Shown here piece by piece: positions 1-64,000 of a DNA stretch of 64,000 nucleotides; within the stretch, counting starts at the first letter, position 1; every line of letters begins with the position of its first letter. This stretch comes from Flavobacterium sp. SUN052 (GTDB lineage Bacteria; Bacteroidota; Bacteroidia; Flavobacteriales; Flavobacteriaceae): positions 124,001 through 188,000 of the forward strand of contig NZ_JAPQNS010000007.1 of the NCBI RefSeq assembly GCF_028867935.1. Reading direction: 5' to 3'. The position numbers were made by a program, and so were the translations under genes. The notes beneath the pieces are model-generated. The model did no database searches, had not been told where the DNA came from, and saw only the letters and a program-made list of their open reading frames with translations.

Positions 1-488
1 TCGCGTGGTGTCACTCCATCAGCCTTTTTTAAATTGAGCCAAGTTGCTATTCGTCTTTTTACATTGAACCAGCCTTCTTCATGCCATCCTCTAAAATCAC
101 GGTCACGCAGCCACGGAGCACCAATATAATCGTATCCCCGGCGGCACCAGTCGGTCAGTTCGTCCCGAAATACAAAGGCATCGAGTTGATAAATCAACAC
201 AAACTCGAACGCCGAAAATGAATCATAAAAAGCCACGGAAAGCATCAGGCGGTTATAGGCCTGAACATCCGTAAAAAACTCATCAGCAAATGTGTGGATT
301 GTAGAAATTGGAAACTGTGCTGTCAGCAAAGAAATAGAAAGCGAAGCAGGGCAAACCAGAGCGATCGGATACCGGCCCAACACGCGGATACACTGCGTTA
401 GCGCGATAGTTTCGTAGTGGCTTAAGGTGGTTTTATACACCGGAACAACTACACATACCGATGGTTTTACTGCTTCGTTTTGGCTCAT
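1..488 (-). CDS. DUF5672-like protein, C-terminal part cut by window edge
   Basis: The minus frame opens with an ATG at 488-486 and stays open to the window edge, giving about 162 residues. The ATGA at 488-485 overlaps the stop of the upstream glycosyltransferase gene, which indicates translational coupling. Visible motifs are an early strand with VCVVVPVYK, then LIYQLDAFVF, and GYDYIGAPW. These are typical of DUF5672, a family found in polysaccharide loci and thought to be glycosyltransferase-like. The exact reaction is unknown. As the last visible gene of the polysaccharide run it probably adds or modifies a sugar. The C-terminus is outside the window. Confidence 0.75.
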   Translation of the reverse strand, partial: MSQNEAVKPSVCVVVPVYKTTLSHYETIALTQCIRVLGRYPIALVCPASLSISLLTAQFPISTIHTFADEFFTDVQAYNRLMLSVAFYDSFSAFEFVLIYQLDAFVFRDELTDWCRRGYDYIGAPWLRDRDFRGWHEEGWFNVKRRIATWLNLKKADGVTPR

Positions 489-1534
489 ACGTACCGGGCA
501 GTGGCTAAGTGTTCCTCAACCGCTCGCTGAACCCATTCGTAAGGCATATCGGAACATGGATGCCCTATCTGATTTAAAATTGTTACTCCCTCACCCCGTT
601 TATAGCGGCCTGAATACGGTAGATACTCCACGAAATCAAACAATTTACCTAACAAAATTACCCCCTGAGTGCTCATTGCATTCGCAAAATGAGCTGGACC
701 ACTGTCAATTCCCACAAACAACCGAGCCTGACGGATAACTTCAGCCGTTTCGAGCATCGATAGTTTACCACATAAACTAACAAAACGTGGGTCAGTGTTT
801 TGCACAATCGGATTGAGACCCACTTCCACAACGCCGTTTGGGTATGTTTGAAGCAACCAGTTTACCAAACGGTTCCAGTTTTCGGGTTGCCAATCGCGGG
901 GTGCATAGCTTGACTGACAGTGAATAACCACATAACCGGCCGGGCCGGTACTCTGTGGCAACTGTAAGGAGTTTACCCGACTAACAACCTCCGCGGACGT
1001 ATACATTTTTGGTTCGTCGGTCAGTGGAGGCAAGCCAGCAGCTTGCGAAAACACATGCAATAAATCGCCGTAGTGGTAATAATTGGCATAAGTGAGGCCC
1101 AGTTCGTCGGCAATTGGGTTGACCGGATCTTCTTTGCAGTACTTACATCGCCGGTGCGAGAGGTGCATGTTATACACCTGATCAAAAATACCGGTATCGA
1201 GCAGCCGGGTGCGTTCGCCAGGGCATTTTTCAATCAGATAGGTATCGATAACAGGATTAAACCGCACAAGATCGACGTAAGATTTCCGTATAAACCAGAC
1301 CAGATAAGCATCGGGGTATAAACGCCGAACTTCTCTGGCAACGGGTTCGCAAGCTACTACATCACCCATTTGCTCCGACAGCACAATAGCCACTAGAGGC
1401 CGTCCGTTCAGGCGGTTTTTAATACGTCGAAGTCGGGCATACTTTATCCAGGCCGATATGTATTTACCGGCAATGTGGTTGTACTTGTGGTAACGATGAA
1501 TCCAAAGTTGTTTCAAACGGGGCCATGCGGTCAT
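485..1534 (-). CDS. Glycosyltransferase family 9 (heptosyltransferase-like)
   Basis: The protein has 349 residues, a usual size for GT9. The first ~45 residues are basic and probably lie on the membrane face. The N-terminal Rossmann half starts at about residue 46 and contains the segment SEQMGDVV (53-60), matching the GD-containing loop of ADP-heptose:LPS heptosyltransferases. The C-terminal nucleotide-binding half has GIDSGPAH (275-282), the family hallmark. The region around 127-133 is rich in His, Arg and Cys (HRRCKYC), unlike classical WaaC/WaaF, so the donor or acceptor may differ. It overlaps both neighbours by four bases (ATGA), so it is co-translated within the polysaccharide operon. 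A cytoplasmic sugar transferase building the exported glycan is the likely role; the sugar is not predictable. Confidence 0.82.
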   Translation of the reverse strand: MTAWPRLKQLWIHRYHKYNHIAGKYISAWIKYARLRRIKNRLNGRPLVAIVLSEQMGDVVACEPVAREVRRLYPDAYLVWFIRKSYVDLVRFNPVIDTYLIEKCPGERTRLLDTGIFDQVYNMHLSHRRCKYCKEDPVNPIADELGLTYANYYHYGDLLHVFSQAAGLPPLTDEPKMYTSAEVVSRVNSLQLPQSTGPAGYVVIHCQSSYAPRDWQPENWNRLVNWLLQTYPNGVVEVGLNPIVQNTDPRFVSLCGKLSMLETAEVIRQARLFVGIDSGPAHFANAMSTQGVILLGKLFDFVEYLPYSGRYKRGEGVTILNQIGHPCSDMPYEWVQRAVEEHLATARYV

Positions 1535-2562
1535 AGCAAACTCCTTTCTTCCAGAATATCAATCAATTTGTGGATAGGTTTATTAAGCAGTTTACGAACA
1601 CGTTTATACCGTAATACTGTAGGCGGCTTAATGTAAACACAGGGATATTTTCGGTAACGGTCATTGTGGTTCATTAGTAACCGTTCTTTATACAGTTCAA
1701 ACAGTGGCCATACATCTGCACGATCGGTCGGCCGAACATTGCTGTTGTCTGGTCGCTGGGGATCGGCAAACGTATAGCGCGTTTGATATTTCGATACCTC
1801 GTCGGGTTTGTAAGGACTGTATCCACTGTAATGAAAAAATTGCAGTGGCTCATCCCCGTTTACCATCCATGTATCACCATCCCGACTAAACAAGCGTTCA
1901 TGCAGATTCCAATAAGCAGCATTGTAACCTCGGTGTTTCTCAATCCAGACCCGGTCGTAATAGGTTGGTGCGAAGTTAACCCAATGCTGGTCGACAAAAA
2001 GGCCTGCACACAAATCAATTCGGCACTCATACACCAGGCGTTCCTTCCACCAATTCACAAACCGACGGGCTTCATCATCGGCACGTAAGCCAATAAACCC
2101 TAAATTGAAAATCCCCGTACCAAGGTGATGCTGCTCGTTGGGGCGTTCCCAATCGGGCGTTGGTGAGCAGGTGTGTGGCGTCAGCACCATGCTGTATTCA
2201 TCCAGATGATTCTCTAAACGGGTCAGGGGTTGGAAAACAATGATGTCAGGGTCAAAATAAACAACTTTTTCGAACTCTGGATGGACCGTATAAAAGTAAT
2301 CTATAAAAAAGGGCTTTACGGCCGTATTCAATTCCGTAATATCGTAGCGGGCGCACATGGCAGCAAAATCGGGAATCCCGATCGTTGCTACCTCAATCAT
2401 TGAATAAGGAGGCACCAGGTCGGCGGGCAGATTTGCACTGGCCAGATCATCAACTAACCCAATTACATACGTCCAGTCGGGATTTGTTTCTCGCAACGAA
2501 TCGCCAAGAGTGCGCGCCTGGGCTAAATAGTTGACTGAGCAAATGGTAAAAGCAAGAGGCAT
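1531..2562 (-). CDS. DXD-type glycosyltransferase
   Basis: I chose the start at 2562 (protein beginning MPLAFTICSVNY, 343 residues). The frame stays open 23 codons further upstream, but those codons lie in a word-like intergenic repeat and give a low-complexity peptide. The segment VVYFDPDIIVFQPL contains a DPD (DXD) motif that would bind the metal and nucleotide-sugar diphosphate, as in GT-A fold transferases. His, Trp and Asp-rich stretches follow (DQHWVNFAP, then a HRGYNAAYWN segment), typical of GT8-like enzymes in Bacteroidota polysaccharide loci. The stop overlaps the next gene's ATG by four bases. Donor and acceptor sugars cannot be inferred. Confidence 0.75.
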   Translation of the reverse strand: MPLAFTICSVNYLAQARTLGDSLRETNPDWTYVIGLVDDLASANLPADLVPPYSMIEVATIGIPDFAAMCARYDITELNTAVKPFFIDYFYTVHPEFEKVVYFDPDIIVFQPLTRLENHLDEYSMVLTPHTCSPTPDWERPNEQHHLGTGIFNLGFIGLRADDEARRFVNWWKERLVYECRIDLCAGLFVDQHWVNFAPTYYDRVWIEKHRGYNAAYWNLHERLFSRDGDTWMVNGDEPLQFFHYSGYSPYKPDEVSKYQTRYTFADPQRPDNSNVRPTDRADVWPLFELYKERLLMNHNDRYRKYPCVYIKPPTVLRYKRVRKLLNKPIHKLIDILEERSLL

Positions 2563-2695
2563 AATAAGCAGTGAGCAGTGAGCAGTTGACAGTAAGCAAC
2601 CAGCAGTGAACATTTCGTTTGCGTCAGCCATTGCTCGCTGCTCACTGTCCGTTGTTCACTACTGGTTGTTCACTGTCAACTGCTCACTGCTTTTT
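2563..2695 (-). repeat. Word-like inverted repeat (CAGTGAGCAGT family)
   Basis: The left part (about 2566-2612) repeats the words GCAGTGAGCAGT and GTTGACAG. The right part (about 2652-2692) contains their complements ACTGCTCACTGC and CTGTCAAC. The two halves can fold into a long imperfect hairpin. The last codons and stop of the acyltransferase gene (2676-2695) are part of the right arm. A relative with the same words lies at 18218-18346. Possible roles are RNA processing or termination between operon genes; this is inference. Confidence 0.7.
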
Positions 2696-3776
2696 TATCG
2701 TACGAGAAGTAACGTTTCAAACTATTGATTGGCTTTTCGAGGGCATACCATGATACGCTGGCAACGGCAATGAGAACGGCTAAACTAAACAAACGGTGCC
2801 CCCAATACCCCATATCCGGGACGTGCCCACGAAATACTTTATTCATAATCTTCAAAATCAAAGGCACAATATAGCCCGGCACAATCATGTGAAATACGTA
2901 AATCCCGTAACTGATGCGTCCAATGTATTGAAGTCCCTGATTGTTGAGTATAGCTCCCAGTGGTCCGGTAAAGCCAAAACTTGCCCCAACAACAAAATAT
3001 AAGGCAATCACCGAAATTAGTGTCCGCTGAAATAGCACAACCATGACTTGATCACCCGGCAGCATCAACAACCCGATCATCAGTACCAATGCTACAATAG
3101 CGGCCCAGGGCAGACGTTTCCGAAAATCATCCATGCGGTCGCTGCAATCGGTTGTCAGCCAGGCCCAGAGTGCACCCAAACCGAAGGCATCGAAACTGGC
3201 GGGTGTCAGCACGCCGTCCAGATCACCCTGGCTATAGCCATAACCCCGGAACAAAATGCCACCCAATACTAACCCTCCGATTGCCCAAAGCAAGTACCGA
3301 CGAGGCAGCAGTAGTACTATCCACGGCCATACCAAATACAATTGTTCTTCTACGCCCAGCGTCCAGAAAGGCGAAAGCAAATCTGACCAGTTACCCGTTT
3401 GGTGCAACAGGATATTGTATCCGTATAGATAAAAATAGAGCGGGTGTTCATTTATGTCGGACGATTCGGGGATGAGCAGCCAAACAGCAGTGATAGTCAG
3501 ATAATACAACGGGAAAATGCGTAGCGCACGCCGGACAAAGAAGTTCCGGTAGGTATTGCCCAGGGTACTTTTTCCGGCCTCGATGGCATTCCGGTTAGTA
3601 ATCAGAATACGGGAAATCAGAAAGCCGCTGATCACAAAAAACACCATAACCCCAATTGTACCATTTGGCAACCAGTTGATACCAGAACCAGTTGGAAACC
3701 AGTGGTAAATAACGACCAGCGCTACCGCCAAGGTGCGGAGCGAGTCGAGTTGAGGCATGTGACCGAGTTGTTTCAA
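2676..3776 (-). CDS. Acyltransferase family 3 (OafA/YrhL-like) membrane protein
   Basis: The 366-residue protein is almost entirely hydrophobic, with about ten membrane segments. The N-terminus carries the family signature: LDSLRTLAVALVVIYHW, whose H21/H27-region histidine (here in YHW) is the conserved catalytic-site residue, then FFVISGFLISRIL. FFVRRALRIFPLYY and FWTLGVEEQLYLVWPW also match the family. These proteins O-acylate (often O-acetylate) sugars of exopolysaccharides or O-antigens at the inner membrane. The position in the polysaccharide operon supports O-acetylation of the glycan. An internal Met at residue 7 is an alternative start. The last residues (KKAVSS) are encoded inside an intergenic repeat, so the C-terminus may have been extended by it. 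Confidence 0.88.
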   Translation of the reverse strand: MKQLGHMPQLDSLRTLAVALVVIYHWFPTGSGINWLPNGTIGVMVFFVISGFLISRILITNRNAIEAGKSTLGNTYRNFFVRRALRIFPLYYLTITAVWLLIPESSDINEHPLYFYLYGYNILLHQTGNWSDLLSPFWTLGVEEQLYLVWPWIVLLLPRRYLLWAIGGLVLGGILFRGYGYSQGDLDGVLTPASFDAFGLGALWAWLTTDCSDRMDDFRKRLPWAAIVALVLMIGLLMLPGDQVMVVLFQRTLISVIALYFVVGASFGFTGPLGAILNNQGLQYIGRISYGIYVFHMIVPGYIVPLILKIMNKVFRGHVPDMGYWGHRLFSLAVLIAVASVSWYALEKPINSLKRYFSYDKKAVSS

Positions 3777-3811
3777 AAGAGCAAAAGAGCGAAAGAGTGA
3801 GAGAGCGACTT

Positions 3812-5032
3812 TTACCCTTTCCCTCGCTCACTTTTTAATTTATCAAATAGTGTTAAAAGCACTGCCACACCCTGTTCAGCGGGATGGCGGTCAAGGATTT
3901 TCTCGCGAAGCCGGGTACCTAATTGTTTCACTCGTTCGGAGTCGTCGGCCAGCGCGACAATGGCATGAGCCATCCCGTCGAGGTGCAGGTAGGGGACCAC
4001 TACCCCAGCATCAGCTTCGACCAGTTCGGGGGAGCCACCGGCCCCGGCAAAACAAATTACGGGAACTTCGCACAGACCCGCTTCCAGCACAACAAGCGGA
4101 TATGGGTCTTCGCGTGATGTCAGCGCAAACATACTAAATCGGCTCATGTACTGGAGCACGTCGGGGGTGGGTTCCACGAAATGGACCCGCTCGGTAAGCC
4201 ACGCTTTTTGCACATCGAGCCACAACTCTTCCCGATAAATACCTTTGGGCATGCCAACCCACACGAAATAAATAGGGGCTGCGGGGGCCAGATTCGTCAC
4301 TAGCCGCGCCAGATTTACAAACAGATCGTTTCCTTTTCGCCATTCGGCGTTACCACAACCACCCACCACAACAGCGTCAGGTGGAATTCCCAATTGCCGC
4401 ATTAAGGCTTTTCCCGTTCCGGCATTCAGATCGGCCTGCTGCGCCTTCAGCACATTTTGTTGTAAGGTTGGGGTGTCGATCAACGTAAACAGCGTGATCT
4501 TGGTCGGATCAAAGCCGTGACTTTCGACATAATACGAAGCAGTCGCTTTTGACACTGCCAGCATATGCGTTGTATGATCGAGCAGGTAACGGAGTTCTTC
4601 GGGGCGGGTGTACATCCTAACCGACATCGCCAGTTCATGCACAAACGTGATGACAGGTGTCGTTTTGGGCAATTCTAATTGCCCGAACCAGTGTCCACTC
4701 GTTACCGTGTTAACTAGAACCAGATCAACTGAATCAAGACCAAGTTGCTGCCGTATGTCGATCTGCCGGGCTTCGCGTTGTTTGCGGTTGCGGCTTTCCC
4801 ACATGCCCAGTTTACCCAGCACTTTGTCCGCAAGCGGTCCGACTACATGGGTTGGCTCCGCGGGCCAGATGGTAACGGGGGCTAAGGCCTTGTAATCAGG
4901 AAGTAATGCTCCCCCTTCGCCCAGAAGTAGGTGCATCTGCACATCCTGTTCACGCAGTAACCGCATCAGTTGCAACAACACAAGCTGTGCTCCTGCCCGG
5001 TTAGCATCATGGCCAATTAGTAATAGTGTCAT
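3812..5032 (-). CDS. Glycosyltransferase family 4
   Basis: The protein has 406 residues in a two-domain GT-B layout. The N-terminus MTLLLIGHDANRAGAQLVLL matches GT4 enzymes that open with a glycine-rich acceptor loop. A mid-protein segment (VVVGGCGNAEWRKGNDLF) marks the start of the C-terminal Rossmann domain. Near the C-terminus FALTSREDPYPLVVLEAGLCEVPVI holds the EX7E-type donor-site motif of retaining GT4 transferases (E of SREDPYP and E of LEAG). It probably adds a sugar to the growing polysaccharide in the cytoplasm. The gene is separated from the next by a 94-base repeat-filled gap. Confidence 0.87.
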   Translation of the reverse strand: MTLLLIGHDANRAGAQLVLLQLMRLLREQDVQMHLLLGEGGALLPDYKALAPVTIWPAEPTHVVGPLADKVLGKLGMWESRNRKQREARQIDIRQQLGLDSVDLVLVNTVTSGHWFGQLELPKTTPVITFVHELAMSVRMYTRPEELRYLLDHTTHMLAVSKATASYYVESHGFDPTKITLFTLIDTPTLQQNVLKAQQADLNAGTGKALMRQLGIPPDAVVVGGCGNAEWRKGNDLFVNLARLVTNLAPAAPIYFVWVGMPKGIYREELWLDVQKAWLTERVHFVEPTPDVLQYMSRFSMFALTSREDPYPLVVLEAGLCEVPVICFAGAGGSPELVEADAGVVVPYLHLDGMAHAIVALADDSERVKQLGTRLREKILDRHPAEQGVAVLLTLFDKLKSERGKG

Positions 5033-5126
5033 TCGCTTCGCGTCATTGAAAAGTCATTGCTAGTCTTTGCTAGTCTTCACAATAAATGACTACTCATGAC
5101 AGCCAATGACTATGAATGACTCAAAA
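5033..5126. repeat. Word-like intergenic repeat (GTCATTG / CAATGAC family)
   Basis: The gap holds the words AGTCATTG and CTAGTCTT followed by the complementary words AATGACTA, CCAATGAC and AATGACTC. The halves are partly self-complementary. The same family reappears as a stronger hairpin at 21111-21205. Confidence 0.6.
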
Positions 5127-5783
5127 TTAATACGTTTCGTAACTTGGTTTTGGTAGTTTTTTGGGTGGATTACCTATGTAAACGCCCCAGGGGTCGGAGT
5201 CTTTATAGAGGGCCGAAGCCATGCCCAGCAACGTCCCTTCGGCTACATTCAGATAGTCGCGGATTGTGCTGTTTACCCCAAAAAAACTATAGGAACCAAT
5301 ATGGCAATGGCCCGACATGACCACATGTGATGTAAAGAAAACGTGATCGTCGATGCGGCCATGATGCCCAATGTGATTGCCGCTCCACAACACGACATTA
5401 TTGCCAATCGTAGTGAAGGGTTGAATTGTGTTGTCTTCCAGGATGAAACAGTTCTCGCCAATTTCATTCCCGAACATCGTGACTTTGGAGCTGATGTACG
5501 AGATAAACGGGTACCCTTTAGCTTTGGCTTCCAAATAGACCCGCTCCCGGTTTTTGTTCATTCCCCGGCCCGTCATAGGGGCGAAAAAATGATACTCTCC
5601 CGGCGGGAAAACCGTTTCCACATCTTCAAAAGCTACCAAGGGCAAACCCCTGAAATTGGTGGCTTCGTTCATATACTCCCGATTGACCGCGAAGGCTGCC
5701 ACCTCGTGTTCCGAGTCGTGAGTCAGGTAAAAGTGGGCCAGTTCAGCCGTGTCGAGAATACCAAAGATGATGACTTTTGCCAT
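5127..5783 (-). CDS. NeuD-like sugar O/N-acyltransferase (hexapeptide repeat)
   Basis: The 218-residue protein has the two-part layout of the NeuD/PglD group. An N-terminal Rossmann-like segment opens with MAKVIIFGILDTAELAHFYL. A left-handed beta-helix of hexapeptide repeats follows from about residue 100 (ISSKVTMFGNEIGENCFILEDN, IGNNVVLWSGNHIGHHG, HCHIGSYSFFGVNSTI). The GNHIGHHG stretch places a histidine where PglD/NeuD enzymes keep their catalytic base. The family transfers acetyl or other acyl groups from acyl-CoA to sugars. With the aminotransferase at 8726-9808 it could N-acylate an amino sugar; this is inference. The short C-terminal tail ends in SYETY. Confidence 0.8.
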   Translation of the reverse strand: MAKVIIFGILDTAELAHFYLTHDSEHEVAAFAVNREYMNEATNFRGLPLVAFEDVETVFPPGEYHFFAPMTGRGMNKNRERVYLEAKAKGYPFISYISSKVTMFGNEIGENCFILEDNTIQPFTTIGNNVVLWSGNHIGHHGRIDDHVFFTSHVVMSGHCHIGSYSFFGVNSTIRDYLNVAEGTLLGMASALYKDSDPWGVYIGNPPKKLPKPSYETY

Positions 5784-5799
5784 AATTTATTGGGGTTGG

Positions 5800-5829
5800 G
5801 TGTAGAGACCGGCGGACCGGTCTCTACAC
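5800..5829. terminator. Perfect 13-bp hairpin overlapping wbqC-like stop
   Basis: Arms 5800-5812 and 5817-5829 are perfectly complementary (GTGTAGAGACCGG and its complement) around a CGGA loop. It lies between two co-directional operon genes and includes the stop codon of the WbqC-like gene. No clear T-tract follows, so an attenuator, RNA-stabilising hairpin or dispersed repeat is as likely as a terminator. Confidence 0.5.
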
Positions 5830-6567
5830 TAATTCAAATGCTCCGAACATCGCCCGGACTTCGTTTATATCGTTGAACATCAGAATATCTAAAATCGACA
5901 ACCAGGGAACAAACTCAGCAGGGGCCGTTTTGCCAATTACTTGTTTATATTCAACCCGCTTCGATTGAATAAAATGAAGTTGTATTCCTGCTTCGGCAAA
6001 TCGGTCGCGATCGTAGAGCTCCTGCCCACCAATCGGGTTTATGTATTGATCAGCTCCCTCCTGTCGACAAATGTCCAGAATGCGATCCTGTGCTTTCAGA
6101 TGGCCATTTTCGTAGATCGTAGATGACTGTACCAGTACCGTTGTAATATCAAGATAGGCAGTCAGTTCCGTAAAGCTGTGAAAGATATAATCTGCCACCG
6201 AAACGTCGGACCGCGAAACGTCGGACAAATTGCCACCCGTAAAATTGACAATTTTCTCAATCATTGGCATTACCGTTTCGTAAAGGGGGGCTTTACGATA
6301 GCTTTGCTCAATCGTTTTGAGCAGTTTCCCTCTCCACTTGGGATCATCACTCAGGGCAATTTCCCGAATAGTTTTGTTCTGACTAGCTTCCTTCAACGGG
6401 ATCGTAAACAGGTGATCCTTACCTCCTACTAACATCCGGTTTCGATTCACCCAGCCTCGGTTGATGAAGGCTACATCGTCGTAAAAAACAAACCGATCAA
6501 CCGCATTCATCAGCTGCAAATAGCCGATGTAAGGCAGGAAATACGGTTGCATAATGGCTAGGGTCAT
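5824..6567 (-). CDS. WbqC-like family protein
   Basis: The protein has 247 residues. Its N-terminus MTLAIMQPYFLPYIGYLQLM, followed by FVFYDDVAFINRGWVNRNRM, is the signature of the WbqC family. A later segment (YINPIGGQELYDRDRF) is also typical. WbqC proteins occur in O-antigen and glycan loci next to sugar aminotransferases; their reaction is not firmly established, and a role in modifying an amino sugar has been suggested by context. The start overlaps the end of the membrane transferase gene by four bases (ATGA). A cytoplasmic enzyme is expected because there is no signal peptide or membrane segment. Confidence 0.88.
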   Translation of the reverse strand: MTLAIMQPYFLPYIGYLQLMNAVDRFVFYDDVAFINRGWVNRNRMLVGGKDHLFTIPLKEASQNKTIREIALSDDPKWRGKLLKTIEQSYRKAPLYETVMPMIEKIVNFTGGNLSDVSRSDVSVADYIFHSFTELTAYLDITTVLVQSSTIYENGHLKAQDRILDICRQEGADQYINPIGGQELYDRDRFAEAGIQLHFIQSKRVEYKQVIGKTAPAEFVPWLSILDILMFNDINEVRAMFGAFELV

Positions 6568-8729
6568 TTTAGCTTACGTAAATAATAGTCTTCTCCCGGC
6601 ACAACCACGTTTTCGGTCATGGTGGTGTCGGTGCCTAAGCGAATATCGCCGGGTTGAGGCTTGATCACGCTTTTGGCGAAGAATAAATACTGAGCTTCTT
6701 TTGGGATAGGTTGTACCCCCTGCTCAAATGGATTAATTGGGATAAGCCGACGAGACAGCTTGGGGCCATACAGCGGATACTCGTAATCGTCGTTGATGGT
6801 GCCAAGGGCTACGGTTGCCGTATCGGGCACCAGTTCGTCGAAGCGTTGGTAGGGCACATACACATCTGGCCGACCAATGGTCATCATTTTAATGCGGTTA
6901 CCCTCGAAGGCCGACGGGATTCCATGCCAGGCAAAAGGCAGAGCACGAATATTCAGGAATACACAGAGCAAGGCCGAAACGCACCCCACTACTGTTGCCA
7001 ACCCAACATATCCTTTCCATAATATCCGCCCAGGGACATCGACCCGAATTTTGGGGTCAAGAAAAAGTAATGATAGAAACGTGATGCCAAAGAGTCCCGT
7101 TTCGATGAAATACCGCCCTTTAAACGGATCATACGGCGCGGAGAAGGACAAAGCGGCAAAGTGCAACAGGAACGCTAATCCCAGAAACACGTGCGGAGTC
7201 GAGCGAACAAACCGCAACAGTACCAGCACCAATAGCGGAAATATCAGGCCAAAACCAATCATACCCCAGTAGGGATTGGCATTATAGAAAATAAACCGCC
7301 GGTCGAAGGCAAATGGTTGAATAGAAAAATCAGTAACCTCATCCAGACCCAAATGGAGTTTATCTTCCAGATACACGGCCGGTTTACGCATCAGCGTATT
7401 GACCTCTGCTCCGGGTTCTAGATTACGGATGCCATCGAGATTAAAATGGTCGTAACCATAACGAATCACGTTGCGGCTTCCCTGAATCAACAAGTTCTTT
7501 TTCGATCCCGCTCGTTCTATAGACTGGTGTTTAAGAGCTGTTGGTGGTCCGATTGGGTGGCCGAAAACCTCAATATTTTTCAGGTAGCCCGTAGGCAAAG
7601 TCCACAAGCAAACTGCTACCACGATAGCCACCCCTAGGCGAACCGTCCTCCCAAAAGTTATGGCAAGAGAGGGCGACCAAAACACGGTATAAATCATGAT
7701 GACAAACACCGAAGGTAGCAAAAGCGCGAACGTAATTTTATGCCCGAACGCGAGGCCAAAGGCCATAGCAGCTAACCACAGATAACGGTTATCCCGGCTA
7801 CCAGTTGTTGTTTCGCTGGCTCGATAAGCGAACAACATGTAGAGCAAAACGCTCAGATAAGCGGTTAGAACAATATCCGTTTCGGTGGTGATGGCCTGCA
7901 CAATAAAATCAGGCAAGAGGGCATACCCCAAGGCGCAAAAGAAACTAGCCGACAGCGACGGAGTTTGTCCTCGTAAGACAGCAATACGTTGTACGATACC
8001 GAAAACAGCTACAATCCCCACCCAATAGCTTAGTTGATGAATTAGTTTGAAGCCATTTTCAAAGTGGCCCGTCATCAGGAAGCCATAGATCTGGAGGTTG
8101 CAAACACTTTTAGGATAGGTGTCGATGTTCCAGTTGGTCCCGCCAAAATGCCGCATTGTTCCCCGTTGAATATACTGCATAACCCGGTTCAGGTGCCCCG
8201 TCATGCTATCCCATTCATTAGGAACGGTGAAAAGAACCAGCAACAGATTAGTAATGGCCAGAATCACCAGCGTGGCCATCATGCTCACAAAGACAAATTT
8301 TGGAAATGCCTGGAGATTCTTAAACCAGTCTCCAAATTCCCGACGACGGTCGGTGAGGAGTTCACGTATGGAAAACCGCGGTGCTGCAAACACCCCACCC
8401 CAACCCCTCTCTGTGAGGGAAGGAATTGGGCTTGAGACATCTTTTAGCCCCTCCCTTACGGGGAGGGGTTGGGGTGGGGTGGCACGGGGCAGCTTTTGCA
8501 GCACAAAGCCCAGCAAGGTGGCTGTTGCAAAAACTGAAAGGCCCCAGACAGTGGTGTTTGCTGTCAAATACAGGGCTGAAAGTACCCAACCCGTCAGGAT
8601 AACGCTACCCGCAAACAGAAGAAAGGAAACCAGTAGCCATTCTATCAGCGACCGTCGGGCAATGCCCGATGCCAGCCGACTAACATAACCTAAAAAGAGA
8701 ACGAATAAGGCAAGGTGAACAACTATCAT
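6564..8729 (-). CDS. Multi-membrane glycosyltransferase (PMT/ArnT-like)
   Basis: The protein has 721 residues with many hydrophobic segments along its length and a C-terminal soluble tail of about 100 residues. The first extracytoplasmic loop after a membrane helix has VPNEWDSMTGHLNRVMQY, with acidic and His residues like the catalytic loop of GT-C enzymes. The family would use a lipid-linked sugar donor at the periplasmic side of the inner membrane. The gene is coupled by ATGA overlaps to both neighbours. Residues ~84-113 are odd: they are encoded by a palindromic element at 8391-8481 inserted in frame, giving a proline/glycine-rich loop. The exact substrate is unknown. Confidence 0.7.
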   Translation of the reverse strand: MIVVHLALFVLFLGYVSRLASGIARRSLIEWLLVSFLLFAGSVILTGWVLSALYLTANTTVWGLSVFATATLLGFVLQKLPRATPPQPLPVREGLKDVSSPIPSLTERGWGGVFAAPRFSIRELLTDRRREFGDWFKNLQAFPKFVFVSMMATLVILAITNLLLVLFTVPNEWDSMTGHLNRVMQYIQRGTMRHFGGTNWNIDTYPKSVCNLQIYGFLMTGHFENGFKLIHQLSYWVGIVAVFGIVQRIAVLRGQTPSLSASFFCALGYALLPDFIVQAITTETDIVLTAYLSVLLYMLFAYRASETTTGSRDNRYLWLAAMAFGLAFGHKITFALLLPSVFVIMIYTVFWSPSLAITFGRTVRLGVAIVVAVCLWTLPTGYLKNIEVFGHPIGPPTALKHQSIERAGSKKNLLIQGSRNVIRYGYDHFNLDGIRNLEPGAEVNTLMRKPAVYLEDKLHLGLDEVTDFSIQPFAFDRRFIFYNANPYWGMIGFGLIFPLLVLVLLRFVRSTPHVFLGLAFLLHFAALSFSAPYDPFKGRYFIETGLFGITFLSLLFLDPKIRVDVPGRILWKGYVGLATVVGCVSALLCVFLNIRALPFAWHGIPSAFEGNRIKMMTIGRPDVYVPYQRFDELVPDTATVALGTINDDYEYPLYGPKLSRRLIPINPFEQGVQPIPKEAQYLFFAKSVIKPQPGDIRLGTDTTMTENVVVPGEDYYLRKLK
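8391..8481. repeat. Intragenic REP-like palindrome with 19-bp arms
   Basis: Arms 8391-8409 and 8463-8481 are perfectly complementary (CACCCCACCCCAACCCCTC and its complement). The centre holds a second inverted pair, CCCTCCCTTACGGGGAGGG (8450-8468 region). The element lies wholly inside the coding frame of the membrane glycosyltransferase and stays open in it. Similar G/C-run palindromes are widespread extragenic repeats in Bacteroidota genomes. Confidence 0.8.
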
Positions 8730-9808
8730 ACATTCTCATTAATGATTCGGCTCACCCGTTCTACATCGTCTTCGGGTAGTTCGGGGTGGAACGGCAACGA
8801 AAGCACCCGAAGGGCGTAATCTTCAGAAACCGGGCAGGATTGTTTACTGCTTTCCGGCAAAAAATCCAGGGTGTTCAGCGACGGATAGAAATACCGGCGG
8901 GGAATAATTTCGTTGGTAGCCAGAGCTGCCATTACGCGCTTCAGCACTACTTCCGATTCAAATACAACAGGGTAATAGGCGTAGTTATAGTCCATTCCCG
9001 GCGTAAGTGTGGGTCGGGTAACCCGGTCGAAGTTCAGCCGAGCATCGTACCACGACGCCACCTTTTTCCGCTTGGCAATAAGGTCTGGTACTTTAGGGAG
9101 CATTACCAATCCCATTGCCGCATGGAACTCCGAATTTTTGGCGTTGATGCCTATACTGAAATAGTCGTCGTTGCGATGTCCAAAGCTTCGGTAGTTGTGC
9201 AACTTCTGGTTCATGTCCTCGTCGTGCGACACAATACAACCACCTTCAATCGTATGGAAAACTTTTGTGGCGTGGAAACTGCACGTGCTCAGATCACCAT
9301 AACTCAAAATGGAACGACCCTTATATTGGGCGCCAAAGGTGTGAGCCGCGTCGTAGATGACCTTGAGGTTGTGCCGGTCTGCAATCTCCTGAATCCGCTC
9401 TACCTGACAGGCATTTCCATACACGTGCGTAGCCATGATGGCCTGCGTCCGATCGGTAATGAGAGGTTCAATTTTATCAGGGTCGATGTTGAAATCGTCA
9501 GGGCTGATGTCAGCGAAGATGGGCGTGCAGTTTTCCCACAAAATGGCATTGGTAGTGGCCACATAGGAAAAAGGAGTTGTGATCACCTCACCTGTAATGC
9601 CCAGAGCTTTTAGTGCCATCTGCAACACCACTGTGCCGTTAGTAGTGAATTTAAGGTACCGAACACCAAGAAATTCCTGTAAATCAGCTTCTAACTCACG
9701 ACCCAGGGGGCCGTCATTAGTAAGGATTCCCGATTTCCAGATTCGTTCTAACTGCTCATGATATTCTTTCGGGTCGGGCAGGAAAGATTTGGTAACGAAT
9801 AGGGGCAT
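8726..9808 (-). CDS. DegT/DnrJ/EryC1/StrS sugar aminotransferase
   Basis: The 360-residue length fits this PLP-dependent family, which converts keto-nucleotide sugars to amino sugars. Visible features are TTNGT near residue 55-59, the PLP-contact segment IYDAAHTFGA (Asp153 and His156) and SFHATKVFHTIEGG with Lys182 as the Schiff-base lysine. RSFGHRNDDYFS and NAKNSEFHAAMG, which line the active site in the family, follow. It is most like enzymes making 3-amino or 4-amino dideoxyhexoses, but the position aminated cannot be decided. It implies an amino sugar in the glycan, fitting the NeuD-like acyltransferase downstream. Confidence 0.9.
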   Translation of the reverse strand: MPLFVTKSFLPDPKEYHEQLERIWKSGILTNDGPLGRELEADLQEFLGVRYLKFTTNGTVVLQMALKALGITGEVITTPFSYVATTNAILWENCTPIFADISPDDFNIDPDKIEPLITDRTQAIMATHVYGNACQVERIQEIADRHNLKVIYDAAHTFGAQYKGRSILSYGDLSTCSFHATKVFHTIEGGCIVSHDEDMNQKLHNYRSFGHRNDDYFSIGINAKNSEFHAAMGLVMLPKVPDLIAKRKKVASWYDARLNFDRVTRPTLTPGMDYNYAYYPVVFESEVVLKRVMAALATNEIIPRRYFYPSLNTLDFLPESSKQSCPVSEDYALRVLSLPFHPELPEDDVERVSRIINENV

Positions 9809-9917
9809 AGTTCATTAATGAAAAATGGGTAATGAAAAATGGATAATGCCAAGTTTCAACAATAGTTTAGGCTTTCAATGCGACATTACACATTTTCCAT
9901 TGTACATTTTTCAACCA
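9809..9917. repeat. Word-like intergenic repeat (AAAAATGG / CCATTTTT family)
   Basis: The left part repeats AATGAAAAATGGGTAATG and AAAAATGGATAATG. The right part has ACATTTTCCATTGTACATTT and the complement of the left words. The two halves can pair imperfectly. The start of the aminotransferase gene and the end of the wzt gene flank it. No other gene is seen here. Confidence 0.6.
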
Positions 9918-11177
9918 TTAATTAATCGGTTCCGCAACGAGCGAATCCATCTGAAATTGAAACTGAGGGCGTACATAACCGGGCCATTTACCGTACCAGG
10001 CTACACCTTCCCGATAATCTTCCACGTCAAATGTCACACCTTCTTCAAGATTGAACAAGGGAGTAACGGTATCTTTTACAATCATCATCGATAGTGTGTA
10101 CGATCCGTCGTTCAGAAAGTACCCCGGAATGGTGCACTCGCCCGATACGATCCCTTTGCCGTAGGGTTGCGATTGCGACCCTACATTGAAAATACATTCA
10201 CCAGTCAGCGAATTCAGGTGCATGCTTAAATTCAGGTTGGCCCGATCCATCATGTTCCAGAACTCAAACCGTACCCGCATCGGCGTCCGTACGTCAATAT
10301 GCGTCAGGTTATCTTGGTACTCGGGAATCAACTCCATGCGCTTGATACGAATCAGATCGTTTCCGGGGGCCGACTCGGGTGTGTCCCAGGTACGGCACAG
10401 GCGTGTACGGGAAACTTTGCTCAGGTAGGTAGCAATCACGGCATTCGTTTCGCCCTGCTCCAGCAACTGTCCTTTTTCGAAATACAGTGTCTTGTTACAG
10501 AGCGCCTGTACTGCAGTAAGGTTATGACTTACAAATAAAATGGTGCGACCACTGGCCGAATTATCACGCATTTTACCAAGACTTTTCTTCTGAAATTCAG
10601 CGTCGCCTACGGCTAGCACTTCATCAACGATCATGATTTCGGGATCGAGGTGCGCCGAAATGGCAAACCCAAGCCGGACATACATACCCGACGAATAGCG
10701 CTTCACGGGCGTATCCAAAAACTTTTCGACGCCAGCAAAATCGACAATAGCATCGAACTGCTTTTTAATCTCGCTCCGCGACATTCCCAACAGTGACCCG
10801 TTCAGGAAAATATTCTCCCGACCTGTTAGTTCAGGGTGGAAACCCGTACCAACCTCCAGCAAAGAAGCCACCCGACCTTTGATTCGGACAGAGCCGGTGG
10901 TGGGTTCGATAATCTTGCTCAAAATCTTGAGCAAAGTCGATTTCCCCGCGCCATTATGGCCCACAATACCCACCCGGTCGCCCTGTTCGACGTTGAAACT
11001 TACATCGCGTAGCGCCCAGAATTCCTCGTGGGTCAGTTCCTCATCGTCGGGGCGTTTCTTTCCGAACAAACTCCGCATATTCTCGCTGATCACATCGCGC
11101 AGGCTATTGGTCCCCTTACCACGTTTGTGATCAATGATATAATGCTTGCTTATATTTTCGACTTTAATAACAGACAT
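9918..11177 (-). CDS. wzt: Polysaccharide ABC exporter ATP-binding protein (Wzt-like)
   Basis: The protein has 419 residues. The ATPase domain carries Walker A GHNGAGKST (73-81), an ABC signature YSSGMYVRLG (161-170) and Walker B IMIVDE (181-186), followed by the H-loop FVSHNL. From about residue 250 a second beta-rich domain follows, as in Wzt proteins whose C-terminal domain recognises the terminal modification of the glycan. This, with the permease gene upstream, points to ABC-transporter-dependent export of an O-antigen or capsule. The extra N-terminal residues 20-52 between the first strand and the core are typical of Bacteroidota members. Confidence 0.92.
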   Translation of the reverse strand: MSVIKVENISKHYIIDHKRGKGTNSLRDVISENMRSLFGKKRPDDEELTHEEFWALRDVSFNVEQGDRVGIVGHNGAGKSTLLKILSKIIEPTTGSVRIKGRVASLLEVGTGFHPELTGRENIFLNGSLLGMSRSEIKKQFDAIVDFAGVEKFLDTPVKRYSSGMYVRLGFAISAHLDPEIMIVDEVLAVGDAEFQKKSLGKMRDNSASGRTILFVSHNLTAVQALCNKTLYFEKGQLLEQGETNAVIATYLSKVSRTRLCRTWDTPESAPGNDLIRIKRMELIPEYQDNLTHIDVRTPMRVRFEFWNMMDRANLNLSMHLNSLTGECIFNVGSQSQPYGKGIVSGECTIPGYFLNDGSYTLSMMIVKDTVTPLFNLEEGVTFDVEDYREGVAWYGKWPGYVRPQFQFQMDSLVAEPIN

Positions 11178-11182
11178 TAGTA

Positions 11183-11262
11183 TTTCGGATTTCAGATTTC
11201 AGATTTCAGGTTGGCGGTTCCGGTTAAGTTATCCGAAATCCGCAATTCCAAATCCGAAATTC
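11183..11262. repeat. Word-like hairpin (CAGATTTC / GAAATCCG family)
   Basis: The left half repeats TTTCGGATTTC and AGATTTCAG. The right half has CCGAAATCC and AAATCCGAAATTC. They pair as an imperfect hairpin between wzm and wzt. The core word GGATTT is shared with the hairpins at 25330-25395 and 28251-28334. Confidence 0.65.
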
Positions 11263-12093
11263 TTAAATATCATCTACAAAACTATTCTCCCGCTTCCGGA
11301 AAAAATAAACTGACAGACTCAGGCAAACCAGTACGATCACCACGGAGTACAGAATACTCTGGGGGTTAAAGTACGCTTTTTCGCCGAGTAAAGCCCAACG
11401 GAACCCGTCAATAATGCCAACCATTGGGTTCAATATGTAAAATTTATAATACCATTGGGTCGAGACTAATCGACTACTGTAAGCAATTGGACAAATGTAA
11501 AAGCCAATCTGCACAATGAACGGTATTAGTTGGCCAATGTCGCGAAACCGAACGTTTACGACCGCAAAAAACAAACCGAACGCAAACGATGCCAACATAG
11601 CCAGTAACATAAACACCGGCAAGAAAATAAGGTGCCAGTCTGGGATAAACCGATACCAGATAGCCAGCACGATAAATAAGCCCAGCGACACCAAAAAGTC
11701 GATAAAGCTAACTGCTATCGAGCTAAGTGGCATAATCAGCCGGGGAAAATACACTTTTGTGACGAGGTTTGAGTTTAGCGTCACACTGTTACTTACCTGC
11801 GTAAAGGCTGTAGCAAAGAACGTCCAGATGGTAATGCCGCCCAATACCATGAGTGGATATGGAATACCCGGATCGGGTGGTAGTTTAGCTACATTGCTAA
11901 ACACAAATACCATAATGAGCATGGTTGTCAATGGGCGAATCAAGCCCCAGGCTGCACCCAACGCAGTTTGCTTATACCGTACCGACACATCGCGCATCGA
12001 GAGAATGTATAACAACTCGCGGTTGCGCCATAAATCACGCCAATAATGCCGCTCCGAGCGGCCGGGTTCAATAACAACTTCCTGTGTTCTCAA
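11263..12093 (-). CDS. wzm: Polysaccharide ABC exporter permease (Wzm-like)
   Basis: The 276-residue ABC-2 type permease has about six membrane segments. It starts with a cytoplasmic amphipathic stretch ending in HYWRDLWRNRELLYIL, then RDVSVRYKQTALGAAWGLIRPL, which is the conserved coupling region of Wzm/TagG proteins. The last loop NPMVGIIDGFRWALLG is also characteristic. It pairs with the Wzt ATPase encoded just downstream to move lipid-linked glycan across the inner membrane. Confidence 0.93.
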   Translation of the reverse strand: MRTQEVVIEPGRSERHYWRDLWRNRELLYILSMRDVSVRYKQTALGAAWGLIRPLTTMLIMVFVFSNVAKLPPDPGIPYPLMVLGGITIWTFFATAFTQVSNSVTLNSNLVTKVYFPRLIMPLSSIAVSFIDFLVSLGLFIVLAIWYRFIPDWHLIFLPVFMLLAMLASFAFGLFFAVVNVRFRDIGQLIPFIVQIGFYICPIAYSSRLVSTQWYYKFYILNPMVGIIDGFRWALLGEKAYFNPQSILYSVVIVLVCLSLSVYFFRKRENSFVDDI

Positions 12094-12115
12094 AAAAGTA
12101 GGCAGTTTTCAGTGG

Positions 12116-12166
12116 CAGTAAGCCGTATTCCGTCGCAGCACACTGCCCACTGAATACGGCTTACTG
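12116..12166. repeat. Perfect 15-bp inverted repeat between wzz-like and wzm genes
   Basis: Arms 12116-12130 and 12152-12166 (CAGTAAGCCGTATTC and its complement) flank a 21-base loop with GCAGTG/CACTGC words. It is another member of the word-like intergenic hairpins of this window and could act as an attenuator inside the operon. Confidence 0.65.
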
Positions 12167-12176
12167 TTTACTTCTT

Positions 12177-13298
12177 TCATCCCTCCTGCATAATAGACCG
12201 GTAGGTCTCGCGGAAGAAAATAATTATAATGCTTAAAATTAAGCCTAGTACGATCCCCGCCTGGGCGGCAATAGACGTACGAATTTCTTTGTAAAGTGGT
12301 AATGAAACCGGTTCAATCTCTGTGAAAAGGGGCGCTTCTTTAATAAGGGACAACCGCATGTTGTCCTGCTGCTGTAAAGCCGAAAAATACTGCTGACTCA
12401 AAAACGTTGAGTTACGGGTCAGCCGGGTTTCCTGGATCTGAGCGCGGGCTACAACAACCTGCTGATTCTGGTCTATTTGACGGGCCAGCTGATTCTCGGT
12501 GCCAGTTAATACGCGGTAAAGCGAATCAGTACGTTCTTCGAGCAGGGCATACATCTCGCGGGATTTTTTGGTTTGTTTTTCCCGATAGTCTTCCTCAATT
12601 GTTTTGAGGTGGGTTTCCACAAACACTTTCGTCAGGTCTTCATCTTCCATGAAACCCTCCAACCGCATAAACGACGATTTACGCTCAGGCTGAGATACAC
12701 CCATCTCCGTAAGGATACGCTTGTAAATCTGATCCATGGCAATAATCTCCTGCTTATTGTATTCAATTGGCTTTTTGGCGCTGTCCAGTTTAAATGCCCG
12801 GAGCGTATCATCGTCCTCCCATTCTTTATCGCGGATGCCGCTATGCTGAATGTAGTAGTTAACCAGCAACGTATCGACCCCGTGAATTTTAACGGTTTTC
12901 ATCAGCGTCTTCTCTACTACTGGCCGCGACTTGGCGTAGATCATGAAGTTGTCACCCACAAAAATGTTAGCATCCGGCGCACCACCGCCTAATCCAAAAG
13001 CACTGGCTAGCGCTCCCAAATCGCCCATGCCGTTTTGAGTCGGGCTTCCTCCGCCGAGGTTGAAGGTAATACCGCCGTTATAGATTGGCTTGCGTTTCTC
13101 GGAGACATCGATGAATTTTCCAATCACACCACCAATAACCATCAAGCCCACAATGAGTTTCCAATACCGCTTAAAAACGTGCCTGAGGTTAAATACCTGT
13201 AGCATGACCGCTTTAGGCGACAGCTGATCGGGGGGTACAGGCCGAACCAGCGGGGCGGGTATGTTGCCGTTGTTTGGAACGGGTGAATTCGGGTTCAT
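12177..13298 (-). CDS. Wzz/GumC-like polysaccharide chain-length protein
   Basis: The 373-residue protein has one membrane segment near residues 48-66 (LIVGLMVIGGVIGKFI) and a second near the C-terminus (AGIVLGLILSIIIIFF), bracketing a large periplasmic domain. This is the Wzz topology. The periplasmic part begins with a Gly-rich stretch and contains a long helical region with many Gln and Arg (about 225-300), as expected for a coiled coil. No tyrosine-kinase domain is attached. The neighbouring Wza-like gene suggests a trans-envelope export complex. Chain-length control is inferred from family and context. Confidence 0.82.
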   Translation of the reverse strand: MNPNSPVPNNGNIPAPLVRPVPPDQLSPKAVMLQVFNLRHVFKRYWKLIVGLMVIGGVIGKFIDVSEKRKPIYNGGITFNLGGGSPTQNGMGDLGALASAFGLGGGAPDANIFVGDNFMIYAKSRPVVEKTLMKTVKIHGVDTLLVNYYIQHSGIRDKEWEDDDTLRAFKLDSAKKPIEYNKQEIIAMDQIYKRILTEMGVSQPERKSSFMRLEGFMEDEDLTKVFVETHLKTIEEDYREKQTKKSREMYALLEERTDSLYRVLTGTENQLARQIDQNQQVVVARAQIQETRLTRNSTFLSQQYFSALQQQDNMRLSLIKEAPLFTEIEPVSLPLYKEIRTSIAAQAGIVLGLILSIIIIFFRETYRSIMQEG

Positions 13299-13327
13299 AT
13301 ACTAAATCTGTCTGTCTTTAATGGGTA

Positions 13328-16012
13328 TTACTGAATATTTCGGAAGGCCAACACACCCAATATGAGGGTGAATACCGATGAGGTGATGGTTGTTACCTGC
13401 GAAATAATCTGCTGTGGTGTAATAGGATTAGTTGTAGTGCGTGGCACAATTATCTCCGAGCCGGGTTCTACACGCGGGTAAATGTTGAAAAACATGAACT
13501 TACGAGTCCGGTCGACGGAGCCATTCGCGTATACAACAAACGATTTTTTACGTTGCGATTTGTCGGTAAAACCACCTGCCTGACTGATGTAGTCCTGGAA
13601 GTTTTGCCCGTTGCGGTATTTAACCGTTGTAGGCAGCAGCAATTCCCCTTGCAAACGCACCGTTTCCAGTTGCTTGGGAATGCGGAGCAAGTCACCTTCC
13701 AGCACCAGAATGTCTTCGTCGGAACCGGGGTTATCCAGAATCTTTTGTAAGTTAATACCAATCGACTCCGTCTTGTAAGGCGTAACGGCCTCGATCTGAA
13801 CCACGCTTTTGCGCGCATCATCAGCCAGCTCATCTACCGACCGCTGCCGCTGGGCCAATTCGTCGTCGCTCAGTTTAATCGTACGGATTAGGGTAGCTCC
13901 CCGCACATAGGCAAATGGTGTAAGGCCACCCGCCAGCTTCACCATATCCGACACCTTCTGGTCTTTGGTTTTGATCGGATATGCGCCAGGAAGCGTTACT
14001 TCTCCTTCAACCCGGGCATACGTCTGAATCTGGTAATTAGGAGACCGGCGAACGATGACTTGGTCGAATGGCTGCAACAGGAACTTGCTATCGCTGCTTT
14101 TTATAGTCAGGTCACGATCTACATTGAAAATGAACGTTTCGGCAACCTGCGCCGACTTCGAATTAATATCAACATCTTTTTTCCGGCGTACCACCTCAAC
14201 CTGAGCGGCTGCGGCTGACTCTTTCAGTCCTCCGGCCCGGAAAATGAGGTCTTCGAGCGTCATGTTCGACGCAAATTGAACACCATCAGCGGGTACATTT
14301 ACTTCGCCCTGAATGGATACGCTGGCCCCTTCAGCCAGTTCAAAGCGCGACGTGATAATGACTTGATCTTCGCGCTGCAATGGTACATCGGGCGTTGTTC
14401 CATTCAGTACATCAGCCAGGTTGATGGGTATGGTTTCGAAGGATAAATCTTCGCGGGTTCTGATAATCTGAATCCGGCCGGTGAAAGCATCGCCTTTTAA
14501 GCCTTCCGCGTTGTCGATCAGCTGCCGAATCGTTTTATTCTGATCCAGCGAGTACCGGCCAGGCCGGTATACGGCTCCCTGAATATTCACCTGGTTCTCA
14601 AACCGGTCGAGCAATTGCTCCACATCGACCTGATCGCCATCCTGCATGACAAACGTTTTGAAATCGTTCTGCGTCACATCAATTACTTTACGTTCGCGGT
14701 CGGTCAGGCGCGTTACTTTAACCCGGTTACGGTACGCGTTGGCAGCAAAGTCGGCAGCATAATAGAGGAGTTTATCCAGTGTTTCGCCGGGCAACATCTC
14801 AAAGATATTGTTACGATTTACGGTTCCTGTTATCTCCACCCGGCTAATGTATTTGCCAAAGCGAATGATGTCGCCATCCTGAAGCCGAATATCGTTACGT
14901 TGAATTCCCGTCAGCAGGTAATCATACAGGTCAAGCGTGGTCAGGACTTTACCACCCCGAATCACGTTAACCCGCCGATACGAACCCAACAAATCGGGGC
15001 CAGCCGCCTGGTAAATAGCGTTCATCACTGTTGCTAATGACGACATCACGTACGTACCGGGGCGGAATGCTTCGCCTAAAACAGACACCCGGATGCTCCG
15101 TAATCCGCCCAGGGACACCTCCAAATAGGTATTTTGTGGACCGTAAGAACTGCTCTTCAAGCCAACAAACTTAGAGGACAGGCGGCTTGCAATCCGTGCT
15201 TTAACAGCTTCAACTGTTAAGCCAGACACGTTGACAGGGCCGATACCCGTCTGTTGAGTAAAGTAGATATTACCCTCTTTTGACACAGACTGGCTGAAAT
15301 CGGCTTCGGTATAGCCGTACAACTGAATGTTCAGGGCATCTCCGGGTCCAACTACGTAATTACGGGGCGTAGCCACGTTGTTGTTTGCCTGGAAGGTATT
15401 GGCGTAGAGAGGGTTGTTAAAAATTTCGTAGCCGAATATTTTTGCCCGCAACCGTTCCCGCTCCCGCGCCCGAGCGGCTGCGTAACCGTCTTCAAGCACT
15501 TCTTCGGTGCTTTTCTGTACCTGCTCATCGCCCTGCTCAACGGCGTTTGGATCGGTTACGACCGGAGTTCCATCGGGGTTGAGTACAGGTTGGCCGTTCT
15601 GCCCATTTTGAGCATTGGGCTGCCCATTGGCGTTGGTTCCCTGCTGCGTTTGTACAGACCCGTTAGCGGCACGGCCAGTCTGATTCTGTCCATTAGTAGG
15701 GATGTTGGCAGGTGTGCTGGCCCGGTTGTTTGGCGAGGTTGTTCCAGGCAAGCCCGTTTGCCCGGCACGACCAGGTATCGTATTGCCGGGCACGGTTCCG
15801 CTGGGCTGAGCAGCGCCCGGACGGGCACTTGGCTGGGCCGCTGGGGCCGTTGGAGCCACAACTTGGGCAGTAACTGATTGTGATTGAAGGAACAAACCCA
15901 TTAAAACCAGCGAAAAGGCTGATTTTATTGCTGATCGAGCAATTTGTGGGCAGAGAGCTTGGGTGTGTGCCAGTGAAGGGCGCAATTCTTTTTGCATATT
16001 TTTTAGATGCAT
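13328..16012 (-). CDS. SLBB-domain polysaccharide export protein (Wza-like, outer membrane)
   Basis: The protein has 894 residues, much longer than Wza of about 380. A signal peptide lies at about residues 24-49 (AFSLVLMGLFLQSQSVTAQ). Residues ~50-160 form a low-complexity linker rich in Gly, Gln, Asn, Pro and Thr. A polysaccharide-export (Poly_export) domain follows near YVVGPGDALNIQLYGY. Several SLBB beta-grasp repeats come next, recognisable by recurring pieces such as VLGEAFRPGTYVM, ITGTVNRNNIFEML, IQGAVYRPGRYSL, IQGEVNVPADGV, VEGEVTLPGAYPI and LQGELLLPTTVKY. A hydrophobic segment ends the protein. It probably forms the outer-membrane exit channel. As first gene of the minus-strand run it sits next to the likely promoter region. 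Confidence 0.88.
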   Translation of the reverse strand: MHLKNMQKELRPSLAHTQALCPQIARSAIKSAFSLVLMGLFLQSQSVTAQVVAPTAPAAQPSARPGAAQPSGTVPGNTIPGRAGQTGLPGTTSPNNRASTPANIPTNGQNQTGRAANGSVQTQQGTNANGQPNAQNGQNGQPVLNPDGTPVVTDPNAVEQGDEQVQKSTEEVLEDGYAAARARERERLRAKIFGYEIFNNPLYANTFQANNNVATPRNYVVGPGDALNIQLYGYTEADFSQSVSKEGNIYFTQQTGIGPVNVSGLTVEAVKARIASRLSSKFVGLKSSSYGPQNTYLEVSLGGLRSIRVSVLGEAFRPGTYVMSSLATVMNAIYQAAGPDLLGSYRRVNVIRGGKVLTTLDLYDYLLTGIQRNDIRLQDGDIIRFGKYISRVEITGTVNRNNIFEMLPGETLDKLLYYAADFAANAYRNRVKVTRLTDRERKVIDVTQNDFKTFVMQDGDQVDVEQLLDRFENQVNIQGAVYRPGRYSLDQNKTIRQLIDNAEGLKGDAFTGRIQIIRTREDLSFETIPINLADVLNGTTPDVPLQREDQVIITSRFELAEGASVSIQGEVNVPADGVQFASNMTLEDLIFRAGGLKESAAAAQVEVVRRKKDVDINSKSAQVAETFIFNVDRDLTIKSSDSKFLLQPFDQVIVRRSPNYQIQTYARVEGEVTLPGAYPIKTKDQKVSDMVKLAGGLTPFAYVRGATLIRTIKLSDDELAQRQRSVDELADDARKSVVQIEAVTPYKTESIGINLQKILDNPGSDEDILVLEGDLLRIPKQLETVRLQGELLLPTTVKYRNGQNFQDYISQAGGFTDKSQRKKSFVVYANGSVDRTRKFMFFNIYPRVEPGSEIIVPRTTTNPITPQQIISQVTTITSSVFTLILGVLAFRNIQ

Positions 16013-16324
16013 GATCTACATCGTCGGGCTAAACCCGTGTTGGTAGGCTAACGTTATGGCCGCGAAAAACGTACTTTAGTCTATTCAGGTAGCAAAGTAA
16101 ACGAACTTTGATGGCATTCTAAATAGTTTTCTATTTGCCGGGTTTTTTTCGTATCTTGCTACGTGGCAAAAGTTGGTCACCCATGTTTTTGTATTTTACC
16201 CTGAAAGTGGGAATTTGGTGAGTAGGATAAATGGATAATTAAAGTGAATTAGTACTAAATGACTTATTTACCCCAACTAGCCTAATCATCAATTTACCTA
16301 ATTACCCCAGTTACCCAAATATCA
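16013..16324. promoter_or_regulatory. Divergent promoter region between polysaccharide operon and parE
   Basis: This 312-base AT-rich gap separates two divergent genes, so promoters for both must lie here. No clear Bacteroidota -33/-7 pair (TTTG with TAnnTTTG at correct spacing) was found in either direction. The part at 16205-16320 contains the words GGATAAATGG, TTACCTAATTACCCC and GTTACCC, related to the hairpin at 23256-23299. Confidence 0.5.
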
Positions 16325-18217
16325 ATGACAGATAATATCACTAAGTCCGTTCAGTACAACGAAGATAGTATCCGTTCTTTAGACTGGCGCGAACATATTC
16401 GTTTGCGGCCAGGTATGTATATCGGCAAATTAGGCGATGGTTCCGCTGCCGACGATGGCATTTACGTGTTGTTGAAAGAAGTAGTCGATAACTGTATCGA
16501 CGAACACGTAATGGGAAACGGAAAAAACATTGAAATCAAAGTAACCGACCACCGGGTCGAAATTCGAGATTACGGTCGGGGGATACCACTCGGCAAAGTA
16601 GTGGAGGTCGTTTCCAAAATCAATACGGGTGGCAAGTATGACTCGGGGGCCTTCCAGAAATCAGTTGGTCTTAATGGTGTTGGTACCAAGGCTGTCAACG
16701 CGTTGTCATCTTATTTTAAGGTGCAGTCGTACCGGGAAGGCAAATCCGTCTGGGCCGAGTTCGAACGGGGTGTGTTAACCAATACGGGTGAGCAAATCAC
16801 CAATGAGCGTAATGGTACGCTGGTCAGCTTTGAACCCGATGATACGGTGTTCAAAAATTTCCACTACATACCGCAGTATCTGGAGAATATGATCTGGAAC
16901 TACTGCTACCTTAACGCCGGCCTTGTTATCACGTTCAATCGCCAGAAATACGTTTCGCAGAATGGATTGCTCGACCTGCTCCGTAATAAAACCGACGAAG
17001 ATGCGCTCCGCTACCCGATCATTCACCTGAAAGGGCAGGATCTGGAAATTGCTCTGACGCACGGCAATCAATATGGCGAAGAGTATTATTCATTCGTCAA
17101 TGGGCAATATACCACCCAGGGAGGTACTCACCTTGCCGCTCTTCGCGAGGCTGTAGTTAAAACCATTCGGGACCACTTCGGGAAAGATTATGATGCGTCT
17201 GATATCCGGGCCAGTATCATTGCTGCCATTAGCCTTCGGGTTCAGGAGCCGGTTTTTGAGTCGCAGACCAAAACCAAGTTGGGCTCGATCAACATGGCCC
17301 CCGATTCAGATTCAACGTCGGTGCGGTCGTTTGTACTTGATTTTGTAAAAGAGCGTCTCGACGATTACCTGCACATGAATCCCACGATTCGCGATGCCAT
17401 TAAAAAGCGGATCGAACAGTCGGAGCGGGAGCGGAAAGAACTGGCCGGTATTAAGAAACTGGCTAACGAACGTGCAAAAAAAGCCAACCTGCACAACAAA
17501 AAACTGCGTGACTGTCGTCTGCACTTCACCGATCTGAAGGGCGAAGAAAAGCACCAGACAACCTTATTCATTACCGAGGGTGACTCGGCCAGTGGGTCCA
17601 TCACTAAATCGCGCAATGTGCAGACCCAGGCGGTATTCAGTTTGCGGGGAAAACCACTCAATTGCTTTGGGCTGACCAAAAAAGTGGTATACGAAAACGA
17701 GGAGTTCAACCTGCTTCAACACGCATTAGACATTGAAGAAGGGCTGGAATCGCTTCGGTATAATCGGATTGTGGTGGCCACCGATGCCGACGTCGACGGT
17801 ATGCACATTCGTCTGCTGATGCTGACGTTTTTCCTGCAATTTTTCCCTGATCTGGTGCGGAACGGTCACCTGTATATTCTGGAAACGCCCCTGTTCCGGG
17901 TACGCAATCCCAAAAACCACAAGGAGACGGTTTACTGTTATTCGGAAGACGAGAAGCAGTCAGCCATGAACAAATTGACCAAAGGCGGCAAGAAAATCGA
18001 GATTACCCGGTTCAAAGGTCTCGGCGAGATTTCGCCCGATGAGTTTGGTCTGTTTATCGGTGAAAACATGCGTTTGGAGCCGGTTATTATGGAGAAAGAA
18101 ACATCCATTCCGAAGCTTCTGAGTTACTACATGGGCAAGAACACACCCGATCGCCAGCGATTTATCATCGACAATCTGCGGATTGAAAAAGACGTCGAGG
18201 ACGTGGCTTTGGTATGA
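16325..18217 (+). CDS. parE: DNA topoisomerase IV subunit B
   Basis: The 630-residue protein is a type IIA topoisomerase ATPase subunit. The GHKL ATPase domain has [10 protein letters not shown] (51-60, Asn56 for Mg-ATP), DYGRGIP (82-88) and the ATP-lid [16 protein letters not shown] (113-128). The transducer domain follows. The TOPRIM domain starts near residue 412 with ITEGDSASG, and [11 protein letters not shown] near residue 482 supplies the acidic metal ligands. The overall wording ([32 protein letters not shown]) matches Bacteroidota ParE rather than GyrB. It decatenates replicated chromosomes with ParC, which is not in the window. Confidence 0.93.
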
Positions 18218-18346
18218 TCAGCGAGCAGTGAACAACGAACAGTAGGCGATTTACAAATGAGAGCGTACTTTTGTAGCTTAACTTTTGTCACTATCTGTTA
18301 GGACAACTAACTGCTCGCTGTTAATTGTTCACTGCTCACTGCCCCA
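18218..18346. repeat. Word-like intergenic repeat (CAGTGAAC / GTTCACTG family)
   Basis: The gap between parE and pheA begins with AGCGAGCAGTGAACAACGAACAG and ends with AACTGCTCGCTG, AATTGTTCACTGCTCACTGC. The ends can pair and share words with 2563-2695. No gene is seen inside. Confidence 0.65.
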
Positions 18347-19420
18347 ATGACCCTCCAGACTTTACGCGACCAGATCGATGCGCTCGATGACCAACTACTT
18401 CTATTGCTCAACCAACGCATGGATTGTGTGCGGCAAGTAGGCGAGTTAAAACGGTCGACCAACGCCATTATTTACCGCCCCGAACGCGAACGGCAAATTC
18501 TTGACCGCATTTTTGATCAGAATAAAGGACCACTTAATCAGGCGGCTTTAGAAGCTATTTTTCTGGAAATTTTTGCGGCTGCACGCAATATGGAATTGCC
18601 CGAGCGGGTGGCTTTTTTAGGACCAGAGGGTAGCTTTACCCACCAGGCTGCTGAGAGTCGGTTTGGGGCAATTAGTGCGTACACGGCCCAACCAACTATC
18701 CGGTCGGTGTTCGAGAGTGTGGAGACAGGTCGGGCCCGGTTTGGGGTTGTTCCCATCGAAAATAACCGGGAAGGCATTGTGAATGAGACCATTGACTTGC
18801 TCAACGAAAAAGACCTGATGATTGCCGCCGAGGCCGAAATTCCGGTGCACTTTACTTTTGCTACACAAACGGAAAATCTCGCCGACATCACACATATTTA
18901 CTCCAAAGACATTGCCTTCCGGCAGTGCAGCAAGTTCCTTAATGATTCCTTCGACGGATTAAAGGCAGAGTTCGTACCAGTAGAATCAACGTCGAAAGCT
19001 GCTAAGATGGCGGCTCAGCAGCCCAACACGGCGGCTATCTGTTCGCACATTGCCGCCAAGTTATTTGGCGTTCCTGTTTTGTTCGACAATATCGAAGATT
19101 CTGATCTTAACCGAACTCGCTTCCTGCTACTGGCTAAAGATTTCCGCAATCAGCCTAGTGGTCGCGACAAAACAACGCTGATTGCCCGACTCCCTAATAC
19201 CAACTCGCCGGGGGTTTTGGCCGAGTTCCTACAGGAGTTCAACACCCGGGGCATTAACCTCACCAAGATCGAAAGCCGTCCTCTACGGGAAGGGGCTACC
19301 TTCCGTTACTGGTTCCTGATCGAATGCGAAGGCCATGCCGATGAACCGGATCTCCACGATATTCTAAATCACCATACCGCCGATGTGAAGTGGCTTGGAA
19401 GCTACGTACGGGTATCATAA
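18347..19420 (+). CDS. pheA: Bifunctional chorismate mutase / prephenate dehydratase
   Basis: The 357-residue protein has three domains. Residues 1-88 form an AroQ-type chorismate mutase (LRDQIDALDDQLLLLLNQRM, with conserved Arg and Lys in VGELKR). The prephenate dehydratase domain begins with FLGPEGSFTHQAA at about 91 and holds the catalytic TRF motif at 257-259. A C-terminal ACT domain (about 275-357) contains NLTKIESRPL, the ESRP element that binds phenylalanine for feedback inhibition. It makes phenylpyruvate for phenylalanine synthesis. The order and length are normal for Bacteroidota PheA. A strong hairpin terminator follows directly after the stop. Confidence 0.95.
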   Translation: MTLQTLRDQIDALDDQLLLLLNQRMDCVRQVGELKRSTNAIIYRPERERQILDRIFDQNKGPLNQAALEAIFLEIFAAARNMELPERVAFLGPEGSFTHQAAESRFGAISAYTAQPTIRSVFESVETGRARFGVVPIENNREGIVNETIDLLNEKDLMIAAEAEIPVHFTFATQTENLADITHIYSKDIAFRQCSKFLNDSFDGLKAEFVPVESTSKAAKMAAQQPNTAAICSHIAAKLFGVPVLFDNIEDSDLNRTRFLLLAKDFRNQPSGRDKTTLIARLPNTNSPGVLAEFLQEFNTRGINLTKIESRPLREGATFRYWFLIECEGHADEPDLHDILNHHTADVKWLGSYVRVS

Positions 19421-19456
19421 ACCAAAAACGGGCCTTTCGGCCCGTTTTTGGTTTAT
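19417..19456. terminator. Bidirectional terminator, perfect 18-bp stem
   Basis: Arms 19417-19434 and 19439-19456 are fully complementary around a TTTC loop. The stem has a GC-rich tip (ACGGGCC) and A-run / T-run flanks in both directions. The left arm contains the pheA stop and the right arm overlaps the stop of the convergent small gene, so one hairpin serves both genes. Confidence 0.88.
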
Positions 19457-19737
19457 TTCTTCTCTTCGTTCGACTGACTGCCAGAATGCTCACTGTTGTG
19501 GCCAGAATGACCGTGGCTCCCTTTGTGGTTCACCTCCACAGAACCAGTGGCATCGTGTTCATCCTCGGTACTTTGCTTCGTTTTGTGAACACCCCGAGCG
19601 GTTTTGCCCTGTGCTTCGTCGGGCAAATTGGTATTGAGTTCGTATTTCTTGGTGTCGTCGGCGGTTTCGCGGACGATTGGTTGCGTGGCTCCCTTGCTCA
19701 TGGTATCTGATAACGTTGTGTTATCTGTACAACCCAT
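19453..19737 (-). CDS. Small hydrophilic protein, function unknown
   Basis: The frame codes for 94 residues, rich in Asp, Glu, Lys, His, Ser and Thr, with a His/Gly/Ser-rich C-terminal part (HKGSHGHSGHNSEHSG) ending in EEKK. It is probably disordered. It begins MGC; a Cys at position 3 recalls a lipoprotein, but no signal peptide precedes it from the visible ATG. The upstream frame is open for more codons without an obvious start. It lies 14 bases after the MFS gene on the same strand and ends in the shared terminator, so it may be co-transcribed with that transporter. I do not recognise a family. Confidence 0.5.
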   Translation of the reverse strand: MGCTDNTTLSDTMSKGATQPIVRETADDTKKYELNTNLPDEAQGKTARGVHKTKQSTEDEHDATGSVEVNHKGSHGHSGHNSEHSGSQSNEEKK

Positions 19738-19751
19738 TAGAGAGGGGTTTG

Positions 19752-21083
19752 TTAGACGGCTACTGCTGATGGATGGTGCATAGCCGTCATCGCCCGCCGA
19801 TAAGGAGCCAGACCCACACTATAGCAGCCCAGTGAAATCATTGAGGCCAGTAGCGTAACCATCGCCAACGAGTACCGAATGGCGCTTTCATCCTGAAACA
19901 CGTAGTCGGTGAGCAGGGCCACCGACGTAGGACCAAACCCCAACGCAATAATATTGATAAAGAACAGATACACCGCCGAAGCTAACGCCCGTGCCTGATT
20001 GGGCATAATGTCCTGAATAGCAGCCGAAGCGGCCCCAAATGGAAAAGCCACAAAAAAACAGGGAATTGGTATCATCACTATGACCACTGTCGGGTTGTTG
20101 ACGATCGGGTAAAAAGCACTCAAGGCAATTGCGATTGCCGAGTAGATACCAATCCGCAATCGCCCATCCGTAACACCCCGGCGAGTCAGCGCATCGGCAT
20201 AACGACCGCCCAGAATAATGCCCGTTGTAGAGAACACTGTTACCATGAGTCCATATATAGCCCCGGCATTACCCACCTTCCAACCGAAGGTCCGCACCAG
20301 AAACGTGGGGGTCCAGGCCGATCCTGCATAGGCAACTAGTGCAATGAAGGTAAACCCGATGGTAACGCTAAAAAAAGCGGCCTGTTTCTGACGAATAAGT
20401 CCGAATACCTCACTGATTGATAAATGCTGAACCTGCCCGTCGGCAGCTGTCAGCAATCCTTTGCGAGCAGGTTCGCGAACGGTAAGCACGAGCAAAGCGA
20501 TTACCAGACCGGGTAAACCAATGTAGAAAAATAGCACCTGCCAAGTGAACACCTCCCCTACCAACGGCAAGGTCACTGTTCGGGCATCGCCCCCCATGCT
20601 CACAAGCCACGCCCCAATCAACACCGCAACCCCCGAACCAATATAAATCCCAGCCGAATACACACTGATCGCTGTGGCGAGTTTTTCCCGTGGAAAATAA
20701 TCGGCTAGCATTGAGTAGGCAGCTGGAGACAACGTGGCTTCACCTACCCCTACCCCAACTCGGGCCAGAAAGAATTGACCGTAATTCTTCACAACCCCAC
20801 AAAGCGCTGTCATCAGGCTCCAGATGGCAATGCCTCCGATAATGATATTCCGTCGGTTAGCGCGGTCGGCCAGGCGCCCAATAGGAATGCCCAGAAAAGT
20901 GTAAAACAGGGCGAAACTCAGCCCCATCAGCAGGCTTATTTCTGTGTCGCTTAGCAGGAGGTCACGCTTGATGGGTGCTACAAGCAGACTCAGAATTTGC
21001 CGATCGATAAACGAGGACACGTAAGCCAGCATAAGTACGAATACGGCGTACCAGCCAGGCCGGAGGGAAGTACCGGAAGACAT
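19752..21083 (-). CDS. MFS transporter (spinster-like)
   Basis: The 443-residue protein has about 12 hydrophobic segments. Family features include YVSSFIDRQILSLLVAPIKRDL at the first helix, the cytoplasmic loop signature GRLADRANRRNIII between helices 2 and 3, and RVGVGVGEATLSPAAYSMLAD. These match the spinster-type group of the major facilitator superfamily, annotated for sugar-phosphate, lipid or organic anion transport. The substrate is not predictable. The gene is followed by the small hydrophilic protein gene, and its upstream gap holds a 22-bp inverted repeat. Confidence 0.85.
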   Translation of the reverse strand: MSSGTSLRPGWYAVFVLMLAYVSSFIDRQILSLLVAPIKRDLLLSDTEISLLMGLSFALFYTFLGIPIGRLADRANRRNIIIGGIAIWSLMTALCGVVKNYGQFFLARVGVGVGEATLSPAAYSMLADYFPREKLATAISVYSAGIYIGSGVAVLIGAWLVSMGGDARTVTLPLVGEVFTWQVLFFYIGLPGLVIALLVLTVREPARKGLLTAADGQVQHLSISEVFGLIRQKQAAFFSVTIGFTFIALVAYAGSAWTPTFLVRTFGWKVGNAGAIYGLMVTVFSTTGIILGGRYADALTRRGVTDGRLRIGIYSAIAIALSAFYPIVNNPTVVIVMIPIPCFFVAFPFGAASAAIQDIMPNQARALASAVYLFFINIIALGFGPTSVALLTDYVFQDESAIRYSLAMVTLLASMISLGCYSVGLAPYRRAMTAMHHPSAVAV

Positions 21084-21110
21084 AGGTTTAAGGGGTTTAG
21101 GATGTTATTG

Positions 21111-21205
21111 GTCATTAGGCTACGCCGTCATTGGTCATTTGCTGCGCGTCATTAGTCATTCATATAATAACTTACTGACGACTAATGACGGCGTAGCCTA
21201 ATGAC
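21111..21205. repeat. Word-like hairpin with 22-bp perfect arms
   Basis: Arms 21111-21132 and 21184-21205 are perfectly complementary (core GGCTACGCCGTCATT). The intervening part repeats GTCATTGGTCATT and GTCATTAGTCATT words. It lies between two co-directional genes (RecD-like and MFS), so it may be a terminator or processing site. It is the same family as 5033-5126. Confidence 0.7.
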
Positions 21206-21237
21206 AGCGAAGCGCAATGACTACTGACCAGTATTGA

Positions 21238-22659
21238 CTACTCAAAAAACTGGGGACTGAAATTCATCAAATATACCTCGTCGGTGGCACGAGTCATAGC
21301 GGTATAAAGCCAGCGTACAAATTCGTGGGTAATCGTCAGATCGGGCATGTAGCCCTGATCAACAAAAACAGCACTCCATTGCCCTCCCTGCGCTTTATGG
21401 GTGGTGAGGGCGTAGGCAAATTTTACCTGCAAGGCATTCAGGTACGAATCGCGCCGGACCGCTTCAGCCCGCTCTTTTTTGGTTTTGATGTATAGGTAGT
21501 CTTTCTGTACGCTGTCGTACAACGCCCTGCTCTCGGCCTGACCTAGGGCGGGTGTGATTGAATGGAGGGTATCCAGAATTATTTTGGCTTCGAACTCCGG
21601 CTGCTCCTCATAGTCGACTAGGCGAAGGGTGACCGTGGCAAACCGCAAGCCGTGCAGCTCTTCTTTTTTGCGAATTTTGAGCACCTCAGCAAACTCGCCG
21701 TTCGCCAGAAACCCGGCAGGCGAGTCTTCTTCCAAGGTTGTATAATTGTTGCGGGCAATCATCAGCATATCGCCCGCATCCAGCTCATCTTCGCACTGGT
21801 TGATCATCCGCCGAACAAACTGATTATACTGCACCGCCGACTTGTTCGAACGACAGAGAATAACCGTATTCTCCCGTCCAAACTTATTATAGGCATACTG
21901 GATGCCATCTTCCAGGCGGGTTTGGGGCATCTTATAAATATCCCGAAACGAACGGGTGTTCAGCCGAATCATGGGTTCCGAAACGGCCAATTCGTTACGG
22001 AGCTCGGTAGCATTGGCCAGAATTCCCGACGATTCTTCCTGACGCATTACTTCGGTCAGCTCTTGTTCGTACACGTTCATATCGAACGAGCGAGCCACAA
22101 AATCCGCATCCAGGGCGGGGCTTATGTCCCGGCCAACGGGGGGTAACTGAGCAGTGTCGCCCACTAGCATCAGTTTGTTACCCTTATTTTCAAATACGAA
22201 CTCGATCAAATCGGTTAACAGACCTTTGCCGCCAAAATCTGCTTCGTCGGAGATCATCGACGCTTCATCGACAATAAAGAGGGTGTCTTCGTGGTAGTTT
22301 TTCTGCCGTTGAAAACTGAGTGATCCTGAACTGGGGTCGGCCACTTGCCGGTAAATCTTCCGGTGAATTGTCTGAGCCGACTTCTTAGCATAGTTCGACA
22401 TCACTTTAGCCGCCCGGCCCGTGGGCGCCAGCAGCACCGATTTATAGCCAAATCGGGGGAGTACTTTAATAAGTGTACTGATGAGCGTTGTTTTACCCGT
22501 TCCGGCATAACCGCGCAACAGAAAACAATCACGGTTGTGTTCAAAATCTTCACTGACGATGAACGCGCCTATCTTTTCAAAAAATTCTTCCTGTCCCGGA
22601 GTGGGTTTATAGGGAAACCGTTTCGCCAATAATTGGGCGGCAGTTTGGGTATCGTTCAT
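21238..22659 (-). CDS. RecD-like superfamily 1 DNA helicase / AAA ATPase
   Basis: The protein has 473 residues. Walker A is GYAGTGKTT (50-58), then LLAPTGRAAKVMS, which is motif Ia of RecD/TraA-type helicases. Walker B is VDEAS (130-134). Motif III is LMLVGDTAQLPPVG. The C-terminal UvrD_C_2-like region has FAYALTTHKAQGGQW (motif V) and a last segment ending WLYTAMTRATDEVYL (motif VI). This is a short stand-alone relative of the RecBCD alpha subunit, acting on DNA ends or in recombination by family. No recB/recC genes are near. Confidence 0.85.
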   Translation of the reverse strand: MNDTQTAAQLLAKRFPYKPTPGQEEFFEKIGAFIVSEDFEHNRDCFLLRGYAGTGKTTLISTLIKVLPRFGYKSVLLAPTGRAAKVMSNYAKKSAQTIHRKIYRQVADPSSGSLSFQRQKNYHEDTLFIVDEASMISDEADFGGKGLLTDLIEFVFENKGNKLMLVGDTAQLPPVGRDISPALDADFVARSFDMNVYEQELTEVMRQEESSGILANATELRNELAVSEPMIRLNTRSFRDIYKMPQTRLEDGIQYAYNKFGRENTVILCRSNKSAVQYNQFVRRMINQCEDELDAGDMLMIARNNYTTLEEDSPAGFLANGEFAEVLKIRKKEELHGLRFATVTLRLVDYEEQPEFEAKIILDTLHSITPALGQAESRALYDSVQKDYLYIKTKKERAEAVRRDSYLNALQVKFAYALTTHKAQGGQWSAVFVDQGYMPDLTITHEFVRWLYTAMTRATDEVYLMNFSPQFFE

Positions 22660-22818
22660 ACCTATAAAGATACGACTTTTTTAGGAGTGATAAGTTGGAA
22701 GTGAGTATATAGAACCAAGCATTTCAACCGACTAGTTTTTTTCTTCTAACTCCTGTGTTTTCACTATTTTTTCCTTTTTTCTTCCTACCTTCATCCCCTA
22801 CTAATCCCCTCATACAAT

Positions 22819-23256
22819 ATGAAAATCAAGCAAATACTCTCGGGTAAGTCTATCAACACAATTTATTCGACCACCTCATCCGCTACTGTGTTTGATGCAC
22901 TTCAGCTCATGGCCGAAAAAAATATTGGAGCCGTTCTTGTGATCGATGATGGTCAGCTAGCCGGTATCTTCTCGGAACGCGACTATGCCCGAAAAGTAAT
23001 TCTACAGGGACGAGCTTCTAAAGATACAATTGTAGCCGATGTAATGACTAGCAAGCTCATTACCATTGCCCCCGACGACAAAATTGAAGCAGCTATGCTC
23101 ATCATGTCCGACAAGCATATTCGTCACCTTCCTGTGGTCGACAATGAGGAGTTGATTGGGATTATATCGATCAATGACGTTGTTTCGGCCATCATCCACG
23201 ATCAAAAGAACCGCATCAGTTCTCTGGAAAGCTACATCTCGGGAAGTCCATACTGA
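22819..23256 (+). CDS. CBS-domain pair protein
   Basis: The 145-residue protein consists of two CBS domains, about residues 8-65 and 74-135. Typical pieces are MAEKNIGAVLVIDDGQLAGIFSERDYA and MSDKHIRHLPVVDNEELIGIISINDVV. CBS pairs bind adenosyl nucleotides and act as energy or redox sensors. There is no attached enzyme domain, so it may regulate a partner in trans. The upstream gap (22660-22818) is pyrimidine-rich and must hold promoters for this gene and for the divergent helicase gene, but I cannot assign boxes. Confidence 0.9.
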   Translation: MKIKQILSGKSINTIYSTTSSATVFDALQLMAEKNIGAVLVIDDGQLAGIFSERDYARKVILQGRASKDTIVADVMTSKLITIAPDDKIEAAMLIMSDKHIRHLPVVDNEELIGIISINDVVSAIIHDQKNRISSLESYISGSPY

Positions 23257-23299
23257 GGTAATTGGGTAAATAGGTGGTCACCTGTTTACCCAATTACCT
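23256..23299. terminator. Bidirectional hairpin shared by convergent genes
   Basis: Arms 23256-23270 and 23285-23299 are perfectly complementary (AGGTAATTGGGTAAA and its complement). The centre forms another 5-bp stem (AGGTG/CACCT) so that almost the whole 44 bases fold. The left arm starts on the A of the CBS gene's TGA and the right arm encodes the last residues (VIG and stop) of the sterol desaturase gene. Confidence 0.85.
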
Positions 23300-24158
23300 T
23301 GCTTGTTTCTTTTTCCTTCTTCTCTCCTACCGGGGCCCGGTATTGCTGGAAAGGCACTTTTAGAATCCCGCCAATACGCGCATTTTCACTGGTGTCCATG
23401 TGAGTATCCAGCCCATAAAGAAGCTTACGGCCTTCGACCTCGGCATAAGTGCCGAACAGTTTATCCCAGTACGGAAAAATGTTGCCGTAGTTGGTATTGG
23501 ACAGCGGCAGTACGTAATGGTGATGAACATGGTGCATATTGGGCGTCACCACAACCAAACTCAGCAATCGGTCGGCCCAGCGGGGCAGTTCGATATTTGC
23601 GTGATTAAACTGCGATAATACCACTGATAACGACTGGTATAAAAACACCAGCCACATGGGCGCTCCCGTAATCAGCACAGCAACAACCGTAAACACGAAC
23701 CGAATAACACTTTCGCCGGGATGATGGCGGTTGGCTGTCGTTGTATCTACGTGCTGGTCGGAGTGGTGAACCGAGTGAAACTGCCACATCCATTTTACGT
23801 GGTGTTCGGTCCAGTGAGCTAGCCAGGCACCAAAAAAATCGAGCAGCAACAGCCCCACAATGATAGTTGCCCACAACGGCAGCGACACCCATTGCAACAA
23901 ACCAACACCCTCGGAAACAGTCCATTGACTAGCACTAACCAGTATGAAGGCCAGGCAGAAGTTGACTAGAATGGTAGTGAAGGTGAAGAAAAAATTGATC
24001 CCTGCATGCCGCGTTTTGTGATAGCCAGGGGTGGTACCGTCAAAACGAAACAGGGGCACCGCACTTTCCAGAAGCCAGAAGAATGTGATGCCCCCCACCA
24101 AAATCAGGCTTCGGTGCGACGATGGTATTGTCTCAAAATATTGAACCAAACGCTCCAT
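23286..24158 (-). CDS. Sterol desaturase / fatty acid hydroxylase family protein
   Basis: The 290-residue membrane protein has about four to five hydrophobic segments. It carries the three histidine clusters of the di-iron family: HWTEHHVKWMWQFHSVHHSD at mid-protein, NRHH soon after, and HHVHHHY near residue 230. These bind two irons and use O2 to hydroxylate or desaturate a lipid. In bacteria the family is linked to hydroxylated sphingolipid, ether-lipid or carotenoid modification; the substrate here is unknown. The protein is alone, convergent with the CBS gene. Confidence 0.88.
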   Translation of the reverse strand: MERLVQYFETIPSSHRSLILVGGITFFWLLESAVPLFRFDGTTPGYHKTRHAGINFFFTFTTILVNFCLAFILVSASQWTVSEGVGLLQWVSLPLWATIIVGLLLLDFFGAWLAHWTEHHVKWMWQFHSVHHSDQHVDTTTANRHHPGESVIRFVFTVVAVLITGAPMWLVFLYQSLSVVLSQFNHANIELPRWADRLLSLVVVTPNMHHVHHHYVLPLSNTNYGNIFPYWDKLFGTYAEVEGRKLLYGLDTHMDTSENARIGGILKVPFQQYRAPVGEKKEKETSKVIG

Positions 24159-24219
24159 AGGTATGTGCTATTTTTTCTCGGTAAAAACAAATAACACCGG
24201 GCGTTTACTTATCATTCCG

Positions 24220-25302
24220 TCAGTCGTCACTCTTTGATTCTTTTACCGCAACGCGCTTTTTTAGTTGCGCTTCATCAGTAGCTACTTCTACAAGTTGCTG
24301 GCGGTTTTGCCGCTCAAATACCTGCATCAACACGATAAAATAAGACAGCAGCAACGGTCCCATTACCAGGCCCAAGATACCAAAAATGGGTACCCCCAAA
24401 ACAATACCTGCCAGTGTAATGAGTGGATGAACATCGCCCATTCGCTTGGCAAGCATAATCCTGAGCAGGTTATCGATATTGATAATGACAATCACACCAA
24501 CCAGTAAAATTCCTAAACCTTCTCCGGTCTCACCTTGTGAAAACTTAATCAGAGCAGCCGGTCCCCAAACCAGGGGGGTTCCCAAAACGGGAATAAAGGC
24601 CATAAAAAACGCGATCATTCCCCAGAAGGCCGGATCGGGGGTGCCAAAAATCCACAGTGTCACACCCGTCAGAACGGCCTGCACCAGCGATACCAGTGCT
24701 TGCCCAATTACATTGGCGTTCACGTTGTTTTTGAGGGACTCGCCGAGTTCGTCCAGGGTGTTTTGCTGGAAAGGAAGATAACGTCGCAGGCCTTTGATAA
24801 ACGTTTTTTCCTCCTTAAACATGAAATACAGGGCAAAAAACAGCAAGCCCAGAATCACAATAAAGTCGAGGGTGCTACCCAGAATTGAGGGAAATTGGCG
24901 ACTGGCAAACGAAGCTCCCTGCGAGATCATCTGCTTAATGTTCTGCTGACTGGTAATTTTAAAACCGGTCGCTTTTTCCAACTGATTAACCAGGTCCAGA
25001 ATCTGGCTCGGATCGCGGGCGTATTCCTGAATCCGGTCAACCAGAAGTACACTGAGTACGGCAAATGGCATAATGATGACGATCAGGGCAAAAATCATCA
25101 GCAGCACCGTTACAAACGTGACATTCCATTTTCTCTTTCTGGTCAGACTGTGAAACCAGGGGCGGAGCACCACAAACAGAATGGCCGCCCCCAGAAAAGC
25201 GGTGGCATATTGCCGCAAACCGGCGATAATAAATCCAGCAATGATAATGAGGCTGGTAATGAGCAAAATCCGCTGTTGACGCGGGGTATAAATATTGGTC
25301 AT
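24220..25302 (-). CDS. AI-2E family transporter (TqsA/PerM-like)
   Basis: The 360-residue protein has about eight hydrophobic segments arranged as in the AI-2E/PerM family: two pairs at the N-terminus, a soluble stretch (about 90-135) and a second membrane half. Recognisable pieces are FMAFIPVLGTPLVWGPAAL and PLITLAGIVLGVPIFGILGLVMGPLLLS near the C-terminus, the family hallmark. Members export autoinducer-2 or act as ion antiporters; which applies here is unclear. The tail after the last helix is charged (QLVEVATDEAQLKKR). Confidence 0.88.
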   Translation of the reverse strand: MTNIYTPRQQRILLITSLIIIAGFIIAGLRQYATAFLGAAILFVVLRPWFHSLTRKRKWNVTFVTVLLMIFALIVIIMPFAVLSVLLVDRIQEYARDPSQILDLVNQLEKATGFKITSQQNIKQMISQGASFASRQFPSILGSTLDFIVILGLLFFALYFMFKEEKTFIKGLRRYLPFQQNTLDELGESLKNNVNANVIGQALVSLVQAVLTGVTLWIFGTPDPAFWGMIAFFMAFIPVLGTPLVWGPAALIKFSQGETGEGLGILLVGVIVIINIDNLLRIMLAKRMGDVHPLITLAGIVLGVPIFGILGLVMGPLLLSYFIVLMQVFERQNRQQLVEVATDEAQLKKRVAVKESKSDD

Positions 25303-25329
25303 AATAAAATGATTTGGGATCGCGGATGC

Positions 25330-25395
25330 CGGATTTGGGATTTATTGCTGACGCTGATGGGCCAGTTATGGCGGCAACAATAAATCCCAAATCCG
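25330..25395. repeat. Word-like hairpin (GGATTTGGGATTTATTG family)
   Basis: Arms 25330-25347 and 25378-25395 are perfectly complementary. The loop (about 30 bases) includes CTGACGCTGATGGG. A closely similar hairpin is at 28251-28334, sharing the arm core GGATTTATTG, so this is a dispersed repeat family. Additional partly complementary words extend it on both sides (25311-25416). Confidence 0.75.
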
Positions 25396-25416
25396 ACATC
25401 TCAAATCCGACATCCG

Positions 25417-26784
25417 TCAGCATTCCGTTGCACTCAACGCTAGTCCGGCTTCGGATGTTTCTTTGTATTTGGTCGACATATCCCGACCTGTCGCTTTCAT
25501 AACTTTTATAACTGCGTCGAGGGAAATTTTCTGATTTGATGGCGCACCAACCGTAGCCAGTAAAAAGGCATTATACGCTTTAACGGCTCCCATAGCGTTA
25601 CGCTCGATGCACGGAATCTGTACATAACCGCCGATAGGATCGCAGGTCATACCGAGGTGGTGTTCAATACCAATTTCAGCGGCCGACTCTACAGCTTCAA
25701 TGGATTTGCCAGCGCATTCGGTCAGGAAAGCCCCTCCCATTGCCGAAGCCGTACCGATTTCACCCATACACCCCATTTCTGCCCCCGAAATACTGGCGTT
25801 GTGCTTTACCAGAAAGCCAACGGCTGCTGCGGCCCACATCCCGCGCCGGAGTGTGGCTTTGTCGTAGTGAAAATGATTCTTTGCCAGATAGGTCAGGCCC
25901 GGTATCACCCCCGATGCACCTGATGTTGGAGCGGTTACGACGATACCTCCGGCGGCATTTTCTTCGGAAGCTGCCAGGCAGTAAGCATTTAAAAAGATCA
26001 GAAAACTATCGCTGGTTTGAGCAAGCCCTTTAGCTTGTTGATACAACAAAGGAGCTTTTCGGCGCAGGCGGATATTACCGGGCAACACGCCCTTGTGGCG
26101 CAACCCTCGCCGAACGGCCCGGTGCATCGCTTCCAGCAATTGATCAACCTTCCGGTTTATATCGGCTACCGATTTGCCCGTGATGGCCTGCTCGTTGGCC
26201 AGCATCAGTTGCTCCAACGTGAGGTTTTTATCGACCAAGTGTGCTTTCAACTCTTTCATGGTCTGGTACGGATACGGCAAGGTCGACCCATCCAGTTTTG
26301 CCTCGGGTTCGCCTTTGCGAATCACGAAACCTCCACCAATGGAATAATATTCTTCTTCAGCCAGGGTATTACCGGCAGCATCCGTAAGCCGCAGCACCAT
26401 TGTATTCGCAAAAGGAGACTCGTACTTTTTGCGTTCAAAGTGAATATGGTGGGGGCCAAGGTCGATAGTCTTTTGCCCCAGATTAATCGGGTACAACACA
26501 GCCGGATCTTTCAATAAAGCCAGCAGTTGGTCGGGATCGGTGGTTTCGGGTTGCCAGCCTAACAAACCAGCTACTATGGCTCGGTCGGTACCGTGTCCCT
26601 TACCGGTAGCACTCAGCGACCCGTATAGATAGATATGAATTTCATGAGCAGCCGCCAGCGTTTCGGCGGGGAGTTGTGCAATCCGTTGCAAAAAGTCAAA
26701 ACTGGCTTTCATCGGCCCAATGGTGTGCGAACTTGATGGGCCCGGCCCGATCTTGAACAGGTCAAATATGGATGTCGTAATCAT
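25417..26784 (-). CDS. sdaA: L-serine ammonia-lyase (serine deaminase), single chain
   Basis: The 455-residue protein is the fused iron-sulfur serine dehydratase that makes pyruvate and ammonia from L-serine. The N-terminal beta domain has the signature FKIGPGPSSSHTIGPM (residues ~10-25). The C-terminal alpha domain has GASGVIPGLTYLAK, ISGAEMGCMGEIGTASAMG and CDPIGGYVQIPCIERNAMG, whose cysteines are ligands of the [4Fe-4S] cluster. The length and order match bacterial type I enzymes. It is divergent from the oxidoreductase gene across a 77-base gap. Confidence 0.94.
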   Translation of the reverse strand: MITTSIFDLFKIGPGPSSSHTIGPMKASFDFLQRIAQLPAETLAAAHEIHIYLYGSLSATGKGHGTDRAIVAGLLGWQPETTDPDQLLALLKDPAVLYPINLGQKTIDLGPHHIHFERKKYESPFANTMVLRLTDAAGNTLAEEEYYSIGGGFVIRKGEPEAKLDGSTLPYPYQTMKELKAHLVDKNLTLEQLMLANEQAITGKSVADINRKVDQLLEAMHRAVRRGLRHKGVLPGNIRLRRKAPLLYQQAKGLAQTSDSFLIFLNAYCLAASEENAAGGIVVTAPTSGASGVIPGLTYLAKNHFHYDKATLRRGMWAAAAVGFLVKHNASISGAEMGCMGEIGTASAMGGAFLTECAGKSIEAVESAAEIGIEHHLGMTCDPIGGYVQIPCIERNAMGAVKAYNAFLLATVGAPSNQKISLDAVIKVMKATGRDMSTKYKETSEAGLALSATEC

Positions 26785-26861
26785 AGCAATGATAATAACG
26801 TAAAGTAAAGTGAAAAGCTATCCGGCTTTTAAAAACAAATACTATACTATTCTTAATCTCC

Positions 26862-28241
26862 ATGCGTCAATTCTCAATCAACCGTCGTCAGTTTCTCCAG
26901 GGCACATCTGCAACACTGGCTCTTTCTACGTTAGGTGTTAAAGCTATGCCTTTCACCGCAGCAGACAAAACCTACCGAGTGGGCCTGATTGGCACGGGAT
27001 GGTACGGCAAAAGCGATCTATTCCGCCTGATTCAGGTGGCTCCGGTTGAAGTTATTGCCCTGTGCGATGTTGACAAAAATATGCTCGAAAATGCAGCCGA
27101 ACTGGTTGCTACCCGTCAACACAACAAACAGAAGCCTAAGCAGTATGGCGACTATAAAAAGATGCTGGCGGAGAACAAGCTCGACATTGTTCTGATTGGC
27201 ACCCCCGATCACTGGCACGCCCTGCAATGTATTGATGCGGTGAAATCAGGCGCCCACGTCTACGTACAAAAACCCATCAGCGTGGATGTAATGGAGGGAG
27301 AAGCGATGGTAGCGGCAGCCCGAAAATACAACAAAGTAGTGCAGGTTGGCACCCAGCGCAAAAGCACTCCCCACCTGATCGATGCCAAGAAAAATATTGT
27401 CGACGCCGGTCTGCTGGGTAACATCAGGCACGTTGAAATGTGCTGTTACATCCACATGCGGGCCAATGGCAACCCGGCCGAACAACCCGTTCCGGCCTTT
27501 CTGGATTACGAAACCTGGACTGGCCCCGCCCCCCTGCGTCCTTACGATGGCCTGCCCCACGTTCGCTGGTGGCGGACGTTTATGGAATATGGCAACGGAA
27601 TCACCGGCGACATGTGCGTCCACATGTTCGATACGGTTCGCTGGATGCTCAAGCTCGGCTGGCCAAAACGCATTAGTTCGGAAGGAGGTATTTACGTGCA
27701 GAAAGACGGCAAATCAAATATTGCGGATACCCAATCGGCGGTATTCGAATACGATGGGCTGAATTGTGTGTGGCAGCACCGGACATGGGGTACACCCAAT
27801 AACCCTGATTACCCCTGGTCATTTACCCTGTACGGCGACAAAGGCACACTCTGGGCCAGCACCATGCAGTGTGATTTCATTCCCGATGGCAAAGACGGTA
27901 AGAAATCGCACATCGATGTGGTTTATGAAAAGGAGAAGTACCCTGAAGACCTGACCGAGCCCACGAACCCAAAAATTGAGCTAAACGCGGCTCCTGCTAC
28001 CCGACTGCACATGCTCAACTTCCTGGAGGCTATCGAAAAAAATGGGAAACCAGTAGCCGATATTGAAGAGGGCCACATCTCGACATCCAGTTGTATTTTG
28101 GCCAATATGTCCATGAAACTGGGTCGGCCATTGGTGTATGACCCACAGAAAAGAGTTGTGGTGGGCGACGCCGAAGCCACCAAAATGCTCGAACGCCCCT
28201 ACCGCAAAGGCTACACCCACCCCGACCCACGGAAAGTGTAA
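26862..28241 (+). CDS. Gfo/Idh/MocA family oxidoreductase with Tat signal
   Basis: The 459-residue protein starts with a twin-arginine signal (NRRQFLQGTSATLALSTLG, Arg8-Arg9), so it is likely folded with its cofactor and exported to the periplasm. The nucleotide-binding fold opens with VGLIGTGWYG (40-49), then IALCDVD. VQKPISVD corresponds to the EKP-type catalytic segment, with Lys conserved and Glu replaced by Gln. HMFDTVRWML lies in the substrate-binding half. Such proteins in Bacteroidota act on sugars or glycosides; the substrate is unknown. The 30-bp hairpin after the stop probably ends the transcript. Confidence 0.9.
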   Translation: MRQFSINRRQFLQGTSATLALSTLGVKAMPFTAADKTYRVGLIGTGWYGKSDLFRLIQVAPVEVIALCDVDKNMLENAAELVATRQHNKQKPKQYGDYKKMLAENKLDIVLIGTPDHWHALQCIDAVKSGAHVYVQKPISVDVMEGEAMVAAARKYNKVVQVGTQRKSTPHLIDAKKNIVDAGLLGNIRHVEMCCYIHMRANGNPAEQPVPAFLDYETWTGPAPLRPYDGLPHVRWWRTFMEYGNGITGDMCVHMFDTVRWMLKLGWPKRISSEGGIYVQKDGKSNIADTQSAVFEYDGLNCVWQHRTWGTPNNPDYPWSFTLYGDKGTLWASTMQCDFIPDGKDGKKSHIDVVYEKEKYPEDLTEPTNPKIELNAAPATRLHMLNFLEAIEKNGKPVADIEEGHISTSSCILANMSMKLGRPLVYDPQKRVVVGDAEATKMLERPYRKGYTHPDPRKV

Positions 28242-28250
28242 GGATGTTGG

Positions 28251-28334
28251 ATTGGGGATGTTGGATTTTGGATTTATTGCTTGCGCCAGCCCACTCGTGC
28301 GTCAGCAATAAATCCAAAATCCGACATCCCCAAT
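28251..28334. terminator. 30-bp hairpin, probable bidirectional terminator
   Basis: Arms 28251-28280 and 28305-28334 pair over 30 positions with a single mismatch (a possible G-U pair) around a 24-base loop. It lies between the convergent oxidoreductase and glycosylase genes. The arm core GGATTTATTGC matches the hairpin at 25330-25395, so it is also a member of a dispersed repeat family. Confidence 0.8.
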
Positions 28335-28343
28335 CCGAAATCC

Positions 28344-28982
28344 TCAGAGTGGTTTCCAGCGCCACAGGTACCGGCAGGCAAGCGTCCGATGCGGTCGCCA
28401 GGCTTCGGCAACCTCGTGGAGTCGCTTGTACAGCGGACGACCTGTCTCGGTGAGGCCATAGGCCCGCACCATCTTCTGACGGATCACCAGATCATCCACC
28501 GGGAACACATCGGGCCGGTCCAGCACAAACATCAGCAGCATCTCAACCGTCCAGCGGCCCACCCCCTTAATCGGAATCAGGTACTGCACAATTTCCTCGT
28601 CGGTCAGCACATCGAAAAAAGGCCGATCCATCCGGTTTCCCTGGGCAAATGTGGCTACGCTCTGGAGGTAATTAATTTTCTGAAACGACAGCCCCGCCGA
28701 TCGTAACTCCTCAGTTGTTTTGGCGAGAAGCCGTGCCGGATCAGGGTACCCTTCAGCCTCGGCTGTTTCAGAAAATAACAAACGAAAACGGCGAAAAATG
28801 GCATCGGCGGCTTTCACCGAAATCTGTTGGGACACAATGCTCTCCAGCAAAGCCAGATAGACATCATCTTCCCAATGATTTACGGATTTGATCAGGGGCG
28901 TTTCGCTGATCAGCTGCGCCATAATGGGGTCTTGCGCCAGGTGGGTCAGCGCGGGGTGGTCTACAGGGTCGGTTTCAGTCAT
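28344..28982 (-). CDS. DNA-3-methyladenine glycosylase II family protein (AlkA-like)
   Basis: I set the start at 28982 (MTETDPVDHP, 212 residues) because earlier Met codons lie further inside the upstream lipoprotein gene; even so the two overlap by eight bases. The HhH-GPD glycosylase fold is shown by IVSQQISVKAADAIF, then the helix-hairpin-helix LIPIKGVGRWTVEMLL and FPVDDLV, whose Asp is the catalytic residue. It removes alkylated bases from DNA. It is a compact member lacking the AlkA N-terminal domain. Translational coupling with the lipoprotein gene is probable, though no functional link is evident. Confidence 0.9.
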   Translation of the reverse strand: MTETDPVDHPALTHLAQDPIMAQLISETPLIKSVNHWEDDVYLALLESIVSQQISVKAADAIFRRFRLLFSETAEAEGYPDPARLLAKTTEELRSAGLSFQKINYLQSVATFAQGNRMDRPFFDVLTDEEIVQYLIPIKGVGRWTVEMLLMFVLDRPDVFPVDDLVIRQKMVRAYGLTETGRPLYKRLHEVAEAWRPHRTLACRYLWRWKPL

Positions 28983-30105
28983 AGCATTGGCGGAGTTCAC
29001 TCCGAACATCATCGGCTATTCCGTCGATAAGGTCGTCGAAGAATTGCCAGCCCGAAGGTACTAAAATACTGGCTGACGCCAGTGTCTGGCCATTCAGTGC
29101 CCGCGTATCGCCCTCAAATGTTTGCCATTCGGTATACCATTCCCGGGTCCGGGTTAGCTCGTCTTCCCAGACAACCACCCCAGTCACATTGTCGACAGCA
29201 CGAATTTTCAGGTCCAATCGGGCGTTCAGCTCACGCCGATGGGTGGTAAGCACACCCTTCACCTTTTCGCGAATCTCCACTACCGTACTATCATTGATCT
29301 TTTTCTTGCCCACCACGTACGTCTCGTTGCTCTCCACCTTCACAGAATTACTACTGACGTGCTCCCGCTGTGGGCTATAATTACTGACAACCATCTGAAC
29401 AGTCTGATGAATCGAGTATCCCTCACCCGCGTTGGGGTCAGCCATGTATATCCGAGCCAGTGGCGAGGGCGACAACTGCTGCCCTACCCGCCCCACTATT
29501 TCCTTTTGCAGATCACGGGCTTCTGACCGGTCCAGTTCACTCGACCGTGAAAGCGGTTCGACCATTACTCTTAAAATAGCATAAGGCAGTACTTCGTTGG
29601 CTTTGGCATTAGCACCACGATAGCCCTCAACCCAAGTATTGGCTCGCTGGTACTGGTTATATGCATCACGGGCAGCCTGCAAATTTTGCTGATGGAACGG
29701 GTATGCCTGTTCAGCTGCTTCAAATCGGTCGGCAGCAGCCAGCGTACGCACTTCACTGATATTTTGGGCATAACTAATCGGGTACTGATCAACCCAATCG
29801 AGACCCGATTTTCGGGCTATGTCCGTTGTTTTTTGCAGCTGCGTGTAGGCCGTTACGGCTTTCTCCCAGCGAAAGGGTTCCTGACTACGGCTGATGGCCT
29901 GAATAGTCTGCTGATGTTGATTATAGGCTAGTTGAAAGGCTTCTTCCAACACAAACCGGGCATGTTTGTGATCAGGTTTGCTGTTGAACCGATTGGCCGC
30001 TTTGGCTACTGCATCATCGAAATCACCTCTACGAAGGGCGGTTTTACCACTGCTACAGGCCGTAAGCAGGGCAACAGAAAGGGCGAAAGTGAACAGGCGT
30101 GTCAT
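28975..30105 (-). CDS. Lipoprotein of unknown function
   Basis: I chose the ATG at 30105 (MTRLFTFALSVALLTACSSG; 376 residues) because the preceding 15 codons give a charged peptide and the chosen start yields a clean lipoprotein signal with lipobox LLTAC (Cys17). The first half is helical and rich in Gln, Ala and Tyr, consistent with TPR-like or coiled-coil repeats (FEAAEQAYPFHQQNL, ARDAYNQYQRAN). The second half is predicted beta-rich. It would be an envelope protein. I do not recognise a named family. Confidence 0.75.
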   Translation of the reverse strand: MTRLFTFALSVALLTACSSGKTALRRGDFDDAVAKAANRFNSKPDHKHARFVLEEAFQLAYNQHQQTIQAISRSQEPFRWEKAVTAYTQLQKTTDIARKSGLDWVDQYPISYAQNISEVRTLAAADRFEAAEQAYPFHQQNLQAARDAYNQYQRANTWVEGYRGANAKANEVLPYAILRVMVEPLSRSSELDRSEARDLQKEIVGRVGQQLSPSPLARIYMADPNAGEGYSIHQTVQMVVSNYSPQREHVSSNSVKVESNETYVVGKKKINDSTVVEIREKVKGVLTTHRRELNARLDLKIRAVDNVTGVVVWEDELTRTREWYTEWQTFEGDTRALNGQTLASASILVPSGWQFFDDLIDGIADDVRSELRQCYD

Positions 30106-30209
30106 ACGAAAAGGAGGGTAACGTTCAATGGCCGTTTGACAAACATGCAAGCGAAAAGATTAGTACAAGTATCGTTTTTTACGAGAGCAAATGCTCATTT
30201 TTGCCCCCT

Positions 30210-31319
30210 ATGAGCCGACGCCGTTATAAATCCGTTCAGAAAACAACCGGTACTTCCCCCGGAACCGTTACCTATGTGGGTCCCGAGGTGGAACACGCTA
30301 CCCGCCTTGCCCGTATTGAATACAACGCCATCGACTACCGGGTTGATGATTCGGGGCGGTTAAGCACGTGCCGGTTGCCAAACGCCGAAGCCAATCACGT
30401 TACCTGGCTCGATGTTGACGGTATCCATCAACCCCAAGTTGTTGAGACTATTGGCCGACAGTATGGACTACATCCGTTGCTACTCGAAGACGTAGTGAAC
30501 ACCGAACAAAAGCCCAAACTCGAATTGTATGACGAGAGCATTTTGTTTGTGACCCTTAAGATGCTGCACTGTAACGACCAGATCAATGAAATCGACTCCG
30601 AACACGTCAGCTTTGCCCTGGGTAAGAATTTTCTAGTGTCGTTTCAGGAGGAACGAACGACCGATATTTTCACACCCGTACTGGACCGGATTAAGGCGTC
30701 AGCGGGAAAAACACGGCGCAACGGGGCCGATTACCTGCTCTATTCGCTAATGGATGTGGTGGTTGATCGCTATTTCGAAATACTCGATTTTATTGGTGGT
30801 CAGCTCGATAAACTCGAAGATCAGATTGTACTGGAGCAAGCCGCAGAAAAGCCCGACACTTATCTGGGAAAACGACAAAAACCGCTGGCAGAGTTGTATC
30901 AACTGAAACGTGAACTGGCCAACACCCGTCGGATAGTCTGGCCGCTGCGCGACATGATCAGTTCAATGATTCGCGATGAAAACCCGCTCATACAACCCTC
31001 AACGATTCCTTACTTACGAGATCTCCATGATCACATTACTCAGGTTATCGAAACTATCGATTCCTATCGCGAAATTATTCCTGGTCTGATGGACGTCTAT
31101 CTGTCTTCAGTCAGCAACCGCATGAACTCGGTGATGAAAACGCTGACCATTTTCTCGGCCATCTTCATGCCGCTGACATTCATTGTGGGGGTGTATGGCA
31201 TGAACTTCGACAATATGCCCGAACTCCGAACACAAAACGGCTATTTCTATACACTGGGGGCAATGGCCGCAATAACAGTTGGTTTAATTATTTACTTCCG
31301 CCGTCGCGGATGGTTTTGA
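30210..31319 (+). CDS. corA: Magnesium/cobalt transporter CorA
   Basis: Start placed at 30210 (MSRRRYKSVQKTTG, 369 residues), since upstream open codons overlap the divergent promoter region. The soluble N-terminal funnel domain covers about residues 1-300, including WLDVDGIHQPQVVETIG and PLLLEDVVNTEQKPKLELYD. Two C-terminal membrane helices follow; the first ends in VGVYGMNFDNMPE, containing the GMN selectivity motif. CorA pentamers take up Mg2+ (and Co2+/Ni2+). The stop overlaps the next gene's first possible ATG by ten bases. Confidence 0.93.
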   Translation: MSRRRYKSVQKTTGTSPGTVTYVGPEVEHATRLARIEYNAIDYRVDDSGRLSTCRLPNAEANHVTWLDVDGIHQPQVVETIGRQYGLHPLLLEDVVNTEQKPKLELYDESILFVTLKMLHCNDQINEIDSEHVSFALGKNFLVSFQEERTTDIFTPVLDRIKASAGKTRRNGADYLLYSLMDVVVDRYFEILDFIGGQLDKLEDQIVLEQAAEKPDTYLGKRQKPLAELYQLKRELANTRRIVWPLRDMISSMIRDENPLIQPSTIPYLRDLHDHITQVIETIDSYREIIPGLMDVYLSSVSNRMNSVMKTLTIFSAIFMPLTFIVGVYGMNFDNMPELRTQNGYFYTLGAMAAITVGLIIYFRRRGWF

Positions 31320-33736
31320 ACAATATGATTTGGCTTACCGATTCCCGTCAGGTTATCACTGACCCTCAACACAGTATTTTTTTTGCGATTCGGGGCGACC
31401 GCCACGATGGTCATCAATATATTTCCGATTTGTACGCACGGGGTGTTCGGCAGTTCGTGGTGGAACGCTCAGCGATGCAGGCAGATTGGGAATTGTTACC
31501 CGACGCGACTTTTACCGCTGTCGATAATGTGTTGCAGGCCCTTCAGAAGGAAGCTGCCCAGCATCGGCAGCAGTTCCAGATTCCGGTGGTAGGCATTACG
31601 GGTAGCAATGGCAAAACCATCGTAAAAGAGTGGCTCGCGCAACTATTGGGTGGAGGTCTCTCCCCTACTGATTTTGAGATTGCCCGAAGCCCAAAAAGCT
31701 ATAACTCGCAAGTGGGTGTGCCACTGTCGGTGCACCAGTTGAATGAGACTCATACACTCGGAATTTTTGAAGCAGGCATCTCGAAACCCCACGAGATGGC
31801 CGCGCTCGAACCCATTATTCGCCCAACAATTGGTGTGTTTACCAATATCGGCACCGCGCATGATGAGGGTTTTAAAAGTGCAAAACAGAAGGTTGCCGAA
31901 AAAATCCGCCTGTTTACCCATGCTCAGACGCTGATCTACCGCGCCGACTACCCCGACATCGACGAGGAGGTAAATCTGTTGCTCAAGGCCGTAAATCCGG
32001 GTATTAATCTGGTGCGCTGGTCGATGGGCGATGTTGATGCGGAGTATACAGTCGAGGTGCGGGAAAATGTGCTGCACATAAGCCACAAGGGGCAAAAAAA
32101 ATTAACACTTACATTACCCTTTAGCGACCCCGCTTCGGTGGAGAATCTGGTCCATTGCCTGCTAGTACTGATCCAGCTTGGCCTGACCGACGAGGAACAA
32201 CTTCAGAAACGGCTCAATCGTATTCGGCCGGTGTCGATGCGGCTCGAATTGAAAGAGGGTATTTTGAACAGTGTGCTCATCGACGACTCGTATAATAACG
32301 ACGTGGCTGGGCTGCAACTGGCACTGAACTTTCTGAATCAGCAACGCACCCGCCCCCGGCAGGTTGTGGTGCTATCCGACGTGTTGCAATCAGGCCAGCC
32401 CGAAAGCGATTTATACGCACAGATTGGGCAAATCATTACCGAACAACACCCGGACCAGTTTGTGGGGATTGGCCCGGTAATGAAAAACCAGGCTTCTCAT
32501 TTTCCATCTAACAGTCTGTTTTACAACGATACAGACGCTTTTCTGGCCGATTTCCAAAGTGATCTGTTTCGCGATGCGGTTGTGCTGGTGAAAGGCGCCC
32601 GGCCCTTTGCTTTTGAGCGCATTGCAAACCGACTGCAACGCAAAGTGCACGGTACGGTGCTGCACATCAACCTCAACGCCCTCACCCATAACCTAAATTA
32701 TTACCGCGCCAAAGCGGGCAAAAGTAAGATCATGGTGATGGTCAAAGCGTTTGCGTATGGTAGCGGTAGTGCCGAGGTAGCCCAATTGCTCCAGTTTAAC
32801 CGGGTCGATTACCTGGCCGTAGCCTACGCCGACGAGGGGGTGGCGCTCCGCCAAAACGGCATCGACTTGCCAATTATGGTGATGAACCCCGCCGTCGAAA
32901 CCTTCGCTACCCTGCTCGAATACCGCCTTGAACCGGAGATATATAGCATGCGCTTGCTGCGGGAATGGGGGAAATGGGTAGCGGGTAAAGAGCGTTCGCT
33001 TTTTCACCTCAAAATTGACACAGGCATGCACCGGTTGGGTTTTTTACCCGATGAGTTGCCGGAGGTTATCAGGTATTTGAATGAGCATTCGGGCTTACAA
33101 GTGGCAACTGTTTTTAGTCATTTAGTGGGGGCCGACGAATCGGAATTCAACAGTTTTTCGCGGGAACAGTTCGACCGATTTGTGCAGGCAACAAAAATGC
33201 TTGAAAAGGGCCTGGGTTACCAACCCACCCGCCACCTGCTCAACTCAGCGGGCATTGTGCGCTTCCCCGAGTTTCGGCTCGATATGGTTCGGCTTGGCAT
33301 CGGGCTGTATGGGATCGAGAGCAGCCGGATTGAGCCGGGTCAGGTACTTCCTGTTGGTACCCTCCGAACGGTGGTCAGCCAGATAAAAACCGTGAGAGCC
33401 GGTGACACGGTAGGCTATAGCCGCCGGGGTGTTCTCGACCACGATGCCCGAATTGCTACGCTTGCCATTGGTTACGCCGATGGCTACGACCGACGGTTCG
33501 GAAACGGCGTTGGCGAAATATGGGTCAACGGCACGCTTTGCCCCACCGTTGGCAATATATGCATGGACATGACCATGATCGACGTGACCAACGCGAGAGT
33601 TTCAGAAGGCGACGACGTTGAGGTATTTGGGCAAAATCTGTCCGTCAGCGAGTTAACCAAACGCATTGATACCATAGCCTATGAACTCCTCACTAGTGTC
33701 AGCGAACGGGTAAAACGGGTGTTTTATACCGAGTAA
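31310..33736 (+). CDS. Fused MurF ligase and alanine racemase
   Basis: The 808-residue protein joins two cell-wall enzymes. Residues ~1-440 are UDP-MurNAc-tripeptide:D-Ala-D-Ala ligase (MurF): GITGSNGKT is the ATP loop (residues ~96-104), then IFEAGISKPHEM and TNIGTAHDEGF. Residues ~450-808 are alanine racemase: MVKAFAYGSGS with Lys479 as the PLP lysine, LKIDTGMHRLGF, and a C-terminal domain with VGYSRRG, whose Tyr is the second catalytic base. This fusion is well known in Bacteroidota and couples D-alanine production to its use. The first ATG is in the corA end; ATG at 31325 is an equally good start. Confidence 0.94.
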   Translation: MVLNNMIWLTDSRQVITDPQHSIFFAIRGDRHDGHQYISDLYARGVRQFVVERSAMQADWELLPDATFTAVDNVLQALQKEAAQHRQQFQIPVVGITGSNGKTIVKEWLAQLLGGGLSPTDFEIARSPKSYNSQVGVPLSVHQLNETHTLGIFEAGISKPHEMAALEPIIRPTIGVFTNIGTAHDEGFKSAKQKVAEKIRLFTHAQTLIYRADYPDIDEEVNLLLKAVNPGINLVRWSMGDVDAEYTVEVRENVLHISHKGQKKLTLTLPFSDPASVENLVHCLLVLIQLGLTDEEQLQKRLNRIRPVSMRLELKEGILNSVLIDDSYNNDVAGLQLALNFLNQQRTRPRQVVVLSDVLQSGQPESDLYAQIGQIITEQHPDQFVGIGPVMKNQASHFPSNSLFYNDTDAFLADFQSDLFRDAVVLVKGARPFAFERIANRLQRKVHGTVLHINLNALTHNLNYYRAKAGKSKIMVMVKAFAYGSGSAEVAQLLQFNRVDYLAVAYADEGVALRQNGIDLPIMVMNPAVETFATLLEYRLEPEIYSMRLLREWGKWVAGKERSLFHLKIDTGMHRLGFLPDELPEVIRYLNEHSGLQVATVFSHLVGADESEFNSFSREQFDRFVQATKMLEKGLGYQPTRHLLNSAGIVRFPEFRLDMVRLGIGLYGIESSRIEPGQVLPVGTLRTVVSQIKTVRAGDTVGYSRRGVLDHDARIATLAIGYADGYDRRFGNGVGEIWVNGTLCPTVGNICMDMTMIDVTNARVSEGDDVEVFGQNLSVSELTKRIDTIAYELLTSVSERVKRVFYTE

Positions 33737-33774
33737 CTGTTTTCGTACAAAGATTACCGTTTGCTCAAAATTTG

Positions 33775-33806
33775 ATTGAAAATATTTTAGTTATTACATA
33801 TATTGG
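33775..33806 (+). promoter_or_regulatory. Possible Bacteroidota-type promoter for the subtilase gene
   Basis: ATTG at 33775-33778 and TATATTGG at 33799-33806 resemble the -33 (TTTG) and -7 (TAnnTTTG) elements, separated by 20 bases as expected. One position of each box is off consensus. The start codon is at 33827, implying a short leader. Confidence 0.3.
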
Positions 33807-33826
33807 TACAACAAAAAACCTTAGCT

Positions 33827-35221
33827 ATGTATAACAAATTTTCTACGGTCCAGCGACTGCTGGCAGCCTTAGCGTGCAGCGCTCTACTGTATAGCTGTCA
33901 GCCACAAATTGACCTCGCCCCTACCCAAACTGGGCAGGCCCGCGCGGCTGCTCAGGGTGATTACGTACCCGGTGAAGTGCTGATTAAGTTTAAAAGTGGA
34001 ACGCTCAGCGACAAAATCCTGAAGGCGCTGAGCAAAGCTAAAATCAGCAAAGCCGAAAAAATTCTGACCAAAATGATGGAAAAAGGGGGCGACGATGAAG
34101 GCGTTACCCTTGCTACTACATCGCTGGATGTTTTGGAAGCCATTAGCCAATTGCAGGGCTTGCCCGAAGTGGAGTATGCTGAGCCAAATTACATTTATAC
34201 TAAGGTAGCTACCTCCAATGACACCTACTTTACGAATGGCTCATTATGGGGAATGTATGGTCCCAGCACATCACCCGCTAATCAGTACGGTAGCCAGGCG
34301 GCAACTGCCTGGGCGGCTGGTAAAACAGGTTCGAGCAGTGTAATCATCGGTATTATCGACGAAGGCTGGATGAACACCCACACCGATTTGACGGGTAATG
34401 GTTGGGTAAACCCCTACGAGATTGCGGGCAACCGGAAAGATGACGATGGTAATGGATATGTTGACGATGTTACAGGCTGGGATTTTGCTGGTAATAATGC
34501 ATCAACCTACGACGGCACTGCCGATGACCATGGTACGCACGTTGCGGGTACCATTGGTGGTAAAGGTGGTAACGGACTTGGCGTTGCTGGTATGTGCTGG
34601 AACGTAAAAATGATTGGTCTGAAGTTCCTGGGTACCAACGGTGGCACTACGGCTAACGCTATTAAAGCTGTCGACTATCTGACGGATATGAAAACTCGTC
34701 ATCCTAGCCTGAACATTGTAGCCAGCAACAATTCATGGGGTGGCGGTGGAGCTTCGTCGCTGTTGCAGGCCGCTATTGAACGGGCTAATGCCGCCGGAAT
34801 TCTGTTTATTGCTGCGGCTGGTAATGGTGGAACTGATGGCATTGGCGACAATAACGATGCTGTGGCTAATTATCCATCTAACTACCCGAACGCCAACATT
34901 ATCGCTGTAGCCGCTATCAATTCAGCGGGTGGATTATCGAGTTTCTCTAACTACGGAGCCACTCAGGTTGATATTGGTGCCCCAGGACAGGGTATCTGGT
35001 CAACCGTACCGGGCAATGGCAACGCGTCGAATTACGCGTCGTATAGTGGTACGTCAATGGCGACGCCCCACGTAACTGGTGCTGCCGCTCTGTATGCCTC
35101 AACGCACCCCGGTGCAACAGCCGCCCAGATCAAAGCCGCTATTCTGGCAGCCGCTGTCCCAACGCCCTCGCTGACAGGTAAGTGTGTATCAGGCGGCCGT
35201 TTGAACGTGTCCGCGTTCTAA
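33827..35221 (+). CDS. Subtilase (S8) family secreted serine protease
   Basis: Start chosen at 33827 (MYNKFSTVQRLL, 464 residues); the longer frame uses a TTG. A lipoprotein-type signal ends in ALLYSC. A propeptide-like region follows (GEVLIKFKSGT and EVEYAEPNYIY, the inhibitor I9-type pattern). The catalytic domain shows Asp178 in GIIDEGWM, His235 in DDHGTHVAGT and Ser410 in SGTSMATPH, with the oxyanion Asn near ASNNSWGG. The aspartate motif is unusual (DEGW rather than DTGI). It ends shortly after the catalytic domain with no sorting domain. A strong hairpin follows. Confidence 0.92.
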   Translation: MYNKFSTVQRLLAALACSALLYSCQPQIDLAPTQTGQARAAAQGDYVPGEVLIKFKSGTLSDKILKALSKAKISKAEKILTKMMEKGGDDEGVTLATTSLDVLEAISQLQGLPEVEYAEPNYIYTKVATSNDTYFTNGSLWGMYGPSTSPANQYGSQAATAWAAGKTGSSSVIIGIIDEGWMNTHTDLTGNGWVNPYEIAGNRKDDDGNGYVDDVTGWDFAGNNASTYDGTADDHGTHVAGTIGGKGGNGLGVAGMCWNVKMIGLKFLGTNGGTTANAIKAVDYLTDMKTRHPSLNIVASNNSWGGGGASSLLQAAIERANAAGILFIAAAGNGGTDGIGDNNDAVANYPSNYPNANIIAVAAINSAGGLSSFSNYGATQVDIGAPGQGIWSTVPGNGNASNYASYSGTSMATPHVTGAAALYASTHPGATAAQIKAAILAAAVPTPSLTGKCVSGGRLNVSAF

Positions 35222-35280
35222 TTGTTGGTAGTTTATCTAAATAAACAAGAGCCACCTTAAGTACTTTTAAGTAAGTAAAG

Positions 35281-35340
35281 AAAGACCTCCCTTTTAGCGT
35301 TGGCGTTGTGATGACACTCATCGCTAGAAAGGAGGTCTTT
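35281..35340. terminator. Bidirectional hairpin between subtilase and LytTR genes
   Basis: Arms 35281-35299 and 35322-35340 pair over 19 positions with two mismatches (AAAGACCTCC and its complement GGAGGTCTTT at the base). Both sides have A/T-rich flanks, fitting termination for the convergent genes. Confidence 0.8.
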
Positions 35341-35345
35341 TCTAT

Positions 35346-35798
35346 CTACGCTAGTTGTGGGGTATTGAGTGCTTCCCTAACAGACTCGAAGCGTCTTCGG
35401 GCAACAAGCAGCTCGACACCTCCTGTCAATACCAATAAGCCTGTTTTCTGCCCAGGCAACGCTTTAAACCTTTGTATGTAATCGGGATTGACCATTGACG
35501 ACTTGTGCGTGCGAATGAAATCCGGAATCAGTATCTCGAACTTGCTTAATGTTTGGGCAACCATTAGTTGCTTCCCGTTGGTTAAGTGCACTCGACTGTA
35601 ATTGCCCTCTCCCTGTATCCAGAGAATTTGTTCAGTGGTCAGCCTGTTTTTGTAGCCGGGAATACACAGATATGTCGATTTAGCAGTTTCTACTTCTACT
35701 ATAGTTGGTCGCAGAAGGAGTGATGAGTAAAACATAACGAAGTAAGTTAAAAAGGTGAACGTGAGTTGATAAATGGTCCTTTCGAACCAAGGGTACAT
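35346..35798 (-). CDS. LytTR-domain DNA-binding protein without receiver
   Basis: The 150-residue protein has a hydrophobic N-terminal stretch (about residues 10-28, FTFLTYFVMFYSSLLL) and a C-terminal LytTR domain from about residue 50: ILWIQGEGNYSRVHLTNGKQ, then IRTHKSSMVNPDYI and ELLVARRRFESV. These are the usual LytTR beta-strand and Arg-rich end motifs. No receiver domain is present. The N-terminal segment might anchor it in the membrane, or a later Met (residue 22) could be the start and leave a soluble protein. Targets are unknown. A second LytTR-only gene is at 42392-42775. Confidence 0.82.
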   Translation of the reverse strand: MYPWFERTIYQLTFTFLTYFVMFYSSLLLRPTIVEVETAKSTYLCIPGYKNRLTTEQILWIQGEGNYSRVHLTNGKQLMVAQTLSKFEILIPDFIRTHKSSMVNPDYIQRFKALPGQKTGLLVLTGGVELLVARRRFESVREALNTPQLA

Positions 35799-35964
35799 AG
35801 TGAATGGATGAGACTGGAAAGCAGTCGCTCAGCAATAGATATGGCGAACGTATCTATTGCCAGTTAAGCATAGGTGTGGAAAGAGGGCAATCAGGCCCGA
35901 GAACGAATGTACTTACAGGAAGACAACCAGAAGATACGAGATTGGCAGGGAACAGGAGAGAGCG

Positions 35965-36237
35965 TCATTGTCGACGGCCTGCATCAATCCGTTTATAAAA
36001 TAGTAGGGAGGGGTTCGGGTTTCCCTTGACTAAGAGAACCCGTTTTCGTTTTAACATGAACTCTACGGCTTTAGCCAGGTAGAAACTGGTAACTAGGCAG
36101 TAAACGATGGTTTTACTTGCCGACCACTCTCCACCTGGCAAAATCTCGTGATCGAGAAAGGCCACTGTCTGGTAAAGAGTGGCTGCCGATAGGAGGACTG
36201 TACATAGCACAGCAGCTCCGAGGATGCCTTCTTTCAT
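35965..36237 (-). CDS. Small membrane protein, function unknown
   Basis: The frame codes for 90 residues with two probable membrane segments (GILGAAVLCTVLLSAATLY and TIVYCLVTSFYLAKAVEFML) and a basic tail (KRKRVLLVK). It has a plausible start and no homology that I recognise. It lies upstream of the LytTR gene on the same strand with a 166-base gap. Confidence 0.45.
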   Translation of the reverse strand: MKEGILGAAVLCTVLLSAATLYQTVAFLDHEILPGGEWSASKTIVYCLVTSFYLAKAVEFMLKRKRVLLVKGNPNPSLLFYKRIDAGRRQ

Positions 36238-36404
36238 AATGAAAAGTAAACGGATTAAAGGTTGAACTATGAGTATTTAAATGACCAAACAAAATATCCT
36301 TACAGATTTGTTTTAAGTATTATTTACTGGGACGCTGATTATCCTGTTCCAACAAACAGTTTTCCCAGATCCTCAGCACAGTACAAATTGAATAATCTGC
36401 CTAC

Positions 36405-36800
36405 ATGATTGAGCAACTGGATATTCTGAAACAGCAGGCCCTCACACGGGGTGAGATGTTGCGGGGTAGCCTGGGGGTTATTCAGGGGGCAGCCGGCTTG
36501 CTGCCCTTTGCCGATTCGGACGAAGAACGCGAACAGATGCTGGAAATGCTCCAGCGCAATATGCAGGAAACCGTGCGGCTCATTACCGATCTGCTGGATT
36601 TTTCACGACTTGAAACAGGACAGCATCAGATTCAGGTTTCCCCCTTCGATGCGGCCGAGCTACTTCGCAAACTGGGCGAGAACGTCCGACCGCTGGTCGA
36701 ACGAAAGGGGCTCTACTTAAACCTCTCGGGGGTTGATAGTTTGCCCGTTGAAGGCGATTCACTCAACATATTCAGGATTGCTCAGAACCTCTACCGCTAG
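36405..36800 (+). pseudogene. Decayed histidine kinase fragment (HisKA region)
   Basis: The 131-residue frame resembles the dimerisation part of a sensor kinase: RGSLGVIQGAAGLLPF, then MLEMLQRNMQETVRLITDLLDFSRLETGQ. In relatives the RGSLGVI stretch is preceded by the phospho-accepting His in a LHDLRGSLG context; here it reads EMLRGSLG, so the His is gone. The C-terminus stops at RIAQNLYR just where the ATPase N-box (QNLLLNALKY-like) should continue. No sensor, receiver or complete ATPase part is present. It is best seen as a remnant, though a dominant-negative dimerisation partner cannot be excluded. It converges with the hybrid sensor gene. Confidence 0.65.
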
Positions 36801-36832
36801 CAAGCACTAGGTGTTTCATAACCAGACGAGTC

Positions 36833-39754
36833 CTAAACCAGCTGATTAACAAACTCGGTGGGGGTCATTTGGTATTGCTCTTTAAAGCACTGCCCAAAAT
36901 ACGTAACACTTTCGAAACCAACCGAATAGCTCGTTTCCGTAATCGATTTTCCGGCCTTCAGCAATTCACCCGCCCGTCGAAGTCGGTAAGCTCGAATCAG
37001 CGCATTGGGCGACAGTTGAATCTTACTCTGGAGTTTGCGATAGAGTGTTTTACGGTCCATCGCCAACTGATCGGCCAGCCATTCCACGCCTACGTGCGCA
37101 TTGTCCAGGTGCGTTTCCAGTAACGTGTATACCCGCTCCAGAAATGGATCAATTGTTGGAGCCGATGCTGGAACGGCCACAGCACCAGGTTGTTCCAGTT
37201 GCTGCCGAAACGAACGCTGTATGTTTTGCTGACGAGTAATCAGGTTGGCTAGTCGAAGCCGCAACTCAACTAAGTCAAAGGGCTTTACCAGGTAGTCGTC
37301 GGCACCCTGTTTAAGCCCCTCTAACTGACTGTCGTGAGCGCTTCGGGCGGTGAGTAGCACAACTGCAATATGATCGGTTGTGGGCGTAGTTTTAATCAGG
37401 CTGGTTAGCTGAAAACCGTCCATTCCGGGGAGCATCACATCGGAGATCACCACGTCGGGCAGGTGCTGTTGCACTTGCTCCCATCCCTGTTGACCATCTG
37501 AGGCAGTCAACACCCGGTAACGGGCACCTACTTCGTCAGCCATGAACGCCCGTAACTCGTCGTTATCTTCTACGATCAAAATCAACGCCCGTGCATCCTC
37601 CATACTGTCTGGTAATGCATTCTCAGGCAAGTCGCGCTGCGGAGAAAACAGCGGGATAACTGAAACGGGAATCGGCGGTGTCGCTTCGGAACGTTCGTCG
37701 GTCTGTGAGGCCACTGTTGTAGGGAGGCAAACTGTAAACGTACTCCCCTCTCCCGCTCGGCTATCAACTGTTACACTACCTTTCATCAGGTCAGTCAGTT
37801 CGCGCACAAGGGCTAGCCCGACTCCGGTTCCTTCAAAAGCGCGGGTTGTCTTGTCGTCGACCTGAACGAACCGGTCGAAGATCAATTTCAGCTTGTCATC
37901 TGCAATCCCAATACCGGTATCGCTCACCACCAGTTGAACCTGAGCGGGTTCGAGCTTTACCTGCACGCTCACCCGCCCACCCGGCAGTGTGAATTTCAGG
38001 GCATTGGCTAGCAGATTATACACAATTTTACCCCATTTATCGGTGTCCATCAGGTAGCTGGCCTCCTCGCCATCGACAGACTGTGTCAGCTCGATTTGGC
38101 TGGCCTGAGCCGTCGATTCAAACAGCTCTACCAGCTGGGTTGTAAACCGCCCCAGTTGAACAGGCTTGAGTGATACATTCATGTGGCCATCTTCGAGCCG
38201 GGCAATATCCAGTAGTTGGTTCACCTGATTGAGCAGGTGCCGGGCATTACGGTCAACCGTCTGGAGGGGACTCTGGATCGATGCGGGCAGTATGGGGGAT
38301 TCAAGAATTTTTTCGACTGGCGAAATAATCAGGGTAAGGGGTGTTCTGAATTCGTGAGTCAGGTTGGTTACGAAGCGCGACCGTGCCTGATTCAGTTCGT
38401 TGAGCCGGTTGGCCTGCTGGCGAAGCTCCTGGGTGGGCTCGGCCACCTGCTGCTCCAGCTCTTCATTCTGGCGGGCCAGTTGCCGGTTCACCCAGCCATG
38501 TTCCAGCGCCAGCCGTAGCGACAGGGTAAGCGGGATACATAAAAAGGCTGCGAGAAACAGGCCATGATAGAGCCATTCGTTGCCAAAAAACGGAACCCCT
38601 ACTGTGGTCAGTATTGAGTAAAGAAACCAGATCCCTACATTGACCAGCACACCCGCTAACACCGTTTTTGCCCCTAACTGCCCGCGCCGGGTTGCCACCA
38701 CCGCAATACGAACCAGTTCGAGAGGCAAATAGTACGTCACGAACGGATATAACACGTCTAAGGGGCCGGGGAGGTGTGTAAACCGAAGTACAATACTGAT
38801 AATGGCCAGCCAGAACAGCCACCCTTTTCGAAGATTAAACAGGCTATAGAACGTCAGCAACGAAACTGCTGGTATCCAGGCATCAATCATAGCCCCATAA
38901 TACAGCAGCGTTCGTGTAGACATGGAGTGGCTAAAATCGACGGTAGCTTTGGCAACAAACGTGAGACAAAGCAGCAGATACATGGTAGCCGCAAAGAGGT
39001 TAGCCTGTTGTTTTCGGTAGGCGATAAACAGGCTCAGGTGCAGAATAAACAGAATAAAAGCGATTCCTACCTTGATCGTATCGGAATAAGCGGCCTGTAA
39101 CGTCAATTGCCGAATGGCCGGAATGGCTGTCGATGGGAACAGAATAAATTCCACGGCAGCGGCATCCCAGTGGAGATACTGCTTGGAATAATCAAGACCG
39201 GGCTGGTAAGCGTATCGCACCGCTAACAGATGACTCGTTCCTGGGCGCAGGGGCAGACTGTAGGCAGCGCAGGGGTTATAAGCACGTACACTGTCAGGCT
39301 GGTTACTGATTGTTCCGAACCGATATAGTAGTTGCCCATCCAGATAGATTTCCGACGCGACTGACTGATACACATAAGCCATAACGGGCGGCAGCGCAGC
39401 GCCGGTAGTCAGGTGTAGCCGCAGCCAGCCAACACCCGCCCGCTGAAACTGCGGCAGATCGCCTAGCTGTTGTGTTGGATCAACCGAAGTCCACTGGCTA
39501 TCGTCGAGCTGGGGGCTAGCTCCGTCGGGCAGGTCGCCGGGCCAAAACCGCCACCCCTGATTTAGGTAAACACCATCGGTCCGAACGCTGTCTAACTGAA
39601 ACGATACGGGTGACGATTGACCGTTACTGCTGAAACTGATAAGCAGAAAGAGAAAGCTACTGACGAATTGGGGCCATCCAGATAGAATTGATCCACCCAA
39701 CTGATGCTGGATTACCTTTTGCCGTCGGCGGTAAGATGTGAACAGTAATGTCAT
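36833..39754 (-). CDS. Hybrid sensor: DISM-like sensor, 7TM, kinase, receiver, AraC output
   Basis: The 973-residue protein has a signal or first helix (about 28-45), an extracytoplasmic beta-rich domain (about 46-205) with GVYLNQGWRFWPG and YVYQSVASEIYLDG as in 7TMR-DISM extracellular domains, then about seven membrane helices (210-410). A coiled segment leads to HisKA with HEFRTPLTL (His near 465) and an ATPase domain with DTGIGIADDKL and GTGVGLALVREL. A receiver domain has SDVMLPGMDG (Asp near 770) and ends with a conserved Lys in YLVKPFD. The C-terminal AraC DNA-binding domain spans about 870-973 (ITETSYSVGFESVTYFGQCFK). It senses an outside ligand and controls transcription in one chain. 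Confidence 0.92.
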   Translation of the reverse strand: MTLLFTSYRRRQKVIQHQLGGSILSGWPQFVSSFLFLLISFSSNGQSSPVSFQLDSVRTDGVYLNQGWRFWPGDLPDGASPQLDDSQWTSVDPTQQLGDLPQFQRAGVGWLRLHLTTGAALPPVMAYVYQSVASEIYLDGQLLYRFGTISNQPDSVRAYNPCAAYSLPLRPGTSHLLAVRYAYQPGLDYSKQYLHWDAAAVEFILFPSTAIPAIRQLTLQAAYSDTIKVGIAFILFILHLSLFIAYRKQQANLFAATMYLLLCLTFVAKATVDFSHSMSTRTLLYYGAMIDAWIPAVSLLTFYSLFNLRKGWLFWLAIISIVLRFTHLPGPLDVLYPFVTYYLPLELVRIAVVATRRGQLGAKTVLAGVLVNVGIWFLYSILTTVGVPFFGNEWLYHGLFLAAFLCIPLTLSLRLALEHGWVNRQLARQNEELEQQVAEPTQELRQQANRLNELNQARSRFVTNLTHEFRTPLTLIISPVEKILESPILPASIQSPLQTVDRNARHLLNQVNQLLDIARLEDGHMNVSLKPVQLGRFTTQLVELFESTAQASQIELTQSVDGEEASYLMDTDKWGKIVYNLLANALKFTLPGGRVSVQVKLEPAQVQLVVSDTGIGIADDKLKLIFDRFVQVDDKTTRAFEGTGVGLALVRELTDLMKGSVTVDSRAGEGSTFTVCLPTTVASQTDERSEATPPIPVSVIPLFSPQRDLPENALPDSMEDARALILIVEDNDELRAFMADEVGARYRVLTASDGQQGWEQVQQHLPDVVISDVMLPGMDGFQLTSLIKTTPTTDHIAVVLLTARSAHDSQLEGLKQGADDYLVKPFDLVELRLRLANLITRQQNIQRSFRQQLEQPGAVAVPASAPTIDPFLERVYTLLETHLDNAHVGVEWLADQLAMDRKTLYRKLQSKIQLSPNALIRAYRLRRAGELLKAGKSITETSYSVGFESVTYFGQCFKEQYQMTPTEFVNQLV

Positions 39755-40048
39755 CTATGAATGCATATCATTCGGTAAGATACAGACAAACAGCTACATA
39801 AAACACTGGCAACTCGGTCAGTACTCACCCAATAAATAAATAGCCAGACCAACCTTGCCTGACAGAATGGTAAGAAACTCAGGATTCCCCCTGAAAACCA
39901 CTTCGGTTTACCGCTTGCTCAGTCTTCCCCCCACAATGCCCCAAAATTGATACTGTTTGCCCCAAAAGTTTGATTCCTTCCGCGGCAAAAGACCGACTAT
40001 TGCTTTGACGATGCCTTACAACTTTTCTTCTTTTAAACATTACCACGT
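39755..40048. other. Intergenic region, no gene seen
   Basis: About 290 bases separate the divergent sensor and hydrolase genes. Promoters for both must be here, but no confident box pair was found. The sequence has no hairpin or repeat words like those elsewhere in the window. Confidence 0.5.
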
Positions 40049-42202
40049 ATGTTTCCTCATGTAAATCCTAAAACAGGCCCTGGCAACCTCGGTGATTTTA
40101 AGTTTCCCCAAAAACCGTTTTTTGTCGCATTACAACCGCACCCCGAACTAGATCGCAGTACGCCAACTGATCATTGGTGGATGCACGAAGCTACTCCGGC
40201 TGGCATTAACGAACGTATAAAGGAGGGCTACAGACTGTTCCGTTTGAAAGCAGACCCACTAAAGCCGGGTATTTTCTGCGCTCTGTTCGTTCGGAATGGG
40301 GGGCCTTACGAGCGTGCCGGTGCCGATTGGGAACTTGATCTAACCGAAGAACAAGTGCAGCAGCGGGCCAAAAATCCAAAAATCCGAATCATCAGCATCT
40401 GCCCCATTGTAAGCGGTCTTACGGTTCAGTACGGGATTGTTTTTATCGCCAATACGCTTGCCCAACACCGCCCCTATAAAGTTCTGACGGGGGTTGATAA
40501 ACTGTCGGATATTGTAACGCAGGCTCAGGCGTTTGGCGGTCGAATTGTCGATCTAGCTACGGCCACCACTGTTCATACTCAAACAAAACCGCTTCCGATA
40601 ACCCTGCACCGCGTTACGTACTCGGCGGTAATCACCCAAAACACGCCTGAAGAAACTATCACGCAATGGGCAGGGCGGGCCACGTTGACCGACCTGAGCA
40701 TTCTGATTGCCACTAAAAACATACAGGAAAACCAGCCAGTCAGGTTGGTGGCCATCGCCCCCGCACTCGCTTCTGCTGGCAAGGAAACGTTCGATTATGT
40801 CCTCGAAACACGCCCAGTCGACCAGATGAACTGGTTTTTGGACGGCCTGACGTTTACGCAACTCGACGATCCCGACCACCTGATTCACGTTACCCGTCGG
40901 TTGAGAGCAAGACCCATTCACCTGGTCCGAAATGCGGACACGGGTCGTTACACGGTTTGCCTGATCGACAATGGTCCCCTGGATATGCAGGGCAAAAGCA
41001 CCTCACCTGCCTACGATGCTCTGGATAAGGTCGTTCTGCAAACGCTGAAAAACTACGGTATTCCCGGTTGTGCGCTGGCCGTTGCCGCCAACGGAAAGCT
41101 GGTCCACGCCAAAGGATATGGCTGCTCTGACTTCGCTAATCAACGGGCAACCACCCCCGACACCCTGTTACGGTTGGCCAGTGTTTCCAAACCGATCACG
41201 GCTATGGCTGTCCTTCGCTTAATTCAGGATGGGGCCAAGCTACCCGATAAGAAAACGCTGTTTAGTTTAGACAGTAAGGTATTTGGCCAATTGTTTGCCG
41301 CATCGACAGGCACGGATGACCAGAAAAAACTTAACGCCATCACCGTCCGTCATCTGCTCGAACATCGAACAGGCTTCCATGACGATCTGGCTTGGATTAC
41401 CGACCCCCAACAGGCACTCGATCATAAACAGCCGGTCGTAAACACGCCGGGCACTGTTTCGGCCTACAAAAACAGCCATTACCATCTGTTAGGATTGATT
41501 ATCAAGATGGTATCGGGAAGTTTATACGAACCATACGTTTGGGAAAAACTCCTGAAACCACTGGGCATTAAACGGATGGGTATGACGGGTACGTTTACGG
41601 CCGGGCAACCGCTTGTTGAAGCGAAGTATTATAGCCAGATGAGTTCGTTTAACCGGATTCAGAATTGGGCCAAGCCCAACGAACGCCAGGAAGGTGGCGA
41701 TGTGGGCAGTTGGGTTAAAAGCCCCATTGAACGGCAAGCGGCTTCTGTTTGGGCCGCTTCGCCCATCGATATAGTCCGGCTCATGGCTTCGGTCGATGGT
41801 TCCAGGGCTGGCGCACGGGTGCTCGACCAGACCCGTTTCGACCTCATTGCCACTGGAGCCTCAGCCTCCGCCGATAATGCCTATTATGGACTGGGTTTCA
41901 ACGTGGTTAAGGGTGTAGGCACGAGCGTTTATCTGGACCACAACGGATACTTGCCTGGTTCAACCTGCGCATATTTGGTTCGCCGGGCCGACGGCCTGAC
42001 GTTCTGCTGGTCCATTAACGGTGATTCAACACGGGTTTTTGAAACGGAAGCCGGGAAGAAAACCGACCAGGTTATCGGCCTGATTCCGGGACAGACGGAG
42101 GCTATCTGGGCTATACAGGGGGCAATCAGTAATGAACTCGATAAATTACCCCATCCCTGGCCGGGTCAGGAAAGCGATTTATTTCCATCCTTCGGATTGT
42201 AG
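40049..42202 (+). CDS. Class C beta-lactamase-fold serine hydrolase with extra N-terminal region
   Basis: The protein has 717 residues. The C-terminal ~390 are a CubicO/class C type hydrolase: SVSK at 378-381 (Ser378 nucleophile, Lys381), YKN at 473-475 and HNG at 631-633 in place of KTG. Family members are esterases, peptidases or beta-lactamases. The first ~330 residues are unusual: Trp, Tyr and Asp-rich units with repeated patterns (FCALFVRNGG, ...YGIVFI, ...FTQLDDPDHLIHVTRRL), perhaps a beta-propeller-like or substrate-binding part as in fungal polyglycine hydrolases. No signal peptide is visible, which is odd for such enzymes. The substrate is unknown. Confidence 0.8.
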   Translation: MFPHVNPKTGPGNLGDFKFPQKPFFVALQPHPELDRSTPTDHWWMHEATPAGINERIKEGYRLFRLKADPLKPGIFCALFVRNGGPYERAGADWELDLTEEQVQQRAKNPKIRIISICPIVSGLTVQYGIVFIANTLAQHRPYKVLTGVDKLSDIVTQAQAFGGRIVDLATATTVHTQTKPLPITLHRVTYSAVITQNTPEETITQWAGRATLTDLSILIATKNIQENQPVRLVAIAPALASAGKETFDYVLETRPVDQMNWFLDGLTFTQLDDPDHLIHVTRRLRARPIHLVRNADTGRYTVCLIDNGPLDMQGKSTSPAYDALDKVVLQTLKNYGIPGCALAVAANGKLVHAKGYGCSDFANQRATTPDTLLRLASVSKPITAMAVLRLIQDGAKLPDKKTLFSLDSKVFGQLFAASTGTDDQKKLNAITVRHLLEHRTGFHDDLAWITDPQQALDHKQPVVNTPGTVSAYKNSHYHLLGLIIKMVSGSLYEPYVWEKLLKPLGIKRMGMTGTFTAGQPLVEAKYYSQMSSFNRIQNWAKPNERQEGGDVGSWVKSPIERQAASVWAASPIDIVRLMASVDGSRAGARVLDQTRFDLIATGASASADNAYYGLGFNVVKGVGTSVYLDHNGYLPGSTCAYLVRRADGLTFCWSINGDSTRVFETEAGKKTDQVIGLIPGQTEAIWAIQGAISNELDKLPHPWPGQESDLFPSFGL

Positions 42203-42391
42203 TAATGGCTCTCATACATTTATCCGATTGCGGAGAGTCGCTATTGACCGTAGGTTTGGTGGAGGGACGAGGTATGCCTTTTTAACCCAAAAAGCTCCCC
42301 TAAATCGCCCCAGACACGCCCCCACCGCCCTGGCAAATTGAGTTCTGTACGTTTTTTCGCTCATTCCACATTTACACAATTAGTTATCGGT

Positions 42392-42775
42392 ATGGTACCT
42401 GGAAACTCAACGTCCTCAGTAGAATTTATCCGGTGCGATGGCCAGATGATTGCCCGCGAGGCCATCGTCTGGCTCGAAGGTGACTGCAACTACACCCGTA
42501 TTCATCAGTGCAGCCAGCCCACCAAAATGTCGGCCCGAACGCTCAAATGGTACGAAAGTTTATTGGCCAATTTCATCCGCATCCGGCGCGGAGCCATGGT
42601 CAACCCGGCTCATATTCAAGCTATTCACCGGGCAGACGATCAGCCCGGTGGGCTAAAACTGCTGTTGAGTAATGGAGAAGCGCTTGATGTGGCTCGCCGA
42701 CGGTTAGCCGGTGTTCGCCAGCAATTAAAGGCCGAAGGATTCGGTAAGGCCAACCCTTCGAGGCTTACGCATTAA
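42392..42775 (+). CDS. LytTR-domain regulator heading the secreted-fibre run
   Basis: Start placed at the ATG 42392 (MVPGNSTSSVEF, 127 residues); a longer frame opens with a TTG. Nearly the whole protein is a LytTR DNA-binding domain: AIVWLEGDCNYTRIHQ, FIRIRRGAMVNPAHI and ALDVARRRLAGVR. No receiver or membrane part is attached. It ends only 20 bases before the first fibre-like gene, so it could be cotranscribed and act as an autoregulator of the run. Confidence 0.82.
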   Translation: MVPGNSTSSVEFIRCDGQMIAREAIVWLEGDCNYTRIHQCSQPTKMSARTLKWYESLLANFIRIRRGAMVNPAHIQAIHRADDQPGGLKLLLSNGEALDVARRRLAGVRQQLKAEGFGKANPSRLTH

Positions 42776-42795
42776 CAGGACTTATCCACTCTTCT

Positions 42796-44427
42796 ATGAA
42801 ACCTCAACGTTATTTGATAGTGACTATTGGTGTATTGTTAACCCTGACAACACAGCTTTTTGCTCAGATGGGGTTCAACACCCCAGCAAGTGTCACGCCC
42901 CGGCAGGACATCGAAATGTACAGCCGTAACAGTTTTCTTTGGCAACAGAAATACACGGTAACTACCGACCCCGTTCGAGCAACGTATATACTGAGCTGCG
43001 TAACGAATCCCACGGGTTTAGGTGCGACCGCTGGTATCCTGCTTGATCCCGGGGGGTTTTCTAATTACACACCTAATCTCAACTGTACGCAGGAGATTAC
43101 TGCCCCCGTCTTTTCAACATCAATAGGTTATGAGTTGACGTTCACCTTTTTAGACACCGAAGCCAATGGCGATTCGGTTATTATTCGGGATGGTAATGGG
43201 GGGCGCATTGCCTTTTCGGGATCGACGACACCACCCGTTTTTGTGGTGGGCGGGTCTCGGTTCTTTGTCACGTTTAAATCGGATGGCGACAGCAACGTGG
43301 GCGCGGGCTTTCAGTTACGCTGGCGACAGGTCACGGCCGACGAGGGAGTTCGCTTCGGTAATTCGGTTCAGTTCGACGCTGCCAAAGGAGCATTGATAGC
43401 GGGTTTCCCTTACGTCGGTGCGCTGGAAAAAGCGGGCTTTGGTGCCATCATGTTAGGCAGAGGTTGCCTTGCACCTGGCGAATCGGGCATAGCAGCGGGA
43501 TTCCGTAGCGAAGCCAGTGGCGATTACTCCGTGGCCCTGGGTAGCAACAATATAGCGTCTGGCGAGCGATCGATGGCCATGGGTGGCTCAATCAATACGG
43601 CCAGCGGGGTTAATGCCATAGCAATTGGGTTCTACAATGAAGCAACAAATGCTGCCTCCTGGGCATTTGGCACGGGTAACCGGGTTAGTGGTTACGAATC
43701 CATGGGACTAGGAACTGGCAACATCGTTAGCGGTCTTAATACAATGGCCTTTGGCAATTCCAACGATGCAGCGGGGGAGTTATCAACTGCCATCGGGTAT
43801 AACACGGAAGCTACCGGAGATTTGTCTATGACACTGGGTAATTACGCGTTAACGAATGGCTTCCGCGGTGCAATGGTTATGGGCGATGCCAGCCACCCAT
43901 TTATAAAACCCACCAGCACATTGGCCAACCAGTTTACATCCCGCTTTTCAGGAGGCTACCGACTCTTTTCGAATGAAGCGTTAACCATTGGTGTTCAAAT
44001 AGTTCCTGGTGGCAATGCATGGTCAGCCATTTCTGACTCGACTAAAAAAGAGCGGTTCCTCCCGCTGAATCATACCGATCTGCTGGCTAACATTCGCTCG
44101 CTCAAACTGGGCACCTGGAACTACAAAGGCCAGCGGGATCAACGGCACTACGGCCCGATGGCTCAGGATTTCTTCGCCCGCTTCGGTCACGATGCCCTGG
44201 GTGTGATTGGTTGCGATACACTGATCAACAGTCACGATTTTACCGCCATAACCTTGAGCGGAGTACAGGCTCTAGTGCTGGAGAATGAGCAGCTGAAAGC
44301 ACAGATCAGGCAACTTAACAGCGACCATACGAAAGTAACGGCCCGACTAGATGCCCTCGAACGACGTGTATTAATTCAACCAGCCCCCCGTACTACCCTT
44401 GTAAACCGCCGGAAACGAATACACTAA
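42796..44427 (+). CDS. Secreted fibre-like protein: CUB-like, head repeats, S74 domain
   Basis: The 543-residue protein has a signal peptide ending near LFAQ (residue 24). Residues ~26-66 form a conserved N-terminal segment (GFNTPASVTPRQDIEMYSRN). Residues ~68-176 look like a CUB domain: paired Cys68 and Cys97, LTFTFLDTEANGDSVIIRDG, IAFSGSTTPP and a final GFQLRW. Residues ~215-375 hold YadA-head-type repeats (SVALGSNNIASGERSMAMGG and similar), which form trimeric left-handed beta-rolls. From Ser413 (SDSTKKERF) an S74 peptidase/chaperone domain follows, ending in a coiled coil (ALVLENEQLKAQIRQL). In phage tail spikes S74 trimerises the fibre and cuts itself off at that Ser. A cell-surface adhesive fibre is the likely role. 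Confidence 0.82.
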   Translation: MKPQRYLIVTIGVLLTLTTQLFAQMGFNTPASVTPRQDIEMYSRNSFLWQQKYTVTTDPVRATYILSCVTNPTGLGATAGILLDPGGFSNYTPNLNCTQEITAPVFSTSIGYELTFTFLDTEANGDSVIIRDGNGGRIAFSGSTTPPVFVVGGSRFFVTFKSDGDSNVGAGFQLRWRQVTADEGVRFGNSVQFDAAKGALIAGFPYVGALEKAGFGAIMLGRGCLAPGESGIAAGFRSEASGDYSVALGSNNIASGERSMAMGGSINTASGVNAIAIGFYNEATNAASWAFGTGNRVSGYESMGLGTGNIVSGLNTMAFGNSNDAAGELSTAIGYNTEATGDLSMTLGNYALTNGFRGAMVMGDASHPFIKPTSTLANQFTSRFSGGYRLFSNEALTIGVQIVPGGNAWSAISDSTKKERFLPLNHTDLLANIRSLKLGTWNYKGQRDQRHYGPMAQDFFARFGHDALGVIGCDTLINSHDFTAITLSGVQALVLENEQLKAQIRQLNSDHTKVTARLDALERRVLIQPAPRTTLVNRRKRIH

Positions 44428-44461
44428 GCCCCCTTTATTTCTACCTGAATTATCTTAACTC

Positions 44462-46249
44462 ATGACACGCTCATTCAAGATTCTTGTTATTCTACTATTG
44501 GCCAGCTTATTCAGCACCGATACGTTTGCCCAGGCTGTCCGTTATGTAAAACCAACAGCCTCCGGCACCGGCGATGGTTCATCGTGGGGCAATGCCTCGG
44601 GAAACCTGCAACTGATGCTCAACAGTTCAGTGATCAACGATGAAGTCCGGGTGGCGCAGGGCCTCTACTACCCTATTCTCGACCAGGATGGCAACGTAAA
44701 CAATGGCAATCCCCGCCGACGGACGTTTACCATTCCAACGGGTATTCGGCTAAGGGGCGGATATGCGGGAACGGGAACCAATCCCAATCAGCGCCTGACG
44801 GCCCCCTCGTCGACTACTTTTTCGGGCGATATTGGGGTGGCCGGTAACTTTAGCGACAACTGTTATCATGTGGTGACGATGCCCAACGCCTTCTCCACCA
44901 TTCTCGATGGGGTGGTCATAACGGGTGGCAACGCCAATACGGCTGTTTCGGGATACGGTACCCGCGACCTTTACGGGGGCGGCATTCTGCTACTCAACCT
45001 GGCCAACGATCTGGTCACTCCCCTGCTGTTCCATGTTTTTTTGATCGACAATCGGGCCAGTAACGGAGCTGGATTGGCCAATTTCGGTGGATCGCTGGAT
45101 GGAAACACCCTCGTGCGGGTCAGCAATCCCCGCATCCAGAACTGTCTGTTCGAGAACAACGTAGCTACTCGCGACGGGGGCGGTATGTATAACACGGGCA
45201 ATGCTTCCCCTCAACTGACGAGCTGCGTATTTCGGAGAAATGTAGCCGTGCAAAACGGGGGCGGCATGAGCAACGAAAGTCCTATACTCAGCCTAACCTA
45301 TACGATCAGTCCGGTGATTACGGGCTGTACCTTCGAAAGCAACTCAGCAACCATCAGCGGGGCGGGCGTCGGCAACATTGCTGGCTCCAGAACAACAATG
45401 GATTTGCAGATTGAACGGTGTTCGTTTCTCGACAATTACGCCGATGTGGTGGGGAGTGGCCGGGGGGGCGGCCTGTACAACCGAACAGCAGGTGGTCCAC
45501 TACTGGCAACGGTCCGCAACAGCCGATTCTACAGCAACGACGCCGATATAGGCGGGGCCATTTCCAGCGTCACTACATCGACAACAACGAACGTAGGGGT
45601 AATCCTGAACAATTGTACGCTCAATGCCAATAGTGCACGGGTGGGCGGTGCCGTTTACCACCAAAACACCACCACTGTTATCGACGATATAGCCACGCTT
45701 ATACTCCAGAACACTATTTTGTGGGGTAATATAGCAACAGCCAACCTGCCGGGTATTTCAGCACTTGGCTACGTGACACCTCAGATTAACTTCTCCGATG
45801 TGCAGGGATGCGCGGGCCAAAGCTGGTGCACCAGCGGGCTACGGAATCAGGATGTAAACCCACTGCTGGGAGCCGACAATCTTACTCCTGCGTCCAACAG
45901 TCCGGTTCTCAACCTGGGGAACCCCTACAGTACCACTGCCGAAGTTGGCGCTGCCGATTTCAATGGTTCTCCCAGGATACAGGGCGGTCAAATCGATATA
46001 GGAGCTATTGAAACTGAAGTTGTGCAAACGGCTATTTCCTCTTTCTCGGCGGGCGACTGGAATGACCCTGGTGTCTGGAATTGCTTTTGTATTCCCCGGC
46101 CCGGCCTAACAGCGGTGTTGCAACACGATGTGCGGATGCCACCCAACTACACGGGTCTGGCCCAGAAAGTACAGTATGGAGCGGGCGGGAAACTGCGTTT
46201 TGCCGTGCCCAATACGCATTTGTATCTGGCCCCCAACGCATCGTTCTAA
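44462..46249 (+). CDS. Secreted right-handed beta-helix protein (choice-of-anchor Q type)
   Basis: The 595-residue protein begins with a signal peptide (ILVILLLASLFSTDTFAQ). YVKPTASGTGDGSSWGNAS is the usual opening of polymorphic beta-helix proteins. Between ~110 and ~450 recurring patterns such as NCLFENNVATRDGGGMYN and CTFESNSATISGAGVGN give the coils. ADFNGSPRIQGGQIDIGAIE near 510 is the choice-of-anchor Q motif. A C-terminal tail with WNDPGVWNCFCIP resembles the start of a G8-like or sorting-type segment but ends abruptly at PNASF. Surface display or glycan binding is inferred from architecture. Confidence 0.8.
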   Translation: MTRSFKILVILLLASLFSTDTFAQAVRYVKPTASGTGDGSSWGNASGNLQLMLNSSVINDEVRVAQGLYYPILDQDGNVNNGNPRRRTFTIPTGIRLRGGYAGTGTNPNQRLTAPSSTTFSGDIGVAGNFSDNCYHVVTMPNAFSTILDGVVITGGNANTAVSGYGTRDLYGGGILLLNLANDLVTPLLFHVFLIDNRASNGAGLANFGGSLDGNTLVRVSNPRIQNCLFENNVATRDGGGMYNTGNASPQLTSCVFRRNVAVQNGGGMSNESPILSLTYTISPVITGCTFESNSATISGAGVGNIAGSRTTMDLQIERCSFLDNYADVVGSGRGGGLYNRTAGGPLLATVRNSRFYSNDADIGGAISSVTTSTTTNVGVILNNCTLNANSARVGGAVYHQNTTTVIDDIATLILQNTILWGNIATANLPGISALGYVTPQINFSDVQGCAGQSWCTSGLRNQDVNPLLGADNLTPASNSPVLNLGNPYSTTAEVGAADFNGSPRIQGGQIDIGAIETEVVQTAISSFSAGDWNDPGVWNCFCIPRPGLTAVLQHDVRMPPNYTGLAQKVQYGAGGKLRFAVPNTHLYLAPNASF

Positions 46250-46340
46250 GAAATTAATATCATTTAGAAGTAAACGCCTTGTTACCTTGAAAGGTATCGT
46301 TACGACTAATTAGTATGAGCCACCAAACCCCATCTACCCT

Positions 46341-48035
46341 ATGCAAACGAACCGTTTACCACTGCTAATTATCAGCTTTATCCTGGCATTACCTACCTTT
46401 CTTTATGCCCAGATGGGCTTCAACTCCCCGGCGGGCATTACCCCCAAACTGGATATTGACATGTATAGCCGGAATGGGTTCATAGTTCAGCAAAAGTATA
46501 TTCCAATTACCGATCCCATTTCGGGCACATACACCCTGAGTTGTGCAACAAACCCTGCCCCACTTACCACCACGACGGGCGTTCTGAGAAGTCCCAGAGA
46601 TAGGGGTGGACTTACCTATCCTGCCAGCAGCACCTGCCAGCAGATCATTACTATGCTACCACAATCGTTCAGCATAGGCTTTGAAATAACGTTTGATTTT
46701 CTGGATACAGAAGCAGCGGGCGACTCCGTAATCATTGCCGATTTTTATGAAGGTCGGATAGCGTTTTCGGGTTCGGCCACTCCACCAGTTCTATTTATCC
46801 CAGGGCCTGGTTTCCAGGTCACGTTAAAATCAGACGCTGATGCAAATACCGGAGATGGTTTTCAATTACGCTGGCGAAAAGTGCTAGGTGTTCCAGCGGA
46901 AAATGCTCTTTCTGGAGGTTCGTTACAATTTGATGTTACTAAAGCCGCTCTCTTGGGAGGCCAATATGGCGTCGGAGCCATGCAAATGGCAGGCGCTGGC
47001 TCAGTTGCATTCGGCAACCTAAATGTAGCCAGTGGTGCTTATGACGTAGCAATTGGCTTCAACAATGTAGCTAGTGGAGGCTTGTCCTTTGTAGGGGGAA
47101 ACAATAATAGAGCGGCTGGCTACAATTCAATGGTTTTGGGATCGAGTAGCACTGCTCTTGGTAACGGTTCTATAGTATTAGGAGGCCCCAGTAGTGTTAC
47201 TGGCCAATCTTCCATTGCCATTGGTGGTCACAACAATATATCGGCTGAGGATGCATATGCTTTAGGGGACGGCAATACTGTTAGCAACGAGAAATCGTTG
47301 GCGTTAGGCATTTCTAACCAAATCACTGGACAGAACTCAAACGCCCTAGGATTTTTCAATAAAGTCACGGGTAGTTTTGCCACTGCGATTGGGAATCAGG
47401 CCGAAGCCAGCGGAGGTAGTTCAATGGCTGTGGGCAATTTCATCTCAACAAATGGATTTATAGGGGCTATGATTCTAGGCGATGGAAGTTCGGGATTTAC
47501 GTCAACCTCTTCAACTGCTCAGAATCAATACACAGCCCGCTTTGCGGGGGGCTACCGGCTCTTTTCCAATGCCAACACCACTATCGGTGTCCAGTTAGGA
47601 GCCGGGGGTAATGCCTGGTCGGCCATTTCAGATTCAACTAAAAAAGAGCGCTTTCTGCCCCTGAACCACGCCGACCTGCTGGCTAATATTCGCTCGCTGA
47701 GACTCGGCACCTAGAACTATAAGGGCCAGCGCGAGCAGCGCCATTATGGCCCTATGGCCCAGGATTTCTTCGCCCGCTTTGGCCACGATGCCCTGGGTGT
47801 GATTGGCTGCGACACCCTGATCAACAGCCACGATTTTACCGCCGTGACCCTGAGCGGTGTACAGGCACTGGCTCTGGAAAATGAGCAGTTGAAAGCCGAA
47901 ATCGCCGGCCTGAAACGCCAGGCCGAACGCGAACGGGTACAGACGGCGTCTCGACTGGAGGCTCTGGAACGGCGGGTGTTGCTTCAACCGACTCCGCGCA
48001 CTACTTCAGTTTCCCGACGGAAACACGTACATTAG
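46341..48035 (+). pseudogene. Second CUB/head-repeat/S74 paralogue, interrupted by an amber codon
   Basis: The frame runs from 46341 to 48035 (565 codons including the final stop) but has an in-frame TAG at 47712-47714. In both paralogues this position is TGG (Trp in LGTWNYKGQR). The first 457 residues carry the signal peptide, CUB-like domain (LTYPAS.. to FQLRWRKV), head repeats and the start of S74 (SDSTKKERF). The rest of S74 and the coiled coil follow intact after the stop. Without read-through the product would lack most of the trimerising domain. A single recent mutation, a sequencing error, or read-through are all possible. Confidence 0.85.
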
Positions 48036-48088
48036 GTCGGATCTATACGGCTTAAACCAATTCAAACCAACATTTCACCATTCTGATT

Positions 48089-49057
48089 ATGAAATACTTG
48101 TACGCAATTATTACACTCTTAACCTTGCCCTATTTTGCCCTGGCCCAGCAATCTTATTCCCTCAAGCCCTATGCCATTACCTTGCCCCAAGTTTCAACTA
48201 CGCAACAGGTGAATTCGGCAACGGTGCCACAAAGTGCAGGTAATGTGGTGTATAATACGAGCGTCGATAAGGTGGCAGTGAACACGGGTGGGCAGTGGCA
48301 GTATCTGGTTACCAACAGCGATCTGAACGCAGATTTTCCGAATTTTGCAGCGTATCAATATAACTCTGCCATTTTCTACCAATACTGGACCGTTCCAGCG
48401 GGCGTAACCAAATTCGCCGTTGAAATTTGGGGAGCTGGCACAGGTGGCAACAAATACAGTACCAACGGGCCTTATGGGGACTGTCGGGGCGGACAGGCTG
48501 GGGGCTACGCTCGTCGAATCTACGCAGCTATTTCGGGGGCAACCACTGTAACGCTGACCGTTGGAAAAGGCGGTGTTGGGGCCGTTACCCTCGGAACATT
48601 CCCGACGGGTGGACAACTGGGGGGCGAAACCAGAGTTCTTTACCCCAGTTCTTCTGCCAGCTTATATGCCACGGGCTACAACGGCTCCTCTGATCCTGGC
48701 AACGGTTACTACAGTAACATTCCGTTCGATGGATACCGAGCATTTACAGCACCGGGCGGGGCGGCTACGGGGGTTACTCCCCTTGGCTACGTCCAAAAAG
48801 ATGCCTCTAACTATGTCATTACCCTTCGATTAAGCGACGGAGGAACAGCCTACGGAGTGCAGCCGGGTATTGCTGGTATAGGGCCAACCGTCGTGCTCCT
48901 CAACAACAGCACTGCCATAGGCAATCTTGTTTTTTACGGAGCCAACACGGGAGGAGCCTTGCCTAGTCAGCAGGGTAGTTTTCCCGGTGGCGGGGGTGCC
49001 TGCGGCTATGTGATAGGGGGCGATGGGGCCGACGGGCTGATTATCATCCGCTGGTAA
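48089..49057 (+). CDS. Secreted glycine-rich domain protein
   Basis: The 322-residue protein has a signal peptide (YAIITLLTLPYFALAQ). An N-terminal segment (YNTSVDKVAVNTGGQWQYLV) resembles the short beta-units seen before fibre domains in Bacteroidota. The second half is a glycine-rich domain beginning VPAGVTKFAVEIWGAG and including GGQAGGYARRIY, VTLTVGKGGVGAV and a C-terminal GGGGACGYVIGGDGADGLIIIRW. Such domains occur at the tips of phage and bacterial fibres. It would be another surface component of the run. Confidence 0.75.
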   Translation: MKYLYAIITLLTLPYFALAQQSYSLKPYAITLPQVSTTQQVNSATVPQSAGNVVYNTSVDKVAVNTGGQWQYLVTNSDLNADFPNFAAYQYNSAIFYQYWTVPAGVTKFAVEIWGAGTGGNKYSTNGPYGDCRGGQAGGYARRIYAAISGATTVTLTVGKGGVGAVTLGTFPTGGQLGGETRVLYPSSSASLYATGYNGSSDPGNGYYSNIPFDGYRAFTAPGGAATGVTPLGYVQKDASNYVITLRLSDGGTAYGVQPGIAGIGPTVVLLNNSTAIGNLVFYGANTGGALPSQQGSFPGGGGACGYVIGGDGADGLIIIRW

Positions 49058-49091
49058 AATCAGTATTTAACCAAAAAACCTTTTCAAAATC

Positions 49092-51260
49092 ATGAACAAA
49101 TTAATTTATTCCCTCATTGGCGCACTGGCACTTTTCACCGCTAAAGCCCAGCCCCCCAGCTTGCCCGCCACCAAAAAAAGCCCTGTTACTGACACGTATT
49201 TTGGCAAAAAAGTGGTGGACAACTATCGCTGGCTCGAAGACGTGAACAACCCCGACGTAAAGGCATGGTTCAAAGCGCAGGGCGATTATACCAACGCCAT
49301 GCTCGACCAGATTCCGGGCCGTAATAAACTCATCGAAACGTTTGTGGCCTACGACAAACTACTGGCCGTTCGCTACAGCGAGATCAAAAAACGGGGTAAT
49401 CTGTATTTCTACCGCAAAACGTTGCCCAGCGAAAAAGCGGGTAAGCTCTACGTTAGGGCGGGCAAAACGGGTGCCGAAACCCTACTATTCGACCCGTCGG
49501 CTTACGACAAGCGCAAAACCTACCTGATGACTGGCTTTACACCCACACCCGATGGCAAAAAAATAGCAATTGGCTTGCAGGAGGGCGGTGCCGAACTCTC
49601 AACGGTTCGGACAATGGATGTGGCTAATCACAGCTTTGGGCCGGAGAGCATCACCGCTGTGTTTGGCGGAGGGGTGGTCTGGCTTCCCGACAACAGCTCG
49701 TTTTTGTACCTGCCCAACAATTCGACGGATGTAAAAGACCCCAAAGGCAACCTGGATACCAAAGCCCGACTCCACCGGCTCGGTGCCGACCCAAAAACCG
49801 ATGCCGAAATCTTATCACGGGCTAAATACCCTGACTTGGGTATTCGACCCGACCAGTATCCAGGCGTGTTTTTGTCGGACGACGATAGCCAGTTGTACGG
49901 GTATTTGAGTTCCGTAGACCGACGCGCCGATGCATTTGTAGCGTCTCCGGCCGACCTGACTAAGCCCACCATCGCCTGGAAACGGCTGTGTACGCCCAAC
50001 GATAGCGTGTATAGCTTCCTTAAACTGGGCAACAAGATGTTCCTGCAAAGTGTGAAGGGCGCACCGAAGGGGCAAATTCTGGTGACTGATGCAGCTAATC
50101 CAAACCCGGCCACAGCGACCGTATTGCTACCCGAAGGTAAGAAGAACATTACGAGCATGATCTCGACCAAAGACTTCCTGTTTGTAATCCTCAACGACGG
50201 TATCAACGACCAGATCCGTCAGTATGACCCCCGTACCAATCAATGGGCCGATGTCCCCATTCCGTTTACAGGATCAATGGGCATTGAACCCTACGATGCG
50301 CCAAGGAGTAATGAAGTGCTGACTTATGTGACCTCCTGGAACAACCCCGGTACAGCCTATGATTACAATCCCGAAACGCGTAAACTCGTCGTAAGCACCT
50401 TTCACGTACCCATGAACTACCCCGGTGTGTCGGATTTAGTAGTCGAAGAAATCGAGATTCCGGGTCACGATGGGACGATGGTACCCCTCTCGCTGATTTA
50501 CAAAAAAGGGCTGAAAAAGGATGGCAACAACGTTTGCTTTATGACCGGCTACGGGGCCTATGGCTCCTCAGCAACACCCTACTTCAGCCGCCGGAACCTG
50601 GCGCTCCTGAACAAAGGCGTAATTCTGGCCGAAACACACCCGCGAGGTGGTTCCGAAAAAGGGCAGACGTGGTACAAAGCGGGCTACAAAACAACCAAAC
50701 CCAACACCTGGAAAGACTTTATTTCCAGTGGCGAGTACCTGATTAAAAATGGCTATACTAGCGCGGGTAAACTCATTGGTGAAGGTACCTCAGCCGGTGG
50801 CATCCTGATTGGCCGGGCCATTACCGAACGACCCGATTTGTTTGCTGCTGCTATCAGCAATGTGAGTTGCTCCAACGCCCTGCGGATGGAGGATTCGCCG
50901 AATGGTCCCGTCAACGTGCCGGAGTTTGGCACCGTAAAAGACTCTACCGAATGCATGGCTCTCTATGAGATGGATGCGTTTCAGCACGTCAAAGAAGGCA
51001 CTAAATACCCGGCCGTATTGTGCGTGGGTGGCATGAACGACCCCCGCGTAATTGTGTGGCAACCGGGCAAGTTTGCCGCTGCCCTGCAAAATGCAAGCAC
51101 ATCGGGTAAGCCGGTGCTGATGCTGGTCAACTACGACAATGGCCACTTCACCGAAGACAAGGAGGTGACCTTCCGCAACTTCGCCAACCAGTATGCTTTC
51201 GCGCTGTGGCAGGCGGGGCACCCTGATTTTCAACCAGCGAAAGAAGTCGTAAAAAAATAA
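49092..51260 (+). CDS. Secreted prolyl oligopeptidase family protein (S9A)
   Basis: The 722-residue protein has a signal peptide (LIYSLIGALALFTAKAQ), so it is periplasmic or secreted. KVVDNYRWLEDVNNPDVKAW is the typical N-terminal hairpin. The beta-propeller covers about 80-430. The catalytic alpha/beta-hydrolase domain has Ser567 in EGTSAGG, Asp650 in GGMNDPRV and His685 in YDNGHFTED. It cleaves short peptides after proline by family. Its place between fibre-like genes, 34 and 20 bases from its neighbours, suggests expression with them. Confidence 0.93.
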   Translation: MNKLIYSLIGALALFTAKAQPPSLPATKKSPVTDTYFGKKVVDNYRWLEDVNNPDVKAWFKAQGDYTNAMLDQIPGRNKLIETFVAYDKLLAVRYSEIKKRGNLYFYRKTLPSEKAGKLYVRAGKTGAETLLFDPSAYDKRKTYLMTGFTPTPDGKKIAIGLQEGGAELSTVRTMDVANHSFGPESITAVFGGGVVWLPDNSSFLYLPNNSTDVKDPKGNLDTKARLHRLGADPKTDAEILSRAKYPDLGIRPDQYPGVFLSDDDSQLYGYLSSVDRRADAFVASPADLTKPTIAWKRLCTPNDSVYSFLKLGNKMFLQSVKGAPKGQILVTDAANPNPATATVLLPEGKKNITSMISTKDFLFVILNDGINDQIRQYDPRTNQWADVPIPFTGSMGIEPYDAPRSNEVLTYVTSWNNPGTAYDYNPETRKLVVSTFHVPMNYPGVSDLVVEEIEIPGHDGTMVPLSLIYKKGLKKDGNNVCFMTGYGAYGSSATPYFSRRNLALLNKGVILAETHPRGGSEKGQTWYKAGYKTTKPNTWKDFISSGEYLIKNGYTSAGKLIGEGTSAGGILIGRAITERPDLFAAAISNVSCSNALRMEDSPNGPVNVPEFGTVKDSTECMALYEMDAFQHVKEGTKYPAVLCVGGMNDPRVIVWQPGKFAAALQNASTSGKPVLMLVNYDNGHFTEDKEVTFRNFANQYAFALWQAGHPDFQPAKEVVKK

Positions 51261-51280
51261 TATATCTATCCAACTCAACC

Positions 51281-52993
51281 ATGCAAACATCTCAGCTCCG
51301 TCTGCTGTCTATCGGGTTCCTGTTAACCCTTCCCACGTTTCTCTTTGCCCAAATGGGCTTTAATTCTGGCACTGGCGTAAAGCCGAAACTTGATGTAGAA
51401 ATGTATTCCCGAAACGGCTTTATGGTGCAAACCAAATATGCACCAACCACGGTGGACCCCAATGCCAGTGTCAACACCATGTCCTGCGTATCCAGTCCGC
51501 CCCTGACGGCTCTGGCGGGCACTCTGAAAGACCCTGCCGGTGATAGTCCCTACACCGCTGGCATTCCTTATTCCTGCAGTACCGTCATCTCAGTACCAAC
51601 AAGCAATACAGCCAGTTATCCCTGGGGTATCGAGTTTACGTTCAGCCAGCTGGATACCGAATCGGGCGTAGATAAAGTCATTATTGAAGGCAGTTCTGGA
51701 AAATTGGAGTATTCGGGCAATACGCTTCCTCCTGTCTTTTCCTACCCCTCGCCTACTGTTACAATACGATTCATTACCAACAACAACGCTACAGTGGGGC
51801 AGGGGTTTAGGTTGCAGTGGCGGACGCTAATTCTTGAGCCTTCAATTTTCACGGCTCCCACAGCTTCACCATTTGGCTACGGGTTGTTTTTTGGTACGGG
51901 TATTAATGGTATAGGTGCGTTCCGGTCTGGTTTCCTCAATGCAGCTGATATGCAAAACATGGGATCAAACTCAGCAGCTTTAGGCAATAACAACACCGCT
52001 AGCGGTACCGCAAGTATAGCCCTTGGCACGAACAATGTTTCTGACAGCGGATACTCGATGGGAGAAAGTAACACAGCGACATCCGGTGGAACGGCCATCG
52101 GCAGAGAGAACGTAACAGACGGAGAAGTAGCTATTGGTTATGGTAATATCATACGAAACGGAAATGGCTCCGTAGCGCTGGGGATATCGAATACGCTGGT
52201 CACGGGAACGGGCGGAGGTATAGGAACGGGGATCGCCCTGGGAAACGGCAATTATCTGGCCGGTGGAGGTATGACGATGGGGTACAGCAATACGGCAACC
52301 GATCCTACTAACGTAGCCATTGGCCGAAGCAATCGGGCCACGGGATTGTATCATGCAACAGCGTTGGGCTATCTGGCTTCGTCGAGCCACATTGGCTCTT
52401 TGGTTATTGGCGATGGAACCCCCGTTAATAACGACGCGGCTGTTTTGGCCGGGACGGGCAGCACTGCTAATGCTCAGTTTACAGCCCGGTTTCAAGGCGG
52501 TTTTCGATTTATTACCAGCTTCAACGTCAATACGGGCGGTAATCAGATTGGCGCACAACTTGTCGCTGGCGGAAACGCCTGGTCAGCCATTTCAGATTCA
52601 ACGAAAAAAGAGCGCTTTCTACCCCTGAACCATGCCAATCTGCTGGCTAACATTCGTACCCTCAAGCTCGGCACCTGGAACTACAAAGGCCAGCGGGAGC
52701 AACGGCACTACGGCCCGATGGCCCAGGATTTCTTCGCCCGTTTTGGCCACGATGCCTTGGGGGTGATTGGCTGCGACACTTTGATCAACAGCCACGATTT
52801 TACCGCCGTGACCCTGAGTGGAGTGCAAGCGCTAGCCCTGGAAAATGAGCAGTTGAAAGCCCGCATTAGCCAGCTGGAGCAACAGGTTCAACGGACGGAG
52901 TTGGAGCGATCACAAACAGTAACCCGACTGGAAGCCCTAGAACGGGCAATACTGGTTCGCCCTACGCCCCGTATGAGCGGAGTTACGCGCTGA
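51281..52993 (+). CDS. Third CUB/head-repeat/S74 fibre-like paralogue
   Basis: The 570-residue protein has the same order as the genes at 42796 and 46341: signal peptide ending LFAQ, the conserved GFNSGTGVKPKLDVEMYSRNG segment, a CUB-like domain with paired Cys (SCVSSPP and YSCSTVI) and a GFRLQW end, head repeats (SAALGNNNTASGTASIALG) and an intact S74 domain starting SDSTKKERF with a coiled-coil tail. The S74 part is almost identical to the paralogues, also at DNA level, while the head repeats differ. That pattern fits gene conversion or strong constraint on the chaperone. Confidence 0.82.
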   Translation: MQTSQLRLLSIGFLLTLPTFLFAQMGFNSGTGVKPKLDVEMYSRNGFMVQTKYAPTTVDPNASVNTMSCVSSPPLTALAGTLKDPAGDSPYTAGIPYSCSTVISVPTSNTASYPWGIEFTFSQLDTESGVDKVIIEGSSGKLEYSGNTLPPVFSYPSPTVTIRFITNNNATVGQGFRLQWRTLILEPSIFTAPTASPFGYGLFFGTGINGIGAFRSGFLNAADMQNMGSNSAALGNNNTASGTASIALGTNNVSDSGYSMGESNTATSGGTAIGRENVTDGEVAIGYGNIIRNGNGSVALGISNTLVTGTGGGIGTGIALGNGNYLAGGGMTMGYSNTATDPTNVAIGRSNRATGLYHATALGYLASSSHIGSLVIGDGTPVNNDAAVLAGTGSTANAQFTARFQGGFRFITSFNVNTGGNQIGAQLVAGGNAWSAISDSTKKERFLPLNHANLLANIRTLKLGTWNYKGQREQRHYGPMAQDFFARFGHDALGVIGCDTLINSHDFTAVTLSGVQALALENEQLKARISQLEQQVQRTELERSQTVTRLEALERAILVRPTPRMSGVTR

Positions 52994-53044
52994 AAGCGAA
53001 TACATAAGTCAATTTAATTTATACTCCACCAAAACGTCTAATTC

Positions 53045-54946
53045 ATGAAACACATCTACAAACTCCTGATTCTTTTACTAGTAAGCAGCGTACCAAGTTT
53101 TGCCCAGAACATGGGCATTGGCGGGGCCACCAACCCCCAATATCCACTTGACGTGAACGGGCGTATCCGCATCCGGTTTCGCACCAGCGAAGGGGCCGGG
53201 CTTTGGTTCAACAAGCCCGACAACACGCTGGGCAGCTTCATTGGCCAAACCAGTACGGGGCATTTTGGCATTGCCAACAATGCCACCGGCAACTGGGGCT
53301 TTGTGTTCGATCATACCAACACCCGGTTCGGGATTGGTACCGACGCACCCACCAGTCCGCTGACCGTCAAATACTTCGGCAATGGTATCGAACACAGCAA
53401 TCCGGGCGGCACCGTCCGAATGAGTACCTATGTCGGCAACTCGTCGGGAATTCTCCAAACGCTGACTAACCACCCTCTGCGTTTTGCGACTAACGATGCT
53501 GTTCAGGCCCAGATGACCCTCGGCATCAACGGCTATTTGGGAATTGGCACGCTTACCCCCAGCCATCCACTGTCGTTTCCAAGTGTGGTGGGCAATAAAA
53601 TTTCGCTCTGGAGCACTGACCCCACCTCCAGCACGGCGGCCCATTATGGACTTGGTATTCAGGGGTATCAATTTCAACTGTTCGCACCCACCGTTACCGA
53701 TAATATTGTGTTTGGCATTGGCAGCTCGAGCAACTTTACCGAAAACATGCGCATTACGGGCGACGGTAACGTGGGTATCGGCGCAACTGATCCTGACCAG
53801 GCTGGTCTGGTTCTCAATAAGAAAGTCTTTGCCAATCATGCCATCTTCGGTGCGAATACCGCAGGGGTAACTATTGAAAGCAATTTCCCAACCGTCGTAT
53901 TCAATGGCTATATGGCTGCTAATTTAAGCCGACGCCCTTTAGTAAATGGCTATATGGCGAGTATAGGATTTAATTATGCAACGGGCGACTTCGGAATTTA
54001 TAGTTCAAGCAGCAGCGGAACAACGGGTAACAATCTATCAACAACTAATAGGTTTACAATCAAAGCCAATGGTAATGTAGGTATCGGCGACAGCGACCCC
54101 GAAAGCCCTTTGACACTCCAGCCTGCTACTGACGGTATTGGCCTGGACCATTCTTCCTCCGGCGGAACAATTCGCATGGGTACGTATGTCTCGGCGTTGG
54201 GAGCGTACCTCCGAACCCACTCAAATACCAGTTTAAATTTTGCCACCAACAGCAGTATTAGCCCCGGTATGGTACTGCGCACCGATGGGCAGGTTCTGAT
54301 CGGAACAACCTTGCCTGGTCCCGGCGGTTTGGTTGTGAATAAAAAGGTTGGTGCGGCCAACGCTGTTTTTGGCAGCACCACAACCGGCGTCAGCATCGAA
54401 AGCGACTATCCGGGAGTGGCCTTCAATAGCTACTACAACGGCGGGCGCAAAGCTCTTCAGCCCGGTTTTGGCGGAGGGATCGGGCAGGAACCATCCACGG
54501 GGCGAATCTATATTTATGGCTCCCCTACCAGCGTTGGAGCGGCCAATGGGCCTATGACAACCCTCGAACGAATCAGCATTCTGGCCAACGGCAACGTTGG
54601 TATCGGCACCACCAACCCCACGCAGGCATTGGCCGTAAACGGAACTATCCGGGCCAAGGAGGTCATCGTCGAAACGGGCTGGGCAGACTTTGTGTTTGAG
54701 CCGGGATACCGCTTGCGCCCCCTGGCCGAGGTCGAACAATTTATACAGGAGCATCGCCATTTACCTGACATGATGCCAGCCACCGATATTCAGCAAAAAG
54801 GGGCCGGTCTGGCCGACGTGACGACGAAGATGATGCAGAAAATAGAAGAACTGACTCTCTACGTTATCGAGCAACAAAAGCAGATTCAGCAGCTTCGTCA
54901 GCAATTGCAGCAAACACAGGCCCAACCTGCAACCCCAATCCGGTAA
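53045..54946 (+). CDS. Secreted tail-fibre-like repeat protein with C-terminal coiled coil
   Basis: The 633-residue protein has a signal peptide (LLILLLVSSVPSFAQ). It consists of repeats with GIGGATNPQYPLDVNG, FGIGTDAP, YLGIGTLTPSHPLSF and NVGIGTTNPTQALAVNG cores, typical of Bacteroidota fibre shafts. The C-terminus has the conserved WADFVFEPGYRLRPL, EFI-type segment HRHLPDMMPATDI, and a Gln-rich coiled coil. It lacks the S74 SDSTKK box but ends in a related helical tail. A structural surface fibre is likely. The metalloprotease gene follows after five bases. Confidence 0.8.
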   Translation: MKHIYKLLILLLVSSVPSFAQNMGIGGATNPQYPLDVNGRIRIRFRTSEGAGLWFNKPDNTLGSFIGQTSTGHFGIANNATGNWGFVFDHTNTRFGIGTDAPTSPLTVKYFGNGIEHSNPGGTVRMSTYVGNSSGILQTLTNHPLRFATNDAVQAQMTLGINGYLGIGTLTPSHPLSFPSVVGNKISLWSTDPTSSTAAHYGLGIQGYQFQLFAPTVTDNIVFGIGSSSNFTENMRITGDGNVGIGATDPDQAGLVLNKKVFANHAIFGANTAGVTIESNFPTVVFNGYMAANLSRRPLVNGYMASIGFNYATGDFGIYSSSSSGTTGNNLSTTNRFTIKANGNVGIGDSDPESPLTLQPATDGIGLDHSSSGGTIRMGTYVSALGAYLRTHSNTSLNFATNSSISPGMVLRTDGQVLIGTTLPGPGGLVVNKKVGAANAVFGSTTTGVSIESDYPGVAFNSYYNGGRKALQPGFGGGIGQEPSTGRIYIYGSPTSVGAANGPMTTLERISILANGNVGIGTTNPTQALAVNGTIRAKEVIVETGWADFVFEPGYRLRPLAEVEQFIQEHRHLPDMMPATDIQQKGAGLADVTTKMMQKIEELTLYVIEQQKQIQQLRQQLQQTQAQPATPIR

Positions 54947-54951
54947 ATTCG

Positions 54952-56058
54952 ATGAAAACCATACTATTCTTTTTGTGCCTTGGGCTAACCGTTTCTGCGT
55001 TTGCCCAAGCAATTAAACGGGGCAACGATTGCGGAACGCTCAATCCTGCTGTATTCGCCCGGCCATCAGACGAGCAGCTAGCCCAAACCCAGCAGAAGGC
55101 AACGTTGCCCATCTGTATCCGGACCGTGGTAACTGTTTTCGCCAACAACGACGGTTCCAGTCGGGCTGCTACCGACGACGACGTACGCCGACAGTTTCAA
55201 AATATGGCCAATCAATACGCCCCTCACAACATTTGCTTCATCTTGCAGGACATTCGACAGATCAACAACTCGGATCTCAATGATCAGGTCGATTCGACAG
55301 AAGCGGGTGAGGTGTATCCGTTCCGCGTTCCTAACGTGCTGAATATATTTATTCACAACAACTTGCCCGGTCTCAATGGAACGGCCTATAGTGTCCTAAA
55401 TTTCGACGCTTACCTAAGTTTGTCCGGCGCAACAATAGGTGATGTCGATAATATCTCGACGATGGGCCATGAAGTTGGACATGTTTTCGGTTTGCCGCAT
55501 ACGCATGCTGGTATTGATGGTGCCGAACACGTAGCCCGGGCGGGTAATTGCCAAAACTGCGGCAACACGGGCGATTACTATTGCGATACACCTGCAGACC
55601 CTAACCAGGATGTAAATCTGGCTGACGAAGACTACCTCGCTAACAATACATCGGAAGGCTGTGTATATACCGGGCTTCGTACTGACGCCTGCGGAGTGAG
55701 CTACACGCCCGATGTACGCAATATGATGGCCTACGGGCGACGCTCATGCCGGAGTCAGTTCTCGGCTAGCCAGGCTCAGTCAATGCGCTTCTGGCTCAGT
55801 CAGTCACAATTTGCCTATATCGAGGTTGCCGACGAGACTATAAGCATACCATTCTTGGTCAATACTACCCGCAACAACGGCAGTTATATAAACTCTGCCC
55901 GTGACCAGATCACCGTGTCAGAAAATAATACGTTCACTGTGAACGGGACAGCCAATCAGATTTTCCAAGCCAAGCGAATCATCTGGCGGCCAGGCACACA
56001 GATTTCACCCGCTTCAGGCGGACGTACCCGCGCCACAGCCAACCCGTATTGCCAATAG
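54952..56058 (+). CDS. Secreted M43 (pappalysin-like) zinc metalloprotease
   Basis: The 368-residue protein has a signal peptide (FFLCLGLTVSAFAQ). The zinc site is HEVGHVFGLPH (His173, Glu174, His177, His183), the extended metzincin motif, and a Met-turn follows in NMMAYGRRSC. Several cysteines in CQNCGNTGDYYCDTPADP match M43 cytophagalysins. The last ~75 residues form a small beta-rich tail without a recognisable sorting domain. It may process the fibre proteins encoded next to it; this is inference. Confidence 0.9.
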   Translation: MKTILFFLCLGLTVSAFAQAIKRGNDCGTLNPAVFARPSDEQLAQTQQKATLPICIRTVVTVFANNDGSSRAATDDDVRRQFQNMANQYAPHNICFILQDIRQINNSDLNDQVDSTEAGEVYPFRVPNVLNIFIHNNLPGLNGTAYSVLNFDAYLSLSGATIGDVDNISTMGHEVGHVFGLPHTHAGIDGAEHVARAGNCQNCGNTGDYYCDTPADPNQDVNLADEDYLANNTSEGCVYTGLRTDACGVSYTPDVRNMMAYGRRSCRSQFSASQAQSMRFWLSQSQFAYIEVADETISIPFLVNTTRNNGSYINSARDQITVSENNTFTVNGTANQIFQAKRIIWRPGTQISPASGGRTRATANPYCQ

Positions 56059-56064
56059 GCGGGA

Positions 56065-56715
56065 ATGAATACCTTACTCCAATTATTTATGAAATCCCCC
56101 TTGCTTGTCCTGGCTTTTGCTTATTTCTTATTCAACATTGCCTATGCCCAGTCAGCTCCAGACTCGGTTGCGAATCGCAAAAATATAGTCAGTATTAGTC
56201 CGCTGGCGGCATTAGGTCACGTATCGCTTTTTTATGAGCGAGCATTCAGCAAACGAGGCTCTATCGTCGGTGGTATTGGTTTCGGCTCCGAAAAGTATCC
56301 CCGGCAAACAAACGGGACTGATTTAATGTCGGGGCGGTTCCAGTACAGGCGAATCACGCTGGAAGGCAGGCATTACTTCGGAAAGCAGAGCCGGGCACCG
56401 CTGGGTTTCTTCACGGGTGGATACGGTCGGTTTGCGCAACTCTCCATGGACGATTACACCTTTGATGACAAAGGGCAGTATGTGCGCAACCAAACGGGAG
56501 AGTTGGTCCGGGAAAAGCGGCAGATATACGTAGCTACAATTGGCGGCTTAATTGGGGCGCAGTTGGCCATCCGTCGGATAACCCTTGGCACGCTGGTTGG
56601 CCTTCATGTTCAAATACCGAGTAATAGCACCGCTTTTACGCCTTCTTTTGCCGAGGCACTGAGCACGAGCGGGCTTGCCGCACGGCTTGGCGTCACACTC
56701 GGATACCTGTTCTGA
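56065..56715 (+). CDS. Putative outer-membrane beta-barrel protein
   Basis: The 216-residue protein has a signal peptide (MKSPLLVLAFAYFLFNIAYAQ); the Met at 56089 is an alternative start. The rest alternates hydrophobic and polar residues in strand-like stretches (SISPLAALGHVSLFYERAF, FQYRRITLEGRHYFG) and ends LAARLGVTLGYLF, with a terminal aromatic as in barrel proteins. Function unknown. Confidence 0.65.
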   Translation: MNTLLQLFMKSPLLVLAFAYFLFNIAYAQSAPDSVANRKNIVSISPLAALGHVSLFYERAFSKRGSIVGGIGFGSEKYPRQTNGTDLMSGRFQYRRITLEGRHYFGKQSRAPLGFFTGGYGRFAQLSMDDYTFDDKGQYVRNQTGELVREKRQIYVATIGGLIGAQLAIRRITLGTLVGLHVQIPSNSTAFTPSFAEALSTSGLAARLGVTLGYLF

Positions 56716-56745
56716 TTCGCGCTTATAACTTTTTTTGCTTACCCC

Positions 56746-57885
56746 ATGACTTCCTCTTTAGCTTATCCACGGACCCATTGGTTCTTTAAATTCTGCGAGA
56801 GCACACTGGCCGCTATTGCCATTCTCAACGTGCTTGCGATGTCGCTCGAATTTCTGCCACAATCTTTTTGGGAATCATACGGCACCTATTTCGAGTATTT
56901 TTTATCTGGAATGATCGTCCTTGCCCTTACGTCCAGTGCAGCATACGTTTGGTTTTGGCATCGGCGCGAAGCAACCGGGCAGGTACACAGTGGGCTTCGG
57001 CACGCCTGGCTTCAGGGTATTATTCGTTACTGGCTGGCGTTCGAAATATCGACCTATGGCTTTGCTAAAATTCTCAGAACCCAGTTCGAAACTCCCAGTT
57101 ATCGCTTAGATATGCCCGTGGGCGATCTGAACGGTTTTGCGCTGACCTGGTATTATTATGGCTACTCGTACACCCTAGCGGTCATTATTGCACTGTTCCA
57201 AATTGGCGGGTCTATCCTGTTGCTGTATCGCCGGACAACTCTGCTTGGGGTCATGATTCTGTTGCCCGTCATGGTCAATATTGTCATGATCAATTTGTTT
57301 TTTTCTATTGCTCCCGGTGCCTTTTTCAATTCAGTTATTTTCACGCTCGGACTCACGTTTCTGCTACTTCTCGACGTTGATAAACTAAAACGGGCTTTTT
57401 GGGATCTGGTCGACCGGCTGCCCCCCGTTACGCTGGGTCAAAGCTGGGTAAAACATGGGTTACGCGTATTACCCATTGCGCTTGCCTTTGCCATGATCCA
57501 GTATTTTGTGGTGACCAACAAAAATGACAAGGTTCTGGCCGGAACCTGGAAAGTGGAACAACTAATCAGAAACGGTCAGGTGGTACCAGCCACAGCCTGG
57601 CTCACCGACACCACGGCCTGGAACCGGGTCTATTTTGCAGGTTGGCAGGGCTGCGCCTTTAGCCCCAACCCGTATCGCTATCGACCAGCCGAAAGTCTGC
57701 GAGGTGGCTACGAATTTGACAGTCTGAAAAACAAACTACGCATTGTTGTCGATAACCAAAAGGCAAAAAAGCCAACCAAGGATACGCTGTGGGCCACCCT
57801 CAGCGAACGCACCTCTAAATCGATGCGGCTCCGGGGTATTTTTAATCGCGATACCGTAGACATGCGACTGGCACGTTTGAAATAA
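56746..57885 (+). CDS. Multi-pass membrane protein (DoxX-like half)
   Basis: The 379-residue protein has about six to seven membrane segments. The middle half (IIRYWLAFEISTYGFAKILRTQF, then a long helix set) recalls DoxX-like inner-membrane proteins. After the last helix near residue 255 a soluble domain of about 120 residues follows (VLAGTWKVEQLIRNGQVVPAT), which is extracytoplasmic by alternation and looks like a lipocalin-type or small beta domain. The function is not known. Confidence 0.65.
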   Translation: MTSSLAYPRTHWFFKFCESTLAAIAILNVLAMSLEFLPQSFWESYGTYFEYFLSGMIVLALTSSAAYVWFWHRREATGQVHSGLRHAWLQGIIRYWLAFEISTYGFAKILRTQFETPSYRLDMPVGDLNGFALTWYYYGYSYTLAVIIALFQIGGSILLLYRRTTLLGVMILLPVMVNIVMINLFFSIAPGAFFNSVIFTLGLTFLLLLDVDKLKRAFWDLVDRLPPVTLGQSWVKHGLRVLPIALAFAMIQYFVVTNKNDKVLAGTWKVEQLIRNGQVVPATAWLTDTTAWNRVYFAGWQGCAFSPNPYRYRPAESLRGGYEFDSLKNKLRIVVDNQKAKKPTKDTLWATLSERTSKSMRLRGIFNRDTVDMRLARLK

Positions 57886-57927
57886 CCATATTTGCATATC
57901 AACAACACTTACAAACGGACCTTTGGC

Positions 57928-58473
57928 ATGTTTAAAACCGCGTATTACGTCCTGCTGCTTTCCATGATGATAGCCGGACCAGTGTATGGTCAGAGCCAAT
58001 TAGACGTTGGTGTCCGCCTTCAGAAAAGCATTAATCTCTACACTGAAAATGGGCTTACGATGCAATACACTAATCCGAAACTGGTGCATAGCCGGTTATA
58101 TATCGGAGCCAGTTACGTAAGCTCACGGTTTGGCACAGCGCTGTCATCCAATGCCATCAAGCAGGATAATGTGCTGGCAACAGTGTCGTATTACTTCCGG
58201 CCAACCTGGCTGATCCAGCCGGTTGTCAAAGCGAATGTTGGCTATTTCAGGGCCGATTATGGGAGTGCAATTTTTAACGATCTTCCCCAAACTTCACTGC
58301 TGGCCTCGCCCGAGCTGGGCCTCTGCTACTGCCCCAATTTCCCCATAAAGATCAACGGATCTGTCGGGTTCAACCTGATTACAAGTGACGGACTTACCGG
58401 ACCAGGCACCCTATATCCCGTTTTTGTACAGACGAGTATTACCTGGAACATTCTGAAAAAACCGAAGCCCTGA
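57928..58473 (+). CDS. Putative outer-membrane beta-barrel-like protein
   Basis: Start placed at ATG 57928 (MFKTAYYVLLLSMMIAGPVYGQ, 181 residues); the longer frame opens with a TTG. A signal peptide is clear. The mature part is strand-rich (RLYIGASYVSSRFGTAL, ATVSYYFRPTW) and ends VQTSITWNILKKPKP. It may be an outer-membrane or periplasmic beta protein; I do not recognise the family. Confidence 0.65.
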   Translation: MFKTAYYVLLLSMMIAGPVYGQSQLDVGVRLQKSINLYTENGLTMQYTNPKLVHSRLYIGASYVSSRFGTALSSNAIKQDNVLATVSYYFRPTWLIQPVVKANVGYFRADYGSAIFNDLPQTSLLASPELGLCYCPNFPIKINGSVGFNLITSDGLTGPGTLYPVFVQTSITWNILKKPKP

Positions 58474-58474
58474 T

Positions 58475-59407
58475 ATGAAACCATACATAACGCTCTTACT
58501 CATAATTGTCATCGGTTTGGGGTGCTCATCGGAGCCAGCCATCACGAAAGACATGCTGGATGGTGATGTCCTGTTCGACCCATCGCTTTACAGACCGGAA
58601 CTGTTTCTGGTATCGAAAGCATTGCCCAACCCAACGCCCGAACAGGCCCGAAAACCCGTTATCATTGCCTGCCACGGCTACTCAGCCTCTACCTTCGAGT
58701 GGGATGAGTTTAGCGATTTTCTAGGGTCCCGAACGGATGTGTATCTGTCGCAGGTGTTGCTGGGTGGGCATGGGCGAACCTACGGAGAATTCAAACAATC
58801 GACCTGGCACGACTGGCAGGATGCCATCAAAGCCGAATACGACGCGCTGGTAAAGGCGGGGTATCAGAATATAAACTTTGTCAGTTCATCAACGAGTGGA
58901 GCGTTGTTGCTGGAGTTGGTCGCTTCGGGTTATTTCACCAACCGAACGGCTCCCCGTAACCTGCTACTGGTTGATCCTATTGTGATTCCGTCTGACAAAT
59001 CGTTGTCCCTGATTAAGGCAGTAGGCCCCATGATTGGCTACATCGATACCAAACAGCCTGCCGGTGAGGATAAATACTATTACCATTTCCGGCCGCAGGA
59101 AACGCTGCAGCAATTGCAAAGCGTGTTAACTGTAGTCCGTAAAGACCTGGAGAAGGGAATAACGCTGCCCGCCAATAGTGCACTGAAAGTCTACAAATCG
59201 AAGAAAGACCCCGCTGCTGATCCGGTCAGTGCCGTGCTCATTTATAATGGAACAAAGCTCACCGATGGAAAGCCGGTTACTGTTGAGATGATCGATTCGG
59301 ACCTGCACGTGTTTACCCGGCTCAACCTGCGCGATGGTGTAACAACCAAAGACCGGCAGAACCAGACAACAACTTTCACCGACATCGTAGCGCGGGTGCT
59401 GCGCTGA
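58475..59407 (+). CDS. Alpha/beta-hydrolase lipoprotein
   Basis: The 310-residue protein has a lipoprotein signal (LLLIIVIGLGCSSEP, lipobox LGC at Cys17). The fold is shown by PVIIACHGYSASTFEWDEF (oxyanion-region HG), the segment FVSSSTSGALLLELVA, DPAADPVSAVL and the His in DSDLHVFTR. The nucleophile elbow reads S-S-S139-T-S-G rather than G-x-S-x-G, so Ser139 is a guess. It starts one base after the previous gene and is the last of the run; the CRISPR array begins 44 bases after its stop. Confidence 0.78.
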   Translation: MKPYITLLLIIVIGLGCSSEPAITKDMLDGDVLFDPSLYRPELFLVSKALPNPTPEQARKPVIIACHGYSASTFEWDEFSDFLGSRTDVYLSQVLLGGHGRTYGEFKQSTWHDWQDAIKAEYDALVKAGYQNINFVSSSTSGALLLELVASGYFTNRTAPRNLLLVDPIVIPSDKSLSLIKAVGPMIGYIDTKQPAGEDKYYYHFRPQETLQQLQSVLTVVRKDLEKGITLPANSALKVYKSKKDPAADPVSAVLIYNGTKLTDGKPVTVEMIDSDLHVFTRLNLRDGVTTKDRQNQTTTFTDIVARVLR

Positions 59408-59450
59408 GCGCTTGAGTTGGCAAATTAGTAGGGCAAACAGGAGCCGCTTA

Positions 59451-62400
59451 TAGTCAATACCCGACGGTGCGATTTAGACCTGACACTGGCCTCAATTTCA
59501 AGATAATGCACACAACATTTCAATACCCGAAGGTGCGATTCAGACGCGCGCGCAAGTTTCGGCGGTTTGAGGATGGTATGATTTCAATATCCGACGGTGC
59601 GATTCAGACTTGCGAATCCTCCCGGACAGTTCCACAACCTTACGATTTTAATACCCGAAGGTGCGATTCAGACGATGGGGCCGCACATGACCAAACACCA
59701 CTTAGCCGAATTTCAATACCCGAAGGTGCGATTCAATATTCCAGTCGGAAACTCCAATCACCTGAACCTCTAACGCTTTTCAATACCCGTAGATGCAATT
59801 CAGGCCCGAACCGGACAAGGGGCGACAGGCCAACTTTGCCTTTTAATTTCAATACCCGACGGGGCGATTCAGACGGGGCGTGACGATCCGCTCGATGGGC
59901 AAGGCACCGGATTTCAATACCCGAAGGTGCGGTTCAGACTTGTACCGGGTGTAGGGTTTTCGGGGCATTTTCATGAATTTCAATACCCGAAGGTGCGATT
60001 CAGACAAACCTGTCGTGTAATCTTGGTTTGATCCTCGATGATTTCAATACCCGGAGGTGCGATTCAGACTTCGCTGACCGATTGATCCTCCATCCAGATC
60101 TCGTATTTCAATAGCCGGAGGTGCGATTCAGACTCTACCGTAGGCGAGGCCGCCGTCGGCCATCATCCGAATTTCAATACCCGGAGGTGCGATTCAGACT
60201 GGGTGGTCACCTGCACGTTTGGCCTGACCAACACATTTCAATACCCGGAGGTGCGATTCAGACTGGCAAAAAGTGGATGCCCGCTATGTACGTTACCTAC
60301 TTATTTCAATACCCGAAGGTGCGATTCAGACGAGACGCCTTACACGAGGACTATTGCCGGCTGATCGAGATTTCAATATCCGAAGGTGCGATTCATACTC
60401 ATGAGTTCAAGCATAATCTTGTCCGAAAACCACATTTCAATACCCGACGGTGCGAGTTAGACTCAGGCAACGCCACATTCAGAGCATGGGACAACGCCAA
60501 TTTCAATACCCGAAGGTGTGATTCAGATTACTACGACACCACGATTGGAAAACCTGTCTGGTGGAAATTTCAATACCCGAAGATGCAATTCAGACGAAAT
60601 CGTCCGCCAAAAAGCAACTACTAATCGGCCCAATTTCAATGCCCGACGGTGCGAGTCAGACTAGGCAATACGTTCACAGGCCACTGTATCACTCACATTT
60701 CAATACCCGGAGGTGTAAGTCAGACTAGTACACAGGAGCCACAACCAATGCGCGGTTTCCATTTCAATACCAGAAGGTTCGATTCAGACATTGTCCGAGA
60801 GAATGGGGAGCAGGGTTTGACGTTTATATTTCAATATCCGAAGGTATGATTCAGACCTGGCCATATAACACTTGGGCTTCTTCGATAATGTAGATTTCAA
60901 TACCCGCAAGTGCAATTCAGACTTTGGAATACGCATACCATTCAGTGGCTCAGACCATCGAATTTCAATACCCGACGGTGCGAGTCAGACCAGCAGAAAG
61001 AAGACCTGTTTAACCCCCGCTTCGAATTTCAATACCGGAAGATGCGATTCAGACGCCCGGCGTGGGATAGTTGTTCAGGCGTCATTGCATATTTCAATAC
61101 CCGACGGTGCGAGTCAGACGCCCATTCGAGCTGGTTATTTACCCGTTGCAGCTTCACTTTCAATACCCGAAGATGCGAGTCAGACTTTCATCCGTTTTTT
61201 TGCCCATCTCGACCAATTGATCGACTTTCAATACCCGAAGGTGCGATTTAGACGCTAGCTATCGATCTTAACGCGGCCTGGAATCCGTTATTTCAATACC
61301 CGAAGGTGCAAGTAAGCCCAGGGCTGGATAAATAATTACACCTATCCCTATGTTTTTCAATACCCGACGGTGCGATTTAGTCCCGGTCATCTAAGTAGCC
61401 CTTGTGAGCATTACTACCATTTCCATACCTGACGGTGCGATTCAGGCTTTTTCCCGTTCGTACTGCACGACAAACTGTTTGATATTTCAATACCCGACGG
61501 TGCGAGTCAGATATGTGCAGGTGATGCCGCAGTCGCACGGCTGTTTTGTATTTCAATACCCGACGGTGCACTTCAGGCTTTCACATCTGGACCAATACGA
61601 AGATTCTACCAAAAATTCCAATACCCGAAGGTGCGATTCAAATTAGTCGGTGACACCAATCACCTGTACCTCTAACGCATTTCAATACCCGACGGTGCGA
61701 TTCAGGCCATAAACTCCCGCACGTTTTCAACGGTGAAGTAATCCTTTCAATACCCGACGGTGAGATTTATACAGAGTGGGGTCATCCCTCCGATATGTCC
61801 GTATTTGTCATTTCAATACCCGAAGGTGCGACTCAGACAGGCGGGTACCCTTTACTAGATGTACGATGTGGTGGTATTTCAATACCCGAAGGTGCGACTC
61901 AGACATTGGTTACGTAGAATGTTGACAAACCGCCAGTTATCACTCAATACCCGAAAGTGCAAGTCAGACGCTTTACGAACGTTGTAACCCAGCCCCAATC
62001 TACGTCATTTCAATACCTGACGGTACGATTGAGAGTTTCAGCGAATATGTGCTCCGCGATCTCCGCATAGTTATTTTTATACCCGAAGGTACGATTCAGA
62101 CCACCCACTTTCTCGCAACCAGCGAACCCGACAATCGTATTTCAATACCCGACGGTGCGAGTCAGACAAGGTTTAGGTTTTCAATCGGGAAATCGTCTTC
62201 TATATTTCAATACCCGGAGGTACGATTCGGACTCGGACTCGCAGACAATGTAAATCTGCTCAGCGTTATTTCAATACCAGAAGGTGCGAGTCATACTATG
62301 AAGGGGCGTATTTTCGCATTGACGAAAGCAACGAATTTCAATACCCGACGGTGCGATTCAGACAAGCGACAAGGGACGTCAGGCAAACTTCGCCTTCTAC

Positions 62401-64000
62401 TTTCAATACCCGAAGGTGCGAGTCAAACCATACGCACAGATGGCGGGGATGGCTACTGCAAACGATTTCAATACTCGACGGTGCGATTGTGCCACGCTCT
62501 TGGCCGTCAATTGCCCATTACCCTCTAATAATTCCAATACCCGACGGTGCGATTCAGACTCTCGACATTCGCCCGAAAGCTCCTTGCCCCCGCTGATTTC
62601 AATACCCGAAGGTGCGAGTCAGACCATCAAGAAAAGCCAACTAAAAGGCGTTCTTGCGTTATTTCAATACCTGAAGGTGCGATTCAGACACTCGTTAACT
62701 GAGCCAACAGCTGTGTTCATCGACACATTTCAATACCCAAAGGTGCGATTCAGAGGCTTAGTTCCCATTCCGTTTCCATATCCTTTATGCAATTTCAATA
62801 CCCGACGGTGCGAATCAGGCCTAAAACTTACGCGTTTCGATGTAGTGAGCCTCGCTATTTCAATACCCGACGGTGCGATTAAGACCTTATTGTCCCAATA
62901 AATAAAGTGCTTGTAGCCTTTGTTTCAATACCCGAAGGTGCGATTCAGACCTTAGACGAGTGGGGAAAGTCCCGCTTTCTTGGTTTATTTCAATACCAGA
63001 AGGTTCGATTTTGACGCTTTACGAACGTTGTAAACCACCCCCAATCTACGTCATTTCAATACCCGACGGTGCGATTCAGGCCCTACCTCAAGCCAAACCA
63101 TTTCTGGTGGTAGGCAATCTTTCATTACCCGACGTTGCGATTCAGACAGGCAGGCACCCTCTACTACATGTACGATGTGGTGGCATTTCAATACCCGAAG
63201 GTGCGATTTAGGCCCGGTCATCCAAGTAGCCCTTGTGGGCATTACTACCATTTCCATACCTGACGGTGCGATTCAGAATCCTGCGCACAGATGGCGGGGA
63301 TGGCCACTGCAAGCGATTTCAATACCCAAGGTGCGATTCAGACCGTTCGTTCGGCCCCTAGGTTACTTCAAAAAATACGAATTCCAATACCCGAAGATGC
63401 GATTCAGACTTGGCCGAGAAAATGGTAAGCCGGGTGTAACGTTCATATTTCAATACCCGACGGTACGAGTCAGACCACTCCCACCGGACCCGCTTTAGGA
63501 ACCGGAATTGGATTTCAATACCCGTAGGTACAATTTAGACTGGTAGCAAAAGGCGATGGCAACCAAGTGTCTCAAAAATTTCAATACCCGAAGGTGTGAT
63601 TCAGACCCCAAACTTCACGCTCGCCAAGAAACACTACAACCGTTTCAATACACGCAGGTGCGAGTCAGACAATCGCCATCGATACCAACATCGGGCGTGG
63701 TGTTGTAATTTCAATACCTAACGGTGCGAGTCAGACAGAAGATGGAACTGAGCGGTTTGCTGTCGGCTATTAATTTCAATACCCGAAGATGCGAGTCAGA
63801 CTTGATGTGTACATAGTGGTGTTTGCTCCTCCTTACCTATTTCAATACCCGAAGGTGCGATTCAGACATGCAGTGGAACCCCAACGAAGCGGGTAACTGG
63901 ACATTTCAATACCCGAAGGTGCGATTCAGACCGGTTTTGGCAAGATCAAGATGCCGAACGCCAAAGAATTTCAATACCCAAAGGTGCGATTCAGACGCAG
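59451..64000 (-). CRISPR. CRISPR array, at least 70 degenerate repeats, runs off the right edge
   Basis: I traced 70 repeats (59451-59479 to 63968-63996) of 29 bases (one is 28) and 69 spacers of about 35-40 bases, with a mean unit near 66. On the plus strand the repeat starts ATTTCAATAC and ends GATTCAGAC, with a centre that can pair ACC with GGT. Read on the minus strand it ends ATTGAAAT, the usual 5' tag of type I/III crRNAs, so transcription is probably leftward with the leader beyond 64000. The first repeat (59451) has a damaged handle, as expected at a leader-distal end. No cas gene lies in the window. Long open frames inside are an effect of the ~66-base period. Confidence 0.97.

Follow-up and report, generated by a model that had tools for sequence, protein, structure and literature searches.

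Seven pairs of similar spacers and individually changed repeats in a type I-B CRISPR array without detectable spacer-capture genes

When one CRISPR array holds several pairs of similar but non-identical spacers, do the pairs record repeated capture of the same sites, or copying within the array? This question is raised by a locus at the end of a 64,000-nucleotide stretch of DNA from Flavobacterium sp. SUN052 (the window). A first-pass annotation had listed seven such pairs and had taken them for separate captures from related but diverged phages. We parsed the array, aligned its spacers and repeats, and searched for its cas genes, its targets and comparable arrays.

The array, its repeats and its cas genes

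The array lies at the high-coordinate end of the window and ends 193 bases beyond it:

59451..64000 in the window, on to 64193, minus strand: CRISPR array, type I-B, 73 repeats and 72 spacers

A genome-wide search with the repeat pattern, allowing up to two mismatches, gave 64 matches, every one of them inside this array (59451-64193). The crRNA strand of the array is the minus strand, on which the consensus repeat is GTCTGAATCGCACCTTCGGGTATTGAAAT; it resembles the repeat of Fibrisoma limi. The effector genes cas7b, cas8b, cas3b, cas5b and cas6b, together with a WYL gene, are located on the minus strand past the high-coordinate end of the array (L016:6439-13302). PADLOC profiles matched Cas7b, Cas8b, Cas3b, Cas5b and Cas6b, and Pfam backed Cas3 and Cas6, so that Cas8b is accompanied by the Cas7, Cas5, Cas3 and Cas6 that define type I-B. 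Relatives of the Cas8b protein were found in Spirosoma oryzae (62% identity), Fibrisoma limi and Persicitalea. Going by this protein, the host would probably belong to the family of these relatives, with which the genus label may not agree; the genomes listed under that label are mostly of 2-6 Mb, as compared to 8.1 Mb here. The position of the cas genes and the handle of the repeat point to the high-coordinate end as the leader side, and the high-coordinate spacers are therefore taken as the younger ones. crRNA may still be made and used for interference.

The genes that type I-B systems need for spacer capture (cas1, cas2, cas4) were not found. Pfam profiles of Cas1, Cas2 and Cas4 gave no match at E<=0.001 in the genome, which is 99.99% complete, and the same profiles gave matches in 9, 7 and 8 of 14 control genomes, respectively. 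A Cas1 protein search of the genome, run without a control, was also empty. In two relatives whose loci were read, the gene order is cas7, cas4, cas1, cas2, array. Here 245 bases separate the end of cas7 from the array, and this stretch aligned with the leaders of relatives no better than shuffled sequences did. We read the array as frozen, adaptation having ended and the capture genes having been lost.

The near-identical repeats of type I-B arrays were not seen here. Of the 73 repeats, 62 are distinct (63 if the repeat lacking one base is counted apart), and two repeats differ on average at 4.4 of 29 positions. Altogether the repeats carry 184 changes, corresponding to 8.7% per site and a mean of 2.5 per repeat. 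The changes show neither linkage nor clustering, their counts are Poisson-like (variance/mean 0.87), and no age trend was detected along the array (Spearman 0.12, p=0.32). Copying of changed repeats in a chain was considered and rejected; there was no lag autocorrelation, and linkage was not beyond chance. Columns 2-8, which form the crRNA handle, change at 2.4%, columns 12-15 at 16.5% and columns 19-29 at 10.8%. The repeat at the trailer end has no spacer after it to serve, and it is changed at handle columns 2 and 3, which are intact in 71 of the 73 repeats. At the two ends of the array the repeats have 5 and 7 changes, as compared to the mean of 2.5. Much of the repeat variation lies in column 15, with A to C in 25 of the 73 repeats, and column 23, with T to G in 19. 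Changes from A:T to C:G make up 61 of the 184 and equal in number those from G:C to A:T. As the repeat folded no better than its shuffles, no stem is claimed for it.

The seven spacer pairs

All-versus-all local alignment of the 72 spacers on both strands gave seven pairs with scores of 21-33. The next-best pair scored 12, and the best scores in 20 shuffled sets were 10-13. The seven pairs are thus real and beyond chance; there is no eighth, and the members of each pair have the same orientation. They are the pairs of the first-pass annotation, whose coordinates were reproduced by array parsing and alignment except for the final base of pair 7. There, spacer 58 ends at 63314 or 63315, because the repeat after it lacks one base. 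The members, aligned all-versus-all and compared at their ends unless another basis is given, are:

59739..59776, minus strand, spacer 4, pair 1, taken as older
61644..61678, minus strand, spacer 33, pair 1, taken as younger
59806..59845, minus strand, spacer 5, pair 2, taken as older
62364..62399, minus strand, spacer 44, pair 2, taken as younger
60790..60827, minus strand, spacer 20, pair 3, taken as older
63410..63446, minus strand, spacer 60, pair 3, taken as younger
61383..61418, minus strand, spacer 29, pair 4, taken as older
63214..63249, minus strand, spacer 57, pair 4, taken as younger
61839..61875, minus strand, spacer 36, pair 5, taken as older; TAG in the low-change frame (alignment, codon-phase test)
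63148..63184, minus strand, spacer 56, pair 5, taken as younger
61970..62006, minus strand, spacer 38, pair 6, taken as older
63016..63052, minus strand, spacer 54, pair 6, taken as younger
62429..62464, minus strand, spacer 45, pair 7, taken as older
63279..63314 or 63315, minus strand, spacer 58, pair 7, taken as younger (array parsing, all-versus-all alignment)

At the presumed PAM end the members were in register in all seven pairs. At the far end their lengths were unequal in four (38/35, 40/36, 38/37 and 36/37) and equal in three. No pair is adjacent within the array, and the order of the pairs is not collinear. Five of the seven higher-coordinate members fall within the consecutive spacers 54-60 (p=0.006 for random pairing, tested post hoc). 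These five had been thought to mirror older encounters in a new one; their clustering is borne out and they are probably the younger members, but instead of a mirrored order they show a scrambled one.

The differences between pair members were not spread evenly over codon positions. Over the full length 22 of 34 differences share one codon phase, and in the first 32 nt 19 of 26 do (p=0.008 for concentration of phase per pair, p=4e-5 for one common phase). In the best frame there were 7 amino-acid changes, as compared to a mean of 11 under random placement (p=0.014). The three peptides quoted earlier from the sequence hold: one pair reads DKGRQANFAF on either side despite five changes at third positions, another has ALEVQVIGV in each of its members, and a third has GSNAHKGYLDD in each with two silent changes. 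The codon signal is uneven. Pair 2 (59806/62364) gave a significant codon signal by itself (p=0.0085). Pair 3 (60790/63410) has three amino-acid changes in its best frame, pairs 6 (61970/63016) and 7 (62429/63279) have no silent-change signal of their own, and the sole low-change frame of pair 5 (61839/63148) has the TAG in one member. In pairs 4 and 6 the members are of equal length and differ at two positions; both changes in pair 4 are silent. Calling the sites constrained overstates the case, because a pair can be recognised only where the site has stayed similar.

Two other ideas were rejected. Base flipping by Cascade as the cause of the rhythm does not fit, as the differences peak at 3 mod 6 and not at 0 mod 6 (15 versus 7 of 34). 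A single reading frame for all spacers does not fit either, as open frames are evenly spread over the phases.

The repeats flanking the pair members were as unlike as random repeats of the array, with a mean of 5.4 differences in 29 positions for the left-hand repeats and 4.3 for the right-hand ones, as compared to 4.4 for all pairs of repeats. Those of pair 6 differ at 10 positions on the left and 5 on the right. The right-hand repeats of pair 4 are alike in having two rare letters in common (association p=0.011 among 595 tests).

Target searches and spacer 34

When the array was compared by BLAST with 50,697 phage records, only four short matches appeared, none better than chance (E 0.4-5), and 72,556 plasmid records gave no match. 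Degenerate codon patterns of six of the seven pairs (pair 7 excepted) and of the spacer-34 site had 0 matches in IMG/VR. These scans needed exact agreement and had no positive control, and a later protein search of IMG/VR found 110 relatives of the methyltransferase matched by spacer 34, so that the empty scans are weak evidence. Searches of 398 genomes labelled as the same genus, 222 of the family of the relatives and 390 of the order gave no pair member among the matches listed, and spacer 34 was among them. Two candidates were scored per genome, so array-rich genomes could hide a target.

Spacer 34, which is unpaired, served as a positive control:

61708..61743, minus strand, spacer 34, matching a C5 cytosine methyltransferase gene in other genomes

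Spacer 34 encodes DYFTVENVREFM and was matched with 4-6 differences at six places in five genomes, on one viral contig and in one further genome. In the one locus that was read closely, the site lies in a C5 cytosine methyltransferase gene beside a polymerase clamp gene and phage-family genes. At this site, distinct homologues differ from each other at third, first and second codon positions in the proportion 65:20:9, and spacer 34 differs from its homologues in the proportion 20:6:3. Counted in the same phases, the seven pairs gave 19:4:3, which is like the pattern among the homologues. The eight nearest spacer-34 sites are preceded by CCC or CCA, and farther ones also by CCG, CCT and, in two cases, ACA. 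A PAM is not established from these sites, because the CC-containing triplet is mostly a conserved proline codon. As a guess, a PAM containing CC might explain the codon phase that the pairs share.

All 72 spacers were also scanned against the regions round the matches of spacers 34, 70 and 11 and against 80 viral loci. At the nucleotide level only three spacers stood out: spacer 34 with 4-6 mismatches, spacer 70 with 5 and, weakly, spacer 11 with 8. In the peptide scan of the genome regions no spacer but 34 scored above the shuffled maximum, which was 44. In the viral loci, spacer 16 scored 51 in two loci besides spacer 34, with a control maximum of 46; the peptide of spacer 16 (60529-60566) resembles one in loci L214 and L215. 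The match of spacer 70 (64061 to 64097, past the window end) is in genome G513 (contig C66, L119) with five mismatches. Spacer 26 (61186-61224) has a possible target in genome G864 (L235), where its first 27 PAM-side bases match with one mismatch and the full 39 with 10.

Origin of the pairs and comparison with known systems

We screened 20 other loci with 1131 spacers for duplicates, using a shared-word prefilter; of the seven known pairs this screen recovered six. It gave 23 close duplicates, of which 19 are identical, two are one base shorter and two have one mismatch; 19 of the 23 are adjacent or in collinear blocks. Within the 20 other arrays no other same-strand match scored between 17 and 33 in this screen, which missed one of the seven known pairs. 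Six weaker within-array matches were also listed, with scores of 15-17 and one of 27 on opposite strands. The latter, two overlapping spacers in an active-looking array of Fibrisoma limi (L094), is another kind of same-site capture.

The pairs are best read as separate captures of one site from diverged relatives. Since the targets of the pairs were not found, this earlier claim is inferred from the ends, the codon phase, the flanking repeats, the spacer-34 control and the lack of diverged same-strand pairs of this strength in the screen of 20 other arrays, which largely support it. The pairs have the features by which same-site acquisition is recognised, namely offset or unequal ends, SNPs and different array contexts. 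We consider it probable that each pair stems from two separate captures of one PAM-anchored site in homologous genes of related but diverged mobile elements, and that adaptation then ended and the repeats drifted. The elements would probably be phages, and both captures would have entered one type I-B array while the adaptation genes were still present. Adaptation would later have stopped, with cas4, cas1 and cas2 gone, and afterwards each repeat would have changed on its own wherever crRNA function permits, the spacers much less. The clustered younger members would fit a single later wave of captures, drawn from a diverged relative of something the array had sampled before. The phage source, the side of the PAM, the order of these events and a continued function of the array are what we infer from the locus.

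The features of segment duplication, namely identical copies, adjacent or collinear placement and matching flanks, were not found apart from the right-hand repeats of pair 4. These repeats are the strongest result for copying of repeat-spacer units within the array, followed by mutation of spacers and repeats. Such copying would also agree with the frequency of close duplicates in the other arrays of relatives and with the much changed repeats of this one, but 0 of 7 pairs are identical, and their placement, the unequal lengths in four of them, the codon-phased differences and the rarity of out-of-phase differences (see below) speak against it; we regard it as decidedly improbable. A mixture is unlikely as well. 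The more diverged pairs of unequal length would be separate captures and some little-diverged pairs of equal length (4 and 6, for instance) old mutated copies, which their two differences each and the rare letters common to the pair 4 repeats might suggest; both changes in pair 4 are silent, however, and the flanks of pair 6 are far from alike. Very unlikely, finally, is import of spacers 54-60 as a block by recombination from the array of another strain, which had taken spacers from a diverged relative of the same element. Five of the seven spacers in this block do have partners elsewhere in the array, but repeat variants are unclustered along it, no array with these spacers was among the matches listed from the 222 family and 390 order genomes, and capture of the same sites would still be needed in the donor.

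Between pair members 7 differences are out of phase, where the mean repeat rate would give about 24 (p=4e-5) and the rate of the variable columns 42. For all pair differences, 26 were seen against 35 expected at the mean repeat rate (weak, p=0.06) and 61 at the variable-column rate (strong). The spacers have thus changed less than the repeats, which implies either that selection held the spacers or that the process changing the repeats spared them, as error-prone copying at insertion would. Tentatively, an array that had lost capture may have been retained as an inherited repertoire of immunity that no longer changes its content, with selection holding spacers and handle while about 70 repeats drifted singly; or error-prone copying of repeats may have spared the spacers. 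Either of these, if true, would be a way for arrays to evolve that differs both from normal turnover and from plain decay.

If separate capture is correct, seven same-site pairs in one array would mean that the host met diverged relatives of the same element and resampled the same sites, which bears on the repeatability of spacer choice. What would most likely surprise a specialist is a frozen array whose repeats have diverged one by one and whose spacers have stayed steadier. Variable repeats beside steadier spacers, without detectable capture genes, make selection on a frozen array as inherited immunity testable, and some 60 natural repeat variants side by side are a resource for finding the repeat positions needed in crRNA processing. 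In the open-licence literature, judged from titles and abstract openings, no account of such an array was recognised, which does not prove absence.

The type I-B systems of Spirosoma oryzae, Fibrisoma limi and their relatives are like this one in having similar effector genes and related repeats of 29-30 nt. In F. limi and genome G608, where it was read, the stretch between cas7 and the array has cas4, cas1 and cas2, which are absent here. Arrays in 12 other loci of relatives, like those of the named species, have nearly uniform repeats, with L022 a partial exception among arrays of this type (32 of 39 exact), whereas here most repeats differ. A degenerate terminal repeat is ordinary in CRISPR arrays, according to the part of the source consulted (PMC2886076); the end repeats are changed here too, but the changes span the whole array including the leader end. 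CRISPR-Cas systems without cas1 are reported in picocyanobacteria (PMC11316352) and Pyrobaculum (PMC3396285), and like this one they keep effector genes and spacers without the capture gene. The consulted parts of these accounts do not describe mostly differing repeats beside steadier spacers as found here. For the pairs, the closest likeness is to Sulfolobus islandicus, for which the consulted part of the study (PMC2946923) gives 41 pairs of independently acquired matching spacers, mostly between divergent strains. Those same-site captures also have unequal lengths, offsets, SNPs and different array contexts, whereas the seven pairs here share a single array, have more differences and show a codon rhythm.
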